Under the pieces are notes generated by a model. It had not been told where the DNA came from and ran no database searches. It saw nothing but the letters and a program-made list of their open reading frames with translations. 31,054 nucleotides of DNA from a virus: the IMG/VR virus record IMGVR_UViG_3300042465_002793, positions 1 through 31,054 of that record; one strand, given 5' to 3'. Below, one piece after another: positions 1-31,054 of the stretch. Each line of letters begins with the position of its first letter. Position 1 is the stretch's first letter. Both the position numbers and the translations under genes were made by a program.

Positions 1-61
1 CTCCTATGCCTAGCTATCCGGCTAGTCGGTCGTTTACTTTTACATACAAATAGCTATTACG
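1..61 (-). promoter_or_regulatory. Leader of the next minus-strand gene beyond the left edge
   Basis: These bases lie downstream of the 101-aa virion-type gene. Read on the minus strand they end in TAGGCATAGGAG exactly at the window edge. AGGAG is a good Shine-Dalgarno sequence, so another minus-strand gene probably starts a few bases outside the window. No gene of its own is visible here. Confidence 0.35.
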
Positions 62-367
62 TCAAACGTAGTAGCTAATGTTCAGTTTGGCGCTGCCCGT
101 CGTCTCAATAAACTTGATGCGAGACAGATCGCCGTCATACTGGAGTGGCGTTCCCGCCACAAGCAACATTCCGACAGAAGCCGTAGGGGCAGTGTTGTCG
201 TCACGCCAACGCACGTTCTGCGTCTCCGCAATGATGAGAGCGAAGTTAGCCTTGGTATTAGAGCCATTCGGAGTCTGAGTCGGAACGGTCAATCCAACCG
301 CTGAAGACAGATCCGTAATCTGCTGATACCCCATGCAAGTCGTTATACCTTTTACATTCATCGTCAT
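62..367 (-). CDS. Small phage virion-type protein, 101 aa
   Basis: This is a 101-aa protein with no signal peptide or membrane segment. The middle (about residues 30-75) contains the stretches NGSNTKANFALI, QNVRWRDDNTAPTASVGM and PLQYDGDLSRIKFIE. I recognise this pattern from small proteins encoded among head and tail genes of many podophages. The predicted make-up is mainly beta strand, which fits a small decoration or tail-accessory protein, but the exact role is unknown. The start has GGGAG at the right distance, and a second ATG two codons later (MTM) could also serve. It follows the 909-aa repeat protein with a one-base gap and is the last gene before the left edge. Virion role is inferred from position and resemblance only. 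Confidence 0.7.
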   Translation of the reverse strand: MTMNVKGITTCMGYQQITDLSSAVGLTVPTQTPNGSNTKANFALIIAETQNVRWRDDNTAPTASVGMLLVAGTPLQYDGDLSRIKFIETTGSAKLNISYYV

Positions 368-368
368 T

Positions 369-3098
369 TTAGAATCTCCCGCGTTGTGCCATTGAACGCA
401 ATTTAATATCCGCAGAATAGCTATAAGTTACTGGAATTGCAAAGTTCCAGTTATTATTGCTGCCGCCGTTCACATTGCCATTAGTCGTATAAGCGTTCCA
501 TGTGGCTCCGCCAGTAGCATGACTGTCCGAAAGCGTCGTATAGCTTATCGAATTGGTTCCACTGCTATCGCTCAAATACCATGCCGCGCCCGCACTGGTG
601 CTATTAAGCGTGAGTTGATTACTTGCGGTGCCCGACACAGTAAATTGAGTCACTGTTTGCGTCGTTCCGGCGGTAAAAGTAATGGTCGCCGCCCCCGTGG
701 CAGTGTAAGTGCTTGTAATATCATAAAAAGTATTGCTTCCGGCGATAGTAAGCGCGCCTGCGCCAGCTTGATCTAAGGCAGGATAGGTAAACCCGCCGCC
801 CGTAAAAGTCTTTGCGGTAGCAGCGGACATTTTTATTGTTCCGGTGCCAGTGCAAGTAAAATTAGACCCAGACGCGCTCCAAGCCGACGCGCCAGCGCCA
901 GAGACGGTAAGCGCTTCGTTAGTCCCGAAATCAATTACGCGCGCGACGGACCCCGAGGTAGCAAATAGTCCGATAGTCGTTGTTTGATTATTTATGTCAA
1001 ACGTCCCCGCCGTTAACGTAAGCGTGCGAGTAGCGCCCTGCGCAAATGTGTCAGTAGATCTTACTGTCGCACCAGGCGCATTTACGGTAATTGGAAAATC
1101 AAGCGTTTTACCGGCGCTTGTTATCGTCTGAACGCCAGAAGTCGCGGCAAAAGTAGTCACGTTTGTGCCGCCAGATACAGTTGCGCCCGAACTAACAGTC
1201 AAATTTCCGTATATCGTCCGCGTGGAAACCGCAAAAGTTCCGCTGAATCCTGTAAGATTTAGATTTCTAACCTGTGACCCGCTAAATATTGAAAACGAAT
1301 CAGTTCCGGCCGTAACATTGAACGAGATAGAATTAGCTTCAGTTCCGCCAGATGTTGAACCGTGATAGATGCTGCGGCTGCCTGTCGAACCAGAATATGT
1401 TAGGTTGACGTTAGACGTGCCTAAAATAGTAAGATTATCGGCTATTCCCGTGTTCCATAAGGCAGCGAGATTTCCACGGTCAAGATTTATCTGCCCCGCC
1501 GCTCCAAAATCTATGGTTCGTGCGTTTGTATTTGCGCTAAGAAATGTGCTGCATGAAAGCGCAAATTCATTCAGATCAAATGTTCCATTTTGCAGCGCCG
1601 TTTGAACGACGCCTGTAACTACATTACTGTCTAAACGCACAGTTCCGTTAACAGTTTCAAATCTAAGTCCTTGCGTCATAGTAGACGTATTTGTGTTAAT
1701 TACCTGTGTGCGCCCTTGACCAGCAAATATTATTTGCGAGCCGCCAGAATTTGTAACCCGCGATGATAAAATAAAGTCCTGATAAATTGTCGGAGAATTC
1801 GTTGAACAAGTGAACGTAAATCCGGTTATTGTGCGTGCGGACGCGTTAAATGTTCCTAAATTTGCTGTTATATTAGCCGTAAGAGTGCTGGCGCTTGATT
1901 CGTCGATAATTAACGTGTCTTGAGCAAGCGGGAAATTATTAGTCGCGCCCGCAGTGCCTGACGTTAGTGACCATATATTAGCCGTCAAGAAATTAACGCT
2001 GCCCGATCCAACGAGATAAACAGTCCTGGCAACAGCCCCTGTTATATTGTCGTTGTTAAGGCAATCGCCAATGCGCGTTCCAGTCCACGGCCGGGCTACA
2101 GTGCCCGCAGCACCAATATCTCTAAAATCAAGATCCTGAAGAGTGCCTAGCGTGCCGTTCGCGTATAAAGTTCGACGCACACCAATCGTATCACTGCGAA
2201 ACATCATGCGACATGATGCGTTAGTGCTGGCACCATTTCCTAACGCCAGCGCGCCGGTAATAGTCTGATCCGCGTTAAACGTGCAAATTTCTAGCCCCGC
2301 CGATCCGCGCTGCGTGAACGTAAGATTGTTAGAGTACGTATTTGCGCCATTTACGGTAAGACTAACGCCGGCAGTGCTTGAGAATGTGACGTTATAATAC
2401 GTCAACCCACCACCCGAAAATACAGGGCTGGCGTTTGAGCAAGTTATAGTGGACGTATTTGAATTAAACGTAAGCCCAGTCGTCGTCGTAAACGTCCAAG
2501 CGGTCGCGCCAGAAATGGTCACGGTAGACGCGCCCAGCGTAACAGTGCGTGTATTGGAGTTGTTGGCGTCGAAAGTCACGACCGTTACAGACTGGCCGTT
2601 TGTGTTCAATGAGCCGTTCGTGACAGTCAAAATGCCCGTCGTTGTGCCGATAGCAAAAGCAGACTGTAAGGTCCAGCCGCCACCAACGCCGTCAAAAGTG
2701 ACATTGCCCGTCGTTAAGACGTTTCCTGCATAGCTAACAGTAATATTTTTGCCTGTCGCCGTGGCGTTAAACGTAATGTTGCCCGTATATGTCCGAGTAA
2801 AGTTTGACGACGGGAAAGATAAACTTCCGCTAACCGTAAACGCTGCGCTGCCGGCCAAGGTCATCGTCTGATCTAAGCCAGATGCCGTGACATCACGGCA
2901 GACTGCTCCAGTGCCAAGCGTCACCGTAAAAGGAGCGCTATTATCTGAGCTGGCGTCAAATATAACATCATCGGCGTTGGTCGGCGCGGCGGAGGCAGGT
3001 GTTACGCGCGCAAGATCCGTAAACCAATTAGTCGTCGTTGAACTGTCCCAAGTTCCTGTCGATGAGCCGCCGGACGGTCCCCAATACAAAGTCGCCAT
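369..3098 (-). CDS. Large repetitive beta-structured surface/tail fibre-like protein, 909 aa
   Basis: This 909-aa protein is very rich in Thr, Ser, Gly, Asn and Ala, with almost no Lys and few charged residues. It opens with MATLYWGPSGG and WDSSTTTNWF, a start seen in phage and bacterial surface proteins built of beta repeats. A module of roughly 100 residues near residues 156-260 recurs in diverged form near the C-terminus: NGSLNTNGQ versus AGTFDINNQ, RTVTLG versus RVIDFG, FSGGGLTYYNV versus FTGGGFTYPAL. A third partial copy (NGTFDLNEF then ARTIDFG) lies between them. The C-terminus ends in an Asn/Gly-rich segment and a basic tail (LRSMAQRGRF). I infer an elongated beta-solenoid on the virion surface, possibly host-binding. 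It lies two genes downstream of the tail spike. An enzymatic role is not visible. Confidence 0.75.
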   Translation of the reverse strand: MATLYWGPSGGSSTGTWDSSTTTNWFTDLARVTPASAAPTNADDVIFDASSDNSAPFTVTLGTGAVCRDVTASGLDQTMTLAGSAAFTVSGSLSFPSSNFTRTYTGNITFNATATGKNITVSYAGNVLTTGNVTFDGVGGGWTLQSAFAIGTTTGILTVTNGSLNTNGQSVTVVTFDANNSNTRTVTLGASTVTISGATAWTFTTTTGLTFNSNTSTITCSNASPVFSGGGLTYYNVTFSSTAGVSLTVNGANTYSNNLTFTQRGSAGLEICTFNADQTITGALALGNGASTNASCRMMFRSDTIGVRRTLYANGTLGTLQDLDFRDIGAAGTVARPWTGTRIGDCLNNDNITGAVARTVYLVGSGSVNFLTANIWSLTSGTAGATNNFPLAQDTLIIDESSASTLTANITANLGTFNASARTITGFTFTCSTNSPTIYQDFILSSRVTNSGGSQIIFAGQGRTQVINTNTSTMTQGLRFETVNGTVRLDSNVVTGVVQTALQNGTFDLNEFALSCSTFLSANTNARTIDFGAAGQINLDRGNLAALWNTGIADNLTILGTSNVNLTYSGSTGSRSIYHGSTSGGTEANSISFNVTAGTDSFSIFSGSQVRNLNLTGFSGTFAVSTRTIYGNLTVSSGATVSGGTNVTTFAATSGVQTITSAGKTLDFPITVNAPGATVRSTDTFAQGATRTLTLTAGTFDINNQTTTIGLFATSGSVARVIDFGTNEALTVSGAGASAWSASGSNFTCTGTGTIKMSAATAKTFTGGGFTYPALDQAGAGALTIAGSNTFYDITSTYTATGAATITFTAGTTQTVTQFTVSGTASNQLTLNSTSAGAAWYLSDSSGTNSISYTTLSDSHATGGATWNAYTTNGNVNGGSNNNWNFAIPVTYSYSADIKLRSMAQRGRF

Positions 3099-3101
3099 TT
3101 T

Positions 3102-3311
3102 TTATTCCTCTATGATTGGGTCGACAGGCTTAACCATTTCTATCCACGCATTAAGATGTTCGTCTATAATATCGTCTAAATCAGATTTTGTTAATGTGTC
3201 ATATTCATCTTTGGAAAAAACTAGCGAACTTCTGTACTCACCATAAATACTATCGCGTTCGAATGTAACGAACACAATGTTACCTTTTACAGTGACTGCA
3301 TTGCTATTCAT
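3102..3311 (-). CDS. Hypothetical acidic protein, 69 aa
   Basis: A 69-aa acidic protein lies between the two beta-rich tail genes. The N-terminal half (VTVKGNIVFVTFERD) looks like paired beta strands. The C-terminal half (KDEYDTLTKSDLDDIIDEHLNAWIEM) looks helical. There is no signal peptide, membrane segment or recognisable motif. An AAAGGT sequence sits about six bases before the ATG. It ends three bases before the 909-aa gene. Its place between two tail genes suggests a chaperone or small accessory for them, but that is only inference. Confidence 0.65.
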   Translation of the reverse strand: MNSNAVTVKGNIVFVTFERDSIYGEYRSSLVFSKDEYDTLTKSDLDDIIDEHLNAWIEMVKPVDPIIEE

Positions 3312-3321
3312 GGTAATACCT

Positions 3322-5289
3322 TTACAGATTCGCTAATGCGACCCAAGTCCCCGGCGTGCCGCCCACCGTGCAAACCCAGCCATTCGGAGAACCGACAGCG
3401 GGCGACGATTGTATTGCGGTGCTTCCAACGCTCCAATTTCCGGTAGTGGGCGCAGCAGAAGCAAAAAATTCAATTTTTACTCCTGTTCCCGCCACTGTTG
3501 GCGTGGCTGTTGCTGGAATCCAATAGTTTGTCCGGTCTACATACGAGCCTGTGCACGTGCTAGTAGCGGTCATAAATTTAGCCGACGTGCCGATAAAATT
3601 ATTGTTCGTAAATCGCGCGTTTAGACACGCATTTACAGTCCCACAATTAGCGCCGCTTCCGCTGAAGGTATTATTTGACGCAGTGAGATTGTTTACATTG
3701 CTAAAAACATACGCGGTGCTATTGGCCGTTCCTGTTACTACTGAATTTCCCACTATAGAAACGTTGGTGGCGGCCAAAAGAGCGCTATCGCCTGATACTC
3801 TTACGCCAGTTGCATTTCCGCCCGAAATAGCATTGCCTACGAGATTAACATTATTAACCGCTATAGAAGAACGAACAAATATCCCCGATGTTGTGTCCGT
3901 GCCCACGGACGATAATTTAATTGTGTTATTTGATACGCTGGCGTTTTCAGGGTTAACTAGATAGATTCCAACCGAAGTAACGTAATTTGTGCTCGGCATA
4001 GCGATAATATTGTTATCTACAGTGACGTTGCTTCTGTTGAGAACATAAATCCCAAAAAATCGCGTCATATTCGAAATATTATTGCCGCTGATAATTATAC
4101 CTTCTGGGTCAACAGTATTAGACACAGAGATACCTATACCGCCGGGAGCCAATGTTAATTGCGAGGTCTGGACACAGCAATTTACAATCGTATTGTTAAC
4201 GATTGTCTGGCCCGCAGTTCCAACAATATAAATGCCCGCTCCTTTAGCTGGGTTAACTGAGCCTTGAATATTTTCAATATAATTATCTTTTATTATAGAC
4301 CTCGTATTTCCAAAACCATAATCAATAATTCCATATCCAGCATGCTGTCCGATATAATTACCGCTAACAGTCGTATTAAACGGCGTTGTCCCGTCTCCGC
4401 CAATTATTTGAACGCCGACATCATTATTTACGCCATTAATATAATTGTTTAATATTTTATTGCCTTCACAATAACTAAAATATCCGACTTGTATATCGGC
4501 CTGCGCGCCCGTTGAAACAACAGCGTCGTGTATCCAGTTATTTTGAACTATGTTATAATTCGCATTTAGATCAAGCCAAACCGCCGCAAATATCTGATTA
4601 TAGAATTCACAATTTTGAACAATGCAATGCGAACTGTTGCGTATTCTAATCGCACCAAAATTCGAAACGGCAACGGTTGCGTTTGTAGTAAACGACATAT
4701 CAGATATAACGACCTGCGACACGTTATTTAAATAAAATCCGCTTGTGCTGGTAGGATTAATTTGTTTAATTACAGTTTTTCCCTGACCAGACCCAAATAC
4801 ATATGTTTTGGTCGAAATCCCTAAATTATTTGATATTAAATATGTCCCCGCAGGGATAAATACTGAGGCGTTTGCGGCGGCGGCAAAAACAGCCACGAAT
4901 CTTGTCGTGTCATCGGTAAGATTGTCTCCTTTGACACCAAACCATTTTGCGTTAATGACGCCAGAATAATTTCGCAGCCACGCGCTTGATCCATTACCGC
5001 CAGTTGGAACAATGACAGTTCCGCCATTATCAACATAAGTGCCAAAAGCCGCGCCCGAGATGCCATAAAATTCACCGCCGCCGCCGTCGCCAGGAGCGTA
5101 ATAACCTTCTACATTGACAGATACGCTATTATTTGGCGTAGTGCCGCGTAACGCCGATATAGAGGAAAGATTACCAGTAGTGGCGACAGGCGCTTGAACA
5201 GTCACGCCATTCTGCACCAAAGGAAATACTTCGCTGCCCGTCAAAGGAAGGGACGCCTGCGGAAGCTGTGAAATTTTTACGTCGGCCAT
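3322..5289 (-). CDS. Tail spike with right-handed beta-helix (pectate-lyase-like), 655 aa
   Basis: Residues 1-45 (MADVKISQLPQASLPLTGSEVFPLVQNG) are a typical phage tail fibre/spike N-terminus that attaches the protein to the particle. After a Gly-rich linker the sequence WFGVKGDNLTDDTTRF and FIPAGTYLISNNLG marks the entry of a pectate-lyase superfamily (right-handed beta-helix) domain. About 350 residues of Asn- and Ile/Val-rich rungs follow (for example VSGNNISNM, VDNNIIAMPS, VSNNTIKLSS). The C-terminal ~100 residues, ending near TGNWSVGSTAIQSSPAVGSPNGWVCTVGG in two halves, form a separate terminal region. The family binds and often depolymerises surface polysaccharide; I cannot assign catalytic residues. 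The gene is more AT-rich than its neighbours, suggesting exchange of the receptor-binding module. Confidence 0.88.
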   Translation of the reverse strand: MADVKISQLPQASLPLTGSEVFPLVQNGVTVQAPVATTGNLSSISALRGTTPNNSVSVNVEGYYAPGDGGGGEFYGISGAAFGTYVDNGGTVIVPTGGNGSSAWLRNYSGVINAKWFGVKGDNLTDDTTRFVAVFAAAANASVFIPAGTYLISNNLGISTKTYVFGSGQGKTVIKQINPTSTSGFYLNNVSQVVISDMSFTTNATVAVSNFGAIRIRNSSHCIVQNCEFYNQIFAAVWLDLNANYNIVQNNWIHDAVVSTGAQADIQVGYFSYCEGNKILNNYINGVNNDVGVQIIGGDGTTPFNTTVSGNYIGQHAGYGIIDYGFGNTRSIIKDNYIENIQGSVNPAKGAGIYIVGTAGQTIVNNTIVNCCVQTSQLTLAPGGIGISVSNTVDPEGIIISGNNISNMTRFFGIYVLNRSNVTVDNNIIAMPSTNYVTSVGIYLVNPENASVSNNTIKLSSVGTDTTSGIFVRSSIAVNNVNLVGNAISGGNATGVRVSGDSALLAATNVSIVGNSVVTGTANSTAYVFSNVNNLTASNNTFSGSGANCGTVNACLNARFTNNNFIGTSAKFMTATSTCTGSYVDRTNYWIPATATPTVAGTGVKIEFFASAAPTTGNWSVGSTAIQSSPAVGSPNGWVCTVGGTPGTWVALANL

Positions 5290-5301
5290 TATGCGCCCCG
5301 A

Positions 5302-5664
5302 TTATGCAAGGAACTTCAATTTATACAAGGTGGACAGATATAAGTCCACGATGTTGTCAATGATGTTCTGGATCGCCGTGTCTTCTTTATCGCAAACCTT
5401 GTATCGAAGATCTTCGACCTCTTTCAAGCTATCCTCAAGAAAATCAACGACGTTATTGGTCTTTTTAGCGGAATGAAGCGTGATTGGCCCGATTAGACCA
5501 TGGCGTCCCTGATAGGCTTCCGCTAGATCGTCGGCCATGCCGATCACATCTTCGTAAAATTTGCCCAGCGCCTTGTGCTTGGCGTAAGACCGCGTGTTTA
5601 GATGCACCGAATGGGTTACATCACGCGCTAAAAACAGGTGCCCGATCAAATCTGCGCAGCTCAT
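5302..5664 (-). CDS. Helical, Dps/ferritin-like phage protein (DUF5856-like), 120 aa
   Basis: This 120-aa protein is almost wholly helical. Its first 60 residues resemble helices A and B of Dps-type ferritins: LFLARDVTHSVHLNTRSYAKH, then FYEDVIGMADDLAEAYQGR, with His, Asp and Glu spaced as in a four-helix bundle. The rest (VVDFLEDSLKEVEDL and IQNIIDNIVDLYLSTLYKL) would give the remaining helices. I recall the phage family DUF5856 having this look. Whether it binds iron cannot be judged. The start overlaps the portal stop as ATGA, so it is translationally coupled to the portal gene and presumably made late. It precedes the tail spike. A structural or packaging role is equally possible. Confidence 0.7.
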   Translation of the reverse strand: MSCADLIGHLFLARDVTHSVHLNTRSYAKHKALGKFYEDVIGMADDLAEAYQGRHGLIGPITLHSAKKTNNVVDFLEDSLKEVEDLRYKVCDKEDTAIQNIIDNIVDLYLSTLYKLKFLA

Positions 5665-7787
5665 TGTTCCATTCCCGGTAAAGTCTGCATGGGTGAGTTA
5701 CCCGGCACGATGTCGCCCATGTCGAGCGCCGCCGCGATGGTCCCTTGCACGATGTCTTGGATCTGTTCAGGCGTCATACTGGCCGATGTCGCCGAAATAC
5801 GCTTAGTTTCGGCGTCATAAGCCTTAATCTGCGCGTTCTGCTCATCAATCGACAATTTTTGCATCTCATAGGACTGCATAAGCGCTTGGATCTGGGCGGT
5901 CGTCTGCTCCATCTGCTGCGCCATCTGCTCCATCTGCTGGCGCATAACCTGCGCTTCCGGCGATTCGTCGGTGTCCTGCAAGACTTTCGGGTCCAACATC
6001 TTCTCAAACCGCTTAGCCATCGTCTCCGCGCCTGGCCAGTCCATGTTCTTGACGAACAGGTCGCCCGCGACGCTCCAAAGCGCCGGGTTGGTCTGAAGGA
6101 TCTGGCCCATCGTGTCCATAGCTTCCTGCTTACGGGTCATGTAGCTGGGTCCAGAGCTGACATGCACGTCGTAGGTGCCGACATTCGGGTTGTAGATCTT
6201 GGCTATTTCAATGCCTTCTTCGTTGACGATTGACCGGACAGCCTCCGGCTGGGCCGGATTGATGCGCGCCATGCCAACTTCGCCGTCAACACCTATAATA
6301 CGAGCGACGCGCTGCGTGTCGTAAATCTTCGGGATCAAATCGACGAGCTGCCGCGCGACGTATTTGATCGCGCGCGCGAGGTTGTCGACATAATGATAAG
6401 TACTCGTGTCGCCTTGCCGCTCCCGAGCGAGGATCGCACGACCCGTCCGCTCGTTGGAAGTCGCCCCAATGCTACTATCGTACTGGCCAGTGGTCGACTT
6501 GATGTCTTCGCCAGCCCCCATCTTGGCTTGAATAAGGCCCGTTTGAGCCATCGGAGGCTGGGCGCGTTCAGGTAGCGGTAGCGGGTTGCCGGCTCCGTCG
6601 GTAACATCGGGATTGACCTCCAGATACGGCCAGTTGTTCGTATTGGCCGTCTTCCAGTTGGTTTCGTAGCCTTCGAACTGGCCGCCATAGCCAATAAACG
6701 GCGCTTTGGGGGCCAGAGCGAGCATTTCCGCTTCTTGGCTGACCCAGTAGTTATACATACGCTGCGCGTCTTTAGCGTTACGCACCAGACCGCTAATGTA
6801 GATCTGACCGTCGACTTCAAACTCGTTGCCGATCACGCGGATGACAGGAATGTATTTACCCGCCCATTCGCGTTCCTCCAGCACCTCATAGCCGTTGGTT
6901 TTGATCCACATGACCTTGCGACGGTCGCTCTCACGGCTACGCAGCGGCTTGCCATAGACAGCCTTCAGCCGTTTGTCCTCTGGCGTATTGTTGAACGCCG
7001 TGATGTTGTCCGGGTAGAGGTTAAGAGTGGCGCGCTTCGTATCAATGTAAAAATACTCAGCGATACGCACCGTTTCTTGGCTGACCCACATGCTGAGCGT
7101 CTGATCGCCCACGCCCTGACTCATCATGCCGGTCACAGGCGTGGCGTCGGGGTACATGCGCTCGTATTCAGCTTTCGGAATGTCTTCCGTAATAAAGCAC
7201 CAATTCGCGTCCTGACCGCACGGATCTTGGATCATCGGGTCCATGTAGACGCTGAAGCTGCTGCGGACGCGCGCGATCTTAATGTCCTGCTCGAACGAAT
7301 CTTCTTTGCAGTATTCTGTCAGGATACGGATATAGCCTTCGCCGTATGTGACCTGGTTGTCGCAGGCCGTGTCATAGGCCACGTCGGCATCGGACATATA
7401 CTCAATGTGCCGCACGATACCGTCGAAGATCTCCGCGACCTCCGGGTCGGCGTTCTCGTCGGCGGGGATGACGCGCGCAGTCGGACGGTTCTGGCGCTGC
7501 TCGTTGGTCACGAGGCGCACGTGCTGCGGCAGCTTGTTGATCGTCAGGCACGGGCGTGCGTTGATCGTCTGGCCCTGCACCGCGCCTCTAGTCGCCAGCA
7601 CGTCCGCCGGCCATTGCCACGCGTTGTCCGGCGAGCCCGCCATAAAGCGCAGATCGTCTAGCTCGTCTTCGCGGCTGTCTGAATAGGCCGCCTGCGCCAC
7701 CGTGAAGCGGTGACGCATGGTCGCCAGACGGTCATCGTCCGGGTTGTCGGAGACTTTGCCAGCGGCGATTACGTCATCACTTGCCAT
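5661..7787 (-). CDS. Portal protein, P22-like, 708 aa
   Basis: The portal is the dodecameric ring at one head vertex through which DNA is packaged and ejected. The 708-aa length and the segments GQTINARPCLTINKLPQH, VTNEQRQNRPTARVIP and CDNQVTYGEGYIRI in the first 170 residues are characteristic of the P22-type portal family. A central region has MYNYWVSQEAEMLALAPKAP and SNERTGRAILARERQGDTST, both typical portal crown/stem signatures. The C-terminal part (about residues 610-680) is a Gln/Met-rich coiled coil that could form the barrel inside the head. It is preceded by a 45-aa basic protein with a TAATG overlap and followed by the Dps-like gene with an ATGA overlap. Confidence 0.93.
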   Translation of the reverse strand: MASDDVIAAGKVSDNPDDDRLATMRHRFTVAQAAYSDSREDELDDLRFMAGSPDNAWQWPADVLATRGAVQGQTINARPCLTINKLPQHVRLVTNEQRQNRPTARVIPADENADPEVAEIFDGIVRHIEYMSDADVAYDTACDNQVTYGEGYIRILTEYCKEDSFEQDIKIARVRSSFSVYMDPMIQDPCGQDANWCFITEDIPKAEYERMYPDATPVTGMMSQGVGDQTLSMWVSQETVRIAEYFYIDTKRATLNLYPDNITAFNNTPEDKRLKAVYGKPLRSRESDRRKVMWIKTNGYEVLEEREWAGKYIPVIRVIGNEFEVDGQIYISGLVRNAKDAQRMYNYWVSQEAEMLALAPKAPFIGYGGQFEGYETNWKTANTNNWPYLEVNPDVTDGAGNPLPLPERAQPPMAQTGLIQAKMGAGEDIKSTTGQYDSSIGATSNERTGRAILARERQGDTSTYHYVDNLARAIKYVARQLVDLIPKIYDTQRVARIIGVDGEVGMARINPAQPEAVRSIVNEEGIEIAKIYNPNVGTYDVHVSSGPSYMTRKQEAMDTMGQILQTNPALWSVAGDLFVKNMDWPGAETMAKRFEKMLDPKVLQDTDESPEAQVMRQQMEQMAQQMEQTTAQIQALMQSYEMQKLSIDEQNAQIKAYDAETKRISATSASMTPEQIQDIVQGTIAAALDMGDIVPGNSPMQTLPGMEQ

Positions 7788-7924
7788 TATTTTTTCTTCT
7801 TTGCTGCGGCACGCTTCGTCGAGTAGGCGATGGCGACGGCCTGCTTGACCGGCTTACCGGCGGCAACTTCCGCTTTGATGTTCTTGCGGAACGCCTGCTT
7901 CGATGTAGACTTGACTAAGGGCAT
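7787..7924 (-). CDS. Very small basic protein, 45 aa (DUF6496-like)
   Basis: This 45-aa Lys-rich protein begins MPLVKSTSKQAFRKNIKAE and ends in KRAAAKKKK. The core AAGKPVKQAVAIAYSTKR matches what I recall of DUF6496, small proteins found beside phage portal and terminase genes. The stop overlaps the portal start as TAATG, and its own start is overlapped by the stop of the upstream 49-aa gene (again TAATG). It probably interacts with DNA or with acidic head proteins; its function is not established. Confidence 0.75.
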   Translation of the reverse strand: MPLVKSTSKQAFRKNIKAEVAAGKPVKQAVAIAYSTKRAAAKKKK

Positions 7925-8073
7925 TACTTCTTCCTCGTCTTAGCTGACTGCTTGAACGCTTTGGCGGTCGGTGCGCCTTCTGCGCCCGGCTTGCGCATCT
8001 TCTCGCCAGAGCCTGCTTTGATGCGCGCCCGCTTGGCGTGAATGTTGGCGTAGAGCCCTGGCTTACTTGCCAC
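7924..8073 (-). CDS. Very small basic protein, 49 aa, GTG start
   Basis: This 49-aa protein has a high Lys/Arg content: ASKPGLYANIHAKRARIKAG, then SGEKMRKPGAEGAPTAKAF and a KTRKK tail. The start is GTG, chosen because AGAGGTGG lies just upstream on the minus strand and no better-placed ATG exists. It overlaps the upstream 83-aa gene by 11 bases and the downstream 45-aa gene by one base. The pattern is familiar from podophage genomes, where such a protein sits between terminase and portal. Function unknown. Confidence 0.72.
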   Translation of the reverse strand: MASKPGLYANIHAKRARIKAGSGEKMRKPGAEGAPTAKAFKQSAKTRKK

Positions 8074-8314
8074 AGTTCCACCTCTTCATTGACGCCTTCG
8101 CCCGCTCCGCGTTCTTCGACTTAGCGACGACGCCGCCCATGCGCGCACAGAACGACTTCTTACGGCCCTCGTCGGCCTTGGTCTTAGGGTTGGGAGCCGG
8201 CGGCTTGAGCTTGCTGCCCGTCGCGGCGTTATACTTAGCCCGGCCCTTGGCCGTGAGCCCAGCGCCCGCCTTCGTCGACAGCTTCTCGCCACGTCCAACT
8301 GACAGCGATACCAT
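8063..8314 (-). CDS. Small basic protein, 83 aa (DUF6321-like)
   Basis: This 83-aa protein has a pI well above 10. The segments GAGLTAKGRAKYNAATGSKL, KSFCARMGGVV and ERAKASMKRWNC are hallmarks of a small phage family I remember as DUF6321. Two cysteines, in SFCARM and RWNC, are part of the conserved pattern. The start codon abuts the large terminase stop (TAG then ATG). It is the first of three consecutive Lys/Arg-rich micro-proteins leading into the portal gene. A DNA-binding or packaging-accessory role is attractive but unproven. Confidence 0.78.
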   Translation of the reverse strand: MVSLSVGRGEKLSTKAGAGLTAKGRAKYNAATGSKLKPPAPNPKTKADEGRKKSFCARMGGVVAKSKNAERAKASMKRWNCGK

Positions 8315-9844
8315 CTAGTGTCCCATCCATCCTGAAGAGGCTGCGTTGCCACCATACGTTACGCGCGGCCTATTGTCCACTGGCCTTGCTTCCCTGTGCG
8401 CAACAGGGAACGCGAACGTCACCGCGATAGCGTCGGCGGCGTCGGGTGAGGCCAGCCCTCGCGCCTTCATGTCTTTCTTGCTTTCTAGGAATATCGTCCC
8501 TTTACTGTCGGGCTTCATCATCGGCCCGGTCAGGTCAGACTTCAGGAAGCGGTCCTTCGGGATGCTGGCCGTCTTCAGCCACTCCTTCATTGCGCCCCAC
8601 ATCTCAGCCCGCTTGTTACCATACATCAACGGTTTGACGGATTTCTGACCGAAGTTCACCCCGCGCACCTTGTAGCGCTGCTCCTTCAGCCGGTCGACGA
8701 CGCCCGCGCCCAGCCCGCCCTCGTCGATAACCACCAGCGCCGGCCTGAACTCCTCGATAGCGTCGATGACGCGCCCCACCACCTCCATGGTGTCGTCGCC
8801 CCGGTAGCGCCGGATTGCGATGATGTCGCGTCCCTGCCTTACCGCGATGACCGTCGCATCCGCCCCGAACCGCGCCGGGTCCACACCCACGATGATCGGC
8901 GCGGACGGATCCTTTGACGGCGCTCTTGCCATGGCTTCTTCAGCGAGCATGGATCCAATGAACTGATCGTCTGAGGCGTTGGGGAACTCTCCGTAGACCT
9001 CGACGTGGGCTGCGCTGCTGTCAGGGCCGTATTCGTCGATAATCTGTTGATAAACGGCCTTGTCAGTTCCCTCCACGCTTCGGGCGTCAACAATGAGGGT
9101 TGACCAGAACTCGCGTTTTGAGTTGAAGCACTCGTAGAAATATCCTGAGTTGCGCCGGGGGTTGCTGAAAGCAAGCCAAAAGCGATTAGGAGTATTTTCC
9201 GTAAAGAAGCCTGCCGCCACGGACCAGATCGCATCGTCAATACCACTCGCCTCGTCGAATACGAGCATGACGCCCGCAAAGTTATGAACGCCCGCGTAGG
9301 CGTCAGGATTCTCTGCCGACCACAGCCGCCCCTCGACGCCCCAGTAGCGCGTGCCGAGCTTCAGATCGCGCTCCACGAGTTCTGCGATCCACTTGGCAGG
9401 GAGGACGCGGGTCGCGCTTACCTCAAACCAGTGGCTGTGCAGGGCCATGCTGAGCCACTTTGTGATCTCCGCCCATGTGACGCTGCGAAGCTGCGCTTCC
9501 GAGTTGGCCGACACGATGGTCGTCGACCCGATCCGGGTCGTCAGCATCCAGATCACCAGCCATGAGACGAGAGCGGACTTACCGATACCGCGCCCGGATG
9601 ACGTGGCCATCCTGAAGGTCTCAAAATCTACGCGCCCGCCGTTGGCCTTGATGTGGTCCCGCAGCTCGATCAGCACCTCGCGCTGCCATTTGCGTGGGCC
9701 GCTGTGGCCCTCCAGCGGCGTGCCGGGCTTACCCCACGGAAACGCCAGCCTCACGAACGTCAGCGGGTCGTCCTTCACCTGCGACGCCCATAGCGTCGCC
9801 ATCAACCTCTGTTCGTCCGTCGCTGAGAAGATCGGCGCTTGCAT
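8315..9844 (-). CDS. Terminase large subunit (ATPase and nuclease), 509 aa
   Basis: This is the motor that cuts and packages phage DNA. The ATPase half shows an adenine-side entry PRKWQREVL near residue 50, a variant Walker A loop SSGRGIGKSA at 82-91 and a Walker B MLVFDEA at 193-199. The RNase-H-like nuclease half shows the acidic set VGVDPARFGADAT (Asp322), VVIDEGGLG (Asp374) and SPDAADAIAV (Asp468/471). The 509-aa length is normal. The first Met at 9844 and a second Met 14 codons later are both possible starts. Either way, the beginning overlaps the small-terminase reading frame by 74-116 bases. The gene ends directly against the 83-aa basic protein. Confidence 0.95.
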   Translation of the reverse strand: MQAPIFSATDEQRLMATLWASQVKDDPLTFVRLAFPWGKPGTPLEGHSGPRKWQREVLIELRDHIKANGGRVDFETFRMATSSGRGIGKSALVSWLVIWMLTTRIGSTTIVSANSEAQLRSVTWAEITKWLSMALHSHWFEVSATRVLPAKWIAELVERDLKLGTRYWGVEGRLWSAENPDAYAGVHNFAGVMLVFDEASGIDDAIWSVAAGFFTENTPNRFWLAFSNPRRNSGYFYECFNSKREFWSTLIVDARSVEGTDKAVYQQIIDEYGPDSSAAHVEVYGEFPNASDDQFIGSMLAEEAMARAPSKDPSAPIIVGVDPARFGADATVIAVRQGRDIIAIRRYRGDDTMEVVGRVIDAIEEFRPALVVIDEGGLGAGVVDRLKEQRYKVRGVNFGQKSVKPLMYGNKRAEMWGAMKEWLKTASIPKDRFLKSDLTGPMMKPDSKGTIFLESKKDMKARGLASPDAADAIAVTFAFPVAHREARPVDNRPRVTYGGNAASSGWMGH

Positions 9845-10235
9845 CTATGATTAGCCCCTCGATGACGCGCTGTTTGGCCTCTTCCAGCGCCGCCGTAATA
9901 GATATGGTCTGGTTGACCTCGACCTGCACTGACTGCGGCGCGGTCCATTTATGCGCGAACTTCAGCATGTCCATGGCCGCTTTGGTGTCGCCGCTCTTCG
10001 CGGCTTTCATCATCACGTCGGCCAGTTCCGCCTCTCCGTCAGCGCGCCCCTTCGTCTCGGCATACTCCGCAATCGGGTCGAGCTGCACAAGCGTCCGGTA
10101 TTCATGCGGCGTCAGCCCGGCCGCCAGCGCCATGGAGTCGCCGCGCAGGCCCTTCTTCGCCGCTTCGTAGATGCGCTCCAGCACCGCTTCCGTCGCGGCG
10201 ATCTGGCGCGGCTCATAGGGGAGTGAATGAAACAT
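9729..10235 (-). CDS. Probable terminase small subunit, 168 aa
   Basis: Position directly upstream of the large terminase suggests the DNA-recognition subunit. The sequence supports it: an N-terminal helical region RQIAATEAVLERIYEAAKKG followed by DSMALAAGLTPHEYRTLVQ reads as a helix-turn-helix. Then come an acidic helical oligomerisation segment (AEYAETKGRADGEAELADVMMKAAKSG) and AAMDMLKFAHKW. The last ~38 residues (Gly/Ala/Val/Asp-rich) are encoded in the overlap with the large subunit and look like a disordered tail. No Shine-Dalgarno sequence precedes the ATG; instead TATAAC, a good -10 box, ends five bases before it. The transcript may therefore be leaderless. Confidence 0.75.
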   Translation of the reverse strand: MFHSLPYEPRQIAATEAVLERIYEAAKKGLRGDSMALAAGLTPHEYRTLVQLDPIAEYAETKGRADGEAELADVMMKAAKSGDTKAAMDMLKFAHKWTAPQSVQVEVNQTISITAALEEAKQRVIEGLIIDASADLLSDGRTEVDGDAMGVAGEGRPADVREAGVSVG

Positions 10236-10331
10236 GGTTTGTTATAGCACGAAAAAATAAAAATTAAAAAATTTTGTGCAGTCCCTGCGTATTTCTTAAC
10301 GGAGAGCCCAAGGCCCAGCTCCCCCGCCCTG

Positions 10332-10378
10332 AATGTCTACTGCTCAATGTCAACGGCTTAATGTCTACGTTTGTCAAC
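10332..10378 (+). repeat. Iteron-like direct repeats, 14-base spacing
   Basis: Copies start at 10332 (AATGTCTAC), 10346 (AATGTCAAC) and 10360 (AATGTCTAC), each 14 bases from the last. A degenerate fourth (TTTGTCAAC) starts at 10370. On the minus strand the units read GTAGACATT or GTTGACATT. They may bind a replication initiator or transcription factor. Confidence 0.6.
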
Positions 10379-10411
10379 GCTCAAGTCATAGCGTTTATGT
10401 AAACAGAAAGG

Positions 10412-10438
10412 GTTAGGCGGTTTAGGTCATTTAGGCGA
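10412..10438 (+). repeat. Three 9-base tandem repeats (TTAGGCG-type)
   Basis: Three consecutive 9-base units read GTTAGGCGG, TTTAGGTCA and TTTAGGCGA. A fourth matching unit, ATTAGGCGA, occurs about 100 bases further on at 10534-10542. The units are unrelated to the 14-base-spaced set next to them, so two different binding sites may be present. Confidence 0.5.
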
Positions 10439-10729
10439 TTCTGTTTCAAGTCGGGTTGAGATTTTTGCGCGGGGGCAAACAACGCGCGCCCAGACGACCG
10501 CGCGCATAGTCTACCATTTTAGTGGGTTATGCTATTAGGCGATATAGCAAAGACGTTTTAAGTCGCTATACATTTTTACTGTATGTATACGTATGTAAAC
10601 ATTTATATTTTTTTGACCTTTAATATATAAAAACAGCTCAAATAGTATAACGCCCGGTAATCGCTCGCGTTTCCCGCGCCTAAATCACAGCTAAAGACAA
10701 GATAGATCATGACCTAATCAAAAATGTTG

Positions 10730-10758
10730 TTGCACTCGCCGCCGAATCGCGCTATCTT
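10730..10758 (+). promoter_or_regulatory. Candidate sigma70-type promoter for the plus-strand early operon
   Basis: TTGCAC at 10730-10735 is followed by exactly 17 bases and then TATCTT at 10753-10758. Transcription would start near 10765, about 20 bases before the first small gene. A second candidate with the same TTGCAC box lies upstream of the nuclease gene on the minus strand. Not tested; single matches of this kind can arise by chance. Confidence 0.5.
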
Positions 10759-10785
10759 GTGAGCATCGGTAACAGGATAAAGCCC

Positions 10786-10869
10786 ATGCCAACCATGATC
10801 GACGCAATCCAGACTTTCGCCGCTTGTTTCGCCATTGCTGGCGCTATCGTCGCGGCTCTTTCCGCCTAA
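10786..10869 (+). CDS. Micro membrane protein, 27 aa
   Basis: The frame encodes a 27-aa peptide beginning MPTMIDAIQTF, followed by a hydrophobic segment ACFAIAGAIVAALSA that would span a membrane once. AGGAT lies eight bases before the ATG, and the promoter candidate ends only 27 bases upstream, making this the first gene of the plus-strand operon. It could alternatively be a leader peptide for the clamp-like gene, whose ATG is 31 bases after its stop. Function unknown. Confidence 0.5.
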   Translation: MPTMIDAIQTFAACFAIAGAIVAALSA

Positions 10870-10899
10870 CTGTAACAAAGTCACACAGGAGTGAATACA

Positions 10900-11481
10900 A
10901 TGGAACTGAATGTCAAATATCTCAAAGCCGCTGTCATCGTCGCCAGTAAAGAAGAGACGCGCTATTATCTGAAGGGCGTGGCCGTGCAAGCGGGCGACAA
11001 GGGCGCGTTTATCGTCGCGACCGACGACCATCGCGCGATGGCCTTCCGTCAAACGAGCGAGGCGCAAGCGCCAGTCGATATTATCATCCCGGCGGACATA
11101 ATCGCGGGAATCAAGCCTGGCAAATATGATGAGCGCGCCGAACTTACGCAAGAGAGTGAAAACCGCTGGCGAATTGACTATTGCGGGACAAGCATTGTCT
11201 TTTCGCCGATCGACGGGACATTCCCTGACTGGCGGCGCGTTGTCCCGAAAGAAATTTCGGGCGAGACGGCACAGTTTAACCCGTCATACGTCGGCGATTT
11301 CGCCAAAGTAGCCAAAGCTCTCGCCGCCAAAGGCGATTGCGTCAAAATCGCCCATAACGGCGGCGGCCCGGCGCTCGTCACGTTCGGCGACGATATTGAC
11401 GGCTTTGGCCTGCTCATGCCGACGCGCGCTAATCAGGCGTCCACCGTATGGGATAGCGCGCCGGCATGGGCGACTGTCTGA
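10900..11481 (+). CDS. Shortened DNA polymerase III beta (sliding clamp)-like protein, 193 aa
   Basis: The protein resembles the bacterial processivity clamp but is about half the usual ~370 residues. Recognisable pieces are LKAAVIVASKEETRYYLKGV near the N-terminus, VATDDHRAMAFR at 39-50 (clamp proteins have TDGHRL), SPIDGTFPDWRRVVP at 102-116 (matching the clamp I[D/E]G-FPDYRRV-P motif) and a C-terminal GLLMPTRA (clamps end in MPMR-like). One of the three usual clamp domains is probably missing or merged. Family members I recall from podophages look similar. AGGAG precedes the ATG by eight bases; an in-frame GTG lies three codons earlier. It may act with the phage family A polymerase encoded at 17254-19143. 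Confidence 0.82.
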   Translation: MELNVKYLKAAVIVASKEETRYYLKGVAVQAGDKGAFIVATDDHRAMAFRQTSEAQAPVDIIIPADIIAGIKPGKYDERAELTQESENRWRIDYCGTSIVFSPIDGTFPDWRRVVPKEISGETAQFNPSYVGDFAKVAKALAAKGDCVKIAHNGGGPALVTFGDDIDGFGLLMPTRANQASTVWDSAPAWATV

Positions 11482-11490
11482 TAATCACTG

Positions 11491-11511
11491 GCGCGGGCTG
11501 AAAACCCGCGC
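11491..11511 (+). terminator. Hairpin after the clamp-like gene (partial terminator or RNA-stabilising stem)
   Basis: GCGCGGG (11491-11497) and CCCGCGC (11505-11511) form a perfect 7-base-pair stem with a 7-base loop, nine bases after the clamp-like stop codon. No T-run follows, so full termination is unlikely. It may stabilise the upstream message or reduce read-through. Confidence 0.45.
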
Positions 11512-11543
11512 TATCATAACAAACTCACATAGGAGAGACTACA

Positions 11544-11801
11544 ATGACGGAATATAACGGCTGGACCAACTACGCGACGTGGCGCGTGAACCTCGAAATG
11601 TTTGACGGAATGGTAATCGACCCGCTTAACGAGTGGCCGACCGACCCGACAACGCTCGCCGACCATCTCAAAGACTGGGCGGAGAACATGGTCGAAGAAA
11701 CATCGACAGAAGGCATAGCGCGCGATTATGCGCTCGCATTCCTCCAAGATGTTAACTGGCGCGAGATAGCCCAACATTTGCTCGCGGCCAATGCAGAGTA
11801 A
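11544..11801 (+). CDS. Small acidic phage protein, 85 aa (DUF7249-like)
   Basis: An 85-aa acidic, Trp-rich protein starts MTEYNGWTNYATWRVNLEMFDG. The NGWTNYATWRVNLE signature is shared by a widespread small family in phages and archaeal viruses that I recall as DUF7249. The remainder is helical (LADHLKDWAENMVEETST, GIARDYALAFLQDVNW). Its role is unknown. AGGAGA precedes the ATG by eight bases. The next gene begins within its last codons. Confidence 0.8.
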   Translation: MTEYNGWTNYATWRVNLEMFDGMVIDPLNEWPTDPTTLADHLKDWAENMVEETSTEGIARDYALAFLQDVNWREIAQHLLAANAE

Positions 11802-11958
11802 TCCGCGTCCCCTATGGTCCGAAATCATGCGCGTCCGGCGCGAGATACAGGACGCACTATGGGCCGGCGACGTAGACCGCGCCGCCGCGCTCTATCGCGA
11901 GCTTGAGAGGCTCGAAATGCTGCAATCATATGGAGAAACTCACGATGTCGACCATTGA
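11791..11958 (+). CDS. Hypothetical helical protein, 55 aa
   Basis: This 55-aa frame begins MQSNPRPLWSEIMRVRREIQ and continues as one amphipathic helix (ALWAGDVDRAAALYRELERLEML). It overlaps the preceding gene by 11 bases and the following one by 14 bases, a spacing consistent with coupled translation in this compact operon. No motif was recognised. It could be a small DNA- or protein-binding helper. Confidence 0.6.
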   Translation: MQSNPRPLWSEIMRVRREIQDALWAGDVDRAAALYRELERLEMLQSYGETHDVDH

Positions 11959-12130
11959 AAACAGAACCATAACGGAAAACCAGTTGGACCACATGACGGA
12001 CGAGATACGCGACTTGATAGCGTGGAAACTCCCCGTCACGTTGACCGACGACGAAATGACGCGCCTAGACACAGCCGTCCTTTACCTTCTGCACGATCTA
12101 TTCACGGTGGATGAAAATGATAACCATTGA
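11945..12130 (+). CDS. Hypothetical acidic protein, 61 aa
   Basis: This 61-aa acidic helical protein starts MSTIENRTITENQLDHMTDE and ends in DLFTVDENDNH. The ATG at 11945 was preferred over upstream candidates because GGAGA lies eight bases before it. No family recognised. It is embedded in the chain of overlapping small genes, with the next gene starting 14 bases before its stop. Confidence 0.65.
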   Translation: MSTIENRTITENQLDHMTDEIRDLIAWKLPVTLTDDEMTRLDTAVLYLLHDLFTVDENDNH

Positions 12131-12281
12131 ACTGGACATGGACGTATTCGAGGCGCTTCGCGACCATCTCGAAACACTAAACCCGCGCCCGCCGTTGCTT
12201 GATCTACTGCGGGCGCAAGTAAATGACATTTACGACGAAGAATCGGAAAAATACTGGATGGGAGTATGGTCCAATGGCTAA
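12117..12281 (+). CDS. Hypothetical protein, 54 aa
   Basis: The 54-aa product begins MITIELDMDVFEALRDHLE and includes RPPLLDLLRAQVNDIYDEE, an acidic helical pattern. It overlaps the neighbours by 14 and 8 bases. No domain recognised. Overlaps on both sides and a normal amino acid composition support a real gene. Confidence 0.6.
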   Translation: MITIELDMDVFEALRDHLETLNPRPPLLDLLRAQVNDIYDEESEKYWMGVWSNG

Positions 12282-12567
12282 TCTGGAATATTACTTTGAC
12301 TCGCTGCAAGTCTTACCCGGCTGCAACATCGTCGCCAGCGGCGTCGCGGACGTAAACTTCCGGCTAGAGCCGCCCGATCCCGATAGCGGCTGGCCACGTT
12401 GGACGGTCGGCGACTGGTGCATCCACTCGATCGAACTGGATCCGCTCGCACTAGGCGAGAAGGGGCTTATGCTTGACACGAAGCATCCCCTGTATCCCCT
12501 TATCGAAGCGGCCCTGTATAAGGACGAAAAACTGGTTGAGGCTTGTCTGAATCATGAGGACGATTGA
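12274..12567 (+). CDS. Hypothetical phage protein, 97 aa
   Basis: A 97-aa acidic protein starts MANLEYYFDSLQVLPGCN. The middle PDPDSGWPRWTVGDWCIHSIELD is rich in Trp and Pro, suggesting a small beta-rich fold. The C-terminus (PLIEAALYKDEKLVEACLN) is helical. The ATG at 12274 was chosen because GGGAG lies nine bases upstream, and the longer frame upstream lacks support. Function unknown. Confidence 0.68.
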   Translation: MANLEYYFDSLQVLPGCNIVASGVADVNFRLEPPDPDSGWPRWTVGDWCIHSIELDPLALGEKGLMLDTKHPLYPLIEAALYKDEKLVEACLNHEDD

Positions 12568-12640
12568 GGCCATCATACTGGGCGCGGCTGTCGCCGCGTC
12601 CGCGCTAATCCTTATCGCGTCATACGTCATAGGAGGCTAG
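12554..12640 (+). CDS. Micro membrane protein, 28 aa
   Basis: The 28-aa peptide MRTIEAIILGAAVAASALIL followed by IASYVIGG is one hydrophobic helix with a positively charged start. It overlaps the previous gene by 14 bases, and its stop region (AGGAGGCTAG) supplies the ribosome binding site for the next gene. It is one of three such single-span peptides in this operon. Confidence 0.5.
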   Translation: MRTIEAIILGAAVAASALILIASYVIGG

Positions 12641-12644
12641 AGAC

Positions 12645-12821
12645 ATGGGCTACATGAAAGAACTGTGGGAAGAGTATGCGCCCTATCGGGCGGCGCTTAA
12701 GGTGCTATCAGAGGGCGCGCTAACGGTCATGCTAGGCAACGAAACCGACACGCTACGCATGGATCTGATACGGGCCGAACTGGAGGCACGCAGATGCGAC
12801 GCGTCTACCTTTCCAAAGTAA
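12645..12821 (+). CDS. Hypothetical protein, 58 aa
   Basis: The 58-aa product starts MGYMKELWEEYAPYRAALKV and has the helical acidic segment NETDTLRMDLIRAELEARRC. AGGAGG lies eight bases before its ATG, one of the strongest binding sites in the operon. It overlaps the next gene by 28 bases. Function unknown. Confidence 0.6.
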   Translation: MGYMKELWEEYAPYRAALKVLSEGALTVMLGNETDTLRMDLIRAELEARRCDASTFPK

Positions 12822-13114
12822 CATGGCAGAATGAGCGTAAGACCCTGACCCTGTTCGGCGCTGACGGCTTGCCATGGGGCCAGATTTACCTGCCAAAGGC
12901 CGATGATCGCGCCTTGTTCGTGGCCGCACGGGCTTTGACATTCGCAATAGAGGGAGACTTCAGTGGAAGAGATAGACCAAAAGATAATGAAAATCATCGA
13001 AGAGGAAGCAAAGGCCAACGGCACGACCGTCGGCGTGCTGATAAATCACGACCGGATGATGTGGCGCTGCGCGATCCGTCAACGGATCATGTGGCGGGCG
13101 AGGAAGGAACTTAA
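12794..13114 (+). CDS. Hypothetical protein, 106 aa, with overlap-encoded C-terminal tail
   Basis: Residues 1-55 look like a normal small beta-rich protein: MRRVYLSKVTWQNERKTLTL, LPWGQIYLPKADDRALFVAA and RALTFAIEG. After about residue 56 the frame continues for 152 bases over the next gene and becomes Arg/Asp/Lys-rich low complexity (GRDRPKDNENHRRGSKGQRH). This is typical of translation in a frame under no selection. The original stop may have been lost, or a disordered tail is tolerated. The first half is probably the functional part. A short GGAGGCA-type site precedes the ATG. Confidence 0.55.
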   Translation: MRRVYLSKVTWQNERKTLTLFGADGLPWGQIYLPKADDRALFVAARALTFAIEGDFSGRDRPKDNENHRRGSKGQRHDRRRADKSRPDDVALRDPSTDHVAGEEGT

Positions 13115-13199
13115 AGCATCCTACCGGGCCATCGGGCGCGTTATGCGCCGCACGCACGCCGCCGTCCTGCGGGGAGTCCGCACCTATGAAGAAAGATGA
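12963..13199 (+). CDS. DnaA domain IV-like DNA-binding protein, 78 aa, GTG start
   Basis: This 78-aa basic protein resembles the C-terminal DNA-box-recognition domain of DnaA. The segment CAIRQRIMWRARKELKASYR, then AIGRVMRRTHAAVLRGVR, parallels the DnaA pattern in which a helix with 'ELT..S..IG..F' is followed by 'RDHTTV-HA-R'. The N-terminus is an acidic helix (EEIDQKIMKIIEEEAK). The start is GTG, with GGGAG about eight bases before it. The ATPase domain of DnaA is absent. It could bind repeats in the intergenic control region or DnaA boxes in host DNA. It may act as a replication or transcription regulator. Confidence 0.65.
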   Translation: MEEIDQKIMKIIEEEAKANGTTVGVLINHDRMMWRCAIRQRIMWRARKELKASYRAIGRVMRRTHAAVLRGVRTYEER

Positions 13200-13257
13200 T
13201 ACCATGTTCGCTGTGATCATAGCTGTCCTGATCGAAATACTGTTGGGGGTAAAATGA
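13186..13257 (+). CDS. Micro membrane protein, 23 aa
   Basis: A 23-aa peptide, MKKDDTMFAVIIAVLIEILL then GVK, is a single hydrophobic span with a charged N-terminus. GGGGAG lies about nine bases before the ATG. It overlaps the DnaA-like gene by 14 bases and the next gene as ATGA. It may be real or merely a coupling frame. Confidence 0.42.
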   Translation: MKKDDTMFAVIIAVLIEILLGVK

Positions 13258-13454
13258 CCTTTGAAGAGCAATATGAAGCCTTACAGGCCGTCATCCCTGA
13301 CTTGCCTAGGGACATACCGGCCTATCAGGTAAACCCGCCCCTGTGGGCTTTCTGGCGAACTGTAGAGCCCTCTGCGCCAGAACATCCGATAATGACCGAA
13401 CAGGAGATCGTGCGCCGTCTTGATCTTCTTTACATGGGCGACGGCGCGTGCTAG
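13254..13454 (+). CDS. Hypothetical protein, 66 aa
   Basis: A 66-aa acidic protein starts MTFEEQYEALQAVIPDLPRD and contains Pro- and Trp-rich YQVNPPLWAFWRTVEPSAPE plus a helical end (TEQEIVRRLDLLYMGDG). GGGGG lies five bases before the ATG. It is the last gene of the plus-strand early operon; a strong terminator follows 25 bases after its stop. No family recognised. Confidence 0.65.
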   Translation: MTFEEQYEALQAVIPDLPRDIPAYQVNPPLWAFWRTVEPSAPEHPIMTEQEIVRRLDLLYMGDGAC

Positions 13455-13479
13455 ACCGTCCCGCGTTTTCTCCCCAACT

Positions 13480-13510
13480 GCCCGGCCTAATCAGCCGGGC
13501 GTTTTCTTTA
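13480..13510 (+). terminator. Rho-independent terminator of the plus-strand early operon
   Basis: GCCCGGC (13480-13486) pairs perfectly with GCCGGGC (13494-13500) around a 7-base loop. GTTTTCTTTA follows immediately. Stem strength and T-run make this the clearest terminator in the window. It also lies just after the stop of the convergent minus-strand 105-aa gene, but no T-run is present in that direction. Confidence 0.88.
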
Positions 13511-13825
13511 TCGGTTACGCAAACCAAAGATACCGCGCATCATATTCTGTGGCGGCGGGGCCATGGTGTTCTGATAGAGCCCGGTCATTTCCAGATAGGG
13601 CTGCAAATAGGACAGCAACCGCCGCCGCATCTCTTCCTTGCGGAGATACGCGTCAACGCCCGCGCCCGTGTCGTCAAGCCCGCTATAGTCCTGCGACTGC
13701 TGAAACGCCCGCGCACGCTCCCAGAACGCCTGCTGTTCGGAAGACTTGCCCAGAAAATCCGCGATAGGATCGCTGGACGCAGGGGCCTGCTGCATGTATT
13801 CAATCCGGCCGGAGGGCTTTGGCAT
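13508..13825 (-). CDS. Hypothetical protein, 105 aa
   Basis: The 105-aa product begins MPKPSGRIEYMQQAPASSDP, continues with the helical stretch SSEQQAFWERARAFQQSQ and KEEMRRRLLSYLQPYLEMTG, and ends in PPPQNMMRGIFGLRNR. Gln- and Met-rich composition resembles accessory virion proteins, but no family was recognised. AGGTG lies five bases before the ATG. Its start codon overlaps that of the divergent gene at 13824. An internal Met ten codons later is an alternative. It is the last gene of the minus-strand replication block. Confidence 0.6.
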   Translation of the reverse strand: MPKPSGRIEYMQQAPASSDPIADFLGKSSEQQAFWERARAFQQSQDYSGLDDTGAGVDAYLRKEEMRRRLLSYLQPYLEMTGLYQNTMAPPPQNMMRGIFGLRNR

Positions 13826-14075
13826 GAACGCACCTGAATATGAGGAACGCCTGAAGGCGCTCCAACAGGAAGTATCAAAGGCTTACCTTGCCGGATATTC
13901 CGAGGCGCGTCAACGCGCCCAGTGGACCATCACCGGGGCGTTGGACGAGGCCGCACGGCTGCGGCTCGCTCTCGAATCGGCGCTGGATGAGATACGGGAC
14001 GAGGCCACCCGATCCCGTATTCTAAGTGCCATGCACAGGCACAAATCAACAGATCAATTAGGTTCTGAACCATAG
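13824..14075 (+). CDS. Hypothetical helical protein, 83 aa
   Basis: The 83-aa product MNAPEYEERLKALQQEVSKA continues as long amphipathic helices (YLAGYSEARQRAQWTI, EAARLRLALESALDEIRDEA) and is probably a small coiled-coil protein. GGAGGG lies seven bases before this ATG, so I prefer it to an upstream start at 13746 that would cover the antisense gene. It is the only plus-strand gene inside the minus-strand replication block and lies after the early-operon terminator. Its last 22 bases overlap the antisense 67-aa gene. Confidence 0.6.
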   Translation: MNAPEYEERLKALQQEVSKAYLAGYSEARQRAQWTITGALDEAARLRLALESALDEIRDEATRSRILSAMHRHKSTDQLGSEP

Positions 14076-14257
14076 CCAAGCCCGTCCAGTAGCGCCCGAG
14101 CCTGCTCATGCGCGTGGCATAGCTGGTCGATCAGCTCGGACGGACACTCATCGTCCCCCGGAGTGGCCGCCCAGTCAAGGTAAAGTTCGACGGCCTCGGT
14201 CAGATCACCCAGATGTTTTAGGAATATTGGATACACGTTCAGCGAGGGAGACGACAT
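14054..14257 (-). CDS. Hypothetical acidic protein, 67 aa
   Basis: A 67-aa acidic helical protein includes HLGDLTEAVELYLDWAATPG and CPSELIDQLCHAHEQARALL. The frame overlaps the end of the primase-helicase by 53 bases, and no Shine-Dalgarno sequence precedes the only ATG. Translation by coupling or from a later alternative start (for example GTG at residue 8) is possible. The protein body beyond the overlap looks like a genuine coding sequence. No family recognised. Confidence 0.5.
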   Translation of the reverse strand: MSSPSLNVYPIFLKHLGDLTEAVELYLDWAATPGDDECPSELIDQLCHAHEQARALLDGLGYGSEPN

Positions 14258-16532
14258 TGTCTTTGTCTTTCAGTTCGCCGGTTATCGCGGCCAGTTCACG
14301 CCGCACGTCCGACCGGTTCCAGTCCGCCAGATGCGGTTTCACAAAACAATGCTTCTTTGACGGGAGATCTGACGAGTAGCAGAGCCCCTTGTCAACCCAG
14401 CCGGCTTCTTTCAACGCATGGAACAGCGCCGGGCGCACGACACGGGTCGCGTTGTCCATTGGATCGTTTAGCTTGGCCAGGAACGTGTGCCACGGCCCGC
14501 TGATAACATCGACGTTGAACGGCGCTTCGCCCTTTTCGATCATGTGATAGACATGGCTCTCGGCGTTACTCATGCCGACATAGATCAGTTTAGTCTTGTA
14601 TTCCGTCATGGGCGGGATCGCCTGCGGGTTGAACTTCGACACGTCCCGCGCACGCAGCCAGCCCGTCACGGCCTCGAAGCCGCCCTTGTGATACCAACCC
14701 CACATCGCCTGCGCCTCGCCGGGCGTCATCTTTGGCGCGTCGGACCACACACAGAACCATCGCCGGTCGTCGGAATCGAGCGTGATCGGCATGTCCTCGT
14801 TGGTGAACGCCAGCATGAAAAGGCGGTTGACCATCTGATAGGGGTGCAAGCCCTTGCGGTTGATGACCAGTGTCTCCGGCGGCGCGGCGATGATCGGCTT
14901 CAGCTTGTTCGCGAGCGCGCGGCGGTCCTTGGCGTCAGGTTCCTTCAGCTCATTAAGGACGACGATCTCCGACTCTAGCTGATAGCCCCATTGGCTCGTC
15001 AGGCTGTCGTTGTCAATCAGGCCCTTGTTTTTCTCATGCGGCCCACACACGCTCCATATAAACGGTGCCCACATGGTGTCCTTGCCGCAGCCGCCCTTGC
15101 CGCCGTGCAGGATCGCATGGTTGATCTTTACGTTTGGATGCTGGGCCTTATAGGCCATCACGTCCCATATATGCTCCAGCTCATGCTCTTCCGGCACAAG
15201 CCGCCGACAGTGGTCGATCCACCGCTGCGGGTCGCCGGCAGGGCCTTTGATCTCCGGCCGGGCGTCGCGCCACATGTTGCCGTAGACGAGCCCGTCCTTC
15301 GTGACCATCCAGTCTTCGCCGGCTGCGTAGGTCAGGCCGTGCAGGGCGTAAGCGCCCTTGTCCTCACGGAACGTGTCGAACCACGCCGACGCCTCGATGC
15401 GGCGCTTCTTACCTTCAGAATTAGAGACCACGCACTCCACGCCCTTGAACAAAGCGTTGAACGCCTTGCGGCTGATCTCGCTGCATGTGTGCCGGTCGAA
15501 GTAAGCGTCGTCGGAGATAATATAGGCGAAACGGTCATGCCATTCGCTGCGCGATTCACGGCCAGCCTGCTTGCGTTCCGTTTCGGCGATGATCTCGGCC
15601 GCCACGTCAGGGTTGGCTTTCGTCGGCTTCAGGCTGCTAAGCGGCTTCATCGCCTCAGCGATCAGTTCCTCGCGGATCCCCGGCCTGTGCTTTGGGCCGC
15701 CCTGCTCGGCGACCCAGTCGCAGAAATAGTTGCTGTCAAGATGTTCGCAGTGGCCATGGTAGCAACAGAACGCACGCGACTGCGGCATGTAGCGGGCTTC
15801 TAGCTGGCCGTCTGTATGCTCGGCATGGTTCGGGCACACGACGCCGCACCAGCCCTCACTGTTTACGCGCGACGTAACAAGCCCCTGCTCGTTGAGCCAC
15901 GCCAGCACGTCATCGCTTCCGGTATCCGTAAGACGTAAATGATTTGCGCGGCTGCTCTCTTCGTCGGGCGTAACGCCAAGCGCGGCGCATATTTCTTCTA
16001 ACGTATATTCTAGCTTCGAAAACTCTATTTCACGGCACTCGAACGCTTCGCGTCCAGGCTTGACATTTACGCTGCCCGGAAGACGACAGTTACGCACGGC
16101 GTTCGTCGCGCCCGGATCGGTGTAGCCTGCGCGTGCAATAGCTGACAGCGCGGCGCAATGCTGCTCAACCGTAGGTTGATCGCTGTAGGCATACCAATAT
16201 TGGAAGTTGCCGGGGCTCGTCTCAACGATAGCGGTCGGAGCGAGTGGCGGCGTCTTCGATTTCGTCCCGATGTCGTCCAGCATCATAAACAGAACATGTG
16301 TGCAGTTTGCCACGCTGGCGGACGGCTTGCCGTTCTTAAATCGGTCGATGATGAACGATCCGGTGTTGATGAACCAGCTATCGCCCTCACGGCGCTTATG
16401 CGACGGCATGTAAGCCGGCCATGTGTAGCGCGGCGTCCCGTCAGCGTGCAGCTTGCCGGTGTCGATCTGTTTGACGATCAGCGATGTCTCGCCTTCCGGC
16501 GCGAGCGAAGTAAAGTATTCAAAAAGTGTCAT
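14205..16532 (-). CDS. Primase-helicase (RepB-like primase plus SF3-type helicase), 775 aa
   Basis: This bifunctional replication protein appears to synthesise primers and unwind DNA. The N-terminal ~180 residues show a RepB-type primase signature: VLFMMLDD, PGNFQYWYAY and NAVRNCRLPGSVNVKPG. A Cys/His cluster at about 229-262 (GWCGVVCPNHAEH, FCCYHGHCEH) probably binds zinc. The C-terminal helicase (DUF5906-like) has a Walker A loop GGKGGCGKDT at about 477-486, an acidic strand EIVVLNELKE and FTNEDMPITLDSDDRRW, the sensor/arginine region. I chose the ATG at 16532 over one nine codons upstream because GAGGAA precedes it and it overlaps the PP-loop stop as ATGA. Confidence 0.9.
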   Translation of the reverse strand: MTLFEYFTSLAPEGETSLIVKQIDTGKLHADGTPRYTWPAYMPSHKRREGDSWFINTGSFIIDRFKNGKPSASVANCTHVLFMMLDDIGTKSKTPPLAPTAIVETSPGNFQYWYAYSDQPTVEQHCAALSAIARAGYTDPGATNAVRNCRLPGSVNVKPGREAFECREIEFSKLEYTLEEICAALGVTPDEESSRANHLRLTDTGSDDVLAWLNEQGLVTSRVNSEGWCGVVCPNHAEHTDGQLEARYMPQSRAFCCYHGHCEHLDSNYFCDWVAEQGGPKHRPGIREELIAEAMKPLSSLKPTKANPDVAAEIIAETERKQAGRESRSEWHDRFAYIISDDAYFDRHTCSEISRKAFNALFKGVECVVSNSEGKKRRIEASAWFDTFREDKGAYALHGLTYAAGEDWMVTKDGLVYGNMWRDARPEIKGPAGDPQRWIDHCRRLVPEEHELEHIWDVMAYKAQHPNVKINHAILHGGKGGCGKDTMWAPFIWSVCGPHEKNKGLIDNDSLTSQWGYQLESEIVVLNELKEPDAKDRRALANKLKPIIAAPPETLVINRKGLHPYQMVNRLFMLAFTNEDMPITLDSDDRRWFCVWSDAPKMTPGEAQAMWGWYHKGGFEAVTGWLRARDVSKFNPQAIPPMTEYKTKLIYVGMSNAESHVYHMIEKGEAPFNVDVISGPWHTFLAKLNDPMDNATRVVRPALFHALKEAGWVDKGLCYSSDLPSKKHCFVKPHLADWNRSDVRRELAAITGELKDKDNVVSLAERVSNIPKTSG

Positions 16533-17257
16533 CGTGTTTCCTCGCAGAATATTCCGCAATCTATCTGCATGTTCTTTAACGGCCTGCCCGTAGCGCCTTC
16601 TGGTAGCTCATCCAAAAACATGCGCTTGTTTTTATACCGAACCAACCGCACGCCAAGTTCGCGCGATTGCGCCGCGCGGTCGGCGTAAATTTCAGGATAT
16701 TCTTTACGCACTAATGACCAGTAGGTGGGCGACGTGGCCTTAACGCAACCGATACAGTTAGCATTCGGGAAACCTTTTCTGTAAATGCGCGGCGGTTTAA
16801 TACCGGCCGCCGAAATAATATTAAGACAATCCTGTTTTGTTAGCCCGGCGTCTATTAGCACAGGCAACACATTATCGCGCTCAGATAAAACGAATCGGTC
16901 GAACCTGTGCCGCTCGTCTATTGTAAAACCTAACACATGCCAGTCGGGATTGTTTATGCGCTCCCACTCCTGTCTCGCGCGTTTCTTCAACTCTATGGTG
17001 CAAGGCGCACCAAGAGGCCCTGACATAAAACGTCGATCTTGCCACACATCGCGCGCAGAACAAGAAGGATATTTACTGTTTGTGGCGCGTTCTATTTTTA
17101 CACCCAGCCATGTTTCAACATCACTTAAAAACCGTTCGTTGTCTTCGTCTTCCTCTACTACCGGGTTATTGACAACGCGAACGTCAGGATATTTTTCTAT
17201 TGTCAGCTTGGCGGCGACCGCGCTGGCAGCACCGCAAGAAAACCATACTGCAATCAT
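16529..17257 (-). CDS. PP-loop ATPase of the PAPS-reductase-like superfamily, 242 aa
   Basis: The N-terminus MIAVWFSCGAASAVAAKL is a PP-loop (S-x-G-x-x-S) that in this superfamily binds and adenylates a nucleotide substrate. The family includes PAPS reductases, DndC-type and tRNA-thiolation enzymes. Eight cysteines are present. The set Cys86 (APCTIELKKRA), Cys168 and Cys171 (ANCIGCVKA) and Cys234/238 (DCGIFCEE) is spaced as in metal- or Fe-S-binding relatives. The C-terminal tail of a true PAPS reductase (ECGLH) is not seen. The gene overlaps both the polymerase stop and the primase start by ATGA, so all three are probably made together. Nucleic-acid modification is my favoured reading over sulfur assimilation; unproven. 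Confidence 0.82.
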   Translation of the reverse strand: MIAVWFSCGAASAVAAKLTIEKYPDVRVVNNPVVEEDEDNERFLSDVETWLGVKIERATNSKYPSCSARDVWQDRRFMSGPLGAPCTIELKKRARQEWERINNPDWHVLGFTIDERHRFDRFVLSERDNVLPVLIDAGLTKQDCLNIISAAGIKPPRIYRKGFPNANCIGCVKATSPTYWSLVRKEYPEIYADRAAQSRELGVRLVRYKNKRMFLDELPEGATGRPLKNMQIDCGIFCEETR

Positions 17258-19143
17258 TTCCCATACCTCTCCATCACGCTCGCTTCTACGTCGAGCGGCA
17301 ATCCTGCGGCCCAGAACGGCGGCGTTGTCATCACTTCTTCTAATCTTGCTTTGGCTTCTTCCGGCTGGTCAGTCTCAATAACGATTTCGTCGTGAACATG
17401 CAGAACCACACCGTCAAGACGGCGAAGAGCCTCACGAAGAAGGTCATGGGCGGTCGCTTGTGTGACGTTCTCACAAGCCAAGCCGGGCCATAGACGCGCA
17501 CGGGGCCATTCCTTCGCATCTGCGGCAGGCTTCCATGACGCCTTCGCGTATGTAATGCCGCCATCGTCTTCAAATCGGGCGAACGGATAGCAAAGCACAC
17601 GGCCTGACGGCAGGCAATACCAAAGATGCTTACCATCTGCGAGGTAGGTTATCTTTCCTGCGTTGAACTCTTTTCCTTTGTTGCGCAGCGCACGAATGTA
17701 CGCAATCTCCAGATCACGCCAGAACGGCGGAGCCCAATCGTTCGCCAGCCGCCAGCCGTTCACCATCTTGCGCGCCTGCGGCTCGGGCAGGTTAACGCCA
17801 TATACGCGACCCATGGCGGCGAACGCGCCGATACCGCCGCCGAATCCGCAGGCCAGCTCCTGCACCTTTCCGATCTGACGCTGTTCCTTGTTCACGTCGT
17901 CATATGACACGTTGAATGTCTTCGCGGCATTGACTTTGTAAACGTCGAGACCTTCACGGAAATGCTGTAGCTTCTTGTCGCCTCTGTCGGACAGCCACGG
18001 ATTGACGCGGCCCTCGATGGCCGACCAGTCAGCGACGACGAGCGAAGAACCTTTGGCCGGAATCAGAGCGGGCCGCAGCATACCACGCAATACGTCTGTA
18101 ACGCGCCGTCCGTATTTCGGCACGATGGCGTGACCTCGCACCATCGCGTGTCGCACGCTGGCGGGATCATCTGCGCATTTACGTGTAAAGTTGTGAACCT
18201 GCGCGCCGTAACTAGACGCGCGTCCTGTGGCGGATCCACCGGCAAAGACAAAAGCGCCTCTAACGCGACCGTCAGCGCAAGCCAGATTGCGAAGACGATC
18301 AAACTTTGCCACGCTCGACGCCCAAAGGTCATCGGCGCACTGTATGACTTCTTTAACATCGGGGGGCACCTCTTCCGGGTCATCTATGGCCAGCAGATTA
18401 GCGCGGACAGTCTTGTCAATCGACATCTTGTCCTCGCGCTGCATGAGCTTCAGCGCTTCGGGGCCAAGTCTATTTTGCACCCACAGCCGCATTCGAGGAC
18501 TTCGAACGCTCGTAACCTCTCCGCCCGTGATCTCGACAACCGCAGCCTCGATCTCTCGAAGCTCGTCAGCCGCGTATTTGACCGCCGCGCTGCATAGATT
18601 GATGTCGACAAGAACGCCACGATCATTAATGCGCTCGTTAACATGGTAGTCCTCCAGTTCCTCGGGAGTCAGTTCACGCATCGCCTGACTGGCGGCGCGC
18701 ATGGTCCGCACGTCCTGCTCGCAGTATTCTATCAGCTCGGGCAGCAGCTCGGTATTGAAGGGCGGCATACAGCACTTGCGGACGAGATACGCGCCGCGAT
18801 GATCCTTACGCATCGACAGTCCGGCGAATCGGCCAACGTCTTCAAGACTGCCCGGCGCACAGTTCGCCCGCGCCTGCGCGGCGGTGCAGTAGAACTGCTC
18901 TAATGGTATGTCCATGCCCAGCACATGCCAGAAGATCAGACGTTCGAACGCAGCGTTATGCGCGCGTATCTGACCGCGCACATTTGGCATGGGCTCGCCC
19001 GGCCGCCACGTCATCACAGGCCCATCGTTGAAGGCGTAGGACATGCACAGCACGCGGGTCGACGGGTGACTGGCGTAGTTGTATACGCCCGCCTCCGGTA
19101 GATCGCATTCGCTGGCAGTCTCGAAATCAGTCCAGAAGATCAT
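17254..19143 (-). CDS. Family A DNA polymerase with 3'-5' exonuclease, 629 aa
   Basis: The replicative polymerase has an exonuclease domain at its start: Asp6 and Glu8 in WTDFETAS, HNAAFE at 62-67 and YCEQD (Tyr140/Asp144). The polymerase motifs follow: TGRASSYGAQVHNF at 306-319, motif A DWSAIEGR at 372-379, motif B KEQRQIGKVQELACGFGGG around 419-437 and motif C HVHDE at 582-586. No 5' nuclease domain is present, which is normal for phage enzymes of this type. It matches the bacteriophage-type PolA group rather than T7 gp5 closely. It starts 17 bases inside the exported small gene's end and overlaps the PP-loop gene by ATGA. The phage clamp-like protein may be its partner. Confidence 0.95.
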   Translation of the reverse strand: MIFWTDFETASECDLPEAGVYNYASHPSTRVLCMSYAFNDGPVMTWRPGEPMPNVRGQIRAHNAAFERLIFWHVLGMDIPLEQFYCTAAQARANCAPGSLEDVGRFAGLSMRKDHRGAYLVRKCCMPPFNTELLPELIEYCEQDVRTMRAASQAMRELTPEELEDYHVNERINDRGVLVDINLCSAAVKYAADELREIEAAVVEITGGEVTSVRSPRMRLWVQNRLGPEALKLMQREDKMSIDKTVRANLLAIDDPEEVPPDVKEVIQCADDLWASSVAKFDRLRNLACADGRVRGAFVFAGGSATGRASSYGAQVHNFTRKCADDPASVRHAMVRGHAIVPKYGRRVTDVLRGMLRPALIPAKGSSLVVADWSAIEGRVNPWLSDRGDKKLQHFREGLDVYKVNAAKTFNVSYDDVNKEQRQIGKVQELACGFGGGIGAFAAMGRVYGVNLPEPQARKMVNGWRLANDWAPPFWRDLEIAYIRALRNKGKEFNAGKITYLADGKHLWYCLPSGRVLCYPFARFEDDGGITYAKASWKPAADAKEWPRARLWPGLACENVTQATAHDLLREALRRLDGVVLHVHDEIVIETDQPEEAKARLEEVMTTPPFWAAGLPLDVEASVMERYGK

Positions 19144-19363
19144 TGGAGTCCGTTCTGCTGCCGAGATATTCGCCGTTCGGGCCGTTATAGACGGTATAGT
19201 TGCCGATCTTCGGCGCGGAGATCATACCGCGCTCGGTGTAGAAGAACGACTCATTCGGATAGCGCAACTCTGTCGCGACAGGACCGTTCGGCCCGTCGAA
19301 GACAGATATTTCCTGCGCGCAGGCTGGCGACGTGAGCGCCATGAATATGAGTAGACGTTTCAT
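19127..19363 (-). CDS. Small exported protein with signal peptide, 78 aa
   Basis: The N-terminus MKRLLIFMALTSPACAQEIS has a short positively charged start, a hydrophobic core and a probable signal-peptidase cleavage after ACA. The mature ~60 residues contain two similar motifs, VFDGPNGPVA and VYNGPNGEYLG, separated by a Phe/Tyr-rich segment (PNESFFYTERG). That suggests a small periplasmic beta-hairpin or SH3-like protein. GGGAGAG precedes the ATG; a GTG one codon earlier is possible. It is unusual in sitting between helical accessory genes and the DNA polymerase, whose start it overlaps by 17 bases. Possible roles are superinfection exclusion or envelope modification; no function is established. 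Confidence 0.68.
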   Translation of the reverse strand: MKRLLIFMALTSPACAQEISVFDGPNGPVATELRYPNESFFYTERGMISAPKIGNYTVYNGPNGEYLGSRTDSNDLLD

Positions 19364-19393
19364 CACTTCTCTCCCTTCAGCGCGGCGCGGGCG

Positions 19394-19528
19394 TCAGTCA
19401 TCTTCCTGATCCCATCTTTTATATCGCCCGCTATTTCCCGTTCTGTCGCCCATAAGCGCCAGAACGATCCGCACAAGGCACATTCCAACGGTGTAGACGC
19501 CGATGGCAGTGAAGATATGAACGATCAT
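19394..19528 (-). CDS. Small membrane protein, 44 aa
   Basis: The 44-aa product has one hydrophobic segment (MIVHIFTAIGVYTVGMCLVR, IVLALMG) and a polar, charged tail (DRTGNSGRYKRWDQEDD). I chose the ATG at 19528 because it overlaps the preceding stop as TAATG and GGAAGGG lies six bases upstream. Longer frames read back into the 89-aa gene. Downstream, a 12-codon frame (19363-19401) bridges to the exported-protein gene by overlapping start and stop codons and may mediate coupling. Confidence 0.58.
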   Translation of the reverse strand: MIVHIFTAIGVYTVGMCLVRIVLALMGDRTGNSGRYKRWDQEDD

Positions 19529-19797
19529 TACCATCCCTTCCAGCCGCACAAGGCGACGATCCGCCCCGGCTTGCTTTTCTTCCACTTAGGTAGTTCTCGT
19601 TTGGTATTCGCCGCGCGGACAGCCGCGATACGCTTCTCTTCGTTACGCTGACGGCGCGCCTCGATCTCTTCCGGCGTTAGCTTCGCCTTCGCCCGGTCGC
19701 GCGCCTTCTGGTTGTTGCGCGCACGCATAGCGAGATACTGCTTGCGATACTCAGGATCCTCTGCGCAGCGCTGTTTGATCTTGGCGTAGTCGGTCAT
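19528..19797 (-). CDS. Highly charged helical protein, 89 aa
   Basis: The 89-aa protein is a long charged helix: MTDYAKIKQRCAEDPEYRKQ, QKARDRAKAKLTPEEIEARR, QRNEEKRIAAVRAANTKREL, ending in Lys- and Trp-rich KWKKSKPGRIVALCGWKGW. The pattern suggests nucleic-acid or protein binding. A host-homing-endonuclease-like or ribosome-associated look was considered but no motif supports it. The start overlaps the HTH gene's stop as ATGA, and its end overlaps the next gene as TAATG, so it is expressed within the replication operon. Confidence 0.65.
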   Translation of the reverse strand: MTDYAKIKQRCAEDPEYRKQYLAMRARNNQKARDRAKAKLTPEEIEARRQRNEEKRIAAVRAANTKRELPKWKKSKPGRIVALCGWKGW

Positions 19798-20162
19798 TTC
19801 AGCCCTATGCCCTGCTTCTCTTTCGCCCGCGCCAGCGCCTTACTCGCCGCATTAGGACTACAGCCCATCGCCTCGGCGATCTTCAAAACCATAAGCCCTT
19901 TGCAATGCAGCGCCCACGCCTTCGCCTCTCGCTCCGTCAATTCATCTGTGAGTTTGATACACGGACGTGGCTTTGGCTTTGGTTTTTCTTCTCTGATAAC
20001 CGGCGCGGGTGTAACAATCTCCGGCCACGGCTCGTAGTCCGGCTGTCGGTCCAGCCATTGGACGCGCGGCAACGTCAGCAGAATCTGTCTGCGTGTGAAC
20101 GTGCTGTATTTCGGGTTAGACGCTTCCGTATATCGCGTAATGTATTTTGACTGTGTTTTCAT
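19794..20162 (-). CDS. Helix-turn-helix protein with sigma-region-4-like C-terminus, 122 aa
   Basis: The C-terminal ~50 residues (LTDELTEREAKAWALHCKGL, then MVLKIAEAMGCSPNAASKAL) form a helix-turn-helix like sigma70 region 4 or LuxR-type domains. The N-terminus (MKTQSKYITRYTEASNPKYS, RRQILLTLPRVQWLDRQP) is basic and aromatic. A Pro/Lys linker (EEKPKPKPRP) joins them. The ATG at 20162 was chosen because the longer frame crosses the terminator stem and the upstream gene's coding region. It may be a regulator of phage transcription. A stable UUCG hairpin lies directly upstream, so its message level may be reduced relative to the genes before it. Confidence 0.68.
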   Translation of the reverse strand: MKTQSKYITRYTEASNPKYSTFTRRQILLTLPRVQWLDRQPDYEPWPEIVTPAPVIREEKPKPKPRPCIKLTDELTEREAKAWALHCKGLMVLKIAEAMGCSPNAASKALARAKEKQGIGLK

Positions 20163-20183
20163 TTTACTTTCCACGGAAGAAGA

Positions 20184-20201
20184 CGGGGGCCGAAGCCCCC
20201 G
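20184..20201 (-). terminator. UUCG-capped hairpin, partial terminator or attenuator
   Basis: On the minus strand CGGGGGC, the loop TTCG, and GCCCCCG form a 7-base-pair GC stem capped by the very stable C(UUCG)G tetraloop. It is followed by GTCTTCTTCC, a poor T-run. It sits between the 206-aa gene and the HTH gene inside one operon, so it probably lowers downstream expression or protects the upstream message from 3' decay. Confidence 0.65.
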
Positions 20202-20208
20202 CCTCACA

Positions 20209-20829
20209 TCAGCTACGACGACGCCGACCCGTGTCGGCCTCAGCCACCTCTTCGACCGGCCCATTAAGGCTGATCCAGTCCGTGACCTCGAACACAGGTG
20301 TAAAAACCCGTCCATAGCTCTTGTGCTGGTAATGATCGGTACCAAGTTTTACCAGTGCAACAGAGTTGTCAGGATCTTTCTCGACCTGCTCGGCGACCTT
20401 CATAGCAAGCGCGTGCATCGCCTTTTTCCCGCCGACCGCAGTCGTCGTGAAGCGTGCTTGCACATCCTTGTCTTCGCCGCTGATACACTTCAGACTCATG
20501 CCGACCTGCGGTTCCCAACCACGCTTGGCATTCGGCGGCGGGGGTTCCAGCTCCGGCAGCTCTTCAGTGATCGGGAACATATGCTCGCCAAGCACCTCGC
20601 CTTCGCCCCACGCAATGTAGCCGTGGATGAAGGACAAAGGATTGACCGCCCAGATACCGCTGCGGTCGATCTCGGTCTGGTCCGCACCATAGACCCAGTG
20701 GCCCGTCTTATCCATTTTCAGGATAACACCCGGCCCTGACGCGGCCTCGTCGGCTGTCTTACGCAACGCAGCCGCTAACGACGCGGCCGTGGGAAGGTTG
20801 GCGTTACCGAACTTTACGATATTGGTCAT
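20209..20829 (-). CDS. Phage replication-block protein, 206 aa, unknown function (SSB candidate)
   Basis: The 206-aa protein begins MTNIVKFGNANLPTAASLAA and has ILKMDKTGHWVYGADQTEID, WEPQVGMSLKCISGEDKDVQ, KVAEQVEKDPDNSVALVKLG and an Arg-rich end (ADTGRRRRS). The alternating beta-strand character with aromatic residues and its place beside a DUF2800 nuclease suggest a single-stranded-DNA-binding or annealing protein; I cannot confirm this. The acidic C-terminal tail of bacterial SSB is missing. AGAGGTAAAG precedes the ATG; one base separates it from the nuclease stop. The UUCG hairpin follows its end. Confidence 0.62.
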   Translation of the reverse strand: MTNIVKFGNANLPTAASLAAALRKTADEAASGPGVILKMDKTGHWVYGADQTEIDRSGIWAVNPLSFIHGYIAWGEGEVLGEHMFPITEELPELEPPPPNAKRGWEPQVGMSLKCISGEDKDVQARFTTTAVGGKKAMHALAMKVAEQVEKDPDNSVALVKLGTDHYQHKSYGRVFTPVFEVTDWISLNGPVEEVAEADTGRRRRS

Positions 20830-20830
20830 G

Positions 20831-21907
20831 CTACTTTACCTCTAGTTTAGAGAAGGCCCGACGAATGTCAGAGCCTAGCGTAACCACGGCAGGCCGGGGA
20901 TCGCTCTCCGGCGCAATCGTGTTACCTGTTGAGACGGACACAAAGAGTTCCTTCGGCAGTTTGCCGCAGATCTTCTCGACCTGCGCAGGACTCTTCAGTT
21001 CCATCAAATCCTCGGCAGCAAATCCCATTTCTGCAAGAGTGCTTCTTGCTTTGTCAGGATCGGCCCACTGTCGCGTAGCTCGCTTGGGGACGAGCTTCCA
21101 TCCGTCGACAGGCGCTTTGTTTTCCAGCATGGTCTGCGCAAGCGCGCGAACGCTCTTCGCCCATTCTTCCGCAAGTATCGCCATCGCCAAAGCATAGTTC
21201 ATCTTCTCCGGGTCAAGTGCCTTTATCTTCGTCGAGATCGCGCGCTCCAACTGTCCCGTGATAGCGGGGCACGTCGGCTTCGCAGGACACCAGCGACAAT
21301 GATCGCCGTGCTTCAACGGCGCGTCAGGACGGAAGGACATCTGCACAGCGTCGAACAGCGTGCGCTCGAACGCCTTCACGCGGCCGGGCGTTGTCACCCA
21401 GCGCCGCACATACGGCGGCTGGACGATGATAAGCTCTATCTCGTCCACGCCCTCAACCGCCCAGCGAGCCTCGGGCGTGCGCATAGCAGCAGCGGCGTAG
21501 AACAGAAGTTGATGGTTCTCTTCAGCGTCCACCGCCACCCCATCACCAAACTTCCAATCAAGAACCACTGCGCGACGGCCAATTCGGCCAATGAGGTCAA
21601 CTGATCCGAATACACCGGCAAGGAATCCTCCAAAATGCACCGTAAGCTCGGTCTGAAATTCCAGCTCACGATTAGGGTCGATTTCGTTTAATGCGTCGAG
21701 AGCAAACTTCAGTTTCTCGTTATTGTCAAAGTCATCGACCTTCATGTCCAGCGACAGGATCGCGTGCATCGCGTTGTGCAGACGCGTGCCTTCTTCGGCA
21801 TATGCGCTGGACGGGCTGGGCGGAACTTTGTCAACAAGCGCCCGTGAACCGGGGCAGTTGATAAGACGTTTAGCGGATGATCCGCCAACGATAGCGCTGT
21901 GTGTCAT
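20831..21907 (-). CDS. Cas4/RecB-like nuclease (DUF2800-type), 358 aa
   Basis: This PD-(D/E)XK nuclease opens with MTHSAIVGGSSAKRLINCPG (the INCPGS signature) and AEEGTRLHNAMHAIL. Catalytic candidates are His44, Asp103 (GSVDLIG) and Asp117/Lys119 (VVLDWKFGDG), with a Gln motif NHQLLFYAAA. Cys18 together with Cys204, Cys207 and Cys213 (HGDHCRWCPAKPTCP) matches the Fe-S cluster ligands of Cas4/AddB relatives. It probably processes DNA ends in recombination or replication. The ATG at 21907 was preferred to one 18 codons upstream because AAGGTAAGGTA precedes it and the upstream part would overlap the promoter region. It is the first gene of the minus-strand replication operon. Confidence 0.88.
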   Translation of the reverse strand: MTHSAIVGGSSAKRLINCPGSRALVDKVPPSPSSAYAEEGTRLHNAMHAILSLDMKVDDFDNNEKLKFALDALNEIDPNRELEFQTELTVHFGGFLAGVFGSVDLIGRIGRRAVVLDWKFGDGVAVDAEENHQLLFYAAAAMRTPEARWAVEGVDEIELIIVQPPYVRRWVTTPGRVKAFERTLFDAVQMSFRPDAPLKHGDHCRWCPAKPTCPAITGQLERAISTKIKALDPEKMNYALAMAILAEEWAKSVRALAQTMLENKAPVDGWKLVPKRATRQWADPDKARSTLAEMGFAAEDLMELKSPAQVEKICGKLPKELFVSVSTGNTIAPESDPRPAVVTLGSDIRRAFSKLEVK

Positions 21908-21929
21908 TACCTTACCTTTCTTACAGCCA

Positions 21930-21958
21930 ACCCTAGACAGGTTTGCGGAGTTGTGCAA
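21930..21958 (-). promoter_or_regulatory. Candidate promoter for the minus-strand replication operon
   Basis: On the minus strand TTGCAC (21953-21958) is followed by 17 bases and TAGGGT (21930-21935), which places transcription start a short distance upstream of the nuclease ATG at 21907. The -35 box is identical to that before the plus-strand early operon; the -10 box is poor. The 62-base region also drives the divergent VRR-NUC gene. Confidence 0.4.
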
Positions 21959-21969
21959 CAAATATTTTT

Positions 21970-22287
21970 ATGCTGGAGAAAGAAATCGAAGCCTACTTCG
22001 TCAAGTCTGTGAAGGCGCTCGGCGGTATTGCTTACAAGTTCAATAGCTTGTCAAACCGCGGCGTTAGCGACCGTATCGTCGTGTTGCCAAACGGCGAGGC
22101 GTGGTTCATCGAACTGAAAACGGAGCGCGGGCGTCTGTCCGCGTTGCAGAAAATATTCGCAAGCGACATGCGCAGGCTTAACCAGAACTACGCGTGTCTT
22201 AATTCCATAGAAGCTGTGGACAGATGGACTTACGACCGTATCAACACGAAGCCGCCGACTTCCTCTTCGCCCACGACAGAGCCATGA
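21970..22287 (+). CDS. VRR-NUC domain nuclease, 105 aa
   Basis: The 105-aa protein is a stand-alone VRR-NUC (PD-(D/E)XK-type) nuclease. Catalytic candidates are Asp34 (SNRGVSDRIVVLP), Glu48 and Lys50 (AWFIELKTERG) with a downstream Gln60 (LSALQ). Such phage proteins are structure-specific endonucleases, acting perhaps on branched DNA. The ATG at 21970 lacks a Shine-Dalgarno sequence; AT-rich DNA (AATATTTTT) directly precedes it, so a leaderless or weakly translated message is possible. A TTG at 21943 would add nine residues. The end overlaps the helicase start by 64 bases. It heads a four-gene plus-strand operon. Confidence 0.82.
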   Translation: MLEKEIEAYFVKSVKALGGIAYKFNSLSNRGVSDRIVVLPNGEAWFIELKTERGRLSALQKIFASDMRRLNQNYACLNSIEAVDRWTYDRINTKPPTSSSPTTEP

Positions 22288-23501
22288 TCCTCGCGCCGGT
22301 TGGTGCAGGAAAAACAGCAATCACGCTCACGGCCATGTCGGACATGACCGCGCGCGGACACTGTGACCGCTGGCTCGTGCTTGCGCCCAAGCGCGTCTGC
22401 CTGTCCGTCTGGCCGGTCGAGGTCAAGAAATGGGCCGATCATCTGAAACTGGCGGTTGCAGTCGGCACGCCGGCACAACGTAAGGCTGCGTTCGAATCAG
22501 ACGCGGACATCGTCGTCACCAACTACGACAACATCCCGTCGATAGATCCGACGCATTTTGACGGTATCGTCTTTGATGAGCTGACACGGCTGAAAAATCC
22601 GTCCGGTAAGCGGTTTAAGTTCCTGCTGAAAATCCTCGATCAGTTTCAGATCCGCTGGGGGTTAACCGGATCCTTCACGTCGAACGGCCTCGAAGACGTA
22701 TTCGGTCAGTGCAAGGTCGTCGATCAGTCGCTGTTGGGCCGCAGCAAGGGCGCGTTCCTGCAACAGTATTTTTACTGCATAAACCGCGAGTATGGCCAGT
22801 GGGAGCCGCTGCCCGACGCGCTGCCGAGGGTCATGGAAGCGATCAAGCCGGCGACCTATGTGCTGGAGCCGGGCGAGTATAAGGACAAGCTACCGCCGCT
22901 CCACGTTGTCGAGATGTGCTGCGACATGGACATGGGGCCATACAATACAATGAAACGCGAGTTCGTGCTGGAGTTGGGCCAGACGATCACAGCGCCGACG
23001 GCGGCCGTCGTGACGCAGAAACTACAGCAGCTCGCGGGCGGGTTTGTCTACGGCGAGGCTGGGCCTGAATGGTTGTCGGGGCACAAGTTCGACATGCTCG
23101 ATGACATTCTCGAAGAGAACCAGCACGCCAACACCATCGTCGTTTACAACTACAAGGAAGAATTGGCCGAGCTGAAGCGCCGCTATAAACTGACCACCAT
23201 TGACGAAGACAACGCTGTGGATAACTGGAACGCCGGCAAGATCCAACTGCTGGCAATCCACCCCAAGAGCGCCGGGCACGGGCTCAACCTTCAATTCGGC
23301 GGCAACAAGATCGTCTTCCTGTCGCTGCCATGGTCGCTGGAGCTTTACGAGCAGACCATCGGCCGGCTGCACCGTAGCGGTCAGACGCGCGACGTGTGGT
23401 GTTACGTCATCCTTTGTAATAAAACTATTGACGACCGAATATTCGAGAGTCTAAAAGACAAGCGAACATTGGCTGAGATCGCCTTGGAGGAACTGAAGTG
23501 A
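22224..23501 (+). CDS. SNF2/DEAD-type helicase, 425 aa
   Basis: The protein is a superfamily 2 helicase/translocase of the SNF2 type. N-terminal LRPYQHEAADFL is the Q-like motif, APVGAGKT at 24-31 the Walker A, DELTRLKNPSGKR at 118-130 the DExx motif, WGLTGS motif III, and VVYNYKEELAELKRR begins the second RecA domain. LLAIHPKSAGHGLNLQ and QTIGRLHRSGQTRDV are motifs V and VI. The length is typical of phage versions. Together with the VRR-NUC nuclease it may form a branch-migration/cleavage pair. It overlaps VRR-NUC by 64 bases and shares GTGA with the next gene. Confidence 0.92.
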   Translation: MDLRPYQHEAADFLFAHDRAMILAPVGAGKTAITLTAMSDMTARGHCDRWLVLAPKRVCLSVWPVEVKKWADHLKLAVAVGTPAQRKAAFESDADIVVTNYDNIPSIDPTHFDGIVFDELTRLKNPSGKRFKFLLKILDQFQIRWGLTGSFTSNGLEDVFGQCKVVDQSLLGRSKGAFLQQYFYCINREYGQWEPLPDALPRVMEAIKPATYVLEPGEYKDKLPPLHVVEMCCDMDMGPYNTMKREFVLELGQTITAPTAAVVTQKLQQLAGGFVYGEAGPEWLSGHKFDMLDDILEENQHANTIVVYNYKEELAELKRRYKLTTIDEDNAVDNWNAGKIQLLAIHPKSAGHGLNLQFGGNKIVFLSLPWSLELYEQTIGRLHRSGQTRDVWCYVILCNKTIDDRIFESLKDKRTLAEIALEELK

Positions 23502-23731
23502 ATTGGCCGGAACTCCAGAACGTGCTGACCAGCCTGACGGAACGAGAGGTATTGGACCTCTTGGAGGACGAGCGCCGTAACGCTCGGCGGTCTACATTCA
23601 TCATACGTCTGCACCAGCGTTTTACGACGCTGCGGATGTTGCGTGAACGGGCCGAATTGATGAGAGAGATAGATGACACCGCACGAACTTCTCAAAATGG
23701 CCGGGGACGTAATCGCCGAGCGCGGCGCTAA
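23498..23731 (+). CDS. Hypothetical charged helical protein, 77 aa, GTG start
   Basis: The 77-aa product has the helices LTSLTEREVLDLLEDERRNA and RLHQRFTTLRMLRERAELMR followed by a basic tail (NGRGRNRRARR). The start is GTG, overlapping the helicase stop as GTGA, with GGAGG about six bases upstream. It overlaps the next gene by 59 bases. No family recognised. The coiled-coil and basic tail hint at DNA association with the helicase. Confidence 0.65.
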   Translation: MNWPELQNVLTSLTEREVLDLLEDERRNARRSTFIIRLHQRFTTLRMLRERAELMREIDDTARTSQNGRGRNRRARR

Positions 23732-24101
23732 CTACGGCGGAATCGAAGACAACTTCCAGTTGATCTCCGATCTTGCCAGTCTGCGCCTCGGGCGCGACTT
23801 CCATCCTTACGAAATCGCCGTCATTATGGCGTGCGTCAAGAATGCACGTGCGTTTGCGTCGCCGAATCACCTCGACAGCCATGTTGACGCGATGAACTAT
23901 GAGATGTTCGCGGCGACCTTCGCCGAGGACTACATTATGTCAAAGCAGGGATCGGAAGCGATTGCCTATCAGAAGAAGGCCGACCGCAAGCCCGCCAAGG
24001 CGTCAAAGCCGACACGCGGCGCGAAACTTCCCGTAGTCAGTGACAAACTTAGCGAGCTGACTTCCCTTCGGGAGGCTTCTGAGTTCTCGCGCGGCGCGTA
24101 A
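23673..24101 (+). CDS. DUF6378-like protein, 142 aa
   Basis: Residues 1-90 (LLKMAGDVIAERGANYGG, NFQLISDLASLRLG, PYEIAVIMACVKNARAFASP, HVDAMNYEMFAATFAEDY) match a phage family I recall as DUF6378. Its all-alpha, Asp/Glu/His pattern is reminiscent of MazG-type pyrophosphatases. Residues 95-142 are a Lys/Ala/Ser-rich variable tail. The last 99 bases run antisense to the Rz1-like gene. It is the last gene of the plus-strand operon. A role in nucleotide-pool handling is possible but not shown. Confidence 0.75.
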   Translation: MTPHELLKMAGDVIAERGANYGGIEDNFQLISDLASLRLGRDFHPYEIAVIMACVKNARAFASPNHLDSHVDAMNYEMFAATFAEDYIMSKQGSEAIAYQKKADRKPAKASKPTRGAKLPVVSDKLSELTSLREASEFSRGA

Positions 24102-24221
24102 TTGCTGATCGACAGTATAATTTACGAGCGGAGGGCAACCCCCGCTCGTCGACTGACAACCGCTAGAACCGACCAGCGTCAAGATCAGCAGCAGTTTCTT
24201 CTGTAGTTTTGGGTTTGGCAA
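24003..24221 (-). CDS. Rz1-like outer-membrane spanin lipoprotein, 72 aa, TTG start
   Basis: A signal peptide (LQKKLLLILTLVGSSGC) ends in a lipobox-like SSGC, so Cys22 would be acylated. Mature sequence CPPLVNYTVDQQLRAARELR then SLPKGSQLAKFVTDYGKFR is the classic phage Rz1-like pattern (CPPLV.Y and DY..LR) of outer-membrane spanins, which fuse inner and outer membranes at the end of lysis. Start is TTG; AGG lies about seven bases before it and no ATG is available. The coiled-coil inner-membrane partner may be the 86-aa protein at 25150-25410. The C-terminal half is antisense to the DUF6378-like gene. Confidence 0.82.
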   Translation of the reverse strand: MPNPKLQKKLLLILTLVGSSGCQSTSGGCPPLVNYTVDQQLRAARELRSLPKGSQLAKFVTDYGKFRAACRL

Positions 24222-24237
24222 TTTCAGCCTGTCTCTT

Positions 24238-24411
24238 TCAATCGTGCTTGGTGCCGCCGGTCACGTTCCAGTCCTTGGCGGCGATAAGGCCGAGTCCGAC
24301 CAGAGCGTTCTGGAGATCTTCCCAGTTGACCGTCTTCGTCTGCCATGCGTGCCACAGGACGGTCGCGAGCGCGAGAACGCCCGAGATGGTGGTGTAGGGG
24401 CTGTGAATCAT
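24238..24411 (-). CDS. Small membrane protein of lysis cassette, 57 aa
   Basis: The 57-aa product MIHSPYTTISGVLALATVLW has one hydrophobic helix followed by QNALVGLGLIAAKDWNVTGG, a second weakly hydrophobic stretch I have seen in small lysis-region phage proteins. A holin or holin-partner role is plausible. The ATG at 24411 was chosen because GAGGAG precedes it and the previous stop overlaps as TAATG; longer upstream frames read back through the 37-aa gene and the endolysin. Confidence 0.68.
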   Translation of the reverse strand: MIHSPYTTISGVLALATVLWHAWQTKTVNWEDLQNALVGLGLIAAKDWNVTGGTKHD

Positions 24412-24524
24412 TACATTACTCCTCGGTAATGCCACCCGATCTGGATAGCTAGTTTGCCTATCATTCCCACGGTCGCCGCCACCGCTGTGACGTATAGCAG
24501 GGTCAGGATTCGGGGGTCTGGCAT
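24411..24524 (-). CDS. Micro membrane protein, 37 aa, possible holin component
   Basis: The product MPDPRILTLLYVTAVAATVG continues as MIGKLAIQIGWHYRGVM. It has one hydrophobic span with charged ends, encoded between the endolysin (overlap 22 bases) and the 57-aa gene (TAATG overlap). Small size, position and hydrophobicity suggest it forms part of the holin system, together with the 57-aa protein. No family recognised. Confidence 0.55.
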   Translation of the reverse strand: MPDPRILTLLYVTAVAATVGMIGKLAIQIGWHYRGVM

Positions 24525-25153
24525 AGTCGTCGAACCAAATCCTGAACTTGTGAATTGGTCTGGAGAGCCACAATGAGCATGGCGTCGAAACGGGCTTGCA
24601 GATCGTCAGGGGGAGGGGGCGGCTCGACGGCGTCCTGAGCCTTGATGATAGCGTCGCGATAATCGTCCGCTATGGCCGCGATCTCTTTGGCGCGGTCGGT
24701 GCCGTTGATGATACGGCGCGCGTTCACGTAATCGCGTCGGCCGTCTGCGATATAGTCGGATAATTTCTTGCCTGTAAAAATACCCTTCGTCATGCCGTCG
24801 AACATGACCAGAAGCGATGTTGGCCACTCCAGCGCCTTGTCCGGCGTGGCGGCGATACCGTAACGCTCATAGTTGGCCTTCCACGTCAACTGGACAAGCC
24901 CGCGCCCGTAGTAGGGGTAGTAAGGCTTAGACTTCAGATACGCCTGCGAGCCGTATTCCTTGATCGGCTGCATTGTGTGCGCCGTCTCCCACTTGACCGT
25001 GGCGAGCATATAGGCGAGCTGGTCGTCCGTGACGCCGCGATAATTGTCGTCGCGGTAGTTGATGATGTTCTCCATCCCGACGACCTGATCCTGCGTCAGC
25101 CTGCCACCAAACAGGCTGTTGCGGACCTCGTCGAAGAAGACGGCCAGATTCAT
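24503..25153 (-). CDS. Endolysin, glycoside-hydrolase family 19-like, 216 aa
   Basis: The protein cuts the peptidoglycan sugar backbone to release progeny. The family-19 (chitinase/lysozyme) catalytic region is seen as LAYMLATVKWETAHTMQPIKE, with Glu57 the probable catalytic acid, then YYPYYGRGLVQLTWKANYERYG (81-98) and GRRDYVNARRIINGTDRAKE. The N-terminal 40 residues and a C-terminal ~45-residue extension after a Pro-run (EPPPPPDD) are accessory. No signal peptide is visible, so a holin would be needed. It overlaps the coiled-coil membrane gene upstream by four bases (ATGA). Confidence 0.9.
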   Translation of the reverse strand: MNLAVFFDEVRNSLFGGRLTQDQVVGMENIINYRDDNYRGVTDDQLAYMLATVKWETAHTMQPIKEYGSQAYLKSKPYYPYYGRGLVQLTWKANYERYGIAATPDKALEWPTSLLVMFDGMTKGIFTGKKLSDYIADGRRDYVNARRIINGTDRAKEIAAIADDYRDAIIKAQDAVEPPPPPDDLQARFDAMLIVALQTNSQVQDLVRRLCQTPES

Positions 25154-25410
25154 CGGTCGGCCTTTGTCGCTATCAGATCGCGGATCGTGTCGAGTTTGGC
25201 GAAAACCTGCGCAAAGGTATTGTTGAACTCGTCGCGAGTGACGTAGCGCCCGGCAACCAGCACCTCTATAGCGGCGACCTTATCGGCCAGCTCTTTGTCT
25301 TCGCGTTGCAACTCTTTCACCGAGTTCCAGACGGTGTTGAGAATCCAGCCGCCCATAGCGCCGATGACGGCCACAGCCACGTCGAAAAAGATCTGTGTTT
25401 CGCTCGTCAT
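25150..25410 (-). CDS. Membrane-anchored coiled-coil protein, 86 aa (i-spanin or holin candidate)
   Basis: The N-terminus TSETQIFFDVAVAVIGAMGG with WILNTVWNSV is one membrane helix. It is followed by charged coiled-coil VKELQREDKELADKVAAIEV and FAQVFAKLDTIRDLIATKAD. This topology, N-in membrane anchor plus periplasmic coiled coil, fits an inner-membrane spanin (Rz-type) partner for the Rz1-like lipoprotein, though similar proteins are annotated as holins. It lies at the start of the lysis gene group; start and stop overlap neighbours by four bases. Confidence 0.68.
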   Translation of the reverse strand: MTSETQIFFDVAVAVIGAMGGWILNTVWNSVKELQREDKELADKVAAIEVLVAGRYVTRDEFNNTFAQVFAKLDTIRDLIATKADR

Positions 25411-26981
25411 CGCCTCGCCATCGCGTTGACGCCCTGTGTCGCAATAGGAGCGGCCAGCGGCGCAAATTGAACTGAGAAAGGAACGGCTGTCGGCGCGCCG
25501 CGCGTCATAGCCGCGACGTTGGACGCCGCCCGCCGCGCCAAAGCGTTACGGACAGCCCTGCCGCTCGCGCCGGCCAACGCCGCCCCGCCCGCACCAAAGA
25601 CTGCGTAGGGGTCATCGCTCGACAAGCCATACCCGCCGACAAGCGCCTGCGAGGCAAGCATAGTCGGGCTGCGCGTCGGGGAGACCATGCTGGCGAGATT
25701 GGCGAGAGACGAGCCCTCTTCGCCCTTGGCGATGCGTCGGATCATCGTCTGTTCGTCAGGCGTGAACTTGCGCATACGGCCTTCGTTCTTGGCCAACGAA
25801 CGGAACTGAGATTCGATATTTTCGGCTGAGCCACCCGACAGATTGGCGCGGTCAATAAGCCGCTCGATCTCCGAACTCTTCGACATCATGCGGTAGTCGC
25901 GGATACCGGACATAAGCGCGTCGGCGGCTTCTTGCGAGTTAGCGCCGATAGCGTTTTTGCTATTGGTAATGAAACTATCCAGCCGATCCGTCAGAATGCC
26001 GGCCATACGGCGCACGTCTTTTTCGTTGTCGCTACGCAAAACACCCAGCATCTGCCGCGCGTTGTGCAATCGCTCAATCGTCAACGGCTGGCTATCGAGA
26101 TCTTTCAACTTGTTAATGGCGACTTTAACATCGGCGAACTTGCTGAAGTCAGGATCATATCCCTTCAGGCTAGACTCCAGACCGCCCGCAAATGACTGAT
26201 ACGCCTGCGGGTCATACTGCACGCCCATAGACGTAGCGCGCTCAAAAGACTCAGAGGCGCGCTGCCCGAGCGCTTCGGTTGTCGGGGGTTTGCCGACCAG
26301 ACCCATAAGCCCGCGCTGCCCTGCCGCTGTCGCGGATTCAACGCCGCGCTGTAGTCCGGCTGCGCCGCGCGCGCCGGCCAGACCACCGACAAGGCTCGTC
26401 GCCAGCAGCGCGCGAGGATCCTCGACGCCCATCTGCTCGGCGCGAACCGGAGCGGCGGCTGCGCCAGCGCCAGCGCCTGCCTGCACAAGCGGGCGCTCGC
26501 CCATGGTGGTCATGACGTTACGCACGACGCCGGGAGCCGCACGGCGCGCCAGCACGTTCGCTGCGCCCGCACCTGTCAGCGCACCCGCGCCGCCTTCAGC
26601 CGCAGCGGCCAGCAGTTCTTCAGCCTGCGTGCGGGGTTTGAATGATTCCGGCGTCAGATACTGCCGCGCGATATCGGACGGCGTGCGCACCTGCGACGTG
26701 CCCAACTTGGGCGCGGCCAGATTATAAAGCGTCGTCGCCAGATCCGCGACACCAAGCGCGGCAGGGGCCGCGACAGCGCCGGCCGGCCCTGCGACAAGAC
26801 CGCCCAAACCGGCTGCGGCAGCGATAGGCGCGACAGCGCCGCCTGCGACTTCCGCCGCGCGACCCATGGTCAGACCTTCAGATGGCTGACGCATCATAGA
26901 GACGCGCTCCATCAAGTCTTCCTGCGTTATGTCATCCGGCACATTTTTTACGATTGTGCCGTCAGGAAGCCGAACGTCCAT
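25407..26981 (-). CDS. Internal virion/ejection-type protein, 524 aa
   Basis: The N-terminus MDVRLPDGTIVKNVPDDITQ, then EDLMERV, is a small domain found at the start of many phage virion and ejection proteins. Residues about 40-250 are Ala/Gly-rich hydrophobic stretches (GGAVAPIAAAAGLGGLVAGP and similar), which could enter membrane. A helical, charged part follows at about 250-420 (for example LKDLDSQPLTIERLHNARQM, MMSKSSEIERLIDRANL). Such proteins form the channel by which podophage DNA crosses the envelope. It immediately follows the lysozyme-containing protein and precedes the lysis genes. Confidence 0.72.
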   Translation of the reverse strand: MDVRLPDGTIVKNVPDDITQEDLMERVSMMRQPSEGLTMGRAAEVAGGAVAPIAAAAGLGGLVAGPAGAVAAPAALGVADLATTLYNLAAPKLGTSQVRTPSDIARQYLTPESFKPRTQAEELLAAAAEGGAGALTGAGAANVLARRAAPGVVRNVMTTMGERPLVQAGAGAGAAAAPVRAEQMGVEDPRALLATSLVGGLAGARGAAGLQRGVESATAAGQRGLMGLVGKPPTTEALGQRASESFERATSMGVQYDPQAYQSFAGGLESSLKGYDPDFSKFADVKVAINKLKDLDSQPLTIERLHNARQMLGVLRSDNEKDVRRMAGILTDRLDSFITNSKNAIGANSQEAADALMSGIRDYRMMSKSSEIERLIDRANLSGGSAENIESQFRSLAKNEGRMRKFTPDEQTMIRRIAKGEEGSSLANLASMVSPTRSPTMLASQALVGGYGLSSDDPYAVFGAGGAALAGASGRAVRNALARRAASNVAAMTRGAPTAVPFSVQFAPLAAPIATQGVNAMARR

Positions 26982-28696
26982 TAGCGCCTCTTGGGAAGCT
27001 GGCTGAAATCAATAATTTGCGGCCCCGCCGTAGCGGCTGGTGCTGCTGGCGCAGGGGCCGCTTCTTCTGGCGCAGAGACGCCGCCACGGCCGTAACGCGC
27101 TGAAAGATCAGCGATGATACGACGGACGGAATCAATGTCCATAGTCTCGTCAGACAGCGACTCCAGCATACTTTTCAACTCAAAATTAGAGTCGAGTTCT
27201 TTGGCTGACGCGCCCGTAGCGGCCATAATGTCTTTCAGAAGCGACCGACGAAGCGCCTTCAGTTCGTTACGCTGCTGCTGAGCGGGCGTCGCGCGAGCCT
27301 TCTCAACTTCCTGCCCGACGGTCGTGCCAGCAGCATAAGCGGCGATGTTTGCCAACGCACCGCGCGAAGAGCTGGGGATAGCCTCCAACTGATCGAGCTT
27401 GTTGTATTTGTCCATCATCTTGCCGAGCGTCGTTTCGACGTTGCTCTGGCCTTTGACCTGCGTCTTGGTGCCAACCGTGAGCGGCTGCATCGGCGGCGAC
27501 GCGGGTAGTGTCGGCACAGCGGCGGCAGGCTGCGGCGCAACCATAGCGTTCACAGGCGCAACCGGCGGGGCCATCATATTGATCGGCGGCTGAATCTCAG
27601 GGCCGCCCATGAACGTCGGCGTTCCCGCCGCCGCAAACGCCGGCACAGCACGCGAGCCGGGCATATTCGTGCCGCGAGCGATATTAGCTTCCTGCATACG
27701 CCGACCGGCGTTGATGCCTTTGTTGTCGCCGGCCAAACTCTCGATGGCTCGCGCAATAGTCTCAGGATTGCCGGACTGCGCAGCCGGGACGATACGGCTG
27801 GGAATTGTCCCATAGTTATAGGCGACTGAAGTCAGCGCCGCTCGTGTATTTTCGGGCAACGTAGCCCACACGTCTTCGCCAACCTTGGCCGCAGCCTTCG
27901 GCACGAACTCGGTCTGGATACGCCGCTGAAGATCGCGCTCGGCGTCTTCGCGAGAGACGCGCATACCGGGGGTTACTTTCTGGACCGTGCCATCCGGCAA
28001 CGTCACAGTGTCGCTGCCGTAACCGGCACGGTAGGCATTCACATCGTATTTAGGCTTCTCAATATAGCCTTCGCGCTGCTTGATGAGATCAGTCGTCAGA
28101 TCGCCGCCGGTAAACGCGCCGGCCTGACCACGGCCAGCCGGAAGAAGCGGTAGCGGCGTCGCACCTTCGGGCGTCACTGAATATAATTCACCGCCGATCT
28201 CTTTTATCTCTGGCTTGCGAGGGGCAGTCACTTCCGTTCCCGGCACGACTTCAGCCGCGCCAGTAGGACCGATACGCATGAACCGCGACGTGTCGCCAAA
28301 ATGCTGTTGCAGCACCTGCGGCTTAAGATCCGACCCCTGCATAGCCACCATTTTGACGGCTTCCGGGTCGTATTGCGTCGGTAGCGTCGCAGCAGCCAGA
28401 GGAAATGTTTCTGTGACCTGCTTATACCAAGCGCCATAGTTCCCCGGATTAAGTCGCGGGGCCATATTAATTAGCGCATCGTATTTCTTGGACGCCAGTT
28501 CAAAATCTTTGATGGACTGTTCAGACTGGAGTTTAGCTGCTTCTCGAATATCTTTCTGCCCGGCCAGCTCCATCGCCTGAGCGGTTTTGGCCGCCTGCAA
28601 CTCAGCCAGCCGCGCGGCTTCGCCCTGCTGAAGAGCGCCGAGGAAGTTGACGTTCGGAACCTGAAATTCAGGAATAGGCGTGTATTGAACGGGCAT
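26981..28696 (-). CDS. Ejection-type virion protein with embedded GH24-like lysozyme domain, 571 aa
   Basis: Residues 1-80 are Gln/Ala-rich helical. A T4-lysozyme-like (GH24) domain occupies about 203-345. LIKQREGYIE carries the probable catalytic Glu209, and NAYRAGYGSDT (220-230) corresponds to the GIGHL-Asp/Thr region. AYNYGTIPSRIV and PETIARAIESLAGDNKGI, then GRRMQEANI, complete the fold. The C-terminal 200 residues are Pro/Ala-rich linkers with a helical ending (NELKALRRSLLKDIMAATGA). The lysozyme probably opens a local hole in the cell wall during DNA entry. It is separate from the endolysin at 24503-25153. Overlaps neighbours by one base. Confidence 0.85.
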   Translation of the reverse strand: MPVQYTPIPEFQVPNVNFLGALQQGEAARLAELQAAKTAQAMELAGQKDIREAAKLQSEQSIKDFELASKKYDALINMAPRLNPGNYGAWYKQVTETFPLAAATLPTQYDPEAVKMVAMQGSDLKPQVLQQHFGDTSRFMRIGPTGAAEVVPGTEVTAPRKPEIKEIGGELYSVTPEGATPLPLLPAGRGQAGAFTGGDLTTDLIKQREGYIEKPKYDVNAYRAGYGSDTVTLPDGTVQKVTPGMRVSREDAERDLQRRIQTEFVPKAAAKVGEDVWATLPENTRAALTSVAYNYGTIPSRIVPAAQSGNPETIARAIESLAGDNKGINAGRRMQEANIARGTNMPGSRAVPAFAAAGTPTFMGGPEIQPPINMMAPPVAPVNAMVAPQPAAAVPTLPASPPMQPLTVGTKTQVKGQSNVETTLGKMMDKYNKLDQLEAIPSSSRGALANIAAYAAGTTVGQEVEKARATPAQQQRNELKALRRSLLKDIMAATGASAKELDSNFELKSMLESLSDETMDIDSVRRIIADLSARYGRGGVSAPEEAAPAPAAPAATAGPQIIDFSQLPKRR

Positions 28697-29373
28697 TACG
28701 CGGGTCTCCGTCCATAAGCGTAGCCGGCGGCCTGAATGCCTTGGCCAAGCGCCTGCGCCAGAAGGTTCGTCGGGGCCATATAAGCGCTGGCGTTGGCTGC
28801 GCCGATATTAGCGTAACCTTGACCAAGAGCCTGTCCTAGACCACCATAAACATTCGCCAGATTGGTTCCTGTGCCGATGGCAGCATTGCCGACGCCTTGC
28901 GCAGCGCCAAAGCCGGTCTGCTGGCCGCCCTGAAGTAACGCGATCTGATTGGCGCGGTTGGCCATAAACCGATTATAGGCGTTGCCATATTCCTGACTGG
29001 CCAGATCCTGCCCAAATCGCTGCGCCGCTTTCAGCGCCGCGCCGGACTGAAGCCCCGCCTGCGCCGCCGCCGTGCGGTTGACCGCCTGCATTCCCTGCTG
29101 CTCACGGAAAGCATATCCAGGGTCCATCTGAAGCTGATTAATCGTCGGCTGTTGCATAAGCGCGCCGGACTCTTCGCCAGGGCGCAACCCCATGAGAACG
29201 GCCAGTCGATTGGTCGCTTCCTCGCCAAATTGCGAGTATGGCTGATACGCCGCTGTCGCCTGCTCTTGCCCGCGCTGCAATGCCTGCTGAGCCTGCTGAG
29301 CTTGCAATGCCTGCATCATCATAGACATCTGAGTGGCTTGATTCTGCGCCTCTGCGGCCTTACCCCAACCCAT
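28696..29373 (-). CDS. Ala/Gln-rich DNA-transfer-type virion protein, 225 aa
   Basis: The 225-aa protein is extremely rich in Ala, Gln and Gly (ALQAQQAQQALQRGQEQATA, GGQQTGFGAAQGVGNAAIGT). FGEEATNRLAVLMGLRPGEE, DPGYAFREQQGMQAVNR and QSGAALKAAQRFGQDLASQE are short motifs common to podophage injection-type proteins. It has no signal peptide and is predicted helical. It is likely packaged in the head and ejected with DNA, like P22 gp7/gp16/gp20-type proteins. It is the third of the three-gene ejection set by size, first in transcription order. Confidence 0.75.
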   Translation of the reverse strand: MGWGKAAEAQNQATQMSMMMQALQAQQAQQALQRGQEQATAAYQPYSQFGEEATNRLAVLMGLRPGEESGALMQQPTINQLQMDPGYAFREQQGMQAVNRTAAAQAGLQSGAALKAAQRFGQDLASQEYGNAYNRFMANRANQIALLQGGQQTGFGAAQGVGNAAIGTGTNLANVYGGLGQALGQGYANIGAANASAYMAPTNLLAQALGQGIQAAGYAYGRRPA

Positions 29374-29375
29374 CG

Positions 29376-29732
29376 TCAGATCCTTCCTACCGTGCCGTCC
29401 GGGCGGCGTTTCATGCCGAGACGGTCAAAAATACCATACATATGGTCGTGGCCATCGTCCACCCGCGTATAAAACCCCGGACGGTCGATTATCTGCCTTA
29501 AAAGTCCTTTTGTCAGCCATTTACGTCGCCACTCGGGCAGTATGGAACAGTGGACTTCGCCGTCTTTCTCGAACATAGCGCCTATCGGTTGCCCGTCGCG
29601 CTCGATAAGGTCTACATTCCAGTCTTTTGCCCGTTCGACGTGTTCTTCGAACGAGATCGGATAATTCCAGTCTGTCGCGACGTAGCCGATCCTGAGAGCG
29701 GTCGCGCGGTCCTGAACTATCCGCGTAGTCAT
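29376..29732 (-). CDS. GNAT-like virion-associated protein, 118 aa (T7 gp13-like candidate)
   Basis: The sequence has GNAT-like features: DGQPIGAMFEKDGEVHCSIL (a beta-hairpin with acidic turn), PEWRRKWLTKGLLRQIID and RPGFYTRVDDGHDHMYGIFD, RLGMKRRPDG. Acetyl-CoA-binding motif Q/RxxGxG/A is not clear, so enzymatic activity is doubtful. Small proteins of this type in podophages (T7 internal virion protein gp13) have been likened to acetyltransferase folds. It sits between the beta-rich 111-aa protein and the ejection genes, with a TAATG overlap. Confidence 0.65.
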   Translation of the reverse strand: MTTRIVQDRATALRIGYVATDWNYPISFEEHVERAKDWNVDLIERDGQPIGAMFEKDGEVHCSILPEWRRKWLTKGLLRQIIDRPGFYTRVDDGHDHMYGIFDRLGMKRRPDGTVGRI

Positions 29733-30067
29733 TACGTCACCACACGTCCGCTAGCGCGGATATTTATGGATGTAGACGCGCTGGCGATGGTCGAGATAAA
29801 GCTGCCATTAGACAGAATATGCCCGACAATCTCAGGGAACGTATAACATTCGCTTGGCTGAAGCGTCTTGGTTTTAACGATCAGGTTAGCATCGCCGGCC
29901 GAGCCTGCTACAGTCACAAGATTGACGCTGATCGTCGCCGAAGTTGCGCTGTAGTTCGTCGCGGTAAATTTGTCGATGATCGTGGTCACGCCGGTCGACG
30001 TATATTGTGTCGTCTGCGTATTTTCCGCGATCTTTGATGGGATTATATTCGTAGGTGTAACGGTCAT
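29732..30067 (-). CDS. Small beta-rich virion-type protein, 111 aa
   Basis: A Thr/Ser-rich beta protein starts MTVTPTNIIPSKIAENTQTT and continues with FTATNYSATSATISVNLVTV, KTKTLQPSECYTFPEIVGHI and ASTSINIRASGRVVT, consistent with an Ig-like or jelly-roll fold. This pattern recurs near tail and head genes of podophages. A structural role, such as head or tail decoration, is likely; the particular role is unknown. A short intergenic gap (8 bases) separates it from the upstream Cys-containing gene. Confidence 0.7.
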   Translation of the reverse strand: MTVTPTNIIPSKIAENTQTTQYTSTGVTTIIDKFTATNYSATSATISVNLVTVAGSAGDANLIVKTKTLQPSECYTFPEIVGHILSNGSFISTIASASTSINIRASGRVVT

Positions 30068-30075
30068 GGCGCACC

Positions 30076-30351
30076 CTATGATAGACGTTTAAGGCTGATA
30101 GAATCTATCATAGCCTGTTGATTTATAGACACAACTTCGTTTCGGAAGGACTCAGTGGCCGCCGCGCCCTGGCGGACTTCCTTGGCAACTTCAATCTGAA
30201 GCATGGGCAGAGCCGTAACGGCGCACATCCACTCGTCTACTTCCTTGCCTGTATTCGGGTTCGTTCCGCGCAGTAATGTAAACCACGCGCATTTTAATTG
30301 CACGCAATCTTTTTTTATGAGCGGGCAGAAGGTTCCGTTTTTCAGTTCCAT
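30076..30351 (-). CDS. Conserved phage protein with Cys pattern, 91 aa
   Basis: The N-terminus MELKNGTFCPLIKKDCVQLK followed by CAWFTLLRGTNPNTGKEVDE and WMCAVTALPML carries four cysteines (Cys9, Cys16, Cys21 and the one in WMC). The rest (EVAKEVRQGAAATESFRNEV, SINQQAMI) is helical. I recognise this as a common small protein in podophage tail-gene regions. The four Cys could bind metal. It overlaps the tail-type gene at 30351 by one base, so it is expressed with virion genes. Function unknown. Confidence 0.75.
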   Translation of the reverse strand: MELKNGTFCPLIKKDCVQLKCAWFTLLRGTNPNTGKEVDEWMCAVTALPMLQIEVAKEVRQGAAATESFRNEVVSINQQAMIDSISLKRLS

Positions 30352-31054
30352 CAGCTCTTCACCGCTATGATGGCGTCTACATACTGAACCGCCAGATTGA
30401 TAGACGAAGCCGATAGACTGTGCGTGTGCGGATCTCCGCTACCCGATGACGATGTTGTGCCGCTGATTGATGTGGTCGTGAAACCGGAGCCCGACGCGAT
30501 AGCTCCGCCAGCAATAAGCCCGACAGACGAAAACGTATGCGTATGCGCGGGTATCTCGGCGGTTGTAAGAGCGTGTGGGCCTACGGTCCCTGAGATAGAT
30601 TGCGATGCGAACGCAGTCGTAAACGCGACAGAACCGCCAGTTCCAGCCGTTCCTGATACAATGCGCAACGCTTTATTATCGTCTGCCGTTGATTTTACCC
30701 AGCCTGTCGGCGCAGATGTCTGGACGAACAACATGCGCGTGCCGGCGGGCAGCGACGCCCAAGAGCCGGAAAAGGTAGTAAACGTAGCGGTCGTGGGCGT
30801 CGTAGCGCCGATGATAGCGCCGTTTATAGACCCCCCGGAGATAGCCGCGCCGGAGATAGCAGAGCCGGAGATAGTTCCGTTTACGATAGAGCTATTAATT
30901 ATGGATCCGCCAGAAATATATCCGGCGCTCGTAATATTATCAACGACATAGATCTCTACGTCGTTCGAATCCGTTAATTTGATCTTGTAGGCTGACGCAG
31001 GCGAAAACCAGATATTGCATTCGCCACGGCCGTCCAGAATTATAGGGTTGGGAT
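30351..31054 (-). CDS. Partial tail/collar-type protein, truncated at the right edge
   Basis: The reading frame is open to the window edge (first full codon 31052-31050), so the N-terminus is missing; about 233 residues are visible. Early visible sequence GRGECNIWFSPASAYKIKLT and DVEIYVVDNI resembles podophage tail proteins. A pentapeptide-like stretch with hydrophobic Ile every fifth residue follows (SIINSSIVNG, TISGSAISGAAISGG, SINGAIIGA). The end is a collar-type domain: RMLFVQTSAPTGWVKSTADD, EIPAHTHTFSSVG, GDPHTHSLSAS, with His pairs like those in trimeric tail-collar (metal-binding) domains. It is the upstream-most visible gene of the right-hand virion block. Confidence 0.8.
   Translation of the reverse strand, partial: PNPIILDGRGECNIWFSPASAYKIKLTDSNDVEIYVVDNITSAGYISGGSIINSSIVNGTISGSAISGAAISGGSINGAIIGATTPTTATFTTFSGSWASLPAGTRMLFVQTSAPTGWVKSTADDNKALRIVSGTAGTGGSVAFTTAFASQSISGTVGPHALTTAEIPAHTHTFSSVGLIAGGAIASGSGFTTTSISGTTSSSGSGDPHTHSLSASSINLAVQYVDAIIAVKS

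Follow-up and report, generated by a model that had tools for sequence, protein, structure and literature searches.

Sliding clamps of the T4 gp45 and PCNA type are trimers, with two complete domains in a subunit of about 200 residues. The bacterial beta clamp (DnaN) has three domains per subunit; its dimer interface is built between domain I and domain III, and its pocket for the clamp-binding motif (CBM) lies in domains II and III. The residues of both surfaces are listed in a review (PMC11139829). Those of the pocket are R152, L155, T172, H175, R176, P242, R246, V247, N320, Y323, M362, P363 and R365, and those of the dimer interface are K74, I78, R96, R103, R105 and F106 on one side and I272, L273, E298, E300, E301, E303 and E304 on the other.

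Phages encode much shorter proteins of this kind, grouped in PHROG 3007, where the family labels read either 'DNA polymerase III beta subunit' or 'RusA-like resolvase'. Named members are Bcep781 gp15, BcepC6B gp31, EP23 gp08 and Bas77_0042. No earlier papers on short clamps were found in the open-licence literature, and work in subscription journals may exist.

Here, we describe a short clamp encoded in a single virus record from IMG/VR, 31,054 bases long, the whole of which was analysed and is referred to as the window. The protein is one further member of the already known family PHROG 3007. It has about 28-32% identity to the members from the named phages and shares with them the length class, an architecture of domain II plus half of domain III, and the pocket motifs.

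A genuine beta-clamp gene

A sequence-only reading of the window had taken one open reading frame for a clamp homologue of about half the usual length. Both parts of that claim are borne out. The frame is a genuine gene, with an ATG start, an AGGAG ribosome-binding site, beta-clamp profile matches and a dN/dS of about 0.1 (Table 1), and the motifs quoted for it (VATDDHRAM, PIDGTFPDWRRVVP and LLMPTR) are all found in the 193-residue product. The protein matches the Pfam family DNA_pol3_beta_2 (PF02767) with an E-value of 7.7e-9, better than the curated cut-off. Its residues 1-178 match positions 3-187 of the 190 in the phrog_3007 profile, practically the full length of that family, at E 9e-33, and it also matches phrog_947 (processivity factor) at E 1e-13. 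Solved beta clamps in the PDB are found at E 5e-10 with the single sequence and at 1e-22 with a family profile. The window protein is thus a member of the beta-clamp superfamily. Codon comparison against eight close relatives gave dN/dS values of 0.09-0.12, and the gene is under purifying selection.

Table 1. Coordinates of the short clamp gene, its parts and other genes of the window
Feature	Position	Strand	Basis
Gene for DUF5856 protein, adjoining portal gene	5302-5664	-	PHROG label 'starvation-inducible transcriptional regulator'; weak ferritin-like match
Ribosome-binding site AGGAG	10887-10891	+	Sequence reading, 8 bases upstream of ATG
Short beta-clamp-like protein gene, 193 aa, PHROG 3007 family	10900-11481	+	ATG start; Pfam, PHROG, fold, purifying selection
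Complete beta domain II, residues 1-117; pocket residues R21, L24, T41, H44, R45, P109, R113, V114	10900-11250	+	PF02767, structural alignment, E. coli beta residue mapping
C-terminal half of beta domain III, residues 118-177; pocket residues N127, Y130, M173, P174, R176	11251-11430	+	Profile and structure alignments
C-terminal tail ending APAWATV, residues 178-193	11431-11478	+	pLDDT 66-80, not confidently structured
Gene for stand-alone 78-aa protein resembling DnaA DNA-binding domain IV	12963-13199	+	PF08299 E 2.3e-6, just under curated cut-off
Phosphoadenosine phosphosulfate reductase-like gene, between PolA and primase-helicase	16529-17257	-	
Family A polymerase (PolA)	17254-19143	-	Pfam, PHROG

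One and a half domains of three

The predicted fold is that of a beta clamp. An AlphaFold model of the window protein, built from an alignment of 20 family members, has a mean pLDDT of 90.6 and a pTM of 0.85 and consists of three beta-alpha-beta half-units. Without exception, its best 50 structure matches in the PDB are beta clamps of bacteria or complexes in which such a clamp is present. In comparisons with VIA-align, the model scores Z 18.3 against the beta chain of 7evp, and its residues 1-177 superpose on residues 128-366 of E. coli beta with 171 residues aligned, an rmsd of 2.2 Å and a Z of about 15-17. Domain II of beta is therefore recognized in sequence (PF02767, E 7.7e-9) as well as in fold (Z 15-18). 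Since the E. coli range spans 239 residues and only 171 are aligned, an internal segment must be missing.

By sequence, the gap corresponds to roughly beta 254-317, which is the first half of domain III. When the final third of the short clamps was turned into a profile, most of that profile matched the last ~50 residues of several full-length clamps from phages. Two solved clamps, 6deg and 6d46, are matched by the family profile at beta 334-381 and 337-388. The match of the motif FNxxYxxD to beta 334-388 in the same two structures supports this placement. One MAFFT mode set the gap at beta 280-341, which is less likely because the half-domain profile and the FNxxYxxD match favour 254-317. One of two alignment modes puts A140/L141 on I272/L273, which was judged less likely from the same profile matches.

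The window protein accordingly comprises domain II and the C-terminal half of domain III, i.e. 1.5 of the three domains of a beta subunit. Domain I is missing, as is the N-terminal half of domain III, and the protein cannot be called a shrunken clamp. The sequence-only reading had proposed a one- or two-domain clamp; the count lies between its two figures. T4 gp45 and PCNA resemble the protein in subunit size, about 200 residues, and in the clamp superfamily fold, but its second domain is only a half, and its sequence is DnaN-like.

The partner pocket is kept and the dimer interface apparently lost

The 13 published pocket residues of E. coli beta correspond, in order, to the 13 pocket residues of Table 1; all are identical, and they are conserved across the family. 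Over 18 pocket columns, conservation is 0.777, compared with 0.52 for the rest of the protein (permutation p 1e-5). When the published interface residues are aligned, all of them (74-106 in domain I, 272-304 in the first half of domain III) map to the missing segments, so that the domain I-domain III interface appears to be gone. The protein is like DnaN in its fold and in the CBM pocket of domains II and III, and unlike it in lacking domain I, the first half of domain III and, as judged from this alignment, the beta-type dimer interface. An ordinary beta dimer cannot be assumed, as the sequence-only reading had cautioned. Most of the basic residues are retained on those helices that in beta are turned towards DNA, with K or R at position 136 in 80% of members and at position 9 in 70%.

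The short-clamp family

Searches by tblastn matched 154 phage records with the window protein and 275 with EP23 gp08, the carriers including Dhillonvirus, Kagunavirus, Sortsnevirus, Naesvirus and Ryyoungvirus, and BFVD holds predicted structures of many viral clamps of 180-215 residues. Full-length clamps alone were found in bacterial genomes with a readable architecture, and plasmids gave only partial matches to DnaN-like genes.

Of 75 IMG/VR loci, 54 are without domain I and without the first half of domain III, both parts are present in 19, and 2 are intermediate; the two halves of the dimer interface were lost together, with two exceptions. The distance from IDGxFPDW to LMPxR separates the classes, being 57-76 residues in the 54 short clamps and 113-130 in the 19 full-length ones. 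Loci L039 and L070 show a 2.5-domain form, with domains I and II plus only half of domain III, and the frame of L070 runs on into a long C-terminal extension. No tandem or fused short clamps were seen, the long frames of L038, L043 and L070 bearing other extensions. All aligned members, even at 28% identity, share an invariant IDGTFPDW motif. A PxW motif follows shortly after LMPxR in 27 of 43 short clamps; the window protein has it, whereas the EP23, Bas77 and Bcep781 proteins and E. coli beta do not.

A loose link to the family A polymerase

The phage does encode its own family A polymerase (Table 1), as the sequence-only reading had stated, but the special pairing that it saw between this enzyme and the clamp did not hold up. 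Orthologous polymerases occur in phages that have no clamp, and a partnership of PolA and beta is not strange in principle, E. coli Pol I being itself affected by beta (PMC6010275). PolA of the window type is present in about 1,500 phage records. Ten genomes that have such a PolA or are kin to a carrier, including Dhillonvirus GeorgBuechner, three Jerseyvirus genomes, Bordetella phage BPP-1 and ctNMl277, gave zero short-clamp matches at E 1. The polymerase of ctNMl277 is 63% identical to that of the window, in a genome without the clamp, and such orthologues rule out a family A polymerase as the obligate partner. MW202483.1 (ctNMl277, L171) is a complete circular relative of 38.8 kb with an orthologous PolA, a P22-like portal and a DnaA-like gene, and makes a useful reference for the window; its annotation also includes a 'dnaa protein helix-turn-helix'.

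Within Dhillonvirus, both flanks of the clamp gene align between EP23 and GeorgBuechner, and the difference is a stretch of about 570 bp with the clamp ORF, a clean one-gene insertion within the head-gene operon. The depositors of a third Dhillonvirus annotated its clamp gene as a 'possible moron gene product'. From this empty site and from the clamp-less PolA genomes, the short clamp is not an obligate processivity subunit inherited with the polymerase. The link between the two is loose, and the polymerase does not need the clamp.

In a sample of 32 carrier records, phage-type PolA was present in 10 of 22 records with a short clamp and in none of 10 with a longer one (Fisher p 0.010), the records often being fragments and not independent of one another. 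In G008, 13 bp separate PolA from the clamp gene behind it, which in turn overlaps the gene for the primase-helicase; the clamp gene of BcepC6B sits between PolA and an endonuclease. Replication modes differ among carriers: some have PolA, some a DnaB-type helicase without a detected PolA, and some RepL. No phage-encoded Pol III alpha was seen among the 32 records. The sequence-only reading had suggested looking for a clamp-binding peptide in the phage's own proteins, and this gave no support: across the proteins of the window and of the carriers, CBM-like motifs numbered 88, where 98.9 were expected, and the carriers' PolA proteins contained none. A conserved Q[VI]GM[STA]L occurs in DUF2815 proteins (at residue 108 of the one encoded at 20209-20829 in the window) and appears to be part of the fold core.

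A proposed ringless pocket module and its alternatives

We propose that the gene is an optional, moron-like accessory gene for a ringless pocket module, which would compete for or capture clamp-binding host proteins, and we put the probability of this reading at roughly 0.45. The protein would be a monomer or small oligomer with no closed beta-type ring. Its pocket may bind CBM peptides of host proteins, e.g. Pol III alpha or delta, Hda, MutL, Pol I or ligase, and the bound proteins would be either drawn off the host clamp during takeover or held for phage replication. The reasoning is that a protein that has kept the pocket and apparently lost the ring interface, that is encoded by a single optional gene, and that does not track any one polymerase is likely to act on partners common to its hosts, and CBM proteins are such partners. 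A known comparison is Gp168 (PDB 7evp), a phage inhibitor of the host clamp. Both proteins could disturb host clamp traffic, but in 7evp, by its title, Gp168 is bound to the clamp, whereas the window protein is itself a piece of a clamp and would bind the partners instead.

Two sets of observations count against the ringless module. The retained basic helix residues would not be needed by a pure decoy, and PolA operons occur in two lineages, in the order PolA-clamp-primase in G008 and PolA-clamp-endonuclease in BcepC6B, alongside an excess of PolA in short-clamp records. The operons and the basic residues argue for a role in replication and, together with the PolA excess, are also the case for the main rival, a replisome adaptor in which the short clamp links PolA, primase-helicase or nuclease to DNA or to host factors and is not an obligate processivity ring. 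We nevertheless think the adaptor unlikely, though it is the strongest competitor. Orthologous PolA modules do without the clamp in GeorgBuechner, the three Jerseyvirus genomes and ctNMl277, as does BPP-1, a relative of BcepC6B; the carriers' PolA proteins have no canonical clamp-binding motif, and many carriers have no detectable PolA, several of those records being fragments. The basic helix faces would also suit a ring of an unusual kind, a D2 tetramer that slides on DNA, its four copies of 1.5 domains joined through self-pairing open ends with alternating faces. With three half-units in the predicted fold, such a ring would contain 4 x 3 = 12 half-domains, as clamp rings do. It would, however, require two self-pairing interfaces not known in clamps, and the ring-closing elements of beta are missing, which makes it improbable.

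The remaining two explanations have very little to recommend them. Half of beta's length and the loss of whole segments might suggest a functionless, decaying remnant of a full clamp, but a remnant should not be under purifying selection, and IDGTFPDW should not have stayed invariant across so diverged a family; moreover, the same architecture recurs in many unrelated phage genera. We consider a remnant highly improbable. A Holliday junction resolvase of the RusA type, the identity given in RefSeq and PHROG 3007, is less probable still, the database label being all that speaks for it. Compared with hhalign, the family matches Bcep781 Rus (gp22) with 0.2% probability and E. coli beta with 98.5%, and the window protein has no Pfam RusA match. 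The depositors of Bcep781 themselves named gp15 'DNA Pol III b subunit fragment' and assigned Rus to gp22. The resolvase label is wrong, and it has spread through many phage annotations.

Significance

Hundreds of phages that infect Escherichia, Salmonella, Klebsiella, Vibrio and Acinetobacter carry members of the family, a large share of which is mislabelled as RusA resolvase. The family may represent a widespread kind of phage effector derived from the partner-binding pocket of the host clamp: ringless pieces of beta by which clamp-binding proteins are titrated or captured, with the effect that replication and repair in the host are redirected. This is a generalization that we hold slightly more tentatively than the reading of the gene itself. 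Pairs of Dhillonvirus with and without the clamp gene offer a direct test system in laboratory E. coli. If these proteins do present the pocket without the ring, they would be a ready-made natural competitor for all users of the bacterial clamp, which is a recognized antibacterial target, and would offer a way into the question of how phages redirect the replication of their hosts.

Follow-up and report, generated by a model that had tools for sequence, protein, structure and literature searches.

Phage genes annotated as PAPS reductases are often taken to belong to sulfur metabolism (for example, PMC8879888). A second look at this reading has already been called for, in a text which holds that phage homologues of the enzyme may exceed sulfur metabolism and that those of phosphorothioation (PT) systems presumably modify DNA (PMC11437467). 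A paper on coral phages cites Piel 2022 for a recognised role of a phage PAPS reductase in phage defence against Dnd, and describes hosts with and without Dnd in which the gene seemingly gives no resistance (PMC10945359). As for the systems that may be compared with such genes, the cysteine desulfurase of Ssp is SspA or IscS and Ssp-type PT requires nicking by SspB (PMC8092258), while the ligands of the [4Fe-4S] cluster of DndC have been assigned (PMC12193691). Lambda NinC is reported to be non-essential for plaques (PMC10695390).

The solved protein closest to the one described here is PptA of Vibrio phage VH-5 (vB_VhaP_VH-5), the sole solved member of the phrog_424 family, which is found in PDB entry 21fy; this entry also appears, next to 1p3w, under the sequence group of E. 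coli IscS. The tie to IscS is known for VH-5 PptA only, through 21fy, and a literature search found neither a paper on the entry nor the meaning of the name 'PptA'. The gene lies on the minus strand of a 31,054-nt stretch of viral DNA (IMG/VR record IMGVR_UViG_3300042465_002793; the window). It is an open reading frame of 242 aa with an ATG start, the existence of which is certain, and its protein matches the same family (Table 1). Using phmmer, the protein aligned with chain C of 21fy, 'PptA', over residues 4-241 (E-value in Table 1), and a 52-row family profile matched this chain at 1.2e-61, scoring VH-5 PptA at 211.8 bits; the PptA query (234 residues) was 100% identical to the gene of Vibrio phage VH-5. 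Genes of Vibrio phages 168E36-1 and 236O40-1 that are annotated as PAPS reductases also fall in the PptA-like family, and at least 532 viral contig stretches encode a relative of the 242-aa gene, these relatives being drawn from the matches listed, a set that may lack the records most similar to the window. From its sequence, the gene is thus predicted to encode a PptA-like PP-loop sulfurtransferase, adding a member to an already known phage family. Our best explanation of its role, to which we assign a probability of roughly 0.58, is that the product would take sulfur from IscS and transfer it to phage DNA, with phosphorothioate camouflage as the probable outcome. We infer DNA as the target: the protein may sulfurate the DNA of the phage itself, because the one solved member of its family shares a structure entry with IscS and because its gene sits in a polymerase-adjacent slot that also holds related sulfur enzymes.

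The first-pass annotation had pointed to an SCGAAS PP-loop, a CIGC motif and eight cysteines, all of which are found in the protein. Across an alignment of 52 sequences, C86, C144, C168, C171, C234 and C238 are invariant and C8 is conserved at 90% or above, C66 being neither, and the protein carries the family's cysteine signature (C86, C144, CxxC and CxxxC, with C8 in most). C86, C168 and C171 are probable ligands of a putative [4Fe-4S] cluster. It had also been stated that an ECGLH-type tail is not seen. The exact ECGLH is indeed absent, but the statement is misleading because the tail, DCGIFC, is of a [DE]CGxxC form present in 99 of 102 family members, and lines up with, without being identical to, the ECG[LI]H catalytic tail of CysH/APS reductases. 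The structural model, in which residues 229-242 have pLDDT values below 50, has a CysH-like PP-loop fold (Z 11.6-13.9) with CysH/APS reductases as its nearest relatives, and the top BFVD match is a model of another phage PAPS reductase. Since the fold library runs to 8 April 2026 and its listed rows do not include 21fy, these fold lists speak neither for nor against 21fy PptA.

Table 1. Position of the predicted sulfurtransferase gene, its neighbours and its motifs in the window.
Feature	Position	Strand	Basis
Predicted PptA-like PP-loop sulfurtransferase gene, 242 aa	16529..17257	-	ORF; phrog_424 1.7e-45; 21fy PptA 5.7e-49; model pLDDT 90.3; trees
ATGA overlap, polymerase stop / 242-aa gene start	17254..17257	-	junction sequence
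ATGA overlap, 242-aa gene stop / primase start	16529..16532	-	junction sequence
DNA polymerase of 629 aa, a wall of the insertion slot	17254..19143	-	phrog_17 1.8e-89
Primase/helicase, 775 aa (from its ATG), other slot wall	14205..16532	-	phrog_1156 1.2e-19; Pfam RepB_primase + DUF5906 domains
PP-loop motif SCGAAS, residues 7-12	17222..17239	-	52-sequence alignment + cross-family table
C86-T-x-x-L-K motif, common to SspD/DndC/NinC	16985..17002	-	cross-family alignment
C144, invariant in 52 sequences	16826..16828	-	absent from aligned SspD, DndC, NinC, CysH/APSR rows
C168-I-G-C171 (CxxC)	16745..16756	-	52-sequence alignment + cross-family table
C-terminal C234-G-I-F-C238 tail, candidate persulfide relay	16544..16558	-	alignments; low-confidence model end

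The gene had been described as translationally locked between the DNA polymerase and the primase/helicase. The ATGA overlaps on which this was based are present, with 4 nt shared on each side. By themselves such overlaps are ordinary in the window, where 7 of 34 same-strand neighbour pairs (among 39 genes, from a list chosen by hand) overlap by 4 nt, and the idea that they are meaningful as such was dropped. Nor do the overlaps support a permanent place for the gene in a replication unit: in close relatives the polymerase and primase genes join directly without it, and where the polymerase is 99% identical the two are joined through one ATGA. Comparison of these loci identifies the 'translational lock' as an insertion slot, in which the 242-aa gene is optional cargo. 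Among the matches listed there are 142 distinct polymerase-primase junctions, of which 97 are empty, the others holding members of the PptA-like family (12), SspD-like enzymes (2), a third PP-loop enzyme (2), a Mom-like protein (1), HNH genes (18) or other genes (10), in classes that we assigned from clusters and profiles. One cluster of unlike genes, merged through a shared out-of-frame start, was split by profile, and genes upstream of the polymerase in loci L196, L202, L214, L249 and L334 were classed by profile only. The SspD-like enzymes in the slot of loci L191 and L247 match SspD at 1.0e-43 and 2.8e-47 and are sister to it (95/93); the Mom-like protein of locus L165 scores 26.1-26.4 bits against a cut-off of 27.1. 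The order polymerase-gene-primase was found in 14 of the 96 family members that have both neighbours (window counted, among the matches listed).

To place these genes, 1,249 ORFs were considered, setting aside 34 without a placed polymerase and 90 that are the polymerase itself. Since the polymerase-anchored loci cover some 5 to 6 kb to either side, more distant PP-loop genes would be missed. In the loci anchored on polymerase or primase, each of the 15 distinct PP-loop genes lies next to the polymerase, and the 965 other placed ORFs include none (among the matches listed). They come from several subfamilies and occupy either side of the polymerase. A tie between the PP-loop gene and DNA synthesis, in a sense other than that of a fixed replication unit, is likely, since different PP-loop enzymes occur beside this polymerase.

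The alternative that survives best is that this place is a mere insertion hotspot, uninformative about function. This is compatible with other readings, and we consider it possible, if on the unlikely side. HNH genes too favour polymerase-adjacent places (the case for 21 of 37 placed HNH ORFs, among the matches listed), which counts against DNA sulfuration as the best reading, and the many empty junctions are likewise what a hotspot would give. Set against this is the strict placement of the PP-loop genes, on both sides and across subfamilies, as compared with that of HNH ORFs (15/15 versus 21/37; Fisher p=0.002) or of ORFs like two C5-methyltransferase queries (0 of 9 adjoining among the matches listed; p=8e-7), where neither p-value is corrected for common descent and 7 of the 15 are a single lineage in a single slot.

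The suggestion that the protein is closer to enzymes that put sulfur onto nucleic acids than to CysH agrees with its sole PADLOC match, SspD (1.2e-6, residues 7-194), and with its closest solved relative being PptA, found with IscS. SspD is also the best PADLOC match of lambda NinC and of four of five other family members, the fifth being without a match. DndC identity was rejected, as the PADLOC DndC profile gave no match to the protein at E up to 1. These PT-enzyme profiles are not specific, because E. coli CysH matches BrxP, a PAPS-reductase from type-4 BREX, at 4.9e-11, stronger than the SspD match of the window protein; CysH itself scores SspD at 0.0063, and E. coli TtcA scores nothing. 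In trees for which DndC was trimmed to its first 330 residues, the PptA-like clade was supported at 100/100 in one and 100/99 in the next, the 242-aa protein lay outside the SspD clade, and four CysH/APSR rows split off at 100/99, with long branches present. NinC was the sister of the PptA-like clade at 87/73 in one tree and part of a polytomy in the next, and the deep branching of PptA-like, NinC, SspD and DndC proteins differed between trees.

IscS feeds tRNA thiolases, and the protein might instead pass sulfur from IscS onto host or phage tRNA, as TtcA, MnmA and ThiI do, repairing or retuning translation during infection. The presence of MnmA, TtuA and NcsA in the fold lists is consistent with this. 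However, a search with the family profile does not list E. coli TtcA at E up to 100 (Z=5000), DNA is the substrate of the closest relatives that bear a name, the gene adjoins a DNA polymerase in the window's phage group, and a PP-loop protein of 242 aa would, in our estimation, leave scant room for a tRNA-binding domain, all of which makes tRNA thiolation improbable.

No other dnd-like gene had been noticed in the window, and none of the searches for a Dnd or Ssp partner found one. PADLOC gave no match to DndD or DndE among ten other window ORFs, and SspB, SspC and a cysteine desulfurase were not found in the 31-kb record. This record may be a genome fragment. DUF4007/SspB and one SspC model matched none of seven records (the window, VH-5, RHph_N65 and four related contigs), nor the named control genomes; DUF4007 was found in 4 of 4 SspD-bearing genomes examined. 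Beyond the window's phage group, no fixed partner gene was found: neighbours vary among 57 representatives at 80% identity, with no cluster present in more than 6 of the 57 within 7 kb. A C5-methyltransferase family, near the gene in 6 of the 57, was not distinguishable from chance. The missing SspB and SspC count against DNA sulfuration, as known PT systems need further parts, and so does the apparent lack of resistance from the gene in the coral phages (PMC10945359).

Their absence beside the gene would suit a decoy or inhibitor that binds IscS or mimics DndC/SspD, starving host phosphorothioation or other sulfur paths while modifying nothing. It would also suit such a protein that the only structural fact is the co-presence of IscS in 21fy, which could signify a relation other than sulfur transfer, for example inhibition. 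Yet the PP-loop, CT..LK, CxxC and C-terminal cysteine pair are conserved, although binding alone would not require them, and loss of host PT marks is described as turning DndFGH or DndI on the host rather than sparing the phage (PMC11662687). We judge a decoy to be decidedly improbable.

The weakest reading, and in our view a very improbable one, is that of a sulfate-assimilation AMG, an auxiliary PAPS/APS reductase raising sulfate assimilation, as would follow from the name given in phrog_424 and many records, from a fold nearest to CysH/APS reductases and from a tail resembling ECGLH: checked for CysH-type membership, the protein falls outside the CysH/APSR clade and below the Pfam PAPS_reduct gathering cut-off (19.9 versus 22.5 bits), scores only 5.4 bits with a CysH/APSR profile (E=2.9 at Z=5000) and has D-E, as do SspD and NinC, ahead of the conserved Arg, where CysH/APSR have Q-S or Q-A, and PptA shares its entry with IscS, which to our knowledge sulfate reduction does not use. 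The 242-aa gene is thus probably not a sulfate-metabolism enzyme.

In the preferred reading, sulfuration of phage DNA, the sulfur would be supplied by the host cysteine desulfurase IscS, a donor suggested by its homologue PptA because PptA and IscS share entry 21fy. C86, C168 and C171 would hold the [4Fe-4S] cluster, ATP would activate a DNA phosphate (or base), and the flexible tail would bring the IscS persulfide to the active site, a movement for which the C-terminal Cys of CysH, which swings into the active site, provides a model. With the gene expressed next to the polymerase, the DNA could be marked during copying. Once sulfurated, most likely as phosphorothioate, phage DNA would pass as 'self' or withstand PT-based or other restriction. 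A more specific and rather doubtful proposal is that phosphorothioation is coupled to replication, a single IscS-fed phage enzyme doing the work of SspBCD or DndCDE; one enzyme would suffice because the adjacent polymerase and primase supply open or single-stranded DNA. The apparently independent, repeated capture of PptA-like, SspD-like, NinC-like and third PP-loop enzymes immediately next to the polymerase gene would be a genomic trace of such coupling, which in an extreme form might have sulfur put on DNA precursors before their use by the polymerase.

These analyses indicate that one large phage 'PAPS reductase' family belongs with IscS-linked sulfurtransferases instead. If DNA is the target, a single gene would provide phages with a sulfur mark of their own to counter phosphorothioate-based defence, and a testable function would be suggested for lambda NinC. 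Since near-identical polymerases occur with and without a gene in the same slot, a with/without comparison is ready-made.

Among the known systems, CysH and the APS reductases share with the protein the PP-loop fold and, in APS reductases, the CxxC, and have an ECG tail that aligns with its DCGIFC, but form a separate clade (100/99), carry the Q-S or Q-A motif and act on PAPS/APS. DndC matches it at the RWCT..[LM]K and CxxC positions, which correspond to DndC Cys146, Cys280 and Cys283 (PMC12193691), but is more than twice as long and has no C-terminal cysteine pair at the aligned place. Lambda NinC matches phrog_424 at 1.2e-89 (its best family being phrog_33262), aligns with a 94.6% probability in hhalign and has GA.CT..LK, NC[IV].C.K and a C-terminal CxxxC, whereas its PP-loop is SGGRTS, it lacks C144 and it is distant (9.5 bits). 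SspD shares CT..[LM]K, CxxC, DE..R and a C-terminal cysteine pair (CxxC in SspD, CxxxC in the window protein); the latter differs in having a PP-loop S.G..S without the SGGKDS form, in falling in a separate clade, and in that no SspB or SspC was found in its record. VH-5 PptA differs in its identity of 39% and in a gene that follows the phage RNA polymerase rather than a DNA polymerase, but it is homologous over nearly the full length, has all seven conserved cysteines aligned and forms with the 242-aa protein one 100/100 clade.

The PP-loop protein of the window is a new addition to an already known phage family. Its match to Pfam PAPS_reduct reached only 19.9 bits (cut-off 22.5) and NCBIfam gave nothing better than a chance-level match, while PHROG assigned it to phrog_424 (1.7e-45). 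A sequence search of the PDB matched chain C of 21fy, "PptA" (5.7e-49, and 1.2e-61 with a 52-row family profile), whose query letters are 100% identical to a gene of Vibrio phage vB_VhaP_VH-5. E. coli IscS (1p3w sequence) is listed under this entry too, which thus brings the phage protein together with the cysteine desulfurase of its host; a literature search found neither the meaning of the name PptA nor the paper on 21fy. The window protein was matched in 88 phage records (E up to 1e-3; at least 80% query coverage in 22), and relatives are encoded in at least 532 viral-contig stretches and at 20 loci in species genomes. Weak or full members in MG944221, OL549190, MK112532, PP003917 and similar records are labelled as ribonucleotide reductase, tRNA methyltransferase or integrase. 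In Synechococcus phage S-SRP01 (L018:8001-8764) the match falls into two pieces and the annotated start lies 218 bases inside it, reflecting a frameshift or a wrong start.

As far as can be judged, the first-pass annotation chose the right chemistry class, that of PP-loop enzymes placing sulfur onto nucleic acid. On the PptA-like profile, ten further members, nine from phages and one encoded in a bacterial genome, scored 158-425 bits, and other PP-loop proteins no more than 20.3 bits (SspD 18.4, NinC 9.5, one of three DndC 1.3); CysH and TtcA did not appear at E up to 100 (Z=5000). In a 37-row tree the 16 PptA-like rows formed one clade (100/100), with NinC as its sister (87/73), and CysH/APSR stood apart (100/99), which together with the sub-threshold PAPS_reduct score argues against CysH-type membership. 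A second tree of 32 rows recovered the same clades but not their deep order. The only PADLOC match was to SspD (1.2e-6, residues 7-194). Among controls, TtcA had no PADLOC match, and E. coli CysH itself scored SspD (0.0063) and BrxP (4.9e-11), so that a match to a phosphorothioation-system profile is weak evidence by itself, and the kinship argument therefore stands on the clade, the SspD/DndC-type cysteines and PptA. The predicted structure (mean pLDDT 90.3; a stretch below 50 only in the tail, residues 229-242) bore out the PP-loop fold. PAPS/APS reductases filled the top rows of the comparison (Z 11.6-13.9), and GMP synthase, LarE, TtuA and NcsA reached Z ~10-12.

The first-pass annotation also described the gene as translationally locked between replication genes. 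ATGA overlaps do join it to the upstream DNA polymerase (phrog_17, 1.8e-89) and the downstream primase/helicase (phrog_1156, 1.2e-19; RepB_primase and DUF5906 domains), within a viral record of 31,054 bases that may be a fragment. Such overlaps are ordinary, however, and the supposed lock is an insertion slot that is often empty. The window polymerase found 14 loci, 13 of which also held the primase, none of these 13 with a PptA-like gene between the two; in L161, L171 and L173 a single ATGA joins primase directly to a polymerase that shares 99% identity with the window's over the part present. A wider survey of relatives gave at least 185 locus entries containing polymerase as well as primase, with at least 142 distinct junctions. 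Among the 142 listed, 97 were empty (gap up to 90 nt, exactly 0 in 36), and the others held PptA-like (12), SspD-like (2), third-type PP-loop (2), Mom-like (1), HNH/NUMOD (18) or other genes (7), or an unknown family of ~233 aa (3, one with an HNH gene as well). Some of the 12 PptA-like junctions came from searches anchored on the PptA-like gene itself; the 133 listed junctions anchored on polymerase or primase comprised 94 empty, 7 PptA-like, 2 SspD-like, 2 third-type PP-loop, 1 Mom-like, 2 of the unknown family, 18 HNH/NUMOD and 7 other. The SspD-like slot genes of L191 and L247 matched the SspD profile at 1.0e-43 and 2.8e-47 and were sister to SspD (95/93) in the second tree. The Mom-like slot gene scored 26.1-26.4 bits, slightly below the cut-off of 27.1; in phage Mu, Mom acts against restriction as an enzyme that modifies DNA. 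The ~233-aa family has a constant C-terminal and a variable N-terminal half, and its L159 member matched phrog_15934 (unknown; 1.6e-5) and nothing in Pfam. Elsewhere in the window, 369-3098(-) encodes a 909-aa protein, perhaps a tail fibre or adhesin, that has a high content of Thr, Ser and Asn and matched neither PHROG nor Pfam at the thresholds applied.

Coordinates of the window gene and of related or slot-borne genes in viral relatives (L-numbered loci)
Feature	Position	Strand	Remark
PptA-like PP-loop gene	window 16529-17257	-	ORF, 242 aa
PptA-like gene	L249:4250-5017		directly upstream of polymerase
NinC-like gene	L214:4136-5017		directly upstream of polymerase
NinC-like gene	L334:1740-2657		directly upstream of polymerase
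SspD-like gene	L196:3769-4500		directly upstream of polymerase
SspD-like gene	L202:4285-5004		directly upstream of polymerase
Mom-like protein	L165:7887-8330		in polymerase-primase slot of a relative of the window phage
Mom-like protein	L218:1976-2422	-	relative of the window phage; assigned by similarity to the L165 protein only
~233-aa slot family	L159:6809-7510	-	
~233-aa slot family	L179:4791-5489		
~233-aa slot family	L189:6833-7594		

The tie to replication was perhaps right for another reason, namely that several kinds of PP-loop gene adjoin the polymerase. Five PP-loop profiles (1e-5) were run against the distinct ORFs with a length of 100 aa or more, 1,249 in all, from 174 listed loci (L161-L334). 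All 15 PP-loop ORFs found were immediate neighbours of the polymerase gene (10 downstream, 5 upstream), among the 160 ORFs in such places, and none of the 965 other placed ORFs matched. Seven of the 15 represent a single PptA-like lineage in a single slot, implying fewer independent events, about six by class and side. The five upstream genes are carried by phages of the window's group with the same DNA polymerase. In the same loci, 21 of 37 HNH ORFs, one of two Mom-like ORFs and none of nine resembling two C5-methyltransferase queries were polymerase-adjacent (Fisher p=0.002 for the comparison with HNH and 8e-7 for that with methyltransferases, uncorrected for shared descent). Outside the window's phage group the PptA-like family roams, next to genes as varied as RNA polymerase, MazG/ribonucleotide reductase and terminase; among 57 listed representatives (80% identity), a polymerase of two query types was present in 6 loci and adjacent in 4 (expected 0.57).

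DNA appears the likeliest target of the PptA-like enzyme, since DNA is also the substrate of its closest named relatives (SspD, DndC), the slot also accepts SspD-like and Mom-like genes, and PP-loop genes cluster at the polymerase. Host IscS would supply persulfide, the flexible CGxxC tail would carry it, and the C86/CxxC site, probably holding a [4Fe-4S] cluster, would together with the PP-loop activate and sulfurate the nucleic acid. Searches of seven records, some of them fragments (the window, VH-5, RHph_N65 and four related contigs), detected neither a cysteine desulfurase (PF00266) nor DUF4007/SspB nor, with one model, SspC. PF00266 was detected in all 14 control genomes, and DUF4007/SspB and the SspC model in none; DUF4007 was present in all four SspD-bearing genomes examined, and an ORF adjoining one SspD matched the SspC model. 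Of ten further ORFs of the window scanned with PADLOC, two gave matches: one is a Cas4/DruK-like nuclease, the other an SNF2 helicase that hit 35 helicase families, with PbeA (4.6e-6) among the best 25 of 35. A passage in PMC10945359, citing Piel 2022, recognises a vibriophage PAPS reductase in phage defence against Dnd, and reports no such benefit for that study's own phages. A passage in PMC11437467 points to possible roles outside sulfur metabolism for phage homologues of PAPS reductase, and SspB nicking is described in a passage of PMC8092258 as essential for Ssp-type phosphorothioation.

C86, C144, C168, C171, C234 and C238 are invariant in 52 aligned sequences and C8 nearly so. DndC Cys146, Cys280 and Cys283, cluster ligands shared with APS reductase according to a passage in PMC12193691, align with C86, C168 and C171 of the window protein, its putative cluster ligands. 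In a cross-family alignment, the PptA-like family has GA.CT..[LM]K where SspD/DndC have RWCT..[LM]K and APS reductase CC..RK, and N-C-[IV]-G-C opposite GC..C; the conserved Arg is preceded by D-E (or variants), as against Q-S or Q-A in CysH/APSR. The cysteines of CT..LK, CxxC and the C-terminal CxxxC also occur in lambda NinC (L116:2582-3454). The first-pass annotation saw no ECGLH-type tail, whereas the family's C-x-x-x-C tail, mostly [DE]CGxxC, aligns opposite the ECG[LI]H of CysH/APSR; its counterparts are CxxC in SspD and SCSESC in NinC.
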